Position numbers and translations under genes: made by a program | Shown here: positions 1 to 64,000 of the stretch, one piece after another | How positions within the stretch are numbered: position 1 is the stretch's first letter | How the letters are laid out: each line of letters starts with the position of its first letter | The notes under the pieces: model-generated | Databases searched by the model: none | Seen by the model: the letters and a program-made list of their open reading frames with translations, nothing else | Told to the model about the DNA's origin: nothing | From: Candidatus Didemnitutus mandela | Lineage (GTDB): Bacteria; Verrucomicrobiota; Verrucomicrobiia; Opitutales; Opitutaceae | Reading direction: 5' to 3' | Assembly: GCA_002591725.1 (NCBI GenBank) | Contig: NJAL01000005.1 | Span: 62,001 to 126,000 of the forward strand | Length of the DNA stretch: 64,000 bases

Positions 1-139
1 ATTCCAAAAGTACAGCCAAAGCTTCCTCAAAGGCCGCTGAGTCTCAAGCCAAGAAGGAAGGGGAAAGCCAAACAAGCCTGCAATTTTGCAGGCACTAACC
101 AGATCCTAAAGATTGATAACAAACGTGACACCGTCCAAG

Positions 140-1480
140 TGATTGCACAGAAATATGACGTATTCTTTAACTCATACTCTGCGCAGACCGTTACGTATTC
201 TAGCGCGAAGCTATTCTAGCGCGAAGCCGTGTTCGAAACGCTGCACTGCTTGGTTTCCGAAAAATATCCGGATCTCGAAAAGCTGGTCTGGGAAAACTGG
301 AGTTGTCTCGAGGCGATCCGCCAGCTGTACAAAAGCTTGGAGGCCTATCTCGCCAGCCAAGATGCCGCCCAAAGCAATCAAGGCCACGTTGCTGGATCTC
401 GCTACGGGCACAGGCAAGAAGCTTTGATGTATGTGCCCAGCACAATCGCCTTGGCTGAAGGTTCGGTCGACTGCGTGCTGGTGCTCTGTCTACCTCTGAC
501 AATTGAGGAGGGATTGTTCGCTTAGTCCACGTTTATGTAAGGCAATAGTGAGTCGACAGACATCACAAAGAAATTGGGTGCAGCAGTATCCATACTCGCC
601 ATAAAGCGAAGCAACGAAACTGTTCATGCTGTGATATGTGCGTAGAAAACATCTATGCTGTTTACAGAGGACAGCAGCTCGTCTATCCGAAACAGTTTTT
701 AAGAATAACGACGCGTACTACACTGATTCTAAACGGTAAAGCTTATTAAGCTCGCTCGACAAATGGCTGAAGGAGCGGATGAGGTTTGTGCAGCATGCTA
801 ATTTGGTTTTCGTTTAACCACCGACGTAACTGGCATATCCTACATTCAGAACGACTACTTTCCAGACGTGGTTTATCTTTATGGATTTTAAAAATAGGCG
901 ATTTCCGGAAAGGTCGTCAAAAAGCCGAGCTACAAGATCGAGGGCACCTACAAAGCACATGGCTGGCAGAAACCCTATGTTATTCACCAGAAGAACAGAG
1001 AAGACTACCAGCTGCTAAGTAAACTCCGTTCATATCCATTCATCATCACCTAGAAGATCGTGGCTTGCGTCGAAGTAAGGAATGAACTGATCGACTATTT
1101 GGTTAAAACTAAAAAACTACAACTGCGGAAGTAGATAAAAAGCTATCTGGGTAACCTCCGCTGTCACATCAAGCGAAGGTAAAAAGCGTGTCGAAGTTGT
1201 TTGCGGCTACTAGTAGTGATAAAAACTTCCCGGAGGAACGCTGCTCCGAAAATATGCTACCGTTAATAAACACGAATCATGGTCGGTGGAAATTCGCAGT
1301 CTGGTCTGTTAGCGGGAATTTTCGAAGTCGAAGATTATCCCCGTGGGAATATGACCCATGCTGCAGCCAATATGTTTTCCCGCTTTATAAGCTGCGATGC
1401 AATGCCGAAGGAAAATGGATCAAGAAAAACGTGAACAAACCAAGGAGTCTGACATGAAAAAACTCATTTTGCATGACCGA
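140..1480 (+). pseudogene. DEAD/DEAH-box helicase (type III restriction-like) relic
   Basis: Several frames joined together read as one superfamily 2 helicase of the kind often annotated as a type III restriction-like DEAD/DEAH protein. Around 365-425 is the Walker A stretch LLDLATGTGKK. It is followed by IALAEGSVDCVLVLCL and LTIEEGL (about 440-515), which resembles the usual LVLCPSLTIEEGL. Near 715-745 a degraded LILNGKAY sits where LVLNDEAHH is expected, and NDYFPDVVYLY follows near 850-885. Stops and frameshifts separate every block, so it cannot make a full protein. The 3' limit is uncertain: about 1290-1455 still reads as protein-like sequence but I cannot place it in the family. It may once have been a defence or DNA-processing enzyme. 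Confidence 0.6.
196..227. repeat. 16-bp perfect tandem duplication
   Basis: TATTCTAGCGCGAAGC occurs twice, head to tail (196-211 and 212-227), inside the helicase relic. Exact identity points to a recent slippage or duplication event in DNA that is no longer constrained. Confidence 0.9.
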
Positions 1481-4155
1481 AAGACCACGAAACGCTCTAT
1501 TTTTCAGATACCAGGATCCTTGCGGTGAAAATGGTGCACCACAGTTTTTTCGCGATTAAGGAGGCTGCTTCGATGATGCGCTTAGTTCATCCTGTGAGAA
1601 GGATGAAGAAAATCGCGATTTTTTGGACCCAAAAGCGCTTGCGTGAATTTATAACCAAAGAGGCTAAGTAAGGCGGCCAAGACCAAATATTTCAGCAAAG
1701 AGAACTTATTCCGAATCTAGCAAAGCTTCGTCTCATGTTCCGTGAGCTGAGATGCACGAAGAACATTTGCGCATGAGCTAAACGGAGGAAGATTTTCATC
1801 AAGCGTGGACTTACTCCAGTTTTCTAGCAATCCTTTACGAAGAGCAGCCTGAAAGACTGCGGCTCAATGTATATCGTAGCTAAGGATCAAGCTCCATTCT
1901 GGGGTCAAAAGACTTACCTGTGGACAACAAAGTATCAGAAATTCGGGAAGATGATCACCTGGCTTGCGGCAGCGAGGCTAAACGCGTCTTCGCCGCGGTT
2001 AAGGTGTTTTCCAGAAAACGATCGCGCCAGTCCCTACTTCTCCACTATCGGGTTGCGGGCTTCGATTTTGGAGTTATCCTTGGATCGGTGTTTGGTATGA
2101 CTCATACGGCGGTGTCGAACAAGGAATCGCCCTCACTCCAAAGTCTTGCTTCTTTGCAGGTAGTGCCTCCTATGGGTTGTTACGTTCGACATCCTCGCTA
2201 GGTCACTAATCTGTTCGTGCTCGCGATCCTTTATACTCTTATCCGGAAGCGATGTCATTTACGATGTCGCTCGTCAAGAGGGTCGACCCAGCCCAGCCTA
2301 CACGCTATCCCTGCGTTGAATTTTCTTGGCCACGATCGTTTTTGGCGCGCTCGCTATCGCCATGTCGCCTACATGCTGAATCCCCATTTTTAACAGCGAA
2401 ATCCACATTGCTGACAGTCTGTTCACGTGGACCGTCGTCGACCTCGTGGACACCAGGAGCCGCTGCATTAGCGCTGATTCTGGCGATTTTAGCGATTTTA
2501 GCTCCGCTCTGCCCTCTAACCAGAACCCCGACTACCAGGTACAGGCTTTGCTTCCGGGTTACCTCGCAACGGAAGAGATTTATCTTTTCCCAAGCCGCCC
2601 GCTTCAACCCAGTCTTGCCCAGGCTGGCGCTCGTTCTTTTTTAAGGCCATCAACAGTGCTTGCCCAACTAAGTGCTGCGCTCACTCGACCTGTCTTTTGC
2701 CGATATTTCTCTTTATGATTAACAATCTGCTGCCCTGGAGTGGTCCGACTACAAACAGCTGAAATTGGTATTCTATTTTCTCAAACAGAGCGGTGCTTAT
2801 CAAATTCCATAACTTAGTTTCTTTTTTGTCAATCACCTACCAATACTCTCCGATCTTCTTTTTTGATGGTCGGGTACCCCGCAAAATCTGATTACCCAGC
2901 GGCATAGCGTTACTCGTTTACTACTCAACGCTCCGACGAGCTGATTTTGGGGGCGTCTAAGGAGGCTAAAAAAACTGCGATTTCCTGACCAGTGTCGTTT
3001 CCTTGGACGCTAACTTCGTGGCCGATCTTTTCCATTTTACTAAGTACAACTAATTTTGGAAGAAGACACCTGGGCTTTTTTGGGATGCTGCTATTTAGCG
3101 GACGTCCTAGTGAAACGCGGGTTTTATTTACCCTTGTCCCCGACCAAGCCGCCTGCGTACGCAATGCTCCAGACCACTACGATGTTGACATCGATGGGTT
3201 GCTTGACCAAACGGCTGCCCCGTAGGGAGTGGTAAAAATTGCCCTACTACCAAAGATTACCTAAAGAATCGCACGCTGTGCCTCGCCGGGCAAATGCGAC
3301 TGCTAAACTGGAACCGCGCGGAGCCGCGCGAATTCCATATCTACGGAACTGGTTCGATGTCCTACGTCTCTACGTACCCATTATCCGTTCCAATGACTCA
3401 AGCGTACCAATCCCTGACTACAAGTACGGGCTATCCTGTTGTATCTACTGAGTTGCCAGTTTCTTGCCAGTTTCTCTTTACTGGCGACACCTCATCTGTG
3501 CGCAATGTGAATGCGTTTTGCTAAGGACGTTTTCCCCCGGAGACTTTGACGAGGTTGCAGCCCGGCTTGGTGATGGAGAAGGTATCGTAAATCTTGATAA
3601 GGAGCGGTTGTACCGCCTCGACTTGAGCGAACATCGGCCGGGGCGGCAGCGGACCCGATGCTGGCCGACTGGCGATGGCGACTACTGGCAACCTTACATG
3701 ATGTGCTCCGGAGCTGAACCTGACCTATGGCTATGGCTATCTCCGCAACGACGCTCTGCAGCGTTGTGCTGAGAGACGTCTATTCCTACCACGTTGACAG
3801 CGCCCTGATCGAAGCTTCGATCCTTTTCCCGCAGCTACGTGCTGCGAGTAAAAGACTCCGAAACGATGAGGTAACTCGCCGCATCGATGATTTTGCGACA
3901 CGTGCCGGATTGTCGCTGCCTTTTCGGCAGCGAGAAGCGTCGACGACTTCCGTTAATTTCTCTGCGACGCCTGCTGCGATTTGCACTACACGCTGTCCCT
4001 TCGCGCACTTCAATCTCTGGCGCATCACCGAGGACTGGCCGGGTAACCTCGCTCTGGCTGTGTCTGCACTGTACTCTTTCGGCCACCTCCAGCGATCTGC
4101 TGTGCCTGCTGCTGACTAGTTGAACTTGGGGGGCCTCCGCGACAAGCTGGCTTCC
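1480..4155. other. Decayed DNA, no assignable gene
   Basis: No open frame here has a convincing family. Scattered hydrophobic pieces on the plus strand (about 2040-2130 and 2300-2520, for example VFGALAIAM) suggest a former membrane protein. A stretch near 3780-3920 (DSALIEASILFPQLRAAS followed by a helical segment) looks like a tetratricopeptide-type helical repeat, but that is a weak impression. A perfect 11-bp tandem duplication (TTGCCAGTTTC) lies at 3453-3474. Many frames are open only by chance. Confidence 0.5.
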
Positions 4156-4160
4156 TCTTG

Positions 4161-4350
4161 ATGTCCGACCCCTTTCACGACATCCCCCCTCAAGAAGTTT
4201 CTGACCGAACTTGTCGCCGAATTCAGCTGGAAAGAGCTCGGCAGCCGCATAGACGTCCGCTGTTTTATACGCAACTCGAGCTTCAAGTTGTCGCCCATCC
4301 CTGTAGGTCCGCGCCAAAGCCGAACAGCCCTACTTCGCATGGAAAGCGAG
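4161..4350 (+). pseudogene. VF530 (DUF2132) family protein relic
   Basis: The fragment begins MSDPFHDIP and, after a +1/-1 shift, continues LKKFLTELVAEFSWKELG and RIDVRCF. After a second shift it ends VRAKAEQPYFAWKAR. This follows the order of the short VF530/DUF2132 family (DPLHG, [38 protein letters not shown]). Family members are around 70-90 residues long. At least two frameshifts show the gene is dead. The family's role is poorly known; a small basic DNA-binding fold has been proposed. Confidence 0.65.
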
Positions 4351-7300
4351 ACCATTTCCCCCTACACGGCCACTCTCTGAACCAGCTGCGTCTTCACCAC
4401 GTTCGTCGTCTTGTTTATGCTGATGGACTGGCGTGATGAACCTGGTAAAATCTGTGCTAGTGCTCAAGGGCATGATGGAACTGGGATTTTTCCAGGGGAT
4501 TATCACCAGCATCGATCTGGCGTTTTTGGCAGGAATTGCCCTGTACTTGTACCTGATCCTGTGCAACGCCGGCTTCGGATTGTTGATCATCAGCGGTTTC
4601 TGGGTGGCAATGGCGGCGACAAACTTGAGCGTGGGCGAACCTTTCCCCACATGTGCTGTGTTCCGACTTACCTTGTGAGCCTATTCTGAGCCGGGCTCAG
4701 GCTACGCTGCGTGTTGCTCGGCAGCCTAACGTCTGAGGCTCGATGCCAGGTTGCTCCCTTGGCTTTTGTTCCGGGCTTCGAGGCTAAATTTTACCCGGGA
4801 ATCCGATCGATAAAACGGTTATCTTTCTACGGTCCGAGTCCGTCTTTTAGTGCGTTTCAATCTTCGGGGCAGAGCGCCAGATGCCACATTCACAAAAACA
4901 CACCGCCGGGTTCCTAGCATGTGTAGAGCGCGACATTTGTCAAATATTTCACACACAATGACCATGGACGCCCCATGCAGGTCGATTCTTAGACGGTCCC
5001 GAAGTTGTGCATGATGAATGCTACTAGCCATTGCCCACTTGGCGCGCCGTGATCGGTCGGCTTCGGCTTTAGCTTGCACCAGGTCAAATCCGCAAGCTCG
5101 CTAAGCAAGGTAGCACAAAAGCGTGGCGACAATCATCGTTTAGATGAACTATTGTCCGAGGTGTTTTTCAAGGTTCTGCGTTCCGCTCCGCAGGATGGTA
5201 AAATGTACTACCGGCCCTTCCTGACACTTTTTAGCCTCTTGGGATTGCCCATGTCTTTTGCGTTATTGCAATTTATTGAGATTACGTAGCGGCTGGACAC
5301 GGGGTTGGCCGGCGTTGATTTCCGTGCGGATGACGCCTTTGTTGGAAACAGCGTTATGTGTCGCTGTCTTGGTATTCTAGAAATCTAAAAAGGACAAGGG
5401 AACTGATAGCGAACATACTTACGGAGCTAACTACGATCGGCAGCCACAGCAAAAATAAAACCTGCATGACGGAGAGAATTTGCGTTATGATGGGTGTGCA
5501 GAACCGGCCGGAGTCTTTTAAGTCCGCTGTTTCCAATCACCCCTATTTATGACCACGCTTAGCTTGGCTTCGCTATCTTTTGCGCCATCCAATAGGGCAG
5601 TGTTAGTCTTCCCCTAGCACAATCCGTGTTATATGGGGGCCACCATGTTTACTGTTTCGGGTTGTCGTTTTACCCTCCTTGCTTCTGCGCTTGACTCGCT
5701 TGTCCTTGTGCTGCCATCCGCGCCATTCACTCCAGGCTATTTGTTGGTGACCGACGACGTCACCTCTCCCGCTCGGCTGGGCGCCCGAACTCGCTCAAGT
5801 TCGCTCTAAGTCCTGGGCAGCCGTTACTTGGGCTCTCGATCAATCTCGTCGGCTTTTGCGGCTCGCCCGCCCTGCTTGGTCACGAAACAACCCTTACCAA
5901 ATCGCTCGGTCTGACTGTGGAGGTGCCCTACTTCGAATCCATCCCATGCAGTTGGCCGACTACGTTTTCCGCCTGGATCTTGCAGACCCTACGTCTAGCT
6001 GCCGACCAAGGGTGAAATCTATCACCGTGGCGCTGTCGCGCCGGGCTGCGACAAGCCGCTTCACATCGCCGATGGCAATTTCGTGAAAAATGACGCGAAA
6101 GAGCACCCGGGAATCTATATTTTGATTATATCCTAGTCGAGAAACTGCATATCCTTCTCGATCTGTTCTGTGCAGGAACCGAGATGGGATTTAAAGCCCA
6201 ACAGTTTGCCCTGAAGAAGGGGAAGGAGTCCGAGGACGAATAGTCAGAGATCTTTGCCGAAGAGGAAGTCACGATCGGCTTCCACGCCAGGCCAGGGCGA
6301 AACAGTCGTCCTCCCGTTGGCGACGCTGGGTCCGGGGAAATTATCCTTCCGTGTGTGCTCCATTCAAAACCGGACCGGGTGGTACCAGTTACTGGCTTGC
6401 GTTGTTCTCGGCAGGCACGTGAACCTCCTCTTGCTCTTTCTTTTTCCCGGTGGTGGCGGCCGCGCCTTCGCGCTGCTGATCATCCTGATCGTTTATCTGC
6501 TCGGTGGTTTTTGCCGTCGGCTGTGACATTTTTGTTTATTCATTACTAATAGGGCTTAGTAGGGCGACGTGCCAGTCTTTATAGACTATAGACTGACATG
6601 TTATGTTTTGGGGGATCACCCAAACAAAAGCGGTGGAGTTTAGGTTCACCTGCTACTGGTCGCCGTCGGCCGGATGACCTCTGGCTTAATTGTTGTTGTA
6701 GGCATTCTAATTCTACTGAATCTTTTCGCTAGCGTGCTCGCACATCCTCTCCGACTCCATGAATGGTGTTGGCAGCCTGAGAGGATCATTGTTCCCAGGC
6801 TGAAGCTAGCGGACCGCAAACGTGACCGTATGTTACGGTACGGTAGGATTTCATGGCAGAAATGACGTGCATGGAATTTGGTGCGAAAAGCGGACAAAAT
6901 ATCCGACTGCCGCCAGCTTGTTGCAGCGCGGTTTCTCTAGTCAGCGGATAGGTTGCCGATTACCGCTTCCCTGACAGCCCGCGACCCCCCCGTGCCAATT
7001 CCCTTATCGCCTATCCTAGCTGTGAGGCCGGGGTGCCCCTTTACATGAATTCCATCTGTCCCGATTCGTGGGCCGCCGGGCGGCTTGCACAACACCGGCT
7101 CGCTGGAGGAGTCGCTCAAAGCGCAATCGTCGCTTTCCCTCGAGCTAATCATAATGCTCCAGCTCGACAGTGGGTAAGCGCTAGCGCAATTTTTTGATCA
7201 AAAGAAGTCGAGTTCGGTAACGCGTCGCTTGTCGGGCGAAAACCTCGGCAACATGGGTAGGAGAAAGACGCCGAGCTTGCGATCGGCTGCGCTGTACAAA

Positions 7301-8625
7301 GAAGCCGCTCCGTCGCTTTGTTTTGGACCGTGGTTTTTGATCGCTCGAAAAAAACACGCTGTAGCTTCACGTCGAAGATGGACTTCGCTGCCGGCTGGGT
7401 AATCTAATTGGCGACGTTGTCGCAGCGCTGAATAGTGTGGGGAAATGGGCTTACTTCAACCTAGTCAAACCACTGCATGTAAATCTGCAGGTGCTCTGTT
7501 TTGGAGAGATAGAGCAAAACCGACGTAGTCGTCTTCGGTTAAACTGCCGCAGCGGATATAAATTGCCATGACAGATGCCGATACTATGGATTCGTATTCG
7601 TTTCGTAATTCCGGGTTGCGAAGATTTTTCAGTTTTGATGATAGTCGGCTTTTCCTCGCTGGTGGAGCTACCCCCTATCGCCCGGCCTACTCCAGATAGG
7701 TCTTGGCTTACCTGGCCGCGGGTAAATTTGTATTAGACGAAGCCCTGGCATCATACTAGTTGCAGCGTTTCGGCACAGAAGCTAGCCGAGTGTCCGAAAT
7801 TTCGGATTAGCCGTTTGCTGTACCAGAAGCTCTGGCAAATAAGGGAAAACAGCGTGAGGCTCGAAACCAGTTTGAAACGGTCTATCTTGCCGCCCATAAA
7901 GGCCGTCAGCAGTATGCGGCCTGTTTCTCCACGGCTACGCGCATAATTTTCCCAGCAGCTGCTGCAGTTCGGGTTTGTCAACATAATCTCCTTCCTCCTC
8001 AGGTTTTCGATCGCATACAATTGCCCCGTGGGCGAATAATCGAGCCCGGCCAGTTGGAGAAAAATATACCAGATCAGTGTTTGTTTTTTGTCTGTCCTGG
8101 AGATTCTTGAACGCAGGAAGAGGTTGTAGAAGAATAATATAGTACCTTTTTTTGAACTGATTCAAGAACATTATGGGGCATAAAAATATCCTATTTATTC
8201 CTTCTTAGGCGCGACGAAGTATCTTCTTCAACTCGGCCTTTGTGCGCTTCAGCATGCCGACGCTGGCTGCGCTCGGCTTGAGCGTTTTACTTAGCACACG
8301 GTTGTGATTGGAAATTGCTGCCCTTGAAAAGGGCAAGAGGTCGAATGCTATCACATCGCTTGTTCCTGTCAACTTTTCCCAACCTTTCACCGGGTGTGGA
8401 AGAGTCTGGGTTTTTAGACGTCAGGCTTGAATGATGTCTCCCAGTGGCCTTCCCCCGAGATGTTTTTTGTGCGCGCAGCGTTGGAGCCTCTGACCGCGCC
8501 GTTTCCAATTCAACGGCGCCTTGGTACCCCCGAAAGAACGATCCGGGAAATTCTCCTACCCGCGTATCGTGACTTATGATGGCGCCTCCGTGTTGTACGC
8601 TGGGTCGGCTATCATTACCGGAAGC
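4350..8625. other. Decayed DNA, unassigned fragments
   Basis: This is about 4.3 kb without an assignable gene. At 4433-4678 (plus) an 81-codon frame encodes two strongly hydrophobic segments (for example SIDLAFLAGIALYLYLILC), so a former membrane protein is likely. At 6400-6525 (plus) another hydrophobic stretch with a glycine-rich turn appears. At 7750-8170 (minus) two frames can be joined into a charged, non-hydrophobic protein fragment. At 8205-8390 (minus) a short frame ends in a lysine-rich tail. None could be matched to a family, and start codons lack clear ribosome binding sites. Confidence 0.45.
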
Positions 8626-8631
8626 TTATGT

Positions 8632-11600
8632 CTATCCCTTTATCTTGTCGAACTTGATCGATAGCATGCGGGAAACGCCGCGTTCCTGCATCGTTACACC
8701 ATAAATCACGTCGGCTGTTCCGATCGTGTTTTTATTATGCGTGATGATGATGAACTGCGATTCGTTAGCGAATTGCTTCAGCAGATTCGTGAAACGATCG
8801 ATGTTCGACTCGTCGAGCGGTGCGTCAAGTTCGTCCAGCAAGCAAAATGGTGACGGCTTCACCATATAGAGCGCAAAGAGTATCGCTACCGCCGTGAGGG
8901 TTTTTTGGCCGCCGGAAAGTAGGGTGATGCTCTTCAGTTTTGTTCCTGGGGGCTGTGCTACGATCTCAATGCCACTCTCTAGTGGATCGTTAGCGGTGAC
9001 GAGTTCAATTTCCGTGCGGCCGCCGCCGAAGAGGATGTTGAACGTGTAGGAAAAGTTTTTACGAATCTGCTCTAAGGTGCCCTTGAACTGCTCGGACGAT
9101 GTGCGGTTGATATCATCAATCGCCTCGAGCAAGTGCGCCTTCGCATTCGTGAGGTCGTCGTTCTGGTCCTTGAGAAACTTGTAGCGCTGCTTCAGCTCCG
9201 AGTACTCCTCGATCGCTACGGGATTGATTGCGCCCATGCTGCCGAGGCGCTGACGGAGTGCATCGACTTTCGTTTTGACCTCGGTCCAATCCGTATTGTC
9301 GAGGGCGGCAAGATCGGCCTCGGTCGGGTTCGGCCTTGTTTTTTTTTTCTGGCACTTCGGTTTAGATTCGGTCGCGGGAGCATCTTCGATTGCGACCGAT
9401 GTTTCTATCGCCGTTGGTTCGAGCAGAGCGCTGAGTTCCAGCTGCCCTCTGTCTTTTTTCTCGTTCAAATCGAGCTCCTTGATTTCCTCCGGTTCGTCGT
9501 CAGCATGCCAGAGGAGGTTTTTCCAATCGAGAGCGGAAACTTTGCTTTGAAATTCGCGCGCAATCTCGTCAGCGAGGAATTGGGCGCGGGCGCGCGTCTC
9601 GGCGACCTTAACCTCGTTGCGTGACAATTCTCCCATTGCCGATTCAGCTTCGCTCCGAATCGAGTCTAGACTGGTTTCGTAATCTACGATTTTCCCTTCT
9701 ACCTCAACCAGCTTTACGGAAATACCCTCCACATTTTTCTGGGCTGCCTGCAACGTGGCGGCGATTGACTCGATTCGATGCTGCTGTGCCCGGCTTTCCT
9801 GCTCGAGCTGCGCAATCTGTTCCGACCAGGTTTTGATTTCGATCTGGTGTTGGTCGTGCAAATCGAAAAACCGCACTCGGCGGTGCTCTATTTCGCTGAT
9901 ACTGCGATCCAGCAATTCCACCTTTTGTCGACGTTCGGCGAGTTCGATGCGAGCTTGGGCCAGTGACTCCTTCTTTAAGTCGCGATCTATGCGTTTCTCG
10001 TTGATCGATGCTTCGATCTCGGCGATGTGTTGTTTGCGCACAGTAATGGCCGCCTCCGCCTCCGCAAACTGGGCCTGCGCCTTCGCGAGACTGGTAAGCG
10101 ATTCCTTGTGGTTGCGCTTGAGATTGCTAAGCTCGTTCTCCATGCGGGCGAACCGGCTTTCCTCTTCTTCGCGCGATCGCTGGGCGTTCTTCAGCTCGGT
10201 GGTAAAGGCCGCGGTGTGTTGCGAAGCGATGAGCATGTCTTTGCGCTGCTGTTCAAGTGTTTGTTCGGCTTCGTTAAGCACATTATTGATCTGGTCAACC
10301 AATGCGCGTTGTTCGTTGTGCGCTGCCTGTTCGGCTACGACGGCCTTGCCGGCCTCGCGCAGATCGGCCTCGCGCTGAAGTAGACTGTTGTTGGGTTTCT
10401 TGTGATAACCGCCGAAAATTAGGCCGCGGCGGTCGACCAGATCTCCCTTTGGCGTTGCCACAAACAGGAAACTGAACGATGGATTTTCTTTCCAAAAATC
10501 CAGAAATGTTTGCAAATCGCTCGCCAGATAGCAGGCACTCAATAAGATATTCGCGGGATGTCCGTCGAGATTGGCGACCGCTGACGCGGCTGGCCGCAAA
10601 AATGCTGGTAATTCGACCTCATTTTCGACGTTCGTCTCATCGGTAGCGTGCACCTGCAGGTGCACGCTACCGATCTGCTCGCTTTCGAGCTGAGCGAAAA
10701 TTTTTTTGGCGATCTCGAGATCGGAAACCGTGATTGCTTCGACTGACGAACCGAGCAACGTCTCGAGAGCCTTTGTGTCTTCGAGCTTTACTTCGAGTCC
10801 TTGCGTGATCGGCGTAAATCTTTGGTCGCCCGCAGCGAGCCGGCCCGACAAAAGCGCCTTGGCGCCTTCGCCGAAGCCTTCCCACTGTTCCTGCAGTTGC
10901 TGGAATAACTTTAGGCGAGCAGTTTTCTGCGCGAGGCTGCGGTCGATTTCCTGTATCCGTCGCTGGGCTTCACGAGATTTTTGTGTCGCTTCCTGCAAAG
11001 CAGCCTGTTTGACCTGCACCTCGTTGTTGATTCGACTCTGGTCGGCACGCGCTTCTTCGAGACGCTGTGTAGCCTTTGCGATTATCGCGGAGGCTGCCTC
11101 GACGCCGGAGCTAAGGTGGCCGAGCTCGACTGTAAGCTGGTCAAATCGGCTCTGGCTCGTGCGCGCGTTGACTTCGAAGCTAAAACTGTCGGTTCTTAGA
11201 CGTGCGACGTGATTCCCAGCTTGTAATAGTTGAAAACGTTCCTGGCAGATCTGCTGTTCGGCCTTGGCTATCTCGCCCTCGACGACCGCGAGTTCGCGGT
11301 TGCGTTCCTGAAACGCGGCATCGGAACTGCCAAGAAGGCTGAGCTGGAGTTGCTTGTCTTGCACACCGATGTCGGCTTGCGAGGCGAGTTCCTTGATTTG
11401 CATCTCGAGTGCGGCAAGGCTATCTTTTGACTCATCGAGGCGCTCGACTAAGCTGTTATGGCGAACCTCGATGAGGCCGGATTGGTTTTTCGCTTGCTCC
11501 CGCTGCGAGCGAAGATCGAACACCGTTTGTTGTGCGTCCTGTAAGCGTTCGGCAAGCGAAGCGCGCTCGGATTTCTTCTCGCCAAGCGAACGCGTGAGCT

Positions 11601-12390
11601 CTTCCAACAAGCTGTGCCGAGCATCGGCTTCGCCCGATAGGCCGGATATGCGGCTCTCGACTTCGTTAAGCATCGTGCTGAGCTGTTTCCATTGATAACT
11701 GCCCTGGGCCAGCGCAAACTTGCGAAGCCGGAAGCTGAGGTGCTTGTAACGAATCGCCTTTGCGGCTTGGCGGCGCAGCGAGCCGATCTGGCGACCAACT
11801 TCATTGATGATGTCGGAAATGCGCGCTAGATTCTGTTCGGTCAGCGCTAGCTTGTTCATCGCCTCGCGGCGTTGGCTCTTGTATTCCGTGATGCCGGCGG
11901 CCTCTTCGAAAACAACACGGCGCTCCTCAGGCTTCGATGAGAGAATCTGGTCGATTTGGCCCTGCGCCATGATCGAGTAACTCATATGGCCGACGCCGGT
12001 ATCCATAAAAAGCTTGCGGATGACTTTCAGGCGGCAGGCCTGACCGTTGAAGAAGTATTCACCCGAACCGTCACGTTCGATGCGTCGCATGATTTCGATC
12101 TCGTGGAACTCGCTGCCGAGCTGCTTTTCGCAATTCGTAAACAGGAGCGCGACCTCGCACATCTGTGCGGGCTGCCGCGCGTCGGCGCCTTCGAAAATAA
12201 CGTCCTGCATCTTGTTACCGCGCAGGGCCTTCGCGCTCTGCTCGCCCAGCACCCAGCGGATAGCGTCGGCGACGTTGCTCTTGCCGCACCCGTTGGGGCC
12301 GACGATCGCGGTTACGCCCGGCTCGAAGTTGAGGGTCGTGTCGTCAGCAAAGCTTTTGAAGCTCTGAAGTTTGAGTGTCTTGAGATACAT
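8632..12390 (-). CDS. smc: Chromosome segregation ATPase SMC
   Basis: This 1252-residue structural maintenance of chromosomes protein forms a ring that organises and separates the chromosome, normally with ScpA and ScpB. The N-terminal ATPase half carries Walker A GPNGCGKS at residues 31-38. Long coiled-coil arms (about 170-500 and 690-1000) flank a hinge domain (about 510-680) recognisable by [11 protein letters not shown] and [12 protein letters not shown]. The C-terminal half has the signature [17 protein letters not shown] and Walker [15 protein letters not shown]; the usual Glu of LSGGE is Gln here. The start is the ATG before [14 protein letters not shown], the normal SMC N-terminus. 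There is no strong Shine-Dalgarno sequence. It stands alone between decayed regions, and its hinge contains an odd in-frame perfect palindrome (10639-10674). Confidence 0.97.
10639..10674. repeat. 36-bp perfect palindrome inside smc
   Basis: The 18-bp half ATCGGTAGCGTGCACCTG is followed directly by its exact reverse complement, with no loop. On the minus strand it is exactly 12 codons in frame (SMC residues 573-584, [12 protein letters not shown]) in the hinge. The symmetry stops sharply at both ends. It could extrude a cruciform in DNA or a long hairpin in mRNA. Confidence 0.97.
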
Positions 12391-12530
12391 TTAGCTTAAA
12401 AGGGAAAATTAGAGGGAACACTCTTTGGCGGCACAATGAGGGAAGTTCCAGGTTCTATTGATCGAAGATAATGTTTTTTTTACTGACGTTTGAATCCGGT
12501 TACTGCTTTTTATCTCCTCATCGGTTTGGA
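12391..12530. other. Spacer between smc and the DHA2 exporter relic
   Basis: This short AT-leaning stretch lies upstream of smc. It must contain the smc promoter unless transcription enters from further away, but I see no clear -35/-10 pair or ribosome binding site. Confidence 0.4.
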
Positions 12531-13940
12531 GTGTCTCGAGTTTGGACTATCAGTAAAATGGGGCAAGCAACACTCTTGCCCATTGCCCACTTTGCGAAGA
12601 GCTAACCTACCCTGGATGTTTGCGATGGAGTTTTTTACGTAAAATCTCGACGCTATAACTGCTATAACTATAATTGTAAACAAGGTGGTTCTGGTGATGG
12701 TGATGTCGGAAAGTTTGCGTTCCAAACCGCTGGTCCTGAAGGGGTGCTGACCAGCTATATGTTAGCCTGATTTTGTTTATCCGATCAGCGGTTGGACGGG
12801 AGAGAGACCGATTCGGTACCAGAAGGTCTTTTACAGATGGTCTTGGCTTTTACGCTCTCTTTATTACTTTGCGGGATTCTGCTCAATGTTCCGATGTTTG
12901 TTGCCTCCTGCGTCGTCCAAGACATCGGTGGAGCGATGGTGACACCGGTGGGCTTCATCACGCTGGTGCGGGTGTTTCCCCGCTCGGAGCTCTTGCTTAC
13001 GGCAAATTATGTCATCATTCTTACGTTGATCGTTCCCTCTTTAGGGTAGACCTAGGTTGACTGCTCACTGGCTGCACTGGCTCGTGATTTTTTTATCAAT
13101 TTCCCGTTCGGCGCTGACGTTGCCCTTGTTTTCCTGCGTTCTGAGGACTTTCGGGAAAAAAATACGTTCGCCATGAGAAAGCTTGCGGTAAAGACCATAG
13201 ATTCGCTGGATTTGCTGACAATCTGCATCTAACGGTACGCCCAGTACGCTGATAAACCAACCCGTGTTCGCGCTCTGGCCTTTCAAGACGCGCGCATTCC
13301 AGCCTTCTGCTATGTTATCGTCAGCGTTATCGGCGGCTTTGTAACCAAATTTAGTGTCAGCGGCATGCCCTTTTTTCTGCTGCTGCTCCACTAGATCGGC
13401 TTGGGCTACGCACCACCCGCCACCCTGGCAGGCTCGCTTGCTTACCATGTCGACTGCAAACGCAGTCGGTGTTTATGGAAAATATGTAACTTGCCGCTGT
13501 TTTGGTGATTTGGCCATCAGACTATTTTCATCACCAACACCCTGTTTATCGCGTGGCTATCCTTCTCATTTATCCAGATTTGGTTCGGTTCCTCACACTG
13601 GGGTGGCTTTGACGTTTACCTCCTATAAAGGATTTTCATCTCGCTGCAATTCAAGAGCATGAATTTGTTGACCTGCGCTGACATCGACAACCGCGATGCG
13701 GTCAAGGCCAGCAGCATCGCCAGCACGGCCCCAAGACCTTTTGTTGAGATGCCCGGTGCCGCATTCGCTTTGCTCGTCGGCGGGCTGGTTTCTGCGCGGG
13801 CTCGATCAAAAGACCTCAGCCAAAGTCATTCTCGTGCAGCATCACTCCTTTGTCATTATGGGAACCTTGGCCGCCGTTTTCTTGCTGCCCTTCTGGGGAC
13901 GGCATAACCGCAACAATAACAACGTTAGCAGTCACTAGCG
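12530..13940 (+). pseudogene. MFS drug exporter relic (DHA2/MdtD-like)
   Basis: Plus-strand pieces in different frames match a DHA2-type major facilitator of the MdtD kind, in order. They are LTSYMLA (12750), MFVASCVVQDIGGAMVTPVG and LVRVFPRSELLL (12895-13000), INFPFG (13095), VSVIGGFVTKFSVSGMPFFL (13325), ITNTLFIAWL (13530) and ADIDNRDAVKASSIAST (13680-13730). Relatives have VASRVLQGIGGAMMTPVGRL, FFINLPVG and YADIDDRDASMASTIAST at these places. Many shifts and stops make it non-functional. An intact DHA2 exporter (emrB) survives elsewhere in the window, so this is loss of a second pump. Confidence 0.75.
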
Positions 13941-13989
13941 TTGGTCCACGCCCCAAGAGACGCCGAGTCCGAGAGTGTCGCTTGATTAT

Positions 13990-14285
13990 GGGCGGCTTCG
14001 CTCAGCCCTGCTCCAAACGCTTTCCCAGACTGGTTGTGCTTTCTACCGCAAAACCGATCCGCTTATAAAGCGCGATCGTTGTCCGATTGTCGAGCCGTAC
14101 CTGCAGGTTGGTTTTCGGACAGCCGGCGGCATGCAGCACCTGTTTCGCCTTCGCCACCAACAGACGTCCTAGCTAGTGCCGACGGTGCAATGGCGCACCG
14201 CGAGGTAGTTGATCCAGCCAAGGTGTCTCTCGTAGCGCGGTATGGCGAAGTCGACAATCAGTTTGCGACTTTCCTCGGTCATTAG
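13990..14285 (-). pseudogene. GNAT acetyltransferase relic (YpeA-like)
   Basis: On the minus strand the fragments ESRKLIVDFAIPRYERHLGW, INYLAVR and, after a frameshift near 14170, AKQVLHAAGCPKTNLQVRLD, IALYKRIGF and STTSLGKRLEQG can be joined. This is the C-terminal half of a Gcn5-related N-acetyltransferase of the YpeA type, which commonly reads GCPKINLQVR, YERLGF and SLGKRL. The acetyl-CoA-binding loop is where the frame breaks. The N-terminal part is missing or beyond recognition. It lies tail-to-tail with the exporter relic. Confidence 0.7.
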
Positions 14286-14531
14286 AAACTAGAAACCATT
14301 CCGATTTCAACAGCAGTTTGCGCACGATATCTCCTTGGCAAGGTTGTTCCACGATCGCGTTAGTTCACAAGCGTGCCAGAAGCACGATCACTACAACTTT
14401 ATCAGCGATACGAAAGGGACGGAGAGGTATGCGAGCGACGTTTGCGCGCACTTCGGGTAAAGGCGATTTCTACCCCCAGCCGCCGTGCAGCCAGAGAAGT
14501 TTTTGCAGTGATACGGCGCGGGTTGTGCCAC

Positions 14532-15960
14532 ATGATAAAACCAATTTGTTTCCGCTTAAGAGCCTTCCGTACCACCGCTTTCCTGTCCTATCTGTTTCTG
14601 CTCGCCAATTCTCTTTCCGGAGTGCCGATGTTGCTTCCGAGGAACCAAAGGAGGGCTACGTCAAAGCCAACTATGGAAGCTACCAATTCTGTATTCTGAT
14701 GCACAACGATAAACGGCTTTTTACTGCCGTCTATGTCCCGGATGGTCCCATCGCAAAAATGCCATTTTTTCATGGCACACACACATTAACAACGTCGGTC
14801 CCTATAGCGAAAACCAATATCGCGAATGCTTCGGGCTGAGTAAAAATCTCGATAAGTCCCGCTATATCTTCGTTTTTCAGGACCTAGGACTTGTCCTTGC
14901 GGTCCGGCGGTTGGTTCGATGCCGAAGGTCTGCAGGACCTGCTTCCCGTCTTCCGCTCTGCTGGCGAAGAGAATCCCGACATCGGAAACCGGTTCGTTGT
15001 CGGCAACGTGAGTACACGATCGCTGGGCTCGCGGCTGATGACGATAATCTCGGCAATGTGACACTTAACGCCAAAACGTTTGAGTATTTCCAAAAGAGCA
15101 ACCGATTTCCGTTCTTCGAACATTGTCTAAAAGGCAAGCCTACCGACCTAGCCAAGGGGGGATCTATGTCTTCGAAACTGGGAATCAACGTCTGGACCAA
15201 ATACTTGATTTGATCCTGCGCAGAAATCTACGCTCTACTTTTATTCCAGCGGTTTCAGCTTGACCCTACTCGGCGCGAACGAAGGCAGCACAAGTTATGT
15301 CAATAACTCTGCATACCTGGTTTTGTTCACGAGCTATACAACCAACAATATGCTGCAAAACTTCATGTCATGGTAGACGACCAGCGTTTCACTTCCCAGC
15401 GGTTTGATGCTCTCACGTTCCAGGTCGGACCGCTCGAAGTCGATATCATGACCGCTGATCCGGTTTTTCCGCAATTTTTACTTTCACCGGGGCCGATCCC
15501 GATTTCATTAGCAAGTTGATCGAGGTTTAGCTATCGGATTATTTTCGATCAGGAACAGCTGAAGGAAGGCAAGTGCATTCGTAATACCCCTGGTTTGGAT
15601 TGGCGGTTATGAAAAATTCTCCGCGGTGAGCCATTTCGTGAAAAACTTCGCTAACAGCCGAGAGAAGCCCGAGCCGCTCGAACGGGGGAAATGGAGTAGA
15701 TCGACTTCACAATGTCCGACTTCGCCAGCATGCTTCACACGGGCTGCTGCATTTTGGTGCAGGTGTAAAGTATGTATGGTTCTGTCTCGTTGGCCGTAGC
15801 CCGCAGATCTTCGCTGACATCCAAAATGCTAAGCCTGAAGCCTTAAACCCGGCTACCAAACAGGCCTCCGCCATTGCCCCCAACGCTCCTTCTGGCGTGC
15901 AAATGCTGGCGATTCCGCAGTCGTAACGCGCTGGCGTTTCCTGGCGAGGCTCCAGCTGCG
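14532..15960 (+). pseudogene. CocE/NonD family hydrolase relic
   Basis: The frame opens with a hydrophobic leader (AFLSYLFLLANSLS) that looks like an export signal. Pieces typical of CocE/NonD (X-Pro dipeptidyl-peptidase-like, glutaryl-7-ACA acylase-like) serine hydrolases then follow. These are RLFTAVYVPDG (14710), PYSENQYRECFGLSK and RYIFVFQD (14800-14880), SLTLLGANEGSTSYVNNSAY (15255-15320) and DDQRFTSQRFDALTFQVGPL (15375-15435). Further on come PDFISKLI (15500) and GCCILVQV (15740-15765). The catalytic-serine region is not readable, and several frameshifts and stops are present. It probably was a periplasmic peptidase or esterase. Confidence 0.75.
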
Positions 15961-15968
15961 CTGCTGGA

Positions 15969-17402
15969 TCACTTATCATCCCAGGGCAGGCGGAGTTTCA
16001 GCTTCGGGTATTTCCAGATACGGACTTCTTTGAACATTTTTCCGGGATTCAGGATCCCGCGCGGATCGAGCGCATGTTTCACCGCCTGCATTGCTCGCAC
16101 TTGCGCGGGCGAGTGTTGAATGCGCAGAAATGGCGTCTTTGCTAGTCCGATGCCGTGTTCGCCGGAGATGGCGCCGCCGAGCTTTACCACCGTTTCCATC
16201 AGCATCTGCACCGCCGCCTCGGCGCTTTTTGTTTCCTTTGGGTTGTCGCCATGAAACATGATGTTCACATGCAGGTTTCCGTCCTGGACATGTCCGAAGG
16301 TTGGAATCGGCAGGCGCGACTTCTTTTTTAGTCCCAGCAAAAACTTTGCAAACTTTTCGTAGCTTCGCATCGGCACCACAATATCCTCGTTCAGCTTCGT
16401 ATCGCCGAGCTCGAACATCGCACCGGAGCACTTGCGCCGTACCGCCCAAAGTTCCTCTGCTTCCTTGAGGCTACCGGTCTCGCGAAACGCCAGTGCTTGT
16501 TGCTGTGCCCACGCCAATATCGTCGGTTTGAGCTCATTTAATTCGCTTGTACTGCCCGCGAGTTCTAGCAGGATTACGGCCCGCTCAGCTTCACCGGAGA
16601 AAAGTGTCTTTCCTGTCGCCTGCTCGGTGCACATGACGCTTTCGCGATCAAGAAATTCGCAGATCGCCGGCTGGATCCGCTGTCGGAAAAGCGCCCTTGC
16701 TGCTGCCAGCGCCGTCACCTCTTCCTCAAAGGCGGTGAGCAGCGTCCAGCGCGTTGTCGGCTGCGGAATCAGTTTTAGAACAGCGCCTGTTATCACCCCG
16801 AGCATGCCCTCACTGCCAATCCATAGATCGCGCAGGTTTAAACCGGCTGCGAACTTCTTCGTCGCCGTGCCCCACTCGAAGTATTCGCCTGTTGGCAAGA
16901 ACCCGCGCAGGGCGATCACGAAGTCGCGTGTCACCCCGTACTTGCCGCCGTACATGCCACCGGCGTTGCAGGCGATGTTGCCGCCGATGGTACAGTATTC
17001 GCGCGATGACGGGTCAGGCGGATAAAACCAACCGAGTTTTTCGGCTGCGTGCTGAATGGATGCGGTCGTCGCGCCTGCCTGCAAAAGTGCCAGACCGGCT
17101 TCCTCGTCGATTTCGATTCGGTTCAACTTCAGCATGTCGATGACCCAGCCGCCCTCCACTGGCACTGCCGAACCCATGAGCGTTGTGCCGCGCCCGCGCA
17201 CCGTCACAGGAACCCGGTATTTGTTCGCCAAGTCGAGCACGATGCCGATTTCCGCCTCGCGGCGTGGAGTGATTACTGCTTCCGGCAAAAACGAAATCTT
17301 GCTGCTGTCGAAAGAGGCTGCAAAACAGCCTTTTTCCGAGATATCGACGTGAGAGCCGAGTTGACGCTTGAGTAGCGTGGTGGGACGGGATCGAATGCTC
17401 AT
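15969..17402 (-). CDS. FAD-linked oxidase, GlcD family
   Basis: This intact 477-residue flavoenzyme is of the glycolate oxidase subunit GlcD / D-lactate dehydrogenase family, which oxidises 2-hydroxy acids. The FAD-binding PCMH domain is seen in PVTVRGRGTTLMGSAVPVEG (about residues 70-90) and GGNIACNAGGMYGGKYG (about 140-155). The C-terminal oxidase domain carries FGHVQDGNLHVN and GAISGEHGIG, ending LDPRGILNPGKMF, all typical. The length is normal for a single-chain member. No GlcE or GlcF subunit genes are nearby. Directly upstream on the same strand lies the relic of an FMN-dependent 2-hydroxyacid oxidase, so the pair may once have handled glycolate or lactate together. The exact substrate cannot be read from sequence. 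Confidence 0.9.
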   Translation of the reverse strand: MSIRSRPTTLLKRQLGSHVDISEKGCFAASFDSSKISFLPEAVITPRREAEIGIVLDLANKYRVPVTVRGRGTTLMGSAVPVEGGWVIDMLKLNRIEIDEEAGLALLQAGATTASIQHAAEKLGWFYPPDPSSREYCTIGGNIACNAGGMYGGKYGVTRDFVIALRGFLPTGEYFEWGTATKKFAAGLNLRDLWIGSEGMLGVITGAVLKLIPQPTTRWTLLTAFEEEVTALAAARALFRQRIQPAICEFLDRESVMCTEQATGKTLFSGEAERAVILLELAGSTSELNELKPTILAWAQQQALAFRETGSLKEAEELWAVRRKCSGAMFELGDTKLNEDIVVPMRSYEKFAKFLLGLKKKSRLPIPTFGHVQDGNLHVNIMFHGDNPKETKSAEAAVQMLMETVVKLGGAISGEHGIGLAKTPFLRIQHSPAQVRAMQAVKHALDPRGILNPGKMFKEVRIWKYPKLKLRLPWDDK

Positions 17403-17414
17403 GACAAAAACGAT

Positions 17415-18420
17415 AAGTTGTCAGTTTATGCTAACCGCTGCTGCGGCGAAAGCGAAATGTTATTTGGGTCAGATGACCCGGCGATCGATCCTATTCAACG
17501 TGCGACAGCCCGCGAACCAAATCGCCGTTTCCAACTCGATCCGGAGGATATTGATGACGTGCGCCACGCCGATCGTTCCGGCAACCACAAGCGGGTGAAT
17601 CTGGGATACCCGATTATTAGCTACTAGGTGTGTAGCTCGCGGGTTTTCAAAATGTCCGTTCCGCGACGAATACCACTTATCGACCAACAAGGGTATCCGG
17701 CCTGCGGCTTTGGACGACGGTCCGCGAAAAAACACCGATGGTTGCTAGCAAGGTATCGAGCGTTCGCCTTGCCGTGATTTGAAACGACGATGCTCGCTAC
17801 TCCTGTTTCTATAGCCAGGCAGTGCCGTCCGCTGGTAAGAAAATTCATTCAGGGTAATCGGCAACTGGACTAACGAGGCCAGCCAAACGATCCCTTCTCA
17901 TGTGGGCTCTTCTCTCAATAACCTGCCACACAACGTCGGTACTTGAAGGCTTATGGACGGCGCGTGGTGACGCATCTTGCAGATTGCCGGCATCCATGCT
18001 TGGTGACAGACGGAATTACATCCGTTGTTTGCAGGTGCGTCGACACCTGCGACCAGACCAACATCCAGTAGCCTGCCTTTTCCGCCTGCTCGGCTAGCGA
18101 ACAAGCGAGGCTACGGTCCATCTTCGAGTAAAGCTGAAACCAAGGTGGGTCGGCTACGTTGCTCTGGCGATTTTTCCCAGCGTTTCACTCGCGTGTGTGC
18201 TTGCCACAAACGGAGCGTGCGACGCTGCTGTCCTTAAAGATCGTCACGAACTTGCCTTTATCGTGCGCGATGCCTTTATCGTGCGCGAGTTCCGCGCTGC
18301 TCGTTCCGGAAAAATCTTCAAATACTTGCGATATCAATTTCAGATGAGCGAAGGCCGCTTCGCTCTCACCATAGCTAACTTCATCCGTCCAGGTACCGTT
18401 AAGATACAGGCCCAATCGCT
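17415..18420 (-). pseudogene. FMN-dependent 2-hydroxyacid oxidase relic (LldD/HAO-like)
   Basis: Read on the minus strand from 18415 downwards, the fragments AFAHLKLISQVFEDFSGTSS, LAHDKG, GYWMLV, LAIETGVASIVVSNHGKANA, SGIRRGTDILK, GRIPLLVD and GVAHVINILRIELETAIWF appear in the order of an alpha-hydroxy-acid oxidase (lactate or glycolate, FMN type). Relatives have KLIPRVLEDFSG, AGVAGIIVSNHGGRQLD, GGIRRGTD and RDELETAM. Frameshifts separate most blocks, and the catalytic His of SNHGGRQ is followed by altered residues. It lies just upstream of the intact GlcD-type oxidase on the same strand. Confidence 0.75.
18253..18288. repeat. 18-bp perfect tandem duplication
   Basis: TGCCTTTATCGTGCGCGA is present twice in direct succession (18253-18270, 18271-18288). 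It duplicates the LAHDKG segment of the dead hydroxyacid oxidase, giving ELAHDKGIAHDKG on the minus strand. Confidence 0.9.
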
Positions 18421-18429
18421 CGCATTGAA

Positions 18430-20640
18430 CTGCGCCCTGGCTGGTCCCTCGTAGTCAGCCAAAACGGAAAGCTTGGAAGGAGTTTATTTCAGGAACGAAT
18501 GCATGAAAACTCATGCTTCGAGCATCCAAACTTTCGCTATCCTCAGAGTTGGTCTTTTGTTCAGCTGGGCTCCGTTTCCGCCTATTTGGCGTAAAGCTTC
18601 ATTAGCAAAATTTTCTACCAGTCAGACACAGCCTCCTAGAAAACCTCACATGCCAGAAGCTGGCGATGTTTCGCTTTGAATGTTTCCTTCGTCCGACGAT
18701 ACTTGGGCTCTTTCCCATGATTTACATCCTGTTCATCACTAAATAATTTCAATACAAACCTGGCACTCATCACGAGATATTCGTTGCCGGATTCGAAATC
18801 GTCCGCGACCGGGATCCTTCTTCCTAAAATCAGCATGTTCGAACTCGCCGGACAGTCCGATGCCCACCCACCTGCTCGAAAGCGATACGACGACTTGCGC
18901 GGTGATGCAAAAATCGCTACTGCCAAGGGCCTTAGCCTATCCGTTTTTTATTCCTTTCGTCAAGCACATTACCGTAACACTCCTTCCACTGAGCGCAATC
19001 TCTTTGTCGAAGCCAGCTACGTCGTTGCCGATTGCTTGGGTTGCGGGTGATCGGCAACGAGGTGTGCAGCAAAATTTTTACGTTCCTCGGTTTCGGCTGC
19101 ATTTCCAAGAAATTCCGCTATTCATACTCGCGCGCTTTGGACGTACCCGCGCGCTTTGGTCTGTGGAATGCTGGTTTCGCGAATTATTGGGAGAGAATTT
19201 TGCTCGTTGGTATGATCTAAAATGGGGAGATGATCTCGAGAAGCCTTATGCCGCTTAAATTTGGCTGCCTAATCGCTAACGCTGGCACGTAGCAAGCTAG
19301 CTTATCCGATCTTGAGCTATTTGTTGAAGCCACCAAGGACGGAAAATCCGTTATTCCGCAGGCATGCTGGACGGGGAGCCGTTTCACCTGTTGCTCAGGC
19401 TGTCTGGTACCGTACCGGGTACGTGCTACCGTGCTCATTCCGCATACTAGCAAGAGTACTCTTGAGAGCGTTCAGCGTCAAGCCAGTTGCGCTGTCGAAG
19501 GTCTTACACTGTTCCTCGTCAGAAACGAATCTATCGCCCACGTGTTTTGACTCTCTTTCGTCTTCCCAAAGATTTTAACGCCCAATCCTTGCCCGACACT
19601 TGACACTTACAACATCGTCCTCAAAGCTCAAGAATATAACAATCGTTCAAGCTGCTTATCAGAATTGCGGCTGCGAGGCCGATAAAAATCCGCTTACTTT
19701 TACGCCGTGAGGCCTTCGTCTCACGGCATTTGCGCACACAACGGCATCAAAGCGCTGAATCTCAATCTCTTCTTGGCCCTGGCCCCAAGGACTGCTCCTC
19801 CGGAGAAAATCGAGGGCGGCGGTCCAAACTCGAGGCTAATAAAATCTAGAATGCCAACAAAAACTCGGCTAGTCGACCGTCTAAACAAATCGTATTGCTG
19901 CGCTCGCTGAGGTTGTATTCTTTTGACATGAAATTTTTCCAAGCTCGACACCAACTGAAACTCCTGTGGTTTCCAGCCCACTAGCGCCATCGGCTATCCT
20001 ATCGTGACGGACTGGACCGTATCCATTGTCACCATGAGTTATGTGCAACAGCCTCAAATGCGAAGGTAAGCAACAACAGCCCCTCGTTGCTGTGGACAAG
20101 GATGGATAATCCGATCGCCGACCAGAATCAAGCTGTTTCGCTGCTGCCCTTTGGCGTGCGCAAAGGCTACTAAGACCTTTCGCTTATCAAGGAGACCATT
20201 GACAGTCTCAAAGGCGGCTTGCTGCCGACCATCCGCAATTACTGCGGACCAAGTCTCTGGGAGCGACAAGGACATCTGCGATGTTCTTTATCCCAAGTAA
20301 TCCGCTCCAACACAATCAATTACTGCGTCTTTGCCAAGGGTCGCAGCCAAAAACGTGTAAACTATCTCTGACGGCGTGCTCGGCTACGAAACGAGAAATC
20401 CGATGATCCCTAGCTAGCTCGAAGCCAATTGGGCGAAGAAAACCACTGCTGTCGGCGGCTTTTTCTTTACCACTCTTTACCAAAGCTGAAACAGCAGCCA
20501 GTTCGTTGAACTGGCTGCCTAAAGCCGGAATAGCTTCTCTGATAGATCGAATCGTTCAAAACCTTCACGACCCAAGGTTTCCTGCTTGTTTTTGTTTTCA
20601 GCGCGCTCCGCGGAGCACACATTTTGCCTACGCTGCGGCT
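18430..20640. other. Decayed DNA, unassigned fragments
   Basis: No gene can be named. The plus strand has several alternately open frames between 18470 and 19580, including RYSLPDSKSSATGILLPKIS near 18775 and SDLELFVEATKDGKSVI near 19300. These read like real but shattered coding sequence. Around 20100-20270 DNPIADQNQAVSLLPFGVRK and SLKGGLLPTIRNYCG also look ancestral. A 12-bp direct repeat (CGCGCGCTTTGG at 19129-19140 and 19148-19159) is present. Confidence 0.45.
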
Positions 20641-20644
20641 GCTC

Positions 20645-21620
20645 AGACACGCATCATATCCTGCATCAGTTGCAACCCAGTTTCGATCCTATCTTCAAGT
20701 CGAGTTTCTCAATCCCGAGCATCGGAGTCCTTTCGACAACCTGTACCAGCTGCGGAATCCACAAATTCGGCAGGCCTGCTTCGGTCAGTTTTGCGCGCAA
20801 ATTTTCCGCTGTGATCTCCCGTGTTTTCAGCAGCATCCAACGCTTCGCTTTTGGGGCCGGGCTTGGCATACCAGTGGTTAGCACTGTCAGATTTTCGATA
20901 TCCTCCAGTTCGTAAATTTGGGTGATGGTTGCTTCGGCCATGTCGGGCGACACCATCTTGCTGCCGATTTTTGAAGGTGTGAAAGCCGGTCTTCGATATG
21001 GAGAAAGCCTTTGTCGAAGCGGAACAAATCGCTGGTGTAAAAATAGCTATCGCGCAAAGCGGCTGAAGTTTTTTTTGATTTTTCAAGGTAACCGCCAAAG
21101 ATACTTGCGTAGCAGAGCCATAATATACATGGTCTCACCGTTAGACAGCTCTTCCACTGTTTTTGAATCAACTATCCGAACCGGCATCGGCATGGCGAGG
21201 CCGACGATTCGCAGCACTAGCGACCTATCTCTTGCGCCGGCGACAGATTTTTCACGGTATGGCGATAAAGCTAGTCGCAACCAGAACACGGGACAAAACG
21301 GATGGTGGTAGCACAGAGCCTCGTGCCACCCTACCCTATATTACATAGGGGAGCTATCTGTATCAACCACCACCAGGCCTGTCAAAAGCCGTTGCAAAGT
21401 AATGGGTGCCCGCAAATACTGCGGGCAAAATCTGCTCGAGGAGACAAGCTAGCCTCTCGCCTACAATGCTGACAACATGAGCAGAAACCCCCTAGCATTG
21501 CTTTCTTCAGCCCGCGCAACACCATCTCCAGAAGGTTCAGGCCGAGTGATAGCATATTGTAGTATTGTTTTGAGAAAATCGGCGAATCTACGCTCTTTTC
21601 TTTTATAAAAAACAACTCGA
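20645..21620 (-). pseudogene. Acyl-CoA/acyl-ACP synthetase relic (AMP-binding, Aas-like)
   Basis: Minus-strand pieces match the C-terminal half of an adenylate-forming fatty acid ligase, as in the Aas acyl-ACP synthetase / lysophospholipid acyltransferase. They include LVLRIVGLAMPMPVRIVDS (about 21200), IFGGYLEKSKKTSAALRDSY (21070), FRFDKGFLHIEDRLS (20990) and MVSPDMAEATITQIYELEDI (20955-20897). ITAENLRAKLTEAGLPNLWI and VVERTPMLGIEKLDLK follow. These represent the A8 hinge motif (GDLxRxDEDGFLxIxDR) and the C-terminal lysine domain. The invariant hinge glycine/aspartate region and the final lysine context are altered and frameshifted. The acyltransferase half, if there was one, would lie around 21620-22500 but is not readable. 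Loss fits reduced recycling of external fatty acids. Confidence 0.7.
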
Positions 21621-22800
21621 CAAAAGTCTAGCTGGTATTAGCCGCCGGCTATCGCGATTGAAATTCCGGTGATCGTTGGCGGGTAAAGCCGTCTCCTTCA
21701 TTTTCTTCCATCTCAACAAGCCGCTAGCTAGAGGTAATCGCACAATCAGCGCAATGTCTTCCGAAAAGAGCTTGTGAATTGGTTTTTGCCGAAAAAATTG
21801 AAGATGACTTGCAGTAGCAGTACCCCGGCACAGCCCGGCTTGCCAACACGCCCATATGGCCTTGTCTATCGCCTCGATGCTACGAGGTCAAATAGACCTT
21901 GATTTTTCTATCTTGCTTCAGCTTGTCGAACCAGCCAAACAAATTTTTCAGCACTGTAGCAGAGAAGCTCAGTACGCAATGCAGCTGGGTGAAATTGAGT
22001 AAATCGATTCCGGGCCGAACGAGAACCCCCTGTGTTTTACCAGCACTGCGTGTGTGAAACTTTCTGGCCAGCTCGGATCCCTGTAGCGCCCGAGCTTCGC
22101 CGCGGCAAAACCCCGACTCGTCTTGCGACTCGAATTTCGCGATTAAATTTCTAGATGATACCTTTACTGTGCTTGTAACTATAAATGTCGGCCACGTCGA
22201 AAATCGTTCCTAGATTGTAGATTGCGAGCGTCCAGGAACGTGGCTAGCTTTTAGTCTTCTGTGACATTGTCCCAGCTCCTGCTAGGTATGCCACATACCA
22301 AGCCCGATTTTACCTACCGATCGTTTTATCTTTCCTAATGCGCTCCTTTGCATAAGGCGCACCGTTGCGCTTCCCCGAGCTCCTACAAGGACAAGCGTGC
22401 TGACTGTGGGACGATTAGCTCAAAAAAACGTGATCTTCGAACCTAGAAGTGCATGAAGAATTGCAGCAGGTTTTGACTAACTATCGTCCTGGTGATAGTG
22501 ATCGATCTCTTGACTTTTGGATAGATCCAGTTCGCCCCGCGTACCATCAAGAATTTTTAATTTTCCAAGGCATCTTTCCGTTTTTTCTCGGCCGGATAGG
22601 CATAAAAGTGGTTGTAAGTACATTCTGAAAGGTCTGGTTTTTTTTCAGAATAAATTGCCTTCCCCGAAGACAGAAAACTACATTTTAGAAACCATCAAAC
22701 TAAGTCCTTCAACTTAATGTTCAAGGATATTTTTCGGTTCAGTTTGATGCTGAGTTTCTTATATTTGATTTTGGTTAGCTATTGAATAGAATAAGTTAGT
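21620..22800. other. Decayed DNA, unassigned
   Basis: On the minus strand, LKNLFGWFDKLKQDRKIKVY (about 21960-21900) may belong to the upstream part of the dead acyl-ACP synthetase, but no motif settles it. From 22500 to 22800 the DNA is AT-rich and shows no protein-like frame. Confidence 0.4.
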
Positions 22801-25800
22801 TAACGATTACTGTATTGCTAACGACCTTTCCCATGGCCTCATTATCTTTACAAAAAAGCGCGTCGATTGCTCTACCCATCTCAGCTTTCTTCGGTCTTGT
22901 CGACAACTATCTCGCTCGGATACTTGAGTCCGCGAAAAATTCCGGAGTGTCTTATGAATTGAAGTTGACCGAGCGTGAGCTTCTCCCCGCTCTCTTTCTC
23001 CATAAATTGTAAAGGTGCCTTCAATCATAGGCTGTTTAGTGGCATCGAGTTTCCTTAACAGTTTGCCGGCGTCAGAGATCTGTGCACAAGAACTCGCTGC
23101 TGAGTTGATAGGGCTTGGCGCCTGCGACGAGCAGTATTGCTCTTTTGGCTGACAGTTTTTTTGTTTGGTTAAAGGTGGCTTCCAGCCTCTGTAGGCTAAA
23201 CTTGTTTTGCTTCGGCTCCAAAATTTTCATTCACCCACGTTATCGACCAACCTTGCCGTGCGTGACAAATTCCACTTCGAGGGGCTACACAGTACCAGTA
23301 CCCTGCGAAGCATTCGAAAACGGTTTTGAATCTGCCTCGAGGGTCGCCTGAGTCAAAGTGGTCACTGGGGTTCCGGAGAATTAGGACCGAATGAATCTAC
23401 CGGAAACACCTAGCACATTCGTCAGAAAATAGCACAGCATCAAGCTACATATGACTACTCATTATCTTTGCCACGAAGTTCATGTCATCGCCTTTGGTGC
23501 GTGGCTGGAACGGAAAGATTCACGCTGGGGCGCCCACTGGCTATGTCGAGCAACAGCGGCGCGTCGACGGCGACCGAACCGTCCTATTTTAGAATCGCTT
23601 GCAAGCTGGGTTCGTGGCCGGAAGCGCTTGATTTCTTTTCTGGGCAGCGAGTCCGTTTAGCGTGGCTTGTTCCGAGGATTTTCTACTGCGTCAGCATCAG
23701 CTGTTGTGTGGAGAGCGAAAGGGGCGAAATTGAAGACTAACGAAGTGCACAATCCTATTGCCGTTTGCGTAGTCCCTGCTGTAAACTGACCAATGGTGGC
23801 TTGTTAGCGCTCGACAAGCGCTATCTCGTTGCTCGTGAAACGGGCTAGATTAGATTCCGTTCCGTAACCTACCACATTTGGTGCGAGGATGAAAGAAACG
23901 TTTGAGATGGCCGTTTTCTTTTGCAGTTGAGATAAAAGCTCGTCGAAATCCAGTGATACTCTCGTTTACAGGAAGAGTTCATCTCTTTGTCCTGCGATTG
24001 GGAAAACCACGCCTGGGAGATTGTAGGCCAAATCCATTTCCGTGCGCAGAGGTAGCAGCGAAGCTAGCAAGATCTGCCAAAGGGTGATACGCGCAAATTC
24101 CGTCTCATTGTCTGTCGCCACTTTTATTTGTAGTTTGTCGAGGTCGAGAGAAAATGGATTATTAGAATCGATATTTACCAAGGGCTGACTTTTGGCACCA
24201 ACCAAAGCTAGCTTCAGATTCTGTACGGACAACGTTGTCTTTTTGCAACTGCAGTCTAGCGCTGCTGCAGAAATTAATATCCAATAGGAGCGAAAGCTAC
24301 AGTAAAGTGGATAAATCGATTTCGTAGCTCGCTTGTCCCGAGATCGAGCCCCGGATCAGTAAGAACCATTCCTATGGTCATCGTTTCCTTGATGGAATCG
24401 ATTTCCGGTGTTGCCAAGGAAAACTGGCGGACTTGGGCCTAAAGGTGGAATAGCGTAATTGGGGCTTCTAAACTGAACGCTGCTTGGATAAGCGCTATCA
24501 GCGAACGAGCATCCTGGACAAATGTCAGCGAATTGATTTGTAACGGCGCGATGGTGCCGCGCGGTTACGGTTTTACCTTCGCCGGGAATCGAAAAATCGT
24601 CCGTCAGTTGGCTACCGAAAACACCGACCACATGCACAAATGGTCTTGTCCAAACAAGCGATATCTCTTGCAACTGCTCTGTCTCGTTTGTAATATCATC
24701 TCGACCGTTAATGGATGGTTGAGCAGGTCGAAGGTAATTCGCACATTCTTGCGGAGAGGCGAGGACTGGCTTATCTTCGGTTGCGGAAAGATCCAGGTTG
24801 GAAACACAGATCTTACCGGCGTCGACTGCCAGATCGAGTCTGCCTTGAAACCTCAGCGAGCCCAATATTCGCAGCCCGGGATCGAGGGCCTCAAGCTTGT
24901 CGGCGTCCGCTGCCGAGCTTCCCTTTATTGCTGCGGCCCCCGTTGTGGGACTAGCCGTGAAATGGCCCGAACTGGTAGCCTCGAATTTGGATAACCGGCC
25001 TATCATGACAAACAACGATACCAGAACGGAAATAGATTGAAAAGCCAATGGCCACTGTAAGCCTTTCCACCGGGATCTTGACGTTGACGATAAAAAGATT
25101 TTTTCGTGGCGCCGCAAGCTATTGGGCGGAACTCTATATCGTGGTAGTTATCCAAGTATGGTCGAAATAGTTGGCCGCTGTTTCGCGAAGCTGAAGTGAA
25201 AGATTCGTCCGCGTGCTGAAAATTTGGACAAGGGGCGGCGGGGTGGAAAACTTGGTGGTCTTGATCGTGCCCTCGCGGCTTGGTGCGATGTTACGATCGG
25301 ATAAATTGAGTTGTTTCTCGATTGGCGGGCGAACCGGTGCGCCTGCGAAGATCGCCATTGTCCTCAATGGCAACTTTTCCGACTTTGAACGAAAATGAAC
25401 CGCAACTGACCAAGCGCGCCAAAAGCGGCCGTCGGTCCCGCCGAGGTACTGCGGACGAAGCAGCGGGAACACTGTTGTCAGTCAGGGACTAGTTAGCAAA
25501 AGCGCGAAATTTTGGACAGAAATTGTTTTTCCGAAAAGACAAGCGAGTGTTGAGTAGGCGGAATCGAGTGCCGCAACACGGGAGGAGACATTTTGATAGA
25601 TAGTGCGGACGTTGCGTAAAACCGCGGTGCACATGTCCCAGCACCAATGCGATTAGCCTCGAGTTTCCGGCCAGGTTGTTGGTTGGCAGCGCGCAAAACT
25701 AGCGAGTGTCGGAAAGTAGGTGTTAGCGCTACACCAAAGGTGGTAACTACGAGGGCAAACAAAGCGCCTAAATTGATCAGCAGTAGACTGAGCAGCTTCA

Positions 25801-25801
25801 T
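22800..25801 (-). pseudogene. AsmA-like envelope protein relic
   Basis: The likely original start is at 25801, with an N-terminal membrane anchor (MKLLSLLLINLGALFALVVT) after which the frame breaks. Downstream pieces on the same strand read like a very long, low-complexity beta-rich protein. They include LGSLRFQGRLDLAVDAGKI and VSNLDLSATEDKP (24890-24780), WTRPFVHVVG (24640), LKLALVGAKSQPLVNIDSNN and LDLDKLQIKVATDNETEFAR (24220-24080). IEGTFTIYGERE lies near 23020. Such an anchor plus repetitive beta region of about 1000 residues is typical of AsmA-like proteins involved in envelope or lipid transport. The family call is tentative; death by multiple frameshifts is clear. It follows the dead TolC relic on the same strand. 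Confidence 0.5.
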
Positions 25802-25839
25802 GGAGACGCAACTACTACACAGAAACTAGAAATAAATTA

Positions 25840-27280
25840 TTGGGCAGAATCCGATTGCGATACTCTTTCTTCTCCTAGATTTTCGCAAAGAGCCGGAGGC
25901 AATACGAATAAAAGCTTCGCTTACAGCGAGGAATATTTGATTGCACTCTGTGGTACCGACTTGCCCGTTAGGTCCATGGCCTGACGAACAGTCCCGATGG
26001 CAATAGTGTAGGTGTAATAGGCCTGAAGCTGGTTGCACTTTGCTGTGACCAGTGCGGTTTGCGTCTAGAACATATCCAGCTGGGTGTGCATGTTGGCTGC
26101 GAAGCGGGCGCTAGCTAGACGAACGCTTTCCTCTGCTTCCTGGAAGGCCGAAAGCGAACGGCGAACGTCAGCGGCGAGCTTAGATTCAGCGAGGGACAGC
26201 TTGGTTTGCTCCAACAGGGAACGAGTGACGCAGCAGACTTTGTCAGCGGCAGTAAGAGACCATCGAAGATCGGCTAGTATGGTTGCAGTCCGGCTAGCTT
26301 CAACTGTGGCTTTAGCCGGAAATAGTGTCGTTGTTGGTGCGTTTTTGTGGTCTATGAACATTCTCCGAAGGTTAGAAAACGTTAGCTTGTAGGCGATGCT
26401 GGTCACCTAGAATCTCCTGCTCTGCTGCGGTCGTTAGTTTTTCAACCATTTCAGATCGCAGATCGGAACGTTGGACGCGGGCCGATTCGAAATCGATGGA
26501 ACCGAGAGACTCCGGCGTCTTCGTTGCTGTCTGCTCAGAAGCGTTAGCGAAGCCGAAGGTCTGATGGAGTTCTTCGATGACAAGGCGATGCGATAGTTGT
26601 TTCTGGCGTCAATCAGGGGACTGCGTGTTGACGAGAGCAATCTCGTCGTGAAGCACCTCGAAGTTGGAGATGGTGCCGGTGGAGAGCCAGGTTTTGATGT
26701 CCTACGGTTGGCACTCGAGCAACGCGACACTCTTCTGCTGGACTTGGATATGCTCTCGATCGACGAACATGGCGTAAAGTTTTTTGCGGATATCGAACAG
26801 CGCGTAATTGATAACCAACTGTAGTTCCAGTGTGGTGCCCTCAAAGTTGAAACGCTATTTTTTTGATATTAGCGACGACGCTACCGCCGGCATAAAAGGC
26901 TTTGCATTGCGGTGATTTTAAATGGTTACGACCGATCTTCACTGCTGGAAAGCACGTCAGGGTTGTTTGTGCTGATAAAGTGTTGCATAGCGAAAACTAT
27001 GCGGGATCACCGAAATCCAAACTTTTAAAAGCACGCCTTGTTATCCGACGGATCTCTTTGCGGGCCTGACGAATCGCGGAATTATTATCGTCGTTTAGGC
27101 CAAAGCATATGGTAAGATAAACCCGGTCGGAAATCGGAAAACCTGGGTCCGGCTTGCCGTCGTTAAACTATTAAACTAGGCGATCACAGGTTTAACTAAA
27201 AAACTGGCTGCCGCGATAATCAGAACTTTCGAAAGCATAAACACTTTCATAAAAAAGGCTACTTGGTCGGAAGCGGCTGG
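25840..27280 (-). pseudogene. TolC-family outer membrane efflux protein relic
   Basis: The minus strand yields, in order, LVINYALFDIRKKLYAMFVD (26820-26762), HIQVQQKSVALLE, TGTISNFEVLHDEIALVNTQ (26680-26620), RNNYRIAL, LGSIDFE, LSLAESKLAADVRRSLSAFQ and RLASARFAANMHTQLDMF (26130-26070), and TALVTAKCNQLQAYYTYTIA. The alternating heptad-like helices with the FxxGxxSNFEVLxAExALxxAxxxL pattern are characteristic of TolC-family outer membrane factors. Stops and frameshifts interrupt each block. It sits immediately downstream of the RND pump relic. No intact TolC is present in this window. Confidence 0.7.
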
Positions 27281-27289
27281 ATATGGACC

Positions 27290-29280
27290 GATAGATAGGC
27301 TTAATCAAATAAATGACCCTGGGAGCTGTTTTTTGCAAGAAGCATCATATTAGGAAACTAGGAAACCAAAAAGAGCGTGAAGGCCGTGTTCGATGGACAT
27401 TACCAACGACGAGCACCAGACCGATGGAGTTACCGCGGGGCGGCGCTAGCCGCCGGTCACCAAGGAGAGCTGGGAAACAGCTGGAGCTGGAAACCGTGAC
27501 GACGGTGGCCATGCGTACCCCGGCGGAGCCGGGATCATGGCCGCCGTCGTAAAAGGTTCCAAATTTCGATTTTCTTTTTAAAGTTTGTTGTCGAACTCGA
27601 CGATTAGAATGCTGTTTTTCGGAATGAAGCCAGCCAATTGTTAACGCCCACCTTGGCATAGATGTTCAGGATGGCCGCCAGACACTGGTTCCAAACGGTA
27701 TGTTTCAGATTTGGCATTTTGAGGGCAGTAAAGACTAAGTGCACAGAGCATGGCGAGTGCCACCGAGCAAAACGGAATTATTAGGGGGACCAGGACGAAT
27801 CAAACTGTGCAGTTAGTACTTAGTGTTAGGGGAATGGGCACGATGGCCGATATCAAGGCGGGAGTTAGCTTATTGCTCTCATTCTGTAGCTGCCGAGATT
27901 TTTTGGTGTAGCCGACGGCATATAAATAATCGGGTAGGCAGGATCTGGTAAGCTACTTTTGCGAACGTCTAAGGGCTTGGTCGAGTGTGCGGTTGGTCAT
28001 GCGGGAGAGCTTTACGGCATTCAGCTGGCTGGAAATTGTTCAGTGAATTCGGGACGGTCTTTGGATATGAGCTACTGAGCTGACCGGAATCAGCTGATTG
28101 TTCGATCCGGTAATTAGGTGCCCTCGAGCTGGCTTGGGTTCAGCCGCTGGGAACGCTCGATCTGGGGAATGGTCGTTAGTAGGTAGCTATAGCCGAGGAC
28201 GTTGAATCAATTGATGCAGCTACCAGGCACAAGACCGGCGCCAATTCGATAGAGGTTTAGACCCAAAGTCGCGACCTTTTCGCGATCGATCACCACTTCT
28301 GTTTGCGGCTAATTGTATTTCAGGTCGATCTGCGGCGGGGGAAACAAGTATGCACGCTTTGTCCCAGGCTTGGCCATTTCAATAATTGATTTTCGCTCGC
28401 AGTCGAAGTGATTATAAAATTGATTTGGAAGTTCAAACTACCGGGCAAAGCCGAGGAAGTGGTTCCAGAAACCTCAAAGCCAAAATACGTGGATTTTTGA
28501 AATCTTTTGCTGCACTTTTTGAGGAATCTGAAAAGCATTGTACTTCCGCGGTGCGTGTCAGAGCTTTACCACCTTACCGAAGAGCCATCCACACACCTGC
28601 ACTCACGGAAAGTAGCAGCAGGATTTGGAATGTTACGTCCACTTTAGGCACCGAGAGTGTCGCTTGCTCTCGGGTCCGACCGTAGAGTAGTATCCTTTGG
28701 TTAGCCGTAGAGTTCTTAGGAACACTGATGACACAAGAATGATGCCCTTGGCCTTCCGGACGAAGTGAGCTCCTTGGGCGAAAACATATACACATATACA
28801 AAACATATACATTGGAATCCGCTAACAAACTGGCCACAATTTAGAGGGGATAAACAAACAGCGGGGAGTTAAGCGTTCCAGCGAGCATACGACCATAAAC
28901 AGTTTTGCAGCTTTTCGAAACGACAGTTTTCGATCAAGCTACTCAGCTGTGCTGCGCAACTGGTTGGCCGGATATCATCGGCGAAAGCAATCAGCGTTAC
29001 GATACCGGAAATTATCGCCACGCCAGGACGAATTTATAGAAGAGGCGTTCCCCCCGTGAGCTCCCCTAAATGTGTATCGTGACCTACCCCACCCACAAGT
29101 TTCACGTTGGCACTGACATAGATCGTCGTGATTTTGATCGTGGAGTTTTCGATATCGGTGTGCAGATAATGGCGGCTGTTCAACGAGAGCCACGCCTGAA
29201 TGCCTGCGATAACCATCACGAGGTTTACGACGACTGCAAGAAGCGGGCGACGGATGGTGAAAGAGGTCGGTAAAAGCTTT
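27290..29280 (-). pseudogene. RND multidrug efflux pump relic (HAE1/AcrB-like)
   Basis: The N-terminus is seen at 29220-29090 (VMVIAGIQAWLSLNSR, IENSTIKITTIYVSANVKLV), which matches the first helix and the usual VKITT(V/A)Y start of the first periplasmic loop. Further downstream on the same strand come PEGQG and VPKVDVTFQI (28740-28600), SGTTSSALPGSLNFQINFII (28465-28400), VVIDREKVA and LNPSQLE (28300-28120), IYAKVGV (27670) and TTAAM (27490). A full RND pump is about 1040 residues, but the whole relic fits into 2 kb, so large internal deletions have occurred. It belongs to a dead adaptor-pump-TolC cluster. Confidence 0.7.
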
Positions 29281-29559
29281 ATTTATTTACTGGATATGCG
29301 CGAACGCGCCAAAGAGCGCGCCGCTTTGTAACGGTGGGTTCACAACGGCTCAGGCTTTTTACGGAGTGGGGGGTGAAGTTTCGCATTAGGCGCGAAAGTG
29401 TTTATTGGGGGTCACGGAGTTATACTGGGGGGTAGCTTGATAACGTCACTAGCTCTACCATCTGGCCACGTCCGTCTCCAATCCAGAGATAACTGTCACA
29501 AAATCACCTGCGTTTTTCCTAGGCAAACGAAGCATTTATAGAGCACTTTTCCGATTTTC

Positions 29560-30480
29560 TTCTTCTCTCTGTCAATAATCACAAATGCCGAATTTCCGTA
29601 GGGCGCGTAGAGCAAGGGATGGCGGAAATCGCGAGAGCTTTACGGCTATCCGGAAGCGTCACATTTATGTTCGCGGGCGCGAAGTTTTTCGGCTTTGCTT
29701 TTTGTTGTCGCTTAAACTCGCACTTATTGGTGGCAGCAAATGCGATTTCGGTCGAGATCGCATCAGTCTTGTTGTCGAAAATTACTCTGGGTGCGGCGTT
29801 TGTGGCCATAATTCACTACTAGTTCCTTCCTTGAAAACTAGCAGGTGTGCTTGTTGCTAAAGGAGAAAATTGATGTAGATAGGGTCGAAAGTCTGTAGGG
29901 GACCGCGAGATCACTGGCGCCGTTGGACAAAATCTGTCCGACTGTTAAAGAGCCGAAGTCCAAAACATCCGTCAAAAGGCGCGCGGGTTCTTTTCTTGGC
30001 AATCGTCGCTTTAAAGTTTCAGCGTTCCTCTGGATCTATTTCTATTGGGCGTTGGTGGCATCGAAATCTGTTTTCGTGGTGGTTTCGTTTTCCAGTAGGG
30101 TCAGAAAAGCCGACCGCGGTTGGCTTTGGCAAGAGAGGACTTTGTCTCCGTGGCACGGAGTCGGGCTCCTTGCAAGGTCGTGTCGGGCTGGATTAGTGGG
30201 ATCTCACTTTTTCACGTGACTGTCGGATTCTGAATGCGATTTTCACTACTTTTCCGGAAGAATTTTGCCCCCATTGTCATTCCTTGGAAAGCGGAAATTG
30301 CGGCCGATCAAAGAGATGGCGTTGACTAGGTCTCTTGTTTTACTCCTATTGAAAGTTGCCATTTATGTGGGGGTTGCTATCGCTATGCCTATCGAATTGT
30401 AATTTTTAGTCCTGTAGAGGGTAAAATGATCGCAAGGGTAAGCGATACTGCGACGTAAAGTTTATTTAAAATGGCGATAG
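29560..30480 (-). pseudogene. RND periplasmic adaptor (membrane fusion protein) relic
   Basis: Fragments on the minus strand include FQGMTMGAKFFRKSSENRI (30290-30230), SEIPLIQPDTTLQGARLRAT (30200-30140), SSLAKANRGR, DSRKALAISA (29650) and INTFAPNAKLHPPL near 29370. They correspond to the lipoyl/hairpin region (DPLIQLDTTLQEAQLRAAEA, LAKANRDR) and the C-terminal barrel (LTIPATALTYAPYGN) of RND adaptors. The order of adaptor, pump, TolC on the minus strand is the classic efflux operon, and all three are dead. Confidence 0.6.
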
Positions 30481-31019
30481 GGGGTGGGGCTGCAATGGGT
30501 CTTGAAGAGTAGAGTAGCTTCGAAGGGGAATAAGTTAAAAAAGAGGATTGGGCAGCGTAATCGAGGTTTGGTAAGTTTTCAACAACGGTTGGTCGAGAGG
30601 AGAGTTTTGTGCTCAGCTGCGTCCAAAGGGGAAAGAGGTTCTATTCGTCGAAAATGTCTCGGCAGGATTGGCGCAAGCAAGGTCGTGAGTTCCACACGCA
30701 TTACTCTTCGCTTATGGGATATCTCGGCTTCGTATCTTATTTACTAAGCCACCGTCCTCCAAAACGTCGACAAAACCAGTCATCGTGGTCCGAGTAGCAC
30801 GACGGGCTCTGGTTTTGGAGTTGCGCTAAGGTTGGGTTTTGTTTTATTGGCCGTTGATAAGTTCCCTACAGCTACATTAGAATTAAAATAGTGAAGGCCG
30901 GGTGAAAGTTTCTTTTCCTCCAGATATTGTTCGAAATATTGTGCTGCTTCGTTTCCGAGCCGAGCCCGCAAGAGGTGAAAGTTGATCCCCACAGCTATCT
31001 GCTTAATTGACTCAGAAGT
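30480..31019. other. Decayed spacer downstream of tkt
   Basis: No gene is recognised. A minus-strand 70-codon frame at 30780-30992 (LGNEAAQYFEQYLEEKK) is helical in character and could be the end of a lost gene, but it has no support. Confidence 0.35.
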
Positions 31020-33014
31020 TCAGGGCGTCTGTGCTGCCGCAATAACTGAATCGGCTGTCATGCCCAGTTCCTTCATTACAGCTTCGAAAGGAGCGCTGAG
31101 ACCGAAGCGATCGATGCCGAGAATTTTTCCCTCGGGGCCGACATATCTGTGCCACAATGCAGTGACTCCGGCTTCAATTGCCACCCGTTTCTTCACGGAG
31201 GGCGGCAGGACGCTTTCGCGGTAATTCCGCGGCTGGCGATCGAAGATTTCCAGCGAAGGCATTGAAACGATGCGCACGCCATCGCCCAGCTGCTTCGCAG
31301 CAACGATCAAGTATTGTAGTTCCGATCCGGTTGCCAGAAGAATAGTCTTGAGTTCGCCCTTTTCTGGGACCGCAACGTAGCCACCCTTGAGCACGCCGAG
31401 ACGGCGGGTTTGTATGGGAATCTCGTTTTGGGTCGGCAGCGCTTGGCGCGTAAGCGCAAGCAAAACCGGACCGCGACGTACCTCCTGCGCCGCTGCCGCG
31501 AAGGCGCCGGCCGTTTCTTCAGGATCGCCTGGACGGATAACAGTGAAATTTGGGATGAGCCGTAAGGACGAAATGATTTCGACAGGCTGGTGCGTTGGAC
31601 CGTCCTCACCTACGCCAACGGAGTCGTGCGTGTAGATGTAGATCACGGGTAAGCAAGAAAGCGCTGCAATGCGCATCGAAGGGCGCGAGTAGTCGGCGAA
31701 CACGAGGAACGTCGCACAGGATGGACAGAAGAGACCGTCGTAGGCGATACCATTGCTGATCGCCGCCATCGCGTGCTCGCGAATACCGTAACGGATATTG
31801 CGACCCGTGCGGTTGGTTTTGTCGAAGTCCTTGTCGGAGTTGATGTAGTTGTAAGTTGATCCATGGAGATCGGCTGAACCGCTGATCAGCAATGGCACTT
31901 CCGCAGCAATGTGCTGAAACACGTCGCGTCCGGCAGCACGTGTTGCCAACTTGGCACTGGAAGGAAACGCCGGGATTTTTTCCAAAAGAGCCTCCGCCTC
32001 GGGGGGCGAGGATGCGGAATCAAACAACGCCGCGTGTGCGGGATTCGCCTGGCTCCAGGCGGCGTAGGCCTTCTTCCATTTGTTGTGTTGGAGGGTCAGG
32101 TGCTCTTTGTGCTTGGCAAAATAAGCATACACCTCCTTACTGACGTAGAAATGTTGATCAGCAGGCAGGCCGAGACCTGTGTGGGCGCTATTAGCAAATT
32201 TCGCGCCGCTTTCGCCATGAGCCTTCGCTGTCCCTTGTACCTCCGCAATGCCTTTCCCTATGATTGTCTTTGCAACAATGAGCTGCGGCTTTCCGCTCTT
32301 GGCTCTCTTCGCCTTATTGATAGCCTCTAAGATCGTGGCCATGTTGTGGCCATCGGATAGTACTTGCACGTCCCAGTGCATAGCCCTAAAGCGCATTTCG
32401 GTGTTTTCGCTCTGTGTCTTGTCTGCCATGGCGTCGAGGGTGACGTCGTTGGAATCGTAAATCAGGACCAGATTATCCAGGCCTTGGTGGCCGGCAAACT
32501 CTACCGCTTCCATGCCCACGCCCTCCTGCATGCAACCGTCGCCTGCGAGGCAGACAATATGGTAATCGAAGATTGCATGAGCCGGTGTATTGAAACGAGC
32601 TTCAGCCATTTTCCCTGCTACCGCCATGCCGACGGCGTTGCCGATGCCTTGACCGAGCGGACCGGTAGTGCATTCGACTCCGGGCGTATGGCGAAACTCA
32701 GGATGGCCGGGCGTCTTTGAATGGAGCTGGCGAAAGGCTTTGAGGTCGTCGAGCGAAATATCGTAGCCACTAAGATGCAGCCAGGCATAGAGGAACATTG
32801 AGCCGTGTCCTGCGGAGAGGATAAACCGGTCGCGGTTTATCCAACGCGGTTCGACAGGGTTGTGAACGAGCGCATTGCCGAAAAGGACGGCCCCGATTTC
32901 CGCACAGCCAAGCGGCAAGCCGAGGTGACCAATCCTAGCTTTGTGTACGGCGTCGATAGCGAGACCTCGGGCTTGTGTGGCAGCTTGGGCGAGGATGTCA
33001 ATCTGAAGTTTCAT
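31020..33014 (-). CDS. tkt: Transketolase
   Basis: This intact 664-residue thiamine diphosphate enzyme moves two-carbon ketol units between sugar phosphates in the non-oxidative pentose phosphate pathway. That supplies ribose-5-phosphate and erythrose-4-phosphate. N-terminal motifs GHLGLPLG (residues 29-36) and [20 protein letters not shown] are followed by the cofactor-binding GDGCMQEG (158-165) running to the Asn of YDSND. The central pyrimidine-binding domain has [20 protein letters not shown] and [15 protein letters not shown]. The C-terminal domain ends with IGIDRFG-type sequence ([20 protein letters not shown]). Length and motif order are normal. The start precedes [11 protein letters not shown], with no clear Shine-Dalgarno. 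The window also encodes thiL, which makes its cofactor. Confidence 0.97.
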
Positions 33015-33095
33015 TAATTAGAAAGGTGTGTTGTGCCGCAAAAGGTTTAGTTTTTTAAGCTGAAAGCGCAGGACCGCAAAGTCCAATTTTAATGC

Positions 33096-33123
33096 AAAAA
33101 AGCGAGCCGTTAGGCTCGCTTTT
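33096..33123 (-). terminator. Intrinsic terminator after rplS
   Basis: Inverted arms AAAAGCGAGCC (33098-33108) and GGCTCGCTTTT (33113-33123) flank a four-base loop. Read on the minus strand, the hairpin ends in a run of six T. It lies 26 bases beyond the rplS stop codon and separates the ribosomal operon from tkt. The A-rich left side would also let it work for plus-strand transcripts. Confidence 0.85.
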
Positions 33124-33148
33124 GAGAAATATAAAATTTTCATCAAAA

Positions 33149-33514
33149 TCAGTCCTTGGCTTCATCAAAGCGCTTTTCCTTTACGGCCATGGCAGCCTTG
33201 CCGGTACGCTTGCGCAGATAGTAAAGGCGGGCTTTGCCGTCTTTGGAGTTGCGCTCGACTTCGATTTTGTCGATGTTTGGCGAGTTAACGGGAAACACAC
33301 GTTCGACACCTTCGCCATAGCTGATGCGACGGACGGTAAAGGTTTCTTGGATATCGCTGCCTTTGCGCGCGATGACCACGCCGGGAAACACCTGGATACG
33401 TTCTTTGTCGCCTTCGCGGACTTTTGTGTGCACACGGACGCCATCGCCGACCTTGAAGAACGTTAAGTTGGCCTTTACCTGCGAAGTGCTAAGTTCTTTT
33501 ATAATTGAGTTCAT
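33149..33514 (-). CDS. rplS: 50S ribosomal protein L19
   Basis: This 121-residue protein of the large ribosomal subunit sits at the 30S-50S interface. Recognisable segments are [48 protein letters not shown] and the C-terminal [14 protein letters not shown], all standard L19. The chosen start is MNSIIKEL, because its ATG overlaps the trmD stop as ATGA (33511-33514). A longer upstream reading would run into trmD without similarity to L19. AGAAAGAG just upstream could serve as ribosome binding site. It is the last gene of rpsP-trmD-rplS and is followed by a terminator. Confidence 0.96.
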
Positions 33515-34188
33515 GGCTCTTTCTGTAATAAATCGGGACGGACTTTGGCGGTTTTTTCCTGCTGACGTGCGAGCCGCCACTTGTTGATTTCACCGTGGTT
33601 TCCCTGAAGGAGCACTTTGGGCACAGACATACCGCGGAAGGCGGCGGGACGTGTGTATTGAGGGAAGTCTAATAGATTGCGAGTGAAACTTTCGCTGGTC
33701 AGTGATTTTTCTCCACCAAGTACGCCCGGAATAAATCGTGCGAGCGCATCTACAACAACGGCAGCCGCTAGTGTGCCATTGGTCAATATGTAATCGCCAA
33801 TGCTAATTTCCTCGTCGATAAGCGAATCTCGGATGCGTTGATCGATGTCCTCATAGTGACCGCTTAAAAAGATAATGCGCTTTTCGTGCGAAAGTTGTTC
33901 AGCTTTCGTAGTTGTGAATCGCGCTCCGTCGGGAGTAAGGTAGATCCGTCGACAGCTGGGAGCCTGGAGCTCTTCGATCGCTGCAAAGATCGGCTCACAT
34001 TTCATCACCATGCCAGCTCCGCCGCCAAACGGGCGACCATCGATCGTTTTGTGTTTATCGGTCGCCCAGTCGCGAGTATTGCGAACATTTATCTCAAGCA
34101 GCTTCGCTTCACGCGCACGTCCGAGCACGCTCTCGGAGAAAAATCCGTCGAGCATGGCTGGGAAAAGTGTAAGGATGTCGATACGCAC
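33511..34188 (-). CDS. trmD: tRNA (guanine37-N1)-methyltransferase
   Basis: TrmD methylates G37 of tRNAs next to the anticodon and prevents frameshifting. The 225-residue product begins with GTG at 34188 ([13 protein letters not shown]), the conserved TrmD N-terminus. The in-frame extension further upstream lacks similarity and is best left out. The trefoil-knot SAM site is visible in [32 protein letters not shown] and [11 protein letters not shown]; in the last segments many relatives have GGE or GGELP. The C-terminus has [23 protein letters not shown]-type sequence, as expected. Its stop overlaps the rplS start by four bases, implying translational coupling. Confidence 0.95.
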
Positions 34189-34339
34189 CGCAAAAAATTT
34201 ACTTAAAAAAATAAAGCAACCGGAGTGCCAAAAAATAACAAATAAAAACCTCGAGTTGCTTTGAAGCTCGAAGCAACGTGGGGGGGGATACATCGTTGTG
34301 TTCTCCAAGCCCTCTACCGCTTTTTATCCTTTATCATCC

Positions 34340-34609
34340 TTAAGTCTTCTCTTCAGCAGCGGCCGCCATGTGCTTGGAACGCTTTACGAGCGAGTTCACC
34401 GTATCTGAAGGTTTCGCCCCTTTAGAAACCCAGTAATCATAGCGGTCGAGCTTGATGGCGAGCGGCAGATTACCTTTGGTGCGCGGATTATAAGCGCCGA
34501 TTTGCTCGACGCCGTAGCCGTCGCGGCGTGAACGCCCCTCGGCCACAACCACGCGATAATGTGGGGCGTTTTTGGTGCCGAAGCGGGAGAGACGGATTTT
34601 AAGTGCCAT
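34340..34609 (-). CDS. rpsP: 30S ribosomal protein S16
   Basis: This 89-residue small-subunit protein is required for 30S assembly. The start MALKIRLSRFGTKNAPHYRV and the segment GAYNPRTK are diagnostic. The tail after VKRSKHMAAAAEEKT is short, so the protein is of normal minimal length. It is the first gene of the rpsP-trmD-rplS cluster. The usual neighbour rimM is absent, and the 150 bases between rpsP and trmD hold no frame like it. Confidence 0.96.
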   Translation of the reverse strand: MALKIRLSRFGTKNAPHYRVVVAEGRSRRDGYGVEQIGAYNPRTKGNLPLAIKLDRYDYWVSKGAKPSDTVNSLVKRSKHMAAAAEEKT

Positions 34610-34658
34610 TGGTGTAAGTGCTGCTTTGCCGAAAGTAAGTTCGTGTTGATAAAAACAA

Positions 34659-34689
34659 AAATTAAGCGGGATAACTTTCGCCTTGTCAA
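34659..34689 (-). promoter_or_regulatory. rpsP: Putative sigma-70 promoter of the rpsP operon
   Basis: Read on the minus strand, a perfect TTGACA (34684-34689) is followed after 19 bases by TAATTT (34659-34664), 50 bases before the rpsP ATG. The spacer is slightly long. The location in the divergent spacer between rpsP and ychF supports it. Confidence 0.45.
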
Positions 34690-34724
34690 GTATCCATTGC
34701 TAACGCTCAGTTAGCCGTTTCAAT

Positions 34725-35828
34725 ATGCTAAAAACTGGTATCGTCGGTTTGCCCAACGTCGGCAAATCGACCCTTTTCAATGCACTTACCTGCTCCCGCA
34801 AGGCCGAAGCAGCCAATTACCCGTTTTGTACTATCGATCCAAACTTCGGAGTTGTTACTGTTCCGGACGACCGCCTCGCTGTTTTGCAAAAGATCGCAAA
34901 GACCAGCGTTGTCATTCCGGCCGCAATCGAATTTGTCGACATCGCTGGCCTCGTAGCGGGCGCGAGCAAAGGCGAAGGTCTCGGCAATCGATTTCTTGCC
35001 AACATCCGCGAGGTCGACGCGATCCTTCAGGTTGTACGCTGTTTCGAAGACTCGGACGTGGTGCACACGATGTGCGCAATTGATCCCTTGCACGACATCG
35101 AGGTGATAACCACTGAACTCGTGCTTGCTGATTTGGAGATCGTGGCCAAACATATCGAGAAACTTAAGAAAAAAGCCAAGTCGGGAAACAAGGAAGCGCA
35201 AGCCGAGCTCGTTGTGTTTCAAAAGCTTGAGCTGCATCTCAACGCCGGGAAAACTGCTAACACTTTTCGGGGTACCGATTACGAGAAAGCGCTGGTGAAA
35301 CTCCTTCAGCTGCTAACCGCAAAACCTGTGCTCTTCGCTTGTAATGTTGCCGAGTCTGACCTCGCTACCGTTGAGCAAAATTCGTTTGTGCAAAAAGTGG
35401 CGGACTATGTGCGCACACACCACGGTGCCGCCTATGTTCCGATCAGCGCCAAAATTGAGGCCGAGCTCATTGATCTACCGCCCGAGGAAGCAAAGACATT
35501 TCTCCAGAATATCGGCGCGGCCGACTCCGGCGTTTCTGCACTCATCCGTGCTACCTATGGCTTGCTGGGTCTCCAAACTTATTTTACTGCGAGCGAAAAA
35601 GAGGTCCGCGCGTGGACGATCAAGGTCGGTCGTAAAGCCCCGCAGGCAGCCGGTGTGATCCATACCGATTTTGAAAAAGGCTTCATTAAAGCAGAAGTGG
35701 TGAGTTACGCCGACCTGTCCTCGCTTGGATCCGTTGCGGCCGCACGCAATGCCGGGAAATATCGTCTCGAAGGGAAACACTATGTTTTTTTCGATGGCGA
35801 CGTCGCGCTCTTCCACTTCAACAACTAA
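34725..35828 (+). CDS. ychF: Redox-regulated ATPase YchF (Obg family)
   Basis: This 367-residue Obg-like ATPase binds ribosomes and is thought to act in translation quality control and stress response. The P-loop is GLPNVGKST (residues 8-16), followed by the YPFCTIDPN switch region and [17 protein letters not shown] (G3). A helical insertion (about 130-170) and the CNVAE motif come next. The C-terminal TGS domain has [20 protein letters not shown], and the protein ends [15 protein letters not shown], close to the usual GDVxxFRFNV end. It is divergent from rpsP. Confidence 0.96.
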
Positions 35829-35959
35829 ATCGCATTCCCTAACCATTCAAGAATTGATCGTTAATCATTTTTAATCGCTGCGCAATAATTGGAACCAAAG
35901 CTTCAATTTTCTGGCGACAGTTTCCTTGTCTGGCCAGCTTATAGCTTATGTATCTGCTA

Positions 35960-37060
35960 CAAAGACGGCTACGTTGTTTTGGTGTTGAACTTGAACTTTA
36001 ACTGCTCGACTGGATGTGGCGTCGGAACTCGGAGCCGATACCAACGGTAAAGCTGTAGGTTTAGGAGCGAGTAGTGTCCAGCGGCAACTGGAGCATCATT
36101 TCAAGTCACAAGGTGTTGTTTTGCTAACTAATACTAATGGGCACGGTGAACTAATGGGCACGGTGACCACGAAAAATGGTCCAACGGCAATGTTGCCGTC
36201 TTCAGCTCGGGCACGGACACCCCTAGCGGTTATATGCAATTATAATTACACGCCATTACTGTCGGCAGCGGCATCTCGGTTACCACAGTAAGCATTCAAG
36301 AAGGCACTTATTTACCTTCACTGTTGCCTCCCGGTCTCACCACAAAAAACTCCAACACATAGCTCGCCGGCTCCGGTGGTCTGGATAAACAACAATTGGG
36401 GTACCGGTACCACCACCGTTTCGACCGGCACGTTGTAACTCGGAGACTCGAACACTCACTTTTCTTCTTCAGCACTTGTCGTCAACTTGGGAGTCACCTT
36501 TACCTTTTTCGGCTTTTAGCAAACATTGCGATACCATTGCCGGCGCCGGTTCAACTAGTCTCGGTTTCGGAGGCAAGCCTCACTATCTCTTCAAACTCTG
36601 GTAGCTTGACTTTTGGCGGCTCGTTTCCGTGGCCGGGAACGGCTACGAAAGAGGGGCTGGCATGCTCAAAACCTGAATCTAGAAACACTCCTTTGGGCGA
36701 CACCCCATATTGGCAGAAGACACGTTGCAGCTCAGCGGATAGATTCTTAAACTTCGACAGATTGGAGATCACCGGCGCCAGCGTTATCTTCAACGCTGCA
36801 GATTTCAGCATATCCCTACAGGGTGTTACATTCGCAATTTTGAATCTCTAAGACGGCTTCGACTATTTCTATTTCTACAAGCGCAATTGGATCGGAGCAT
36901 ATAAGTAATTAATAAAAAATATCTTACGATTTTTAAGGCCACGTCTGTGCCCGAGCTCGTTACTTTCAGGTCTTTTCTCGTTCGCCAGCCTCCTCTCCTT
37001 CTTCGGCTAGCACTGCCCCAGCGGCGAAAACGGCTCAACTGCCGAGACAATCGCCTAAGT
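35960..37060 (+). pseudogene. PEP-CTERM / autotransporter-associated beta-repeat protein relic
   Basis: Plus-strand pieces read like the glycine/serine/threonine-rich repeats of autotransporter-associated beta-strand proteins. These include NNWGTGTTTVSTGTL (36390-36440), LVVNLGVTFTF (36475), LTISSNSGSLTFGGSF (36585-36630) and GTATKEG. Relatives commonly show GTTTVSAGTLQLG and GGLTKTGAGTL at these places. The 3' end at 36940-37030 reads SVPELVTF followed in another frame by FASLLSFFG and then RRRKR. This resembles a PEP-CTERM sorting tail (VPEPxTxxL, hydrophobic helix, Arg-rich end) with the diagnostic Pro lost. Such surface proteins are frequent in Verrucomicrobiota. A perfect 17-bp tandem duplication lies near the 5' end. 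Confidence 0.6.
36133..36166. repeat. 17-bp perfect tandem duplication
   Basis: ACTAATGGGCACGGTGA is repeated directly (36133-36149 and 36150-36166) in the beta-repeat protein relic. It shifts the reading frame. Confidence 0.9.
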
Positions 37061-39430
37061 GCGTCATACCCGCGGCCACACACTGGTCGCGACGAGTTTT
37101 GGCTGCATAACTCAATAGCGGCGCGCAACACATCCGTCATCTGTTCCAACGTCAGACTCGCCATCCACTTGCGTTTGCTCCAGCAAAAACAACGCATGCA
37201 TAAAGCTGTTACACACACCCTTTAGTTTCGGCAATTTGCCCACCAAGACATAGAAAGCATGTATTATTGCACACAAAGGATCAGGATCCCACTGCCTGCG
37301 ATATGTTATGTTCATGCGAGCCTCCCTCGATCCCCGGGATCGAGGTTGACATCACTTTGATTGACAAGGCGCTCCAGTGAGCCGAGCCGCAGTTGGTCCA
37401 TCTCAAACGATCGGTCGGTCTACCGGCTGCCGTTCCGCATTGCCAGGAATGCTTGGATTGTCGACATTGATTTTTGCTCGTTCCAGCACCATTTTTGTTC
37501 GACTGGTTTACATGGCCCATGCAAACTGCGAGTCTGTGGCGATGCTCTTTGCGCAGCCGCCGCAACTCTAGGATTACCCTGCCGAAGGTATACGGCAGAG
37601 GAGTTCCCTCCACCCCTACCAATCTCGACGCCATACAGCTCGGCGCGCACTTTCCATAAATTGATGGCTTCGTTCCCAAATGGTTCAAATCTCCGTCATC
37701 AATACAACTTCGGTTGGATGATTTTTTGAAAAAATTTTCGATTTGTTCGACCAGTTTCTCGTGATTTAAAAGCGGTAGACCGTAAAACACGTTAGCGAAC
37801 CACGTTCGCCGTCAATGTCGCGAATCCGATGGGCTCGCGATCTTTTACCGCAGGGCGTTTGTCCTTCAACTCAAGCAGCATTTCCGATGCGATGTTAAAG
37901 TTAAGCCGCTATCGGTTTTATCAGCGTCCCTGCAGCAGCCCAAGAGCGTTTCAATCGCCTCCATGATTGCGAGATCGCCGTGATGCTGCTGTTGGACTAC
38001 CAGTGGCGCAGCCAGACTCCGCCTGTGGTGGACTGTGCGAAGACATTTTTTATTCATATCGTGAAAAACGCCATTCCTACTCACTAAACCATTACCGTTA
38101 CGAATGGAAGCTTCGTCGGCGGTACACTACACTCTCCACGCGCCGCAACCGCAATTTTGCGGGCGCCCGATGCCGAAAAATGTCCCCGAACCCGAGCCCT
38201 GCGAGCATATGCGAAAAAAAATAACACTTATTTGAATGTCTGCGAACAACCGTTCGCTTTCAATGCACAAACATGACCGCGTGTGCTCGTTTCACGCATA
38301 GCGCTGCTACAGTGGCGACAGTCGCGCCCAAAACCAGGGGGGGATACCGAGAGCCTCCTGCTTCGGATCGGCGGTGAAAATGTTTTCAAAATTGATTCGA
38401 CTCAGCACTAACGTTCTAGCTGCCGCGATTGCCGGCACAAGCAAACGCTGGCAAAAACAGGTGGTTCCCAAAATTTCGGCCGACAGATCTCCTTCGCTCA
38501 TCAGCATGCTCTGCTCTATATAATGCCTGGCATGGGCCCCTGGTTCCTGTCAGGGCCACCAGAACGCAGAACGGGCGCGAGGTAACGGCAACCGGTCGTC
38601 CCCCAGGCCCGAAGGCATTTCCCCAACAAAAGACTATTGCAAACAAGGTCCAAAGAGCGGAGCCCTTGCCGCGCAGACGACCCTATTCCAGCGCCACCAG
38701 TTCCGAAATGAAGACATAAATTATGTCGTAGAAAGACTCTACCTCTACCATCAGCAAATTCACTTCTCCCTACATTTTGGGCGCGGCCTGTGCGATCCGC
38801 TTGATCAAGCCGTCACAGCTGCCAACCGCGGCAGTCTCGATACCCCGAAGGTATCATACCTCAGATCAGATACCGATCTCGAGCTTTAGGGAGTCGGGGA
38901 AGCTCTTTATATTTATAAATAGAACACCCCTCTCCCCCGATCGCGATAAATATTCCTGACCGAAAAATTCCCCATATTTTCTCCAGGAGCGTGCCCATGA
39001 ATCGCGATAACGGTTTCTTCGGGCAACTTCGCCGTGTTTCGCGCAGGCCATACCCTCTGCAACCGGACCACCAACGGTCGTACTGCCATCCAGGTACCTA
39101 CTGATATTCTCACGTCAAACACGGCGGCGATTGTATCGCGCCACCGTGTAGAGCATAGAGCAAAATGCCCCTTTCCGTTGTTATTGCCTTTATTCGCTGG
39201 ATCAGCGTAACTGCTCGCTTTCGCAATTCATGCCGTTATAAAAGCCCGATCAACGGCAACACCATGTAGCGACTTTCGACAAAGTATTTTCCAAACAACG
39301 TCACTTTTCTGATTGGCCGACAATCCAAATATATCTCGTCACCAAATCGGTTGCGAACACGACGAGTAATTTATTCCAACACAGCACAGAAAAGACCACG
39401 AAAATTATCAATTCTCAAGAATTTTATCGT
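37060..39430. other. Decayed DNA, unassigned
   Basis: I cannot name any gene in these 2.4 kb. The plus strand has protein-like scraps such as ITVTNGSFVGGTLHSP (about 38090-38140), which hint at a threonine/glycine-rich surface protein like the preceding relic. A perfect inverted repeat with 10-bp arms (CCTCGATCCC and GGGATCGAGG around a single C) occupies 37325-37345. No RNA gene was seen. Confidence 0.45.
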
Positions 39431-39439
39431 GACGAGAGT

Positions 39440-40195
39440 ATCTGCAGCTCCACTCCGATGGAGCGAAACCGATCGCACACAGTGCTTGTGCAAACGCTTC
39501 CGCATATAGCGTTATCACCATGGAGGTACAATTGAGGTATGCAGTCTTTGCCAAGTACAGCTCTTTCTCTGGGAGCCACCACACTTGAACTGGCTGCTTC
39601 TTCAGAATCTAGTTCACCGTGTAGAACGAGACGTGCCATCGTCACTATAGCGCCGACCTACAAAAATCTCGTGAGCAAAATGCACGCCGACCGGCTTGCG
39701 TCGCGTTGTCGGAACAGCTTTCGGCAAGGCCGAACAGCCACAGATCGCTTCACACTGTCCTCAGCATAACTTCCGCAATTTCCAGCCACACGCCGCCAAG
39801 TTATAGAATGCTCTGTTTCGTTTCACGTGCCACACCACGGCACCAACTTTCGTTGTGAGACTTTGCAAAAGCTGCGTCTGGTCGGCGGCAAAAATTGGCA
39901 AGTAGCATCTGCGTTCACAAGGGATTTACAGCGGCCGACGTGCTTGCGATCGCCAAATATGGGATGAGACCAATTCGCCACGCCAGATGACTTGGCGAGT
40001 TGCACCATTGCCCTCATCGTTGCCCCGCTCCCGACATGCGCACCACAAACGACATTGCCCGATGCGATGAGCGACATCGGGCTCTGCGTCCTGGTTGGCT
40101 TCTTCACTCAGGTAGCAGCTGAGGTCGGTCCAAAATGTTCGCTAAACGGTGGTTTTGACCAGCCCCATGCTGGCCAGATTCAAATCGTACTATTA
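39440..40195 (-). pseudogene. pxpA: 5-oxoprolinase subunit A relic (LamB/YcsF family)
   Basis: On the minus strand, near the 5' end, is NVVCGAHVGSGATMRAMVQL, followed by AKSSGVA (40050-39970). IFGDRKH, CQF and, after a shift, TQLLQSL and VGAVVWHVK come next, then GVHFAHEIFVGRRYSDDGT (about 39690-39640). The family pattern is NIACGFHAGDPxTMRxTVxLA, GAHPxFxDRxGFGRR, HVKPHGALYN, and FADRRYxxDG. The substitutions (FHAGDP to AHVGSG) and several shifts show decay. PxpA works with PxpB and PxpC to open 5-oxoproline to glutamate. The relic of PxpC lies directly upstream. Confidence 0.75.
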
Positions 40196-40199
40196 CCGC

Positions 40200-40870
40200 A
40201 GATAAAAACGTATTCGTAGACTTGTAGACTTGAGCGAAACTTCCTCCAAGCACACGAAATCGCCCGGTCGTAGTTGTGCAGCTTGCTACTGCTACGGCTG
40301 CAATTTTTGGATAACTACCGGTCGTCTGGCCGCTCGCCAACAAAACAATCAATTGGTCAGAAACGGAAACTTGCACGACACCGATTTTGACCTCATTGGA
40401 GACGAAGTTTGCGCGGCTCACGCAACACCAGTGGGGTTTAATCGAGCTATACGCCCATATTTTTGCGCACTTTAGTCACTTGCTACGTGTTTTTCAAAAA
40501 TTTTTGCACGTTGGTGGGAAACTAATTCTATCTTGCCCCGTACACAACACGTAGCGCGTCTGCCCACTTTCCTAAATATTTTCGGCTGCGATTCTCGGCG
40601 GTATGGGGGCCGACGAGTGAGAAGAGGAGCCTCAAAGCCTTCTGCGACGGCCAGCAAAATGCGCAAAACCGCGTGGCGTACGGGCACAAAATGAGATTGC
40701 TTCCTCCACCATGACACGCACATCTCGATTGGACGAGCAAAGGCTCGCTATCCAGCATCACTTCGAACGGTGTTCCATACAAGTTACTAATGGTTACTAG
40801 TGCGCTGTCTATGGTTCGGCTGACAACGGTCCCAAACTGCTGGTATCGGTCGAAGAATTTCCGTAATCAT
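40200..40870 (-). pseudogene. pxpC: 5-oxoprolinase subunit C relic (KipA family)
   Basis: Minus-strand fragments include SDQLIVLLASGQTTGSYPKI followed by AAVA (40360-40290), resembling QPIVLLADAQTTGGYPRIGVVA of the biotin-dependent carboxyltransferase-like KipA/PxpC family. Upstream are VPVRHAVLRILLAVAEGFEA (40690-40630), matching GPVRHGAYRYLAVAGGFDVP, and GKWADALRVVYGAR, matching RKGDxL. Frameshifts and stops are frequent. The order pxpC then pxpA on one strand agrees with known pxpBCA operons. Confidence 0.7.
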
Positions 40871-40879
40871 GATCGCCTC

Positions 40880-41180
40880 CCACCTTTCGCGCAAACCTTT
40901 TAACCTAGATTGGGCGGGGATCCTATGCAATCACCAGATTGAAACAAAGCTAGCTGCTCTGCCTCGGTCGAAATAATCACCAGTGTATTGGTTCAATGGG
41001 ATTCAACAATCTGGTGTCCTGAACGGGGTAGAACCCTGTTCGCTCATCGGCTATGTCCACTGATTAAGATTTTACCTAAAGTTGCAAAGCTGCGGCGTTG
41101 TCAGCTACTTCGACAACCCATCAAGATAAAAGAAAAAATCCGGAACAAGCTCCACGAGATAAATTAATAGTCGACGCTGT
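40880..41180 (-). pseudogene. Possible 5-oxoprolinase subunit B (KipI) remnant
   Basis: Upstream of the pxpC relic on the same strand, a fragment ending TLVIISTEAEQLALFQSGDC could be the C-terminal end of a KipI/PxpB protein, where a P-x-L-x-x-G-D motif precedes the stop. The rest of the gene is unreadable. The call rests mainly on operon position. Confidence 0.3.
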
Positions 41181-41740
41181 GTATGTGGGGCGCTATCGTT
41201 TCTTCTTCCGAAACGCCCGCATGTTTGGCCACCTTGGATAAGATTCGGCCCGAATTTCCCACGATAGAGCGCTACACTTCGACGGTCTGTTTCTTACTCG
41301 CCTCCCTGGGAAACCCTGGGAAAGGGGGTTTTTCGGTTCGCTTCGCTTCCTTAGCTTGCTTGCGAGCTAACATAATAATTTTCGTCAGCAGTCTAACTGC
41401 TGCAAGCACAAGTTTGATATTGTAAGTATGCTTACGATCGTGTAAGCAAACAGGAATATCTAGTCTTACGAAAAGAAACTAGTCATCAACACGTTCGCTA
41501 CTACCTGCACGCGACCACACGTTGCATCACTAGTCTTTGCACTTACACCTAAACTGACAGCGATGGCCGAATTGCCTATCGATGTATGTTTGTATGCGTT
41601 TCTTTTAGAGCCATCAACCCAATGGTAGGAAAAATTCTATCTCATCTAAAAATGAAAAGCGATTTCCCTCGCAATTGCTAATTGCCCTTAAACTTCTGCT
41701 GCTGGTTTACGGGATAGGATTTGCCCTTTTCCCCAGCAGT
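41180..41740. other. Decayed DNA, nothing recognised
   Basis: A plus-strand frame at 41183-41425 has no family resemblance. A perfect 10-bp tandem duplication (CCCTGGGAAA) lies at 41304-41323. The rest is AT-rich. Confidence 0.4.
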
Positions 41741-42250
41741 GAAAGTTGTCCTTTCCATGGTTCTTCGCTTGATTATCAGTGCAGCTTTGCTGCTTATCTT
41801 GGAGCTCTCCGGTTGCCACGACAGCAACATCACCAACTACAGGGTGCCCAGGGAAAAACCGCCCAAATTTTCGCCCAGCTTATCCCATTATCCCACTGCC
41901 CCCAACGACTAACGGTTTTTGGTTCCGAACAATAGACCAATATGGATTGTGAAACCGAAACCGTTGGGTATGATGTCAAATGCAGCTTTGATGTGAAAGG
42001 TAAAAAAGCGGCCAATCTTTCTCTCTATCAAACCTTTTTCGGCGAACACCGGCGGACTTTTGGCTATTATCAATCACTGGCGCCGCCAGATTGGCGTTGC
42101 TGCGTTTTTTGGGATCGATCTGGTGGCCAACTGTGATATCGGGGACATCGCTGGCAGTGCCACTGACAAGCCCACCTTACTACGCGCTTCCTTGACACTA
42201 TCCTACTGCGCAACAGCGAAACTTGTTTTTAAAAATGATGGGACCTGACA
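41740..42250 (+). pseudogene. Lipoprotein relic upstream of resB
   Basis: The frame opens MVLRLIISAALLLILELSGC, a clear lipoprotein signal with lipobox LSGC. Later pieces in other frames read LVPNN, PLGMMSNA, FDVKGKKAANLSL, DTGGLLAIINHWRRQIGV and LTLSY. The phrase FPGDTGG-LANxNRWRxQIGL occurs in a group of small bacterial lipoproteins with unknown function, and I believe this is one of them. At least three frameshifts kill it. It lies in the same direction as resB-ccsA and ends about 65 bases before resB, so it probably once led that operon. Confidence 0.5.
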
Positions 42251-42300
42251 CACTCACCACTTGCGAAAAGACTGCGTTTTCTGCCTTCCTATGCTTCATT

Positions 42301-42307
42301 GAGGAGG
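42301..42307 (+). promoter_or_regulatory. resB: Strong ribosome binding site of resB
   Basis: GAGGAGG lies eight bases before the ATG. It fixes the start, and it stands out because most retained genes here lack a clear Shine-Dalgarno sequence. Confidence 0.85.
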
Positions 42308-42315
42308 CGAAATAA

Positions 42316-43491
42316 ATGGCTCCGATCACTCGCCAGTTTCGCGACTTCTTCGTTTCCCTCAAACTTACGGTTGTTCTTCTCGCGCTTTCGATCGTCCTCG
42401 TTTTCTGGGCGACGCTCGAGCAAACGAAGGTGGGTATCTGGGGCGTTCAGCAGAAATTCTTCCACAGTCTTTTCGTGCTCTGGCAGATACCCAACACCTC
42501 GATTCCGATTCCGGTGTTTCCGGGCGGCTATTTCATTGGTGGCCTGCTGCTCATCAATCTCATTACGGCACACTTCTATCGCTTTAAGTTCGAATGGCAC
42601 AGAGCCGGTATTCAGCTCACACACTTTGGACTGATACTTCTCCTTCTCGGCGAACTTCTCACCGGTCTTTGGCAGCGCGAGAGCCAGATGCAAATTCACG
42701 TGAATGAGAGAAAAAGCTACACGGAGGATATTCGCTTTAACGAACTCGCGATAATTAACAAAACCGACCCAAAGTTAGACGATGTTGTCGCCATTTCTGA
42801 TTCGATTCTTTCGGATTCGAATCGCGTCATTCAACACCCGAAATTACCTTTTCAGGTAAAAGTCTGCTCCCATTATCCGAACGCCATGCTTCAGGTAAAG
42901 GAGCAGGTGCCTCCCAATTTCATACCGGCGCCGAATTTCTCCAACCAAGGTATTGGTCCTCGCCTCGCACTTTTCCCCATGAGCGTAACCTACAAGGAAA
43001 ATGATCGCAACGCGCCCGCCGCCGAAGTCGAGCTGATTGGCTCCGAAGGTTCGCTAGGTGTCTGGCTTGTCTCTGTGATGCTTAGCATCCCCCAGACTTT
43101 TGAATATCAGGGGCACACTTGGGAAGTTACACTGCGCTCGAAACGCTATTACGAACTACACTCGATCGAGTTGCTTAAGGTCACGCACGACGTCTATCCT
43201 GGCACTGACATTCCGAAGAACTTCTCGAGTTGTGTGCGCGTCAAAAGCAACGACGGTCATGACGATCGCGAAGTCTTTATTTACATGAACAACCCCCTGC
43301 GCTACCGGGGGCTTACTTACTATCAATACCAGATGGACGGTGCGAACGGGCTCAGTGTTTTTCAAGTTGTGCGCAACCCCAGCTGGATTCTTCCCTACAT
43401 TTCCTGTTTAATGATGAGCACTGGCCTCGTGATCCAATTTTGTCTACATCTTGTCGGTTTCCTCCGCTGCCGCCAGAAATCTGCTGCATGA
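42316..43491 (+). CDS. resB: Cytochrome c biogenesis protein ResB
   Basis: This 391-residue inner-membrane protein works with CcsA in system II cytochrome c maturation, delivering reduced haem to apocytochromes on the periplasmic side. Hydrophobic segments lie near residues 12-32, 75-95 and 102-120, with a long soluble periplasmic region (about 125-350) and a last membrane helix (about 358-380). The family-typical NNPLRYRGLTYYQYQMDG precedes the final helix. The ATG at 42316 has an excellent Shine-Dalgarno GAGGAGG eight bases upstream, one of the few strong ones in the window. Its stop overlaps the ccsA start as ATGA. Confidence 0.93.
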   Translation: MAPITRQFRDFFVSLKLTVVLLALSIVLVFWATLEQTKVGIWGVQQKFFHSLFVLWQIPNTSIPIPVFPGGYFIGGLLLINLITAHFYRFKFEWHRAGIQLTHFGLILLLLGELLTGLWQRESQMQIHVNERKSYTEDIRFNELAIINKTDPKLDDVVAISDSILSDSNRVIQHPKLPFQVKVCSHYPNAMLQVKEQVPPNFIPAPNFSNQGIGPRLALFPMSVTYKENDRNAPAAEVELIGSEGSLGVWLVSVMLSIPQTFEYQGHTWEVTLRSKRYYELHSIELLKVTHDVYPGTDIPKNFSSCVRVKSNDGHDDREVFIYMNNPLRYRGLTYYQYQMDGANGLSVFQVVRNPSWILPYISCLMMSTGLVIQFCLHLVGFLRCRQKSAA

Positions 43492-45401
43492 AAAAACTGA
43501 CTTTTCTCCTCATTTTGCTCACCAGCGTGGTTGTTCTCACCGCACCTTTCTTCGAAAGGCCGGCTTGTCCGAACGACTTCAACCTCGATGCCTTCGGCCG
43601 CATCCCGGTACTCGCCAACGGGCGCATCAAGCCTCTTGACACTGTCGCTCGCACCACGCTGCTTATGTTACAAGGCCGCCAGCGCGTTAGCGATTCCGAG
43701 AAAAGCGAACTGCTCACCAGCTCGCCTGTTGAATGGTTGGCCGACGTGCTTTTCGAGCCTGCACTTGCCGATACGTTCCCAACTTTCCGGATCGATTCGT
43801 CTGAGCTCCTCTCACTTCTCGGTGTCAGCGAGGAAGAAGCAAAAATCCACTACGACTCTGCCGGCAAGCGCACTATGGCCGCGCTCGGCTTTTTGCCTTC
43901 GACTAATTCGCGTTTTTCTTTCAAACAAATCGAATCGAAACTCGAAGAGCTCGACCGACAGAACAAGCTCGTTTGTCAAATCGACTCGCAAATGCGTTCT
44001 GTCTTCCAGCGTGCAGTTGTGCAGCTTGCTGACCGCGTAACGGTTTACCAGCGGCTAAAGTATAGTGCCCAAATTCCTGACACCCCCGACTTCCTTAACG
44101 AGCTTACTATCTTTCAAAGTGCGCTGCCCGCTGGGCAAACGGCTGTCGTTGCCAAACAAAAAGGCGTTGTGCACGACGAAAATTCCTTCAAGGCGATGGT
44201 CGAAATGGCCAAGCGTTATGGTGTGATGGACAAGCTCAGTTATCTTCTCGTCGTTCCCCCTTCGCCCCGGGAGCCAAAAAACAACTGGCACACTGCCGGC
44301 AATGCCATGCTCGGCACATTCGATTCCGGAAAAATCAATGCAGATGTTATGGCTTACGCTGCACTCGGCCACGCCTGGCGTGAGAAGCAGCCGCAGCAGT
44401 TCAATGAGGTGCTCCATCTTTTCCGCGAGCAGCTAGCGGAGCGCTTTGCTTCCGAAATGCATAAATGCGATGCCGAGGCTACCTTTAATCGAGCCAAACC
44501 GTTCTACTCGAGCATTACGCTCTATGTGCTCGCCTTCTTCCTTGCTATTTTTTCGTGGATGAAATGCCCAGATGTGCTCGCGCGCAGCGCACTTTGGACC
44601 GTTGTCCTCGCTTGGGTCGCTACGACGGCTGGCATTATCGCCCGCATGTGGCTCGAAGGCCGCCCGCCGGTCACAAACCTTTATTCCTCGGCTCTTTTTG
44701 TCGGTTGGGGTGCAATTGGACTCTGCCTTATTCTCGAGCATACCTATCGCAATGCCATTGGCTCCGCTGCCGCTGGCCTCATCGGATTTGGAACGCTCGT
44801 CATCGCCCACAATCTCTCTCTCAGCGGCGATACACTGGAAATGATGCGGGCGGTGCTCGATTCCAATTTCTGGCTGGCAACTCATGTCGTGGCCGTAACG
44901 ATTGGTTACGCGTCCACCTTTCTCGCTGGCTTTCTTGCATTGATTTATGTGATTCGCGGCGTGTTTACCAAATCACTGGGAAAGGTCACGGCTGACGCGC
45001 TTGCAAGCATGGTCTACGGTATCGTGTGCTTTGCGACCCTCTTTAGTCTGATCGGTACTGTACTTGGAGGCATCTGGGCCGACCAATCCTGGGGCCGTTT
45101 TTGGGGCTGGGATCCCAAGGAAAGCGGCGCGTTGATCATTGTCATTTGGAATGCGCTCATTCTTCACGCCCGCTGGGACGGCATGATCAAGCAACGCGGT
45201 CTCATGGCTCTTGCTCTTTTCGGCAACGTAGTTACGGGCTGGAGTTGGTTTGGTACAAACATGCTCGGCATCGGCCTCCACAGCTACGGTTTCATGGACG
45301 CTGCGTTTTACTGGCTGATCTCTTTCGCCGTCAGTCAGCTTGCTTTCATCGCTCTCGCTAATTTACCGTTGGACAAATGGCGCAGCTTCCGGAGCACCTG
45401 A
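43488..45401 (+). CDS. ccsA: Cytochrome c biogenesis protein CcsA (ResC)
   Basis: This 637-residue multi-spanning membrane protein forms the haem-handling partner of ResB. An N-terminal hydrophobic segment is followed by a large soluble region (about 30-345, beginning LDAFGRIPVLANGRIKPLDT). The C-terminal part from about residue 348 has eight or so helices. It carries the haem-handling tryptophan-rich motif WGRFWGWDPKE near residue 535, with flanking histidines (LATHVVAVTIGYAS and LHSYGF). The start is the ATG overlapping the resB stop; an upstream reading in this frame would lie within resB. The last 39 bases overlap the convergent aminotransferase gene. Retention shows that c-type cytochromes, hence respiration, still matter. 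Confidence 0.93.
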   Translation: MKKLTFLLILLTSVVVLTAPFFERPACPNDFNLDAFGRIPVLANGRIKPLDTVARTTLLMLQGRQRVSDSEKSELLTSSPVEWLADVLFEPALADTFPTFRIDSSELLSLLGVSEEEAKIHYDSAGKRTMAALGFLPSTNSRFSFKQIESKLEELDRQNKLVCQIDSQMRSVFQRAVVQLADRVTVYQRLKYSAQIPDTPDFLNELTIFQSALPAGQTAVVAKQKGVVHDENSFKAMVEMAKRYGVMDKLSYLLVVPPSPREPKNNWHTAGNAMLGTFDSGKINADVMAYAALGHAWREKQPQQFNEVLHLFREQLAERFASEMHKCDAEATFNRAKPFYSSITLYVLAFFLAIFSWMKCPDVLARSALWTVVLAWVATTAGIIARMWLEGRPPVTNLYSSALFVGWGAIGLCLILEHTYRNAIGSAAAGLIGFGTLVIAHNLSLSGDTLEMMRAVLDSNFWLATHVVAVTIGYASTFLAGFLALIYVIRGVFTKSLGKVTADALASMVYGIVCFATLFSLIGTVLGGIWADQSWGRFWGWDPKESGALIIVIWNALILHARWDGMIKQRGLMALALFGNVVTGWSWFGTNMLGIGLHSYGFMDAAFYWLISFAVSQLAFIALANLPLDKWRSFRST

Positions 45402-46604
45402 GTGTGCTGGGGTAACCAGTGTTTCGTCGTGGCACAACTCGGCAATCCGGTGTACGCCCTCGCGGATTCGTTCTGGCGTGGAGTTGGAATAGTTGAGGCG
45501 TAAAAAATTATTACCTGCGCCCATCGGAAAGAAGTCCCGCCCTGGCACGAAAGCAACCTTGTGCGCGATTGCGCGTTGCAATAGCTCGACCCCGTCGAAA
45601 CCGGTTGGACCGGTAACCCATAGAAACATACCGCCTTCCGGACGTGACCAAGAGAAACCTGCCGGCATCTCCGCCTTGAGCGCAGCGTCCATTACGTCGA
45701 AGCGTGAACTATAGGTGTGTCGAATGCGTTCGAGGTGGACGTTGTGGTTGTTGTGTGTGAGAAACGCCCAAGCCACACGCTGGTCGAAGCTCGACGTATG
45801 CAGATCGGACGCTTGTTTGAGAATGAGTAGTTGCGAAAAAATTTCCTGTGTTGCGATCGCCCAACCCAGTCGCAACCCGGGAGCAATCGTCTTAGAGAAC
45901 GTGCTCACGTAGATCACACAGTTTGCTTCATCCCAGTGTTTGACGGGCGGCACATCGGCGCCCTGGTAACGTAGTTTACCATAGGGATCGTCCTCAACGA
46001 CGATTAGGTAGTGTTTCGCTGCGATCTTCGCCAGTTGCGCCCGCCGTTCCGCTACCAGCGTTATGCTCGTAGGATTTTGGAAATTTGGAATCGTGTAGAG
46101 AAATTTCGGACGGTGCTTTATGATTAATTTGGGCAACGCTTCCGGAATCAGGCCGTGTTTGTCGGTTGGGATCGGGGTGAATTTGGCTTCAAACGTTTGG
46201 AAAGCCTGAATTGCTGCAAGATAGGTCGGATTTTCCGTGAGCACGACGTCGCCTGGGTTGAGTAAGAGCTTCCCCACAAGATCGAGCATCTGCTGCGAAC
46301 CGTTGGTCACCAGTACATCTGCAGGGGCTGCTTCAATACCACATCGCGCCACTTCCGCTGCGATCCATTCGCGCAACGGCATGAACCCTTCGCTGGCCCC
46401 ATATTGTAAAGCTGCTCGACCGATCGTCGAAAGGACATAGTCAGATGCCGCTTGCACTGCTTCAATGGGAAACAGCTCGGGCGCCGGCAACCCGCCCGCA
46501 AACGAGATGATTTCCGGCTGGGCGGCGACCTTCAGGATTTCGCGGATTGTCGACGGTCTGAGTTGGCGCATGCGCTGGGAGAAGGAAGCAGAAATTTCGG
46601 ACAT
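45363..46604 (-). CDS. PLP-dependent aminotransferase (class I, MocR/LysN-like)
   Basis: This intact 413-residue fold-type I aminotransferase resembles 2-aminoadipate / aromatic aminotransferases (LysN, ARO8 group). N-terminal SFAGGLPAPELFP and LQYGASEGFMPLREWIA are typical. NGSQQMLDLVGKLLLNPGDV and ENPTYLAAI surround the cofactor site. TIPNFQNPTSIT, EDDPYGKLRY and STFSKTIAPGLRLGW follow, with the Schiff-base lysine at K238. The C-terminus keeps the carboxylate-binding Arg in NFLRLNYSN. The start is the ATG before SEISASFSQRMRQL. The exact amino-acid substrate is not readable. The gene runs against ccsA and shares its last 39 bases with it. Confidence 0.92.
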   Translation of the reverse strand: MSEISASFSQRMRQLRPSTIREILKVAAQPEIISFAGGLPAPELFPIEAVQAASDYVLSTIGRAALQYGASEGFMPLREWIAAEVARCGIEAAPADVLVTNGSQQMLDLVGKLLLNPGDVVLTENPTYLAAIQAFQTFEAKFTPIPTDKHGLIPEALPKLIIKHRPKFLYTIPNFQNPTSITLVAERRAQLAKIAAKHYLIVVEDDPYGKLRYQGADVPPVKHWDEANCVIYVSTFSKTIAPGLRLGWAIATQEIFSQLLILKQASDLHTSSFDQRVAWAFLTHNNHNVHLERIRHTYSSRFDVMDAALKAEMPAGFSWSRPEGGMFLWVTGPTGFDGVELLQRAIAHKVAFVPGRDFFPMGAGNNFLRLNYSNSTPERIREGVHRIAELCHDETLVTPAHSGAPEAAPFVQR

Positions 46605-46649
46605 ATTGGTCAAGATAGATAATATCCCAGCGTCCCGACACAATGCTCA

Positions 46650-46930
46650 ACAATTCATCAGGGCAATAAAACCCTGTGAACCTCCCTAGTAGCATTGGTC
46701 GCTCTGGGTTTTCTCCGAGCAGCTCCTCAGCGTGGCGTACGAGCGCTCCTGGCATTAGCAATCGCCCAACATGCATGCTAACTCGCCTACACGCGTCGCC
46801 TGGCTGTCATGGATCGACTAAATCGTTGTCTCCACCAGTACGCTGTTTTTTTGTTGGTAACCAAGCAAGTGATTCGCTGCCTAGGTTGATAGATGATATT
46901 AATGTAATTGCTTTTTAAAGAGTAATTTAT
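46650..46930. other. Spacer upstream of the aminotransferase gene
   Basis: No protein-like frame is present. A promoter for the aminotransferase should be here but is not obvious. Confidence 0.4.
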
Positions 46931-46934
46931 CTTT

Positions 46935-47690
46935 TTATCTTATTACGATCTCGTGTACCTTCTCTACCATCTCCCGATCAATTTTTTCACACACGTTAGC
47001 ATCAATCTTAGTTGAATACGAGGAACGACACACATCGTTTACATTGGCCAACACAGCGCTCAAGGTCAGAATTATGCGAGCAAGTTTTCCGCCCGAGGCG
47101 GTCTGGCTGAGCAGCAACGGTGGCTCATCGATGTTTGATGAAAAAAGAAACTCCACTCCGCTGTCCCATAAACGGCCCTGCTCCGCCAGAAATGCGATTT
47201 TTAGCAAAAATGAGCTTTCTTGAAACCGAGCCGCACGAGCGAATCTGCGGCGTCGCTCTGTAGTTCCAGAAGGCGGCCTATTTTTTTGTGCGCCAAGCCA
47301 CGACGGCTTCCGCTTTTCCTTCGTATTTCTGTTTTAGATGGAGCGATGTTTCCATTTTTCCTGCAGCTCCTGTGCCTGCTTCGAAGCTGAAATTCAGACT
47401 CTGTGTCAAAGTTCCGAACTCGGATATCAAGGCCACCGAGCTCCACTGCTGCCATTGCAGGCGCTCTGCGGCGATACTAAGTGTTTTTAAGCTGCCGTTC
47501 AGTGCGCACGAGGCGGGCTTGCTAGAGCCCGGCCCAAGTAGTCCGTCCTCGCGCGGCTGAGAGGGCTTCATCTGAGCCTTTGAGCGGGTTTGATCAGTTT
47601 CTGAGCTTCAGACTGATGCTGGAAATCGCGCTCCAGTGCTCCACCTCACGCGCAGCCTCTCCCTACAGGAAATCGTTTTTTGCCAGCTCG
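46935..47690 (-). pseudogene. recN: DNA repair protein RecN relic
   Basis: The minus-strand end near 46935-47207 reads GVEFLFSSNIDEPPLLLSQT followed by ASGGKLARIILTLSAVLANV and KIDANVCEKIDREMVEKVHE. This is the RecN signature and Walker B region (VEFLFSANPGEPPRPLxxxASGGELSRIMLALK, FDEIDANVGG). Upstream, LKQKYEGKAEAVVAWRTKKI (about 47345-47280) corresponds to LKRKYG in the RecN coiled coil. The N-terminal ATP-binding half is missing, Walker B has decayed from FDEIDA to TKIDA, and frames are broken. The RecN route for handling double-strand breaks is therefore lost here, while the related smc is intact. Confidence 0.75.
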
Positions 47691-48005
47691 GACCTCAGCC
47701 AGCAGCAAAATACGCGCCGAGGAACAGGCTGTTTTCCCCTTGTGCAGGTTGCACCAAGCACTCTTGTGAAAATTTGATCGAATTCGAGCTCTATCTACTT
47801 ACTTTGTTGAGCAAAAAGTTGCGAATTCGGAGCGACTGAACCTACAAGTATCTACATTATTCAGACCAGTTAATTCCCGCTGCTATTTTCTTAGTTTATC
47901 TGTTTATCTAACACATTCACAAAATTCATTCGCGAAGCGTAAGTAACTATTACTATTTACATAAAAATGCAATCTCGTCTTCGTTAACCGAACTATACGA
48001 CTTAT

Positions 48006-48043
48006 AACTATAACCGCTAGTTTGAACTATAACCGCTAGTTTG
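48006..48043. repeat. 19-bp perfect tandem duplication
   Basis: AACTATAACCGCTAGTTTG is present twice head to tail (48006-48024, 48025-48043). It is the longest exact tandem repeat unit I noticed in the window. Confidence 0.9.
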
Positions 48044-48079
48044 TGTGTTCGTCCAACTCGGGCTGATCGAAAACAACTC

Positions 48080-48102
48080 CCGCCCTCTCGACGAGAGGGC
48101 GG
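48080..48102. repeat. Perfect inverted repeat, 11-bp arms
   Basis: CCGCCCTCTCG (48080-48090) and CGAGAGGGCGG (48092-48102) flank a single A. It has no T-run after it, so it is not a typical terminator. With a one-base loop it would form a cruciform rather than an ordinary RNA hairpin. Confidence 0.85.
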
Positions 48103-48606
48103 ACAGCCAACGAAGTCATCTCTTCCCATAACTTTCAGATGAAGGACAATCTGCTCGCTGTGGTTGTCGCTAAACAATTTCGGGGTGGGCATTGGCGGTT
48201 AAGTCCATTGAATTGCTGCCGATCACAGCAGTATATTCGTCGCGACCTAGCTTTTTTATTGGCCTGCGAGAAGCTACTCGCAAAAAATCTCTCACTCGTA
48301 TGCACACTAATCGGCGAAGTACATCACCAACAACAGGACACGTAATGAGTAGAAAGCCTTCAAAGCAACTTCCCCAAAAAAAGAGTTTTTCTTATCCGTC
48401 TCTTTGCCGCACAAAGCTCCAACAATGTCGATAAGGAAGAACAGATGGATATCCTTAGTTACCTCTTTCTACTTTCTATCTAGGTACCTAGGTACGATCT
48501 TAGTAGAGGAATCTTATGCTATTTATTGGTGCACATCAAACGGGACCATTTTTACAGCGCCTTATTTCGATGCTGTTGTGAAAATATTTTTGCGCGATAC
48601 TAGTGG

Positions 48607-50241
48607 ATGGAAAGAAAAAACGTGAGCTGCGCTCACACACTCTACGGATCAAATCGAGCGTTGCTCAGCCCGATCGCCGCCAAGTTTTTCGATCGCGGCG
48701 TGCTAAAGTGGGTCATCGCGATGACGGCTGCGCTTGGTGCGATCCTGGAAATTATCGACACCAGCATCGTAAACGTCGCGATTCCCGACATTCAGGGCAA
48801 TCTTGGCACCACGCTCTCCACAGTTGGTTGGATTTCTACCGGCTATGCCTGTGCCAATGTCGTGATGATTCCGCTTACTGCGTGGTTGAGCGACCGTTTC
48901 GGCCGCAAGGCGTATCTAACATTTTCACTTGTGGGATTTACTGTCTCTTCGGTCTTGTGCGGTATGGCGAACAATCTCGGCATGCTTGTCTTCGCCCGCG
49001 TGTTGCAGGGCCTCTTTGGCGGCGGCCTCCTCGCCAAGGCGCAGTCGATCCTTTTTGAAACTTTCCCCCGCAAAGAACAGCCTGCCGCGCAAGCAGTTTT
49101 CGGCATCGGCGTAATCGCTGGTCCTGCCTTTGGGCCGATCTTGGGTGGTTACCTCACGGATACGCTCGATTGGCGGTGGATTTTTTTTATCAATATTCCA
49201 GCTGGCCTCCTCGCGGTTTTTATGACAATGATTTTCTTCCCACGCGACGAAAAAAGCCAACACCGACACCAAAACGTAGATTGGGTTGGAATTGGTTTCC
49301 TGGCGATAGCTCTGGCGAGCTTTCAAATCGTGCTCGAAGAAGGACAGAAGAAAGATTGGTTCGCTTCTGATTTCATTCGTCTTATGGCCGCCAGCGCCGC
49401 CGTGGGTCTCGCCCTCTTCATCTGGCGCGAATTTACTACCGAACATCCGGTGGTCGATCTCCGGGTGTTGCGGTATCGATCCCTTACCGCAGGTAGTGCC
49501 TACTCGTTGGTGCTTGGGATTGGCCTTTATGGCGTGATGTTTGCCGTGCCGATCTTCGTGCGGAATTACCTGCATTTTACTGCCATGCAAAGCGGTCTCT
49601 TGCTGATGCCTGGCGCCATAGGCTCGGCCCTGATGATGATCCTGTTGGGTAAAATTTCAGGAAAATTCGACGCCCGCTTGCTGATCACCATGGGGGCGCT
49701 GATGATGATGAGTTCAGCCTTTTTTCTCTCTAAAATTAATCCAAACACCGGAACCGCTATGTTTTTCTGGCCGCTGATTTTTCGAGGCTTTGGTGCGGTG
49801 ATGATGTTTCTTCCGCTGAGTCTGGCGACTCTCGGGCCGCTCCCGAGAAAGGAAGTTTCGTCGGGCTCCGGCTTCTACAACCTGACCCGACAGATGGGCA
49901 GCAGCATCGGCATCGCTCTCATCGCCACACTGCTTGCTCACCGCGAGGCTGTGCATCGCGCTGTATTGGTGGAAAACATCAACCCTTACTCACCAATTAT
50001 CCAGCAACGCCTCGATCTTTTTAAGACCGCATTCATGAAACATACAGCTGACCCTGTGCTCGCTCAAAATCAAGCGATCGCTGCCATCGGCTGCAGCGTC
50101 AACAGCCAAGCCATGCTCCTTTCCTTTGCCGACGTATTTCTCTACGTCGCCGTAGTTTTCGTCATCACGCTGCCGCTACTCTTTCTTCTTGGCAAAGGCA
50201 ACAACCGCGAAGCCACTACTACCTATCGACCATTTCAATAA
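48607..50241 (+). CDS. emrB: DHA2-family multidrug exporter EmrB
   Basis: This intact 544-residue 14-helix major facilitator uses the proton gradient to expel toxic compounds. The family motif D1 region reads LEIIDTSIVNVAIPDIQGNL, motif A is SDRFGRKAYL (about residues 96-105), and motif C is GIGVIAGPAFGPILGG (about 165-180). DWRWIFFINIPAGL follows. The C-terminal half keeps MFLPLSLATLGPLPRKEVSS and GSGFYNLTRQMGSSIG, typical of the EmrB/QacA group. The start at 48607 gives a 37-residue leader before the first helix; a later ATG (residue 38) is possible. The emrA gene begins nine bases downstream, so the two form an operon. Confidence 0.93.
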   Translation: MERKNVSCAHTLYGSNRALLSPIAAKFFDRGVLKWVIAMTAALGAILEIIDTSIVNVAIPDIQGNLGTTLSTVGWISTGYACANVVMIPLTAWLSDRFGRKAYLTFSLVGFTVSSVLCGMANNLGMLVFARVLQGLFGGGLLAKAQSILFETFPRKEQPAAQAVFGIGVIAGPAFGPILGGYLTDTLDWRWIFFINIPAGLLAVFMTMIFFPRDEKSQHRHQNVDWVGIGFLAIALASFQIVLEEGQKKDWFASDFIRLMAASAAVGLALFIWREFTTEHPVVDLRVLRYRSLTAGSAYSLVLGIGLYGVMFAVPIFVRNYLHFTAMQSGLLLMPGAIGSALMMILLGKISGKFDARLLITMGALMMMSSAFFLSKINPNTGTAMFFWPLIFRGFGAVMMFLPLSLATLGPLPRKEVSSGSGFYNLTRQMGSSIGIALIATLLAHREAVHRAVLVENINPYSPIIQQRLDLFKTAFMKHTADPVLAQNQAIAAIGCSVNSQAMLLSFADVFLYVAVVFVITLPLLFLLGKGNNREATTTYRPFQ

Positions 50242-50250
50242 ATAACCAAT

Positions 50251-51420
50251 ATGGAAACACTGGCCCCTACTTCTCCGCCTGCGGCTGTTCTGCCGGTTCC
50301 CGACGTCAAGACACATGATGCGCCCAAGAAAGAGGGTAATAACAGAAACCCCAATCGCCGTCTTGCGATGCGTGTCCTCGGCACCCTTGCGGTGATTCTC
50401 CCCATCATCGCTTGGCTTGCGCATTTCGCCCATCATTCCTATTTCTACGAAGAGACCGACGATGCCTATGTAGTCGGTCACTTGCACCAAATCAGCCCGC
50501 AAATCGCGGGTCAAGTAAAAACCGTGCTCGTTGAAGACAATCAAGTCGTAAAAGCCGGCGATCCACTTGTGGATATCGATCCGTTTGAACTTGAGATTGC
50601 CGTACAAAAGTTGCAGGCTAGCGTCGCACAGTCTAAAGCAAAAAAAGACCAGGTGCTTGCTAGCGCTGTTCAAGCTAAAGCTCAACTCAACCAAGCTAAC
50701 GCCGTTCGCCGCCAAGCTGGTTTCCAGATCCAAAAAGCCCAATCCAAGTTCGATCTGACTAAAACAAACAAGGATCGCTTGCAAAAGGTGTTCGAAAATG
50801 GTGGCTTATCCCAAGCCCAAATTGACGCTGTACGCACCTTCTTCCAATTCGCTCAAGCCGATCTTGCCGCAGCACAATCGAACCAAACGGCTGTTGAAGC
50901 CAGGGTAGCTTCTGCTCGCGCTGGAAAGGCCGCCGCCCAAGCCGAACTGGGCATAATAGAAGCCAACATAGCGACAGTGGAAGCCGCGCTTAAAGACGCG
51001 CAGCGCCAGCTCACCTACACTACCATCAAGGCCCCGGTAGACGGTCGCATCGGCAATTGCTCAGTCGAAATCGGTAACCGGGTTGTTCCGGGCCAAAGCT
51101 TGCTCGCGCTTGCTGAGCCGAACCCGTGGATTGTGGCTAATTTTAAGGAAACCCAGCTTATCCACATGCAAGTCGGCCAAAACGCGAAGCTGAGTGTCGA
51201 TGCGATTCCGGGCGCCAATCTGCACGGTCGTATCGATAGTTTTTCCCCGGCCAGCAGCGCCCAATTTGCACTCCTCCCGGCTGACAATGCCACCGGAAAC
51301 TTCAACAAGGTTGTCCAGCGAATCCCCGTAAAAATCATAATTGATACCGACTCTCAAAAGATCGTTGGCGATTGTCTGCGCCTTGGTTACTCGGTGATTG
51401 TCGATGTTTGCATTCGCTAA
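50251..51420 (+). CDS. emrA: Membrane fusion (HlyD family) protein EmrA
   Basis: This 389-residue periplasmic adaptor links the EmrB exporter to an outer membrane channel. It has an N-terminal cytoplasmic tail, a single membrane anchor (about 42-62, VLGTLAVILPIIAWLAHFA) and the usual ETDDAYVVGHLHQISPQIAG start of the barrel. Next come the lipoyl half-motif VEDNQVVKAGDPLVDIDPFE, a long alpha-helical hairpin (about 112-250) and the second lipoyl half with TTIKAPVDGRIGNCSVEIGN. IVANFKETQLIHMQVGQ follows. The length matches EmrA. The normal third partner, a TolC-type channel, is dead in this window (25840-27280), so a copy elsewhere in the genome would be needed. Confidence 0.93.
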   Translation: METLAPTSPPAAVLPVPDVKTHDAPKKEGNNRNPNRRLAMRVLGTLAVILPIIAWLAHFAHHSYFYEETDDAYVVGHLHQISPQIAGQVKTVLVEDNQVVKAGDPLVDIDPFELEIAVQKLQASVAQSKAKKDQVLASAVQAKAQLNQANAVRRQAGFQIQKAQSKFDLTKTNKDRLQKVFENGGLSQAQIDAVRTFFQFAQADLAAAQSNQTAVEARVASARAGKAAAQAELGIIEANIATVEAALKDAQRQLTYTTIKAPVDGRIGNCSVEIGNRVVPGQSLLALAEPNPWIVANFKETQLIHMQVGQNAKLSVDAIPGANLHGRIDSFSPASSAQFALLPADNATGNFNKVVQRIPVKIIIDTDSQKIVGDCLRLGYSVIVDVCIR

Positions 51421-51489
51421 AACGAAAACCGGAGAAATTTACTTACACGATTGCCCTGCACTCGTCCTTAGTACTTAACTCTGGATTTT

Positions 51490-51566
51490 GGACCCTTAGC
51501 TCAGCTGGTTAGAGCGTTTCCTTGACATGGAAAAGGTCACTGGTTCGAATCCAGTAGGGTCTACCA
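51490..51566 (+). tRNA. tRNA-Val (anticodon GAC)
   Basis: The 77-base cloverleaf has acceptor stem GGACCCT / AGGGTCT (G-U at the end pair), D-arm GCTCAGCTGGTTAGAGC, and anticodon stem TTTCC/GGAAA with loop TTGACAT, giving anticodon GAC. The T-arm is ACTGG TTCGAAT CCAGT. A73 and CCA (51564-51566) are encoded. All stems pair, so it looks functional. Confidence 0.96.
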
Positions 51567-51789
51567 TAAGAGTGCTAAAACAGTTAGGTAGCGCAACCGA
51601 AACCAGGAAATGCTAACTCCAAAAAACGAGTCGCCTATCGATACCTCTATCATTAACCACTGAAGGAAATTTTCTCTAGAGACTCGCCGAACTCCAGACT
51701 TTGTGTTTACTCATTCCAACGCCGTGCACGAAAATCACGGCCCCGTGGGCAATTTAAAACGATACAAAACAACAATTTAAGCAGGTCAA
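51567..51789. other. Spacer between tRNA-Val and pyrR relic
   Basis: No gene-like frame and no clear terminator are seen. A pyr attenuator would be expected near here if PyrR were active, but none is evident. Confidence 0.4.
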
Positions 51790-52279
51790 TTGCCACCCTT
51801 GTGTACAAGGGCTACTGCTGTACCGATCGTCTACCGCTCCTGCTTCTCTATGTCGTACGTAGTTTCATTGTGCTCTTGCCGATCGCTTCTCACTTCTCAG
51901 CCGGTTTGCGCGAGCGCGGCATCAACGGCATCTAAGCGGCCATCGGGATCATCGACATCTCCTTCCATCGGAAGCACGTTTGCCGAAATCCGATTCCCAA
52001 CAGATACGTGCCGACGACGATTCCTCTCGATTTCAATAGCGCTAACCCGTTTTTTCTGGATAACCTCCTCTGTTTTAGGCATACGATTAAGATGGATCTC
52101 GATGGGCTTTTCGACCACGAGCGCTCTGACAGCGCTCAAGTTCGTCGTCTTTGCTGACTGGGGTGCTCGCTGCTGCTTCAGAAAAAGTCGCCGTGCAACT
52201 CGACGCCCAACACCTGCTGGCCGACGCCATTCATGTCGATCGCTTGCCAAAACGCCAATTTGCACGTGTCTTGGACTAG
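51790..52279 (+). pseudogene. pyrR: Pyrimidine operon regulator PyrR relic
   Basis: Fragments of PyrR, the uracil-sensing attenuation regulator with uracil phosphoribosyltransferase fold, lie in the right place directly before pyrB. ARARHQRH and DISFHRKH (51950) are followed by RNPIPN and TTIPLDFNSANPFFLDNLLC (52020-52075). RHTIKMDLDGLFDHERSDSA comes next, then, in another frame, SEKVAVQLDAQ and a C-terminus ending at 52279. Relatives have [38 protein letters not shown] and MDALFDHGRP. The PRPP loop ([10 protein letters not shown]) has decayed to LDNLLCFRHT, and frameshifts are present. Its end overlaps the pyrB start. Confidence 0.75.
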
Positions 52280-53210
52280 AAAACACTTTTTGACGATCGA
52301 AAACCTGACCCGCTTTGAAATCGAACAGGTGCTCGCCACCGCCCATGCGTTTCGTCGCATCCTCGATCGCCGCGTCAAAAAAGTGCCAGCTCTTCGTGGC
52401 AAGACGATCGTCAATCTTTTCTTCGAACCCAGCACCCGTACTCGTATCTCCTTTGAAATGGCAGCCAAATTGCTAAATGCAGATACCATTTCGATCGACG
52501 CCGACCGATCTAGCACAAACAAGGGCGAGACCCTGCTTGATACTGCGCAAAACATCCAAGCGCTCAATGCCGACATGATTGTTCTGCGCCACTCGGCTAG
52601 CGGTTCTCCTCTCTATCTTTCACGCCTTTTAAGCATCCCAGTGATCAACGCTGGCGATGGTGCCCATGAACATCCCACCCAGGCGCTGCTCGACGTTTTC
52701 ACGATGCGCGAGAAGCTTGGCGATCTTGAGGGTCGTAAGATCGTCATACTCGGCGATATCCTTTTCAGTCGCGTTGCCCGGTCCGACATCCACGCGCTCA
52801 CTAAACTTGGCGTTAACGTCACCATCGTCGGCCCGCCGACGCTCGCACCGCATTGGTTCGAAGCGCTTGGCGTCAAAGTCTCGCATAATCTTCGCTCCTC
52901 GCTTGAGGATGCGGATGTCGTGATGCTGCTCCGAATCCAGCACGAACGTCAGGCTTCCGGTCTTTTTTCGTCCGTCAGCGAATACACGGGCATGTTTGGT
53001 CTGAATCAAACCTGCGCTTCGTGGATTAAGCCCGATGCAATCATTATGCACCCTGGTCCGATTAATCGCGGCGTCGAAATCGATAGTGCGCTTGCCGATT
53101 CGGAACGAAGCGTTATCTTGCAACAAGTTGCCAACGGTATCGCCGTCCGAATGGCGGTGTTATATCTCTGCGCCGGCGGCCAGCCGGAACAAGCTGAACT
53201 CATCGACTAA
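52266..53210 (+). CDS. pyrB: Aspartate carbamoyltransferase catalytic subunit
   Basis: This enzyme condenses carbamoyl phosphate with aspartate, the committed step of pyrimidine synthesis. The 314-residue product from GTG 52266 (VSWTRKHFLTIENL) begins like related proteins; an ATG at 52233 would add 11 residues that lie in the dead pyrR C-terminus. Phosphate-binding FEPSTRTRISFE, SSTNKGETLLDT, RHSASGSP, DGAHEHPTQALLD and LRIQHERQ are present, as is MHPGPINRGVEID near the end. No regulatory pyrI is nearby. The pyrC gene begins after one base, so the pair is translationally linked. Confidence 0.95.
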   Translation: MSWTRKHFLTIENLTRFEIEQVLATAHAFRRILDRRVKKVPALRGKTIVNLFFEPSTRTRISFEMAAKLLNADTISIDADRSSTNKGETLLDTAQNIQALNADMIVLRHSASGSPLYLSRLLSIPVINAGDGAHEHPTQALLDVFTMREKLGDLEGRKIVILGDILFSRVARSDIHALTKLGVNVTIVGPPTLAPHWFEALGVKVSHNLRSSLEDADVVMLLRIQHERQASGLFSSVSEYTGMFGLNQTCASWIKPDAIIMHPGPINRGVEIDSALADSERSVILQQVANGIAVRMAVLYLCAGGQPEQAELID

Positions 53211-53211
53211 C

Positions 53212-54504
53212 ATGTCCGTTCCTCTCTGGATTCAAAATGGCCGCGTCATCGACCCAGCCAATAAGCGCGACGAAGTAGGCAACCTTTTTTCCATTAATGG
53301 AAAAATGGTTGCCAGCCTCTCCACCACCCAGAAAAAATCCGCGAAAAAAATCGATGCTTCGAGGTTAGTAGTATGTCCAGGCTTTGTCGACATTCACGTT
53401 CATTTCCGCGAACCCGGCCAGACCCACAAAGAGACTATTTTTACCGGTTCCCAAGCGGCCGCTGCAGGCGGCTTTACCACGGTTGTGTGCATGCCCAACA
53501 CGTCGCCGCTGGCCGACAACGCTGGCACAATCGAGTTGATCAAAAACGCTGTACGCAAAGCCATTGTTCGGGTGTATCCCACCGGCTGCATTACGGTTGG
53601 TACGAAAGGTCAGCTTCTGGCGCCGCACGGCTCGCTCAAAAAGGCTGGTGCGGTAGCGCTGACTGATGACGGCCTCTGCATCCAATCGAATGAGGTAATG
53701 TGCCGTGCGGTCCAATACGCGAAGATGTTTGGCCTTTCTGTGCTCGATCACTGCCAAGACGAGGCGATGACGCAGGGCGCCGTGATGAACGAAGGTGTCG
53801 TTTCCACCCGCCTCGGCCTCCAAGGCTGGCCGCATGCCGCCGAAGACATCATCGTCGCTCGCAACATCATTCTCTCGTCAGTCACGGGCGCGCACATCCA
53901 TCTTCAGCATATTTCTTCGGCTAACTCGGTCGAACTCGTGCGTCGTGCAAAAAAAGATCGTATCGCCATCACCGCGGAAGCGACGCCGCACCACATTGCG
54001 TTCACAGAAGAGAAACTGGGCGATTACGACACGAACTACAAGGTTAACCCTCCGTTGCGCACCGAAGCTGATCGGCAGGCGATCATTGCCGGCCTGCGCG
54101 ACGGCACGCTTGATTGCATCGGCACCGACCATGCACCCCATACGCTGGACGAGAAAAATCGCGAATTCGATTACGCGCTCAATGGCATTCTTGGCCTTGA
54201 GACGGCCTTATCCGTCTGTCTTCAGGTTCTGGCGCGGGAAAACAAATTCAAACTCCTCAAAGTTATCGACCTTTTCACCCGCTCCGCCGCCGAATTGCTC
54301 CGTCTTCCGGCTGGAACTCTGAGTGAAGGCGCTGCTGCCGACATATGCCTCTTTTCCCCCGATGAGGTTTGGACCTATCATGCTGATAAAGGTTTTTCCA
54401 AGTCCCGCAATTCGCCGTGGAGTGGCCAGTTGCTTACCGGCCGGGTAAAAAAGACACTCGTCGGAGGAAAACTGGTGTTCGACAAAGGACGCATCATCGG
54501 CTGA
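53212..54504 (+). CDS. pyrC: Dihydroorotase (class I)
   Basis: PyrC closes carbamoyl aspartate to dihydroorotate. The 430-residue protein is a class I amidohydrolase. The first metal motif is DIHVHFREPGQTHKETI (about residues 59-75), followed by AAAAGGFTTVVCMPNTSPL. The middle has DHCQDEAM and the histidine pair in THIxLQHIS form (AHIHLQHISS). The third metal motif is GTDHAPHT (about 304-310). The start MSVPLWIQNGRVIDPANKRD is one base after the pyrB stop; the longer upstream reading lies wholly within pyrB and is rejected. Confidence 0.95.
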   Translation: MSVPLWIQNGRVIDPANKRDEVGNLFSINGKMVASLSTTQKKSAKKIDASRLVVCPGFVDIHVHFREPGQTHKETIFTGSQAAAAGGFTTVVCMPNTSPLADNAGTIELIKNAVRKAIVRVYPTGCITVGTKGQLLAPHGSLKKAGAVALTDDGLCIQSNEVMCRAVQYAKMFGLSVLDHCQDEAMTQGAVMNEGVVSTRLGLQGWPHAAEDIIVARNIILSSVTGAHIHLQHISSANSVELVRRAKKDRIAITAEATPHHIAFTEEKLGDYDTNYKVNPPLRTEADRQAIIAGLRDGTLDCIGTDHAPHTLDEKNREFDYALNGILGLETALSVCLQVLARENKFKLLKVIDLFTRSAAELLRLPAGTLSEGAAADICLFSPDEVWTYHADKGFSKSRNSPWSGQLLTGRVKKTLVGGKLVFDKGRIIG

Positions 54505-55085
54505 ATTTTCATCTATCACGGGCCCATAAAATTCTGCACGCTCCTTGCCAACATCGTTCTTCTCTTGAGCTTCATACCAATTTTTCCTTTCGAGTCGAAA
54601 GTCTCTTTTCTCGAAGAGATCCCGTTTCAAAAGTCATGGTTCGAGAAATTAAGGGAGCACAAAAGAATATCGACTTGCTCATTAGCTTGCTCACTGACGA
54701 CAACCTGGCCAATGGCTTTGTCGAAACCAGCAAGTGGGATGTTGACGTCCGCAGCGCCTTCGACAAGAATTGGGGCTAGCGGCCAAATGCTTCGCTACTC
54801 CCTCCTTTGCTCGAAAAACTCGAGCTGTTTAAAGTCTAGACCACCTCCGGCAAGGGATGCGGTATTTATGCACGAAAAAATGACGATCTTCGATGTTTCA
54901 CCGTCATGCTTTACAGTTACAGCTGGGATTGACGACACCAGCCTCGCCACCGAGTATCAAAAGTCTGGACCAGCGCGCCACCACTGCAGCCAAGACCCAA
55001 ATCGATGAATAATCGCTGACAGCCCAAATCGAACCGTCGCGGAAATTTTGTGTTTTTCCAAAGTATTCCCTCCCATTAGTCCAAA
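54505..55085 (+). pseudogene. Unidentified small exported-protein relic
   Basis: Between pyrC and the CPBP gene a plus-strand coding remnant can be followed. There is a hydrophobic start (ILHAPCQ / TLLANIVLLLSFIPIFPF in two frames), a charged middle with WDVDVRSAFDKNWG, and an end TSLATEYQKS followed in another frame by LDQRATTAAKTQIDE and a stop. A signal peptide and a frame broken twice or more suggest a dead small periplasmic protein. I do not recognise its family. Confidence 0.4.
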
Positions 55086-55088
55086 CCC

Positions 55089-55958
55089 GTGTTAGCCACT
55101 TCGGATCAAATTGTTGTCACCTCAGCCCAGCTTGCTGTTTTGGCCGTCGGCGTAGTGTTGGTTTTTCGTCTTTTCGGAAGCGCCGCCGCGCGCCACCAGT
55201 TTTGGAGTAATTGTCGATTGCGTAACTGGCCCATCTCTGGTTCTTATTTTGTCCTGCTACTAGCGGCCATTTTTCTGTTGGGCACATTTACGCAGTTTGT
55301 GGTCGGGCAGCTTTTTTCCTCTGTCCTACAAAAATCGACCCAACACGAGGGCTTGGGTATAGTGATCTACGGACTCGGTTTTCATGTTCCAACCCTCCTG
55401 GTCTGGCCACTTCTTCACCTCTTTCGACGTCGAACCCGGGCTCGGCAGCCCAGTTTGGAGGCCATCCCATTGGATGTTCCGTTTCCAAAGCTCTCGTGGG
55501 GACGAGTTTTTTTATCCGCTTTGGCGACTCTTTTTATGGCTTTTCCTGTGCTTGCCTTGTTCAATCTCGTTTGGCTGGCGCTGCTCGGTGGCTGTGGGAT
55601 CAAGACGGAGCCGCAGGGCTTGGTCGCCATTTTTGCCCACGTAAAAAGTACTTATCTTTTGATCACCATGGTCGTGGTCGCTTGCGTGGTCGCTCCGCTA
55701 AATGAAGAGCTAATTTTTCGCTATGCGCTTTACCGTTATGGCCGGCGATTTCACAGTATCGGCGCCATGGTTGCGAGCAGCGTCTTTTTCGCCTTGCTTC
55801 ATTTCAACCTCGCCATCTTCGCCCCTCTGCTGTCATTCGGGTGCCTGCTCTGCCTTGCTTACGAAAAAACAGGCGACATCCGCGTGTCAATCGTCACGCA
55901 TGCCCTGTTCAATTTAAGCACTATCATCGGAACTCTGGCCGGTCTGCCGCAAACCTGA
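55089..55958 (+). CDS. CPBP-family intramembrane glutamic protease
   Basis: The 289-residue membrane protein carries the CPBP (CAAX/Abi) protease motifs: EELIFR (EExxxR, glutamates at about 206-207), FALLHF (FxxxH, near residue 240), and a final HALFN (HxxxN). Seven or so hydrophobic segments are visible. The start is GTG at 55089 and a strong Shine-Dalgarno is lacking. In bacteria such proteases process membrane or secreted peptides; the substrate here is unknown. Its TGA overlaps the ATG of thiL (TGATG). It lies between pyrimidine and thiamine genes with no obvious link. Confidence 0.88.
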   Translation: MLATSDQIVVTSAQLAVLAVGVVLVFRLFGSAAARHQFWSNCRLRNWPISGSYFVLLLAAIFLLGTFTQFVVGQLFSSVLQKSTQHEGLGIVIYGLGFHVPTLLVWPLLHLFRRRTRARQPSLEAIPLDVPFPKLSWGRVFLSALATLFMAFPVLALFNLVWLALLGGCGIKTEPQGLVAIFAHVKSTYLLITMVVVACVVAPLNEELIFRYALYRYGRRFHSIGAMVASSVFFALLHFNLAIFAPLLSFGCLLCLAYEKTGDIRVSIVTHALFNLSTIIGTLAGLPQT

Positions 55959-56917
55959 TGGACGCTTTTACTGACAAACGCTCCGAATCCGTTTTTTCTC
56001 TCGGCGAAATTGCGCTCATCGAGTTGATAAAACGCTGGCTCGGCGATATCTCACCGTGCACACCCTTCGGCATCGGCGACGATTGTGCCGTGTTGGAACC
56101 TTCGAACAAGCCACAGCTCGTCACTACCGATCCGGTTATTTTCGGAACCCATGTCGATGCGAACGTTTCCGGTCGCGCTGCCGGAAAAAAGCTTCTCAAC
56201 CGCAATCTCAGCGACATTGCTGCGATGGGCGGGTGCCCTCGTGCAGCTGTTCTTTCGCTGGCTCTTCCTGCGGAAACAAGTATCACCTGGCTACGGGACT
56301 TTTATCGCGGTATCGCTTCCACCGCCCGCCAGCACGGGGTGAAGATTGTCGGCGGCGACATTACCGATGCGCATGCCTGTTTTTTTGGCGCTTTTCTAAC
56401 TTTGCACGGAGAAGCAGCGAGCGAACGAGTGGTTACACGTCAGGGAGCTCGGGCGGGAGATTTGATTTATGTGACCGGACGACTCGGCGGCAGCCGGATC
56501 CGTCATCATTACTCATTCACTCCTCGTCTTGCTGAAGGCGCTTGGCTCGCCGCCCAGCCGGCGGTTCGTGCGATGATAGATCTAAGTGATGGATTGGCGA
56601 AAGATATCCTTTCAATCACACCAGTCGGTGTCAAACCTGCTCTTTTTGGCGAACGGATTCCGATTAGCAATAATGCCCGACGCTGGGCCAAGGGTACCGG
56701 CCTCTCGCCGCTTCATCACGCCCTCAGCGACGGCGAAGATTTTGAGCTGCTTTTTGTCGTTGACTATCGCGCAGACCAGTCCGCCTTGCAGCGAAATTGG
56801 AAGAAAAATTTTCAGAAGCTTCCGCTCACCTGCATCGGCCATTTTTCCAGCCCGCCCCACCTGCCGGCCGGAACCATTCGCCTCGAAAAATTTCACGGCT
56901 ATGAGCATCTTCGCTGA
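55958..56917 (+). CDS. thiL: Thiamine-monophosphate kinase
   Basis: ThiL phosphorylates thiamine monophosphate to thiamine diphosphate, the cofactor of the transketolase encoded in this window. The 319-residue protein starts MDAFTDKRSESVFSLGEIAL. It shows GIGDDCAVL (about residues 34-42), TTDPVIFGTHVD, KKLLNRNLSDIAAMGGCPRA, VKIVGGDIT, RAGDLIYVTGRLGGS, MIDLSDGLAKDI and LSDGEDFELLF, all standard. In the family the second metal-binding stretch reads TTDMLVEGVHF, here TTDPVIFGTHV. The start overlaps the upstream CPBP stop. No other thi genes are near. Confidence 0.93.
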   Translation: MDAFTDKRSESVFSLGEIALIELIKRWLGDISPCTPFGIGDDCAVLEPSNKPQLVTTDPVIFGTHVDANVSGRAAGKKLLNRNLSDIAAMGGCPRAAVLSLALPAETSITWLRDFYRGIASTARQHGVKIVGGDITDAHACFFGAFLTLHGEAASERVVTRQGARAGDLIYVTGRLGGSRIRHHYSFTPRLAEGAWLAAQPAVRAMIDLSDGLAKDILSITPVGVKPALFGERIPISNNARRWAKGTGLSPLHHALSDGEDFELLFVVDYRADQSALQRNWKKNFQKLPLTCIGHFSSPPHLPAGTIRLEKFHGYEHLR

Positions 56918-57335
56918 GCTGCAAGCGGGTATTGCCATTAAATTGGTCCCAGCTACACACGCGATGGCCCGGCGCCTTGCAGCTGACTTGCCGGCTGATA
57001 CCACAATCGCTCTTCACGGGGACATGGGCGTAGGAAAAACTACTTTTGTGCAAGGGCTCGCCCAAGGTCTAGGTGTGCGCAAACAAGTAACCAGCCCAGC
57101 CTTTCCCATTTACTCCGTTTACCACGGAACCACTCATACTCTCGTTCATGTTGACGCCTACCGGCTCACGGACGAACGGCAAATCGAAGCCCTTCTTTTG
57201 GAAGAATTCCTTGCTAGTCCGTGGTGTCTTGCGATCGAATGGCCGGACCGAATTCACAGCTGGCTCCCATCAGCTACGCTGCAGCTGAGGCTTTCGATTC
57301 TTTCCGACGGGCGACATCATTTTCAGCTCCAATAA
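56901..57335 (+). CDS. tsaE: tRNA threonylcarbamoyladenosine biosynthesis protein TsaE
   Basis: TsaE is the small ATPase that recycles the TsaB-TsaD complex making the universal t6A37 modification of ANN-decoding tRNAs. The 144-residue protein has Walker A GDMGVGKTTF followed by VQGLAQGLGV and TSPAFPIYSVYHG (switch region). HVDAYRL and the Walker B-like LAIEWPDRIHSWLPSATLQL follow, which is the normal family pattern (D of DxYRL, W of EWPER). The ATG at 56901 overlaps the thiL end by 17 bases, so a three-gene run CPBP-thiL-tsaE is read as one unit. Confidence 0.93.
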   Translation: MSIFAELQAGIAIKLVPATHAMARRLAADLPADTTIALHGDMGVGKTTFVQGLAQGLGVRKQVTSPAFPIYSVYHGTTHTLVHVDAYRLTDERQIEALLLEEFLASPWCLAIEWPDRIHSWLPSATLQLRLSILSDGRHHFQLQ

Positions 57336-57369
57336 AAAACAGCTCGCTCCGAAGGGCGGGCAGAAATCT

Positions 57370-59289
57370 TTAAAGCCGAGCTTCGGCTCGGCCAGCGGCG
57401 GGAAGGTCTCCTTGACTGCGGGCATTGGGTTGGTGACACGACTTACGGATACGGAGCTGCTGGTTCAGCGGTGCGGTCATCTCTTTGGGAGCGATTGATG
57501 CGAAGTCGATAGCTGTCTTCTCTTTCTCTAACGCAGGTCTCGGAGTGAGTGCCGTTGCTTGGGTCGGTGTTGGAGGAACTTCCGGAAAATCGGCAGGATC
57601 ATGCATTTCACCGTGTTTCTGCCCCTTGCGGGTTTGTTGCGAAATCGGCGGCGTAAACAGTTTTCCGTCGGAAAACTCCATCACATAACCCTCGCTGACC
57701 AACCAGCGCAGGTCGTTGCTCATCTTGCGCAGGCAACCGGCCTGTTCCGGTGACAGCCCTGGAGCTTGCGCGGGCGACGTACCTTCCGGCAACGCCGTTG
57801 CAGCTAGGGCTTCACCAACATCGACACTTAGAAATTTCACCGGTAAATCCTTCGCGTGAACCATCGCGTTCTTTTCGATAAATTCGATCAAGGCGGTGAT
57901 CGTGTCCGAGAAAACCTGGCCAGGAACCCGGAAGCGGCGTTTCACCGCACACACATAGGAAATGCCGTTGGAACCCTTCCTGAAAATCCTGAAGCCTTCA
58001 CGGCGTAGACGACCGCGTAGCGCGTTCGCCGTATCCAGCGGGAAACGCCTTTGGTGTTCTACGTGGCCCTCGATAGCTTGACGAATTTCTCCGGGCGGCA
58101 GTTTCTCGACGAACCTACCATGGAAACGCACCGTATCCACCGCGCGCACTACTCGCTCTTTGGCCTGCGCGAGCAGATATGCGCGCGCTTCCTCGATTGA
58201 ACCAAAGCTTGGACCGGCTGCCTCCACCGTCGGGCTTATCTTCGGAGCCGGTTCCGATGCCGAGGTCTCTGCGGCCGCAGCGGCTACCGGCGCTGGCGCG
58301 ACTTCAGGCGCAGCGGAAACCGGTTCTGTCTTCCATTTGTAGCGCGTGACCTTTTTCATCTTGTCTAGCCATTGCTGTACAACTTCGGGTTTGCGGACGG
58401 AAATAATGCTTTTCTTGAACTTCTCGAAGGACATGTAGCTCAGGTGTGCCGCATGGCGCTCCTGGAGAATTTGCCGGTAGCGATGGTAGTTGGGCGGCCC
58501 GAGCAACTCGCCGGTGATGCTATCTTTGTTGATGATTGGAAAATTCCCCTTTGGCGCCTCGGTCTCCACATCTTGCGTGTCAAAAAAAAGACCGAGGTGA
58601 TTTTTAATAACGTATTGGATAGCAGCATCTTCCGTGTCGAAAGGCAGATCATCTGGCACTGAGATAAAAATAGGCTCGGACTTTGCCGACCTGGCCGGGG
58701 CGAATCTTGTTTTACCAGGGGACGTCGCCCTGGTTTCTGAAGCCGCCGGTTTTGCATCGGACGTGGGTTTGCGCTGGATCACGACGACAAGGCGCTCGTT
58801 TTTCTCGAGCACAGCTTTGGTGATTTCGAAAAGTTGGAATGTGCGACACGAAGCGCGTACCGCTTTTACCATGGCGGCAAAACCGACGTCTTCTGGATAA
58901 CAGGTTAGCGCGAAAAACGGGCTAATATACGGACCGCGCTCGAAAGGCGCTCTGCCCTCCTGACTACCGGACTCACCACAGAGGTTGCGCGATTTGCTAC
59001 CACCACGAAAATCACGACGCTCGCGCGGCGGATAGGCACTGCCACTCAGAGCGGGAGCGGGTTTGCTGCCACCCGGACCGGATGCAGGATGGCGAGATCC
59101 ACGGTGTCTACGCTTCATTTCGTTATCAGCTCTGGGTCCATCGCGGCGATTGGGCTGCTGCTGAGACGAATAAGTTTTGGCTTCGGTCCACTGAATGCCG
59201 AAGGTAAAACCTTGTAGCTCGCTTAGGTCGATTTTGTTCAAGCCTAAATTTTGGCTCTGGCTATTATTGGAGGGGGTCGGGTTATCCAT
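57370..59289 (-). CDS. Conserved-looking protein of unknown function, 639 residues
   Basis: I do not recognise this family with certainty. The protein is hydrophilic, without membrane segments or signal peptide. Residues 40-120 are low-complexity and Arg/Gly/Ser-rich (RRGSRHP-type), like RNA-binding tails. A structured block about 120-180 includes PFFALTCYPEDVGFAAMVKA and LFEITKAVLEKNERLVVVIQ. Another lies about 220-320 (FDTEDAAIQYVIKNHLGLFF, NYHRYRQILQERHAAHLSYM). An Ala/Pro linker (about 335-365) is followed by an AQAKERVVRAVDTVRFHGRF block. Helical regions continue to about 570. It is fully open while its neighbourhood is decaying, which argues for selection. It may act on nucleic acid. 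Confidence 0.75.
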   Translation of the reverse strand: MDNPTPSNNSQSQNLGLNKIDLSELQGFTFGIQWTEAKTYSSQQQPNRRDGPRADNEMKRRHRGSRHPASGPGGSKPAPALSGSAYPPRERRDFRGGSKSRNLCGESGSQEGRAPFERGPYISPFFALTCYPEDVGFAAMVKAVRASCRTFQLFEITKAVLEKNERLVVVIQRKPTSDAKPAASETRATSPGKTRFAPARSAKSEPIFISVPDDLPFDTEDAAIQYVIKNHLGLFFDTQDVETEAPKGNFPIINKDSITGELLGPPNYHRYRQILQERHAAHLSYMSFEKFKKSIISVRKPEVVQQWLDKMKKVTRYKWKTEPVSAAPEVAPAPVAAAAAETSASEPAPKISPTVEAAGPSFGSIEEARAYLLAQAKERVVRAVDTVRFHGRFVEKLPPGEIRQAIEGHVEHQRRFPLDTANALRGRLRREGFRIFRKGSNGISYVCAVKRRFRVPGQVFSDTITALIEFIEKNAMVHAKDLPVKFLSVDVGEALAATALPEGTSPAQAPGLSPEQAGCLRKMSNDLRWLVSEGYVMEFSDGKLFTPPISQQTRKGQKHGEMHDPADFPEVPPTPTQATALTPRPALEKEKTAIDFASIAPKEMTAPLNQQLRIRKSCHQPNARSQGDLPAAGRAEARL

Positions 59290-59495
59290 GACTGGCGGAA
59301 AACATACGTTAGTTTCTAGTAGAAGTCGGTTTAATTGCTCAGATTCCGCGAAGAAAATCGCTCCTCAATAATCCTCAATAATAATCATATAAGAGCCAAC
59401 AGTGTTTGCTGCCGGAAAAGAGCGATGCAAGCGCATTTCAATGCTTTACAAGCTTGTGATATTGACTATTAGTATATTTTTTAATATTTTAAAAA
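59290..59495. other. AT-rich spacer with short duplication
   Basis: This region lies upstream of both the unknown 639-residue gene (minus) and tRNA-Leu (plus). A perfect 10-bp tandem duplication (CCTCAATAAT, 59363-59382) is present. The last 40 bases are very AT-rich (TATATTTTTTAATATTTT), as expected near a tRNA promoter, but no clear -35 is seen. Confidence 0.4.
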
Positions 59496-59580
59496 GCTCA
59501 GGTGGTGAAATTGGTAGACACACACGTTTGAGGTGCGTGTGCTGAAAGGCGTGGGGGTTCAAGTCCCCCCCTGAGCACCA
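59496..59580 (+). tRNA. tRNA-Leu (anticodon GAG)
   Basis: This 85-base class II tRNA has acceptor GCTCAGG / CCTGAGC, the leucine-type D-loop AAATTGGTAGAC, and anticodon stem CACGT/GCGTG with loop TTGAGGT, giving anticodon GAG. A long variable arm (GTGCTGAAAGGCGT region) and T-arm GGGGG TTCAAGT CCCCC follow. CCA is encoded at the end. Confidence 0.95.
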
Positions 59581-59639
59581 ACACCTATCAAAAAGATTTC
59601 TAGCGAACTTAGAAACAAAAACACTTTAAATTTGGCATA

Positions 59640-62600
59640 CTCAGCTCTTTTGTTTCAGGCGATTTGAGTAAAGACAGCCCCCTAGAAGGATTGCTCCACG
59701 TGTCACAGCCACATACTGATAGAGTTGGTAGGTATTCCGCGGTTCATGGGGCTCTGGACTACCCCTATGATTCAGCACGCTTACTTCTTCTGGAAAAACC
59801 ACACGCCGAAATCACTTTGAGCCCAGTTCCTTGCTATGTGTTGGTTTAGATTGGTTGGCCGCTCGTTATCCGTGTGGAGAACACGGAACCCGTAAAAACT
59901 GCCATCAGGTCTTCGAGCGTGAAAGTCACATTTTTCATCTACCACACCGGAACACCATTAAGATAAGCTGCCTCGCGGTTGATGCCGATGGTCAGTGTGT
60001 TTTGTCCATTTTGTCCAAAGACCATGAGCGATGCGATCGCCAACACACCGGCCACCGGTACGCCCAGTTCAAAATCAGTTTCCAGGGAGCCCGAGCCCCC
60101 CCTTCCCCCTTAAAAACTGAACACCCTATCGGAAGCAATGAAACCGAGCCCGCCTACCGCCTGTATCGGTGTCAGTGTGGTGATGAGTGCATTTATGTTT
60201 ATTCGGGCAACAAAAGACCGATTACAGATTCGCCTACCTCCCAACGTCAGTGTCGCTGCGATTCTTGCTAGAATGCTGGTCGGCACGTTTATGACCGTAG
60301 CTGCCAAAGTGCTAGCAAAAGGTACCAACGAATACTAAACTGACTGCCGATCGGCAGGTCGAGATTCGCTGGCAACCAAATAAAATATAGTCGTGCACAA
60401 CACCATCTCAATTACTGATACGGCTAGCGCAAGACCGCACAGGTTTGCTGTTGTGAAAAATTGGCACATTAACGGTGCAAATGGCAAGCAGAACGGCCCA
60501 GCATGGGCAACATATGCCTGCTCTCCTCCCACGACTACGAAAACAGTAAGCTTTTTTGTGTCCGCTAGAAAACCAGACCCGGTTCTGTCGGCAGTGCAGC
60601 GTGCGAAACGGCCTCCGGTGGTGCCTCGCCTCTCGGGTGGATTCCGCTGCCACTACGTCTTGGCGTATCACGAAGACACGATTGCAGAGGTGTGCGCTTC
60701 GGATAGAAGCCCTCGAGGAACGCGAGACCTTATGGTCGTGTTCGTGGCAGGTGATATTAGAGCTTATACGCCGCGGAGCAGGCCTCCGATTTGCGCACAC
60801 GGTTGCCGCTTTAATCGAGCACATAGGAGCGGTCCGCGTCGCGTTGACAAACAGCGTCCGGTGGGGAACACATCTTCGCCGCGATCTTCCGTCTTTCCGT
60901 AAGGCACACCAGCAAAAGCCTGAAGCTTGTTTGTTCAGAAATTTTATGCCGACCTGAATAAAGCTTGCCGGTACACGCTCGGAATTGTTGATCTGATATG
61001 TTTCCGCTTGGATGTGCGTTTGGTTACTTCCGGTGCCGAGCCGGGATTCTTCGAAGTGTGTTTTAAAAGATCGGCTAGCATACAGGAATTGATCCGCTGG
61101 ATCAGTTTGGGATCCCAATACAGGTCCTGGTTGTAGTAGGAGTAGGTGTGCCCATTTAGGATGCAGGGGCCGGCGATGCCGTCGGTCGTACTGGCGGTGT
61201 GCCACCCTTGTCGAGGAAACTGTAGTCCTACTGATAGCCGACGGTTGTCGCAAATTTCGTTCCGCACATTAGCGCCGATCTTGACCGCCAGCGATAAGCG
61301 GAGATTTAAACTGCGCTGGAAATCTGCTTTGGCTTGACAGCAAGGCGGCTTTTTTATCAATTAGATCGTTGTGCAGAGAGGTGGTTATAATTGTGATACT
61401 TGTAGAGATTATAATAACCGTAAGGGGTTGATCGTGTCACCAGATGAACCCTTTATAATTTAAGTTAGAAAAGCCTCGTGGTATTGTCAGCGCGTTTCAA
61501 CGACGTTTTGCAACGTGGCGTCCATGCTCAAGAAATAGCCTCGAACCAAGGCGGAATACCGGGTGTTGGACTTGGTGTAAGCTGTGCTGGCGGTGGCGAC
61601 CCAGCCGCCATTTTTGAAGCTGTGGTTCAGCTTGCCAGAATTGAGGTATTCCCGAGCTTTTCACGAAAGGAGCTGTTTTTCCTCATCCTCGGAGCAACCG
61701 CTGGCGCTATGCACATAATTTGGACCCCATTGCAAGGCGATACCTTTCGACGAGATAACCGAAACAGAAGTGCCAATATTGAATTTAAGGTTACGATTTC
61801 CAAAGCATGCATTTATAACAATTAATCTTGGTAAGTGGGCGGAAAGAACCTGCATATCTGTCAGCTTGTAGTCTGCTTTAAAGCACGATTGGTAATCTTC
61901 TGACCATCATGCCTAGCTGTTTTCTACTTCCAACATTATTGTGGGTAGAAAATAGTGGGCGTTGCGCCTGCTTGGCGCGAAGTTCGAGGTTAACTATCTA
62001 GCGGTGCGGTTGGAGAAGTGGTTCTAAAATAGAACTTTGTAGAAAATACCCTGCTGATCGTTGATCGGGAGAATGAAGTCGAAATCACCGTTGGGTAGAA
62101 TCTTCCATTTCTTACCATTTATCAGGTCCGAGTGTGTCCTTTAGCATCGTAGGTCCTTCGTTGCTGACATTAGAGATAGGCTCGGTGATTGAATTGTCAG
62201 TCACGATGCTGAGAAGCATTTTTCGAAGCAAAGTTAATCGAGCGACCAAACGAGTCGGATGGAAGATCAGATGTCGGCAGCTTCATGACTTCGGAACGGA
62301 ATATCATGTTAATTGAGACTCGCTCAAACTCGAAGATACGATTCGAGCCCTCTAAAAATTAGCTGGTTATGCACATGCTGTCCCAATGGATATTGGTGGA
62401 ATTCGAGGCGAAGCCGCGCGCGGACACGGAACGAACATCGGCGTCAACGTAATTAACTCTGCCACTATGGGAGGTATTTTAAAAAATATTCGGGTTATCT
62501 TCGTTGATGTTGCCGAAGGGGGATCGGGATCGTACGATATGATAATTTCAATGGCGGAAGCTTTAGCCGCTGCTCGTTTTTCGCAAAGGCATTGCCCTTA

Positions 62601-62960
62601 TATTCGCGATTGCTCTATACGATGTCGGTCTTGCAGCGGCTTTCCCTTCGCCGTAGTGTAAACGTTTGACTTCCCTAACTGCCACGTTCTCGTATTAATA
62701 GTTGCTAAATCCGTTGATGAAAGTCTTGTCGATTGTTTCTTTTGATGGTGACAAGGGCATTGTTCAGGTAACGGTCCCTACCAGCATTGAGAGCGCACAG
62801 CCTTCAGTCATATCGTTGGTGGATTGAACGTTCGCCAAACCCCTTGCAGGCGGACGGTTGTCAATAAGACATTGGCCAAAAGCAGCAGCGTAAGGAACTC
62901 ACGGAGACTCGGGCTCGGGATATCCAGTGATGGTGGCTAGGGTGTTCGGGTTAGGAACAA
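59640..62960 (-). pseudogene. TonB-dependent outer membrane receptor relic
   Basis: Running down the minus strand from about 62960, LANVQSTND (62870) resembles the end of a carboxypeptidase-like regulatory fold. The plug domain follows with VDADVRSVSARGFASN (62440-62395) and SEVMKLPTSDLPSDSFGRSI followed by NFASKNA (62265-62195). Relatives read VDADARSVSLRGLxxxxTNVTVDG and VEVxKxPTPDxPADSxGGSxNxxSK. The barrel is seen in KADFQRSLNLRLSLAVKIGA followed by NVRNEI (61325-61250) and HTYSYYNQDLYWDPKLIQRI (61150-61090). The remainder to about 59640 is consistent but heavily broken. Such receptors import siderophores or glycans. Loss indicates a simpler outer surface. Confidence 0.7.
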
Positions 62961-64000
62961 GTCAGGAGATATGATTGCACGCCAAACACAGTGTGTACTT
63001 TCACCTCATCCTCATCCCCGAGCAAAACCCGTCCATGACTGAGACAGCCGAAACACGAAAATCTTACGATGAGGCCAGATCCATGGGTTAGTTGCTCAAG
63101 GGGGGAAAGGTTTCGGAAAATTCTCGAATTTTCATTAATAAAATCGATATTCAATTAGGAGCAAACGTAACGTATAGCCACTGGTAAGTAAAAAATGCCC
63201 TGATTTTGTGTCCCTTCTCGATTCGTCTATGCCACCGTGAAGAGCAATTCCGTTGCCGGGAAAACCGATTCCCTGAAACACTAGATAGTAAGCCACAATT
63301 TGCGTAATGTTTTCCGGATTCTTAAAGGTGCTCGGGAAAAACGACGGACTTGAAACCCGGCAATGTTGCGTGAATGCTCAAGGCTCCCATCATGACGACA
63401 CTGTAACTTGGAAAACTCGTTAGAAAATAGGATTCGAAACTCGAGCATAGGTTCGGTGCTCATCCAACTCGGAAACGATTTCCTTAGATCGAGATGTGAG
63501 AACTTGCCACCAGCGTGGTGCTCGAGGAACTTACCACCCAAACCAAGGAGACTTCACATTTTGTCAATTTGCTGCGACAAGCGTGCGTTCATGATCGCCG
63601 TCCAAGATAACCTGCACCTGCTGTGGTGCGCCGCATCCCGCCTAGGCTTTCTTGCCGAGCTTCATTGCTCGGCTACCGTTTCTCACCTATTTTCCTCCCC
63701 AAAGGATTGAGTGAGTCCTATAGTCTGGGAGAACGCCTAACCAAGCAAACCGCTCTACACGCACGTTGCATCCACCGGCATCCGCAAAGATATCGATTGC
63801 ACACTGAAGTGCGGTTAGAACATAGATGACGAAGAATTTACTTTTCCCGTGTGCTGCCGCGCCCCACCATTTTCCTCGGAAAGACCAGCGCTACACTGCC
63901 ATCGGCAGCGTAGCTACCACCGTACGGCTTTCTTGCGAGCGTATCCCCTGAAATCTCGCTCATTGTCAAGTACGCTATTAAGTTGGTCTCTAAGCCCTAC
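62960..64000. other. Decayed DNA, unassigned
   Basis: Minus-strand scraps at 63281-63541 (KFSHLDLRKSFPSWMSTEPM, EFRILFSNEFSKLQCRHDGS) with a continuation VFQGIGFPGNG in another frame look like a former beta-rich secreted protein, but I cannot name it. The plus-strand frames at 63408-63829 overlap these and are not convincing. The window ends in this region. Confidence 0.4.

Follow-up and report, generated by a model that had tools for sequence, protein, structure and literature searches.

A perfect palindrome in the smc gene of "Candidatus Didemnitutus mandela" as the probable scar of a polymerase template switch

The window, by which we mean the whole stretch of 64,000 nucleotides analysed here, carries on its minus strand a full-length smc gene for the chromosome segregation SMC ATPase (8632..12390). 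The open frame of 1252 amino acids is intact, its product exceeds the Pfam cut-offs for SMC_N (residues 2–1240) and SMC_hinge (residues 527–605), and an alignment over residues 1–1252 was obtained with many relatives. Within the hinge lies a perfect loopless palindrome of 36 bp (10639..10674, no strand assigned). Its arms of 18 nt each (10639–10656 and 10657–10674) are 100% complementary, with 18/18 pairs and a loop of 0 nt. On the minus strand, smc codons 573–584 read ATC GGT AGC GTG CAC CTG CAG GTG CAC GCT ACC GAT.

The palindrome can be divided into an outer arm, a core and a second outer arm, all read on the minus strand. The outer arm ATCGGTAGCGTG (10663..10674; codons 573–576, IGSV) is conserved in its residues and is the putative template. 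The 12-bp palindromic core CACCTGCAGGTG (10651..10662; codons 577–580, HLQV) also encodes conserved residues and is the putative seed. The other outer arm, CACGCTACCGAT (10639..10650; codons 581–584, HATD), lies in the variable linker and appears to be derived, as the candidate product of a switch.

An earlier note on this DNA had described a perfect loopless palindrome in smc that covers exactly 12 codons of the SMC hinge, and had considered it longer than chance would give in 64 kb. This description agrees with our results, since the palindrome falls inside the hinge match and only ~9 × 10−7 loopless arms of at least 18 nt are expected by chance in 64 kb. The position on codon boundaries is real but worth little; by our reasoning it is roughly a 1-in-9 coincidence (~1/3 for the centre and ~1/3 for the arm length). 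Across the 291-kb contig, exact arms of at least 12 nt with loops of 0–8 nt were found at 23 places, a count in which nested loops of one palindrome are tallied separately, against a mean of 0.4 in ten simulated first-order Markov runs.

Residues 573–580 were compared with 119 relatives, the listed best of 834 protein-search matches. The residues encoded here were found as follows: I in 86 relatives, G in 119, S in 119, V in 117, L in 119, Q in 116 and V in 80, while the position of the first His of the palindrome is occupied by C in 113 relatives and by H in 6. The next columns (581–584) are variable among the listed relatives. The earlier note had allowed that relatives might encode identical residues through ordinary drift; none of the 119 has H at residue 581. 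Judged from these alignments, the first arm and the centre of the palindrome are conserved codons, and the outer second arm is unlike that of any of the 119 relatives.

The same picture was obtained from the DNA of 16 smc loci, chosen from 11 congeners and 5 others. Among these 16, L018 and L095 are identical over the stretch. Pairing across the palindrome centre amounts to 18/18 here versus 4–10/18 in the aligned DNA of these 16. For instance, the congener locus L091 reads ATC GGC AGC GTG TGC CTG CAG GTG, followed by unrelated codons. The loci L079 and L084 were dropped, as their linker is not covered, and L083 ends before the linker. In these cases two contigs of one relative's metagenome-assembled genome have their broken ends to either side of this part of the smc hinge, and the contig of another such genome begins there.

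Homologues within the genus reach up to ~70% identity to this SMC protein, with a best segment of 71% over part of the protein, and the top other protein-search match has 69% identity over the searched region (best 120 of 834 listed). No SMC relative above ~71% identity was found in the genome collections and among the best 120 of the 834 protein matches; in these collections each species is represented by one genome and near-identical records may be missing, so closer kin may exist. Hence, the event discussed below is one that we infer, and no sequence from before it, nor any intermediate, was seen.

How the second arm came to complement the first can be judged in part from the length of the linker, counted from V to LP. 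It measures 13 residues here and 10–14 residues in 118 of the 119 relatives (10 in 1, 11 in 64, 12 in 32, 13 in 20, 14 in 1 and 19 in 1). A length within the range of the relatives points to replacement of existing sequence rather than to an insertion of 18 bp. The earlier note had proposed a template-switch event, in the form of an inverted duplication, tolerated by the hinge. Our results support the template switch at a tolerant site in the hinge, as a homogenisation of the arms in place; they do not support the inserted duplication of 18 bp, and the alignment with relatives does not reveal residues 573–584 as an insertion. A variant of this idea would be that a fold-back inverted duplication inserted 12–18 bp of new DNA and that a deletion in the linker trimmed it later. 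The linker of 13 residues is indeed at the long end of the distribution. Yet, a clean gain of 12 nt would require an earlier linker of 9 residues, which occurs in 0 of the 119 relatives, and any other gain would require a second, compensating event. We regard this explanation as unlikely. In some Opitutaceae (L038, L067, L070 and L077) the hinge linkers are much longer, with 123–195 nt over a stretch that measures 96 nt here, and the linker therefore tolerates much change.

Ordinary substitution drift might also have produced the complementarity by chance, given the freedom of the linker to vary and the natural self-complementarity of some neighbouring codons (CTG CAG, CAC/GTG). However, only ~2 × 10−5 loopless arms of at least 18 nt are expected by chance in 1.07 Mb. 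Extending the 12-bp core to 36 bp requires 12 further matching pairs, for which simple arithmetic gives ~6 × 10−8 by drift. We consider chance drift highly improbable. An assembly or sequencing artefact could be suspected, as one assembly alone carries the palindrome (P0001: one member sequence, one contig). Against this, the frame of 1252 amino acids is open, relatives have matching residues in the first arm and centre, the linker has a normal length, and the 2 × 101 bp reads of the published assembly would span 36 bp. We consider an artefact very unlikely.

A template switch is in our view a quite probable origin of this single-copy, lineage-specific palindrome: the DNA polymerase would have switched template at a short palindromic seed, with 12 bases of the conserved arm being copied into the hinge linker. 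A change from Cys to His (TGC to CAC) might first have created the seed CACCTGCAGGTG. As the DNA was replicated, the growing 3' end in CACCTGCAGGTG would have annealed to the seed's other copy, and extension along ATCGGTAGCGTG would have given the reverse complement CACGCTACCGAT of 12 nt, with copying presumably directed from the conserved arm to the linker arm. Synthesis would then have switched back, leaving four linker codons replaced (HATD). The frame may have survived because whole codons were exchanged in a freely varying linker, and fixation would probably have occurred by drift in a small symbiont population. The step from TGC to CAC depends on a separate assumption and weighs against the template-switch account. 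So does the finding that CCTGCAGG is present in only 5 of the 16 relatives' DNA rows. The His variant at the Cys position is found in 6 of the 119 relatives.

The mechanism itself is already known. Quasipalindrome template-switch mutations (the Ripley model, the thyA hotspot of E. coli and coding genes of yeast) resemble the smc palindrome in that one arm is turned into the complement of its partner and adjacent residues change. In line with products of this type, the arms in smc are exact reverse complements, and one arm is ancestral while the other is derived in its own lineage. In E. coli, imperfect palindromes are reported to be made more perfect by template switching (PMC7202029). In yeast coding genes, template switching is described as homogenising the arms of palindromes, mostly with changes of one or two codons and up to five neighbouring residues (PMC8604942). 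The present palindrome of 36 bp, with a putative tract of 12 nt, differs from these in size, and also in that the event was not itself observed. A likeness is further found in nematomorph mitochondria, where perfect inverted repeats are reported within functional coding genes, as in smc here, and for which the authors consider conversion or template switching (PMC6649704). The nematomorph palindromes are described as numerous and up to 284 bp long, versus 36 bp here; in the smc palindrome, codon positions 2 pair with positions 2, which corresponds to phase 2 as that study defines it (PMC6649704). Among the matches listed in our literature search, we recognised inserted palindromic elements and the yeast and mitochondrial cases, and no report of template-switch palindromes in a reduced symbiont. 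The smc palindrome shows in readable form how several codons of a core chromosome protein may be rewritten by a single replication slip. Template-switch mutations are said to be easily mistaken for positive selection (PMC8604942).

An alternative explanation would be the in-frame capture of a small mobile palindrome, either a REP of the GTAG type, mobilised by a RAYT transposase, or an element like the Rickettsia palindromic elements. Both are small palindromes that are able to sit in frame in genes, like the smc palindrome. The motif GTAG is indeed present at 10643–10646, with its complement at the opposite end, but its gene-strand counterpart coincides with conserved Gly-Ser codons. GTAG REPs are reported to be abundant in Opitutus terrae and may sit inside genes (PMC3733652), and congeners carry REP-like repeats (the label REP is our own). 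These elements are, however, multi-copy insertions, whereas the smc palindrome is single-copy and appears to replace sequence. The central 30 bases have no second copy within 3 mismatches in their own draft genome, and are found at this threshold in 0 of the 251 other genomes of the family (1 of 252 with the own genome included). The search elsewhere that the earlier note had suggested, made with these 30 bases, thus returned one site only. Likewise, no exact match of 28 bases was found in viral contigs and no plasmid matched the palindrome. Y1_Tnp (PF01797), the family of RAYT transposases, had no match in the own draft genome while 12 of the 12 congeners matched; neither the multiple copies nor the Y1 transposase of a REP/RAYT system were found there. 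Moreover, the first half of the palindrome matches conserved codons, and no length was gained; the linker of 13 residues, within the 10–14 of 118 of the 119 relatives, shows no in-frame insertion of the kind made by a Rickettsia palindromic element. Mobile capture, which the earlier note had listed, is therefore strongly disfavoured, and we consider it highly improbable. Likely, the palindrome is a mutation scar and not a mobile element. An Rfam search of the window returned two tRNAs only.

In the sample of 1.07 Mb of the own genome (the whole of contig C6, the initial 420 kb of C3 and 220 kb of C5, and 20 kb from the start of each of seven others), one further stretch of 18 nt has 2 mismatches to one arm. 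It holds an exact match of 13 nt to the derived arm (C6:150582–150594). This stretch, at positions 4577–4594 of the piece C6:146001–166000 (L120), is probably a chance match. We rejected this region as the source of the second arm, as the complementarity to the first arm would stay unexplained.

It might also be argued that selection keeps the palindrome as a DNA site or an mRNA hairpin. The predicted fold is very stable, with a z-score of −6.7 for the RNA region and −20.3 kcal/mol for the DNA hairpin. Yet, any palindrome of 36 bp of such composition folds so, and the fold is not independent evidence; moreover, the palindrome was not found in relatives and has no second copy. The selected structure that the earlier note had put forward thus finds no support beyond the predicted fold itself, and appears highly improbable. 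We propose no function for the palindrome.

At the protein level, the model of the own hinge is poor at residues 573–590 (pLDDT under 50), while a model of a relative's hinge, built on the same 42 rows, lacks such a low segment and has a short strand in the conserved arm. The low pLDDT may reflect a disturbed loop or simply a less common sequence, and we did not use it as proof. In a sequence search of solved structures, the match to an SMC hinge (1gxj, 1gxl) extended no further than the first part of the palindrome, so that the linker was not placed.

The host, "Candidatus Didemnitutus mandela", is probably a genome-reduced tunicate symbiont. Its draft genome as used here has 2,171,216 bases in 10 contigs, with a GC content of 51.5% in contig 6. 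The published description reports a draft of 2.17 Mbp in 10 contigs with an N50 of 319.6 kbp, a GC content of 51.93% and a 108-kbp mnd contig, together with low coding density, pseudogenes, the loss of recB, recF, recN and recQ, and no annotated transposases (PMC5698493). Its main text makes no mention of palindromes, inverted repeats, hairpins, template switch or smc. Within the window, nearly 14 kb (~17403–31019) contain just two, overlapping, frames of at least 150 amino acids, which fits a decaying, pseudogene-rich genome.

The earlier note had argued that such a palindrome should be unstable, and we find this argument weak. Palindromes in E. coli generally become strongly unstable only well above 100 bp. 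Furthermore, SbcD was found above the cut-off in 0 of the 13 members of the genus, this genome included (three weaker matches were in other genomes, none here), so its absence is not special to this genome. RecJ and the large subunit of ExoVII (XseA) are present. The loss of hairpin or exonuclease genes was considered as a cause of a raised rate and rejected: SbcD is above the cut-off in none of the genus members, RecJ and XseA were kept, and no specific loss was found.

Other coding palindromes occur on the same contig. A second loopless near-palindrome of 36 bp (53278..53313, plus strand) lies on codon boundaries in a pyrC-like dihydroorotase gene, with the codons GNLFSINGKMVA; five of its residues (N, L, S, N, M) are shared by none of the 10 aligned congeners. 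A third, in a pyridine-nucleotide oxidoreductase gene, is found at contig position 179768–179810 (13768–13810 of the piece C6:166001–186000, L121) and has 18-nt arms with one mismatch and a loop of 7 nt; its residues are unlike those of the aligned congeners. Pairing is 17/18 at the pyrC site versus 7–12/18 in the DNA of 10 congeners, and 17/18 at the oxidoreductase site versus 3–12/18 in 11 congeners, although both sites were picked for good pairing here and the contrast is partly built in. Congener rows covered the site in 10 of 12 cases for pyrC and 11 of 12 for the oxidoreductase; the rest gave only paralogues or a part.

These palindromes are accompanied by a moderate genome-wide excess of loopless arms. 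Exact loopless arms of at least 12 nt number 9 in the 1.07 Mb of this genome (0.064 expected); the four congeners have 2 in 0.99 Mb, and the loci of relatives, 80 in all, have 1 in 0.78 Mb. The density is ~five times that of the relatives (9 in 1.07 Mb versus 3 in 1.77 Mb), in a comparison where the control stretches were hand-chosen, mostly near known matches and not random. The one-sided P is 0.010 with all controls, which are not fully independent as some of the 80 loci share their genome with a congener sample, and 0.043 with the four congeners only. For arms of at least 10 nt the counts are 18 here, 8 in the congeners and 3 in the relatives' loci (one-sided P 0.007 with all controls and 0.057 with congeners only). 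The excess outside coding sequence was left unused, as it is confounded in the controls by terminators between genes and by REP-like repeats.

Within coding sequence, as called by a crude gene caller that assigned 48% of the own sample as coding, five palindromes score at least 14 in 515 kb, versus a mean of 0.0 in ten codon shuffles; two of the five sit in short, doubtful frames of 102 and 43 amino acids. The four congeners have 0, 0, 2 and 0 such palindromes. The two belong to one congener (G007) and score 21–22, above the smc palindrome. Their words occur 11 and 13 times in a 200-kb sample, and hence they are probably REP-type repeats.

Possibly, though we would offer this only as a tentative and rather doubtful generalisation, template-switch mutagenesis is raised in this recombination-poor, genome-reduced symbiont and writes perfect loopless palindromes across the chromosome, including in essential genes, so that arm copying would contribute noticeably to protein change as the genome decays. 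Should the genome-wide excess hold up, template switching could be measured in decaying symbiont genomes. One of the nine loopless palindromes is a perfect one of 38 bp at C6:187847–187884 (positions 1847–1884 of the piece C6:186001–206000, L122), which lies outside called genes and has a terminator-like core.
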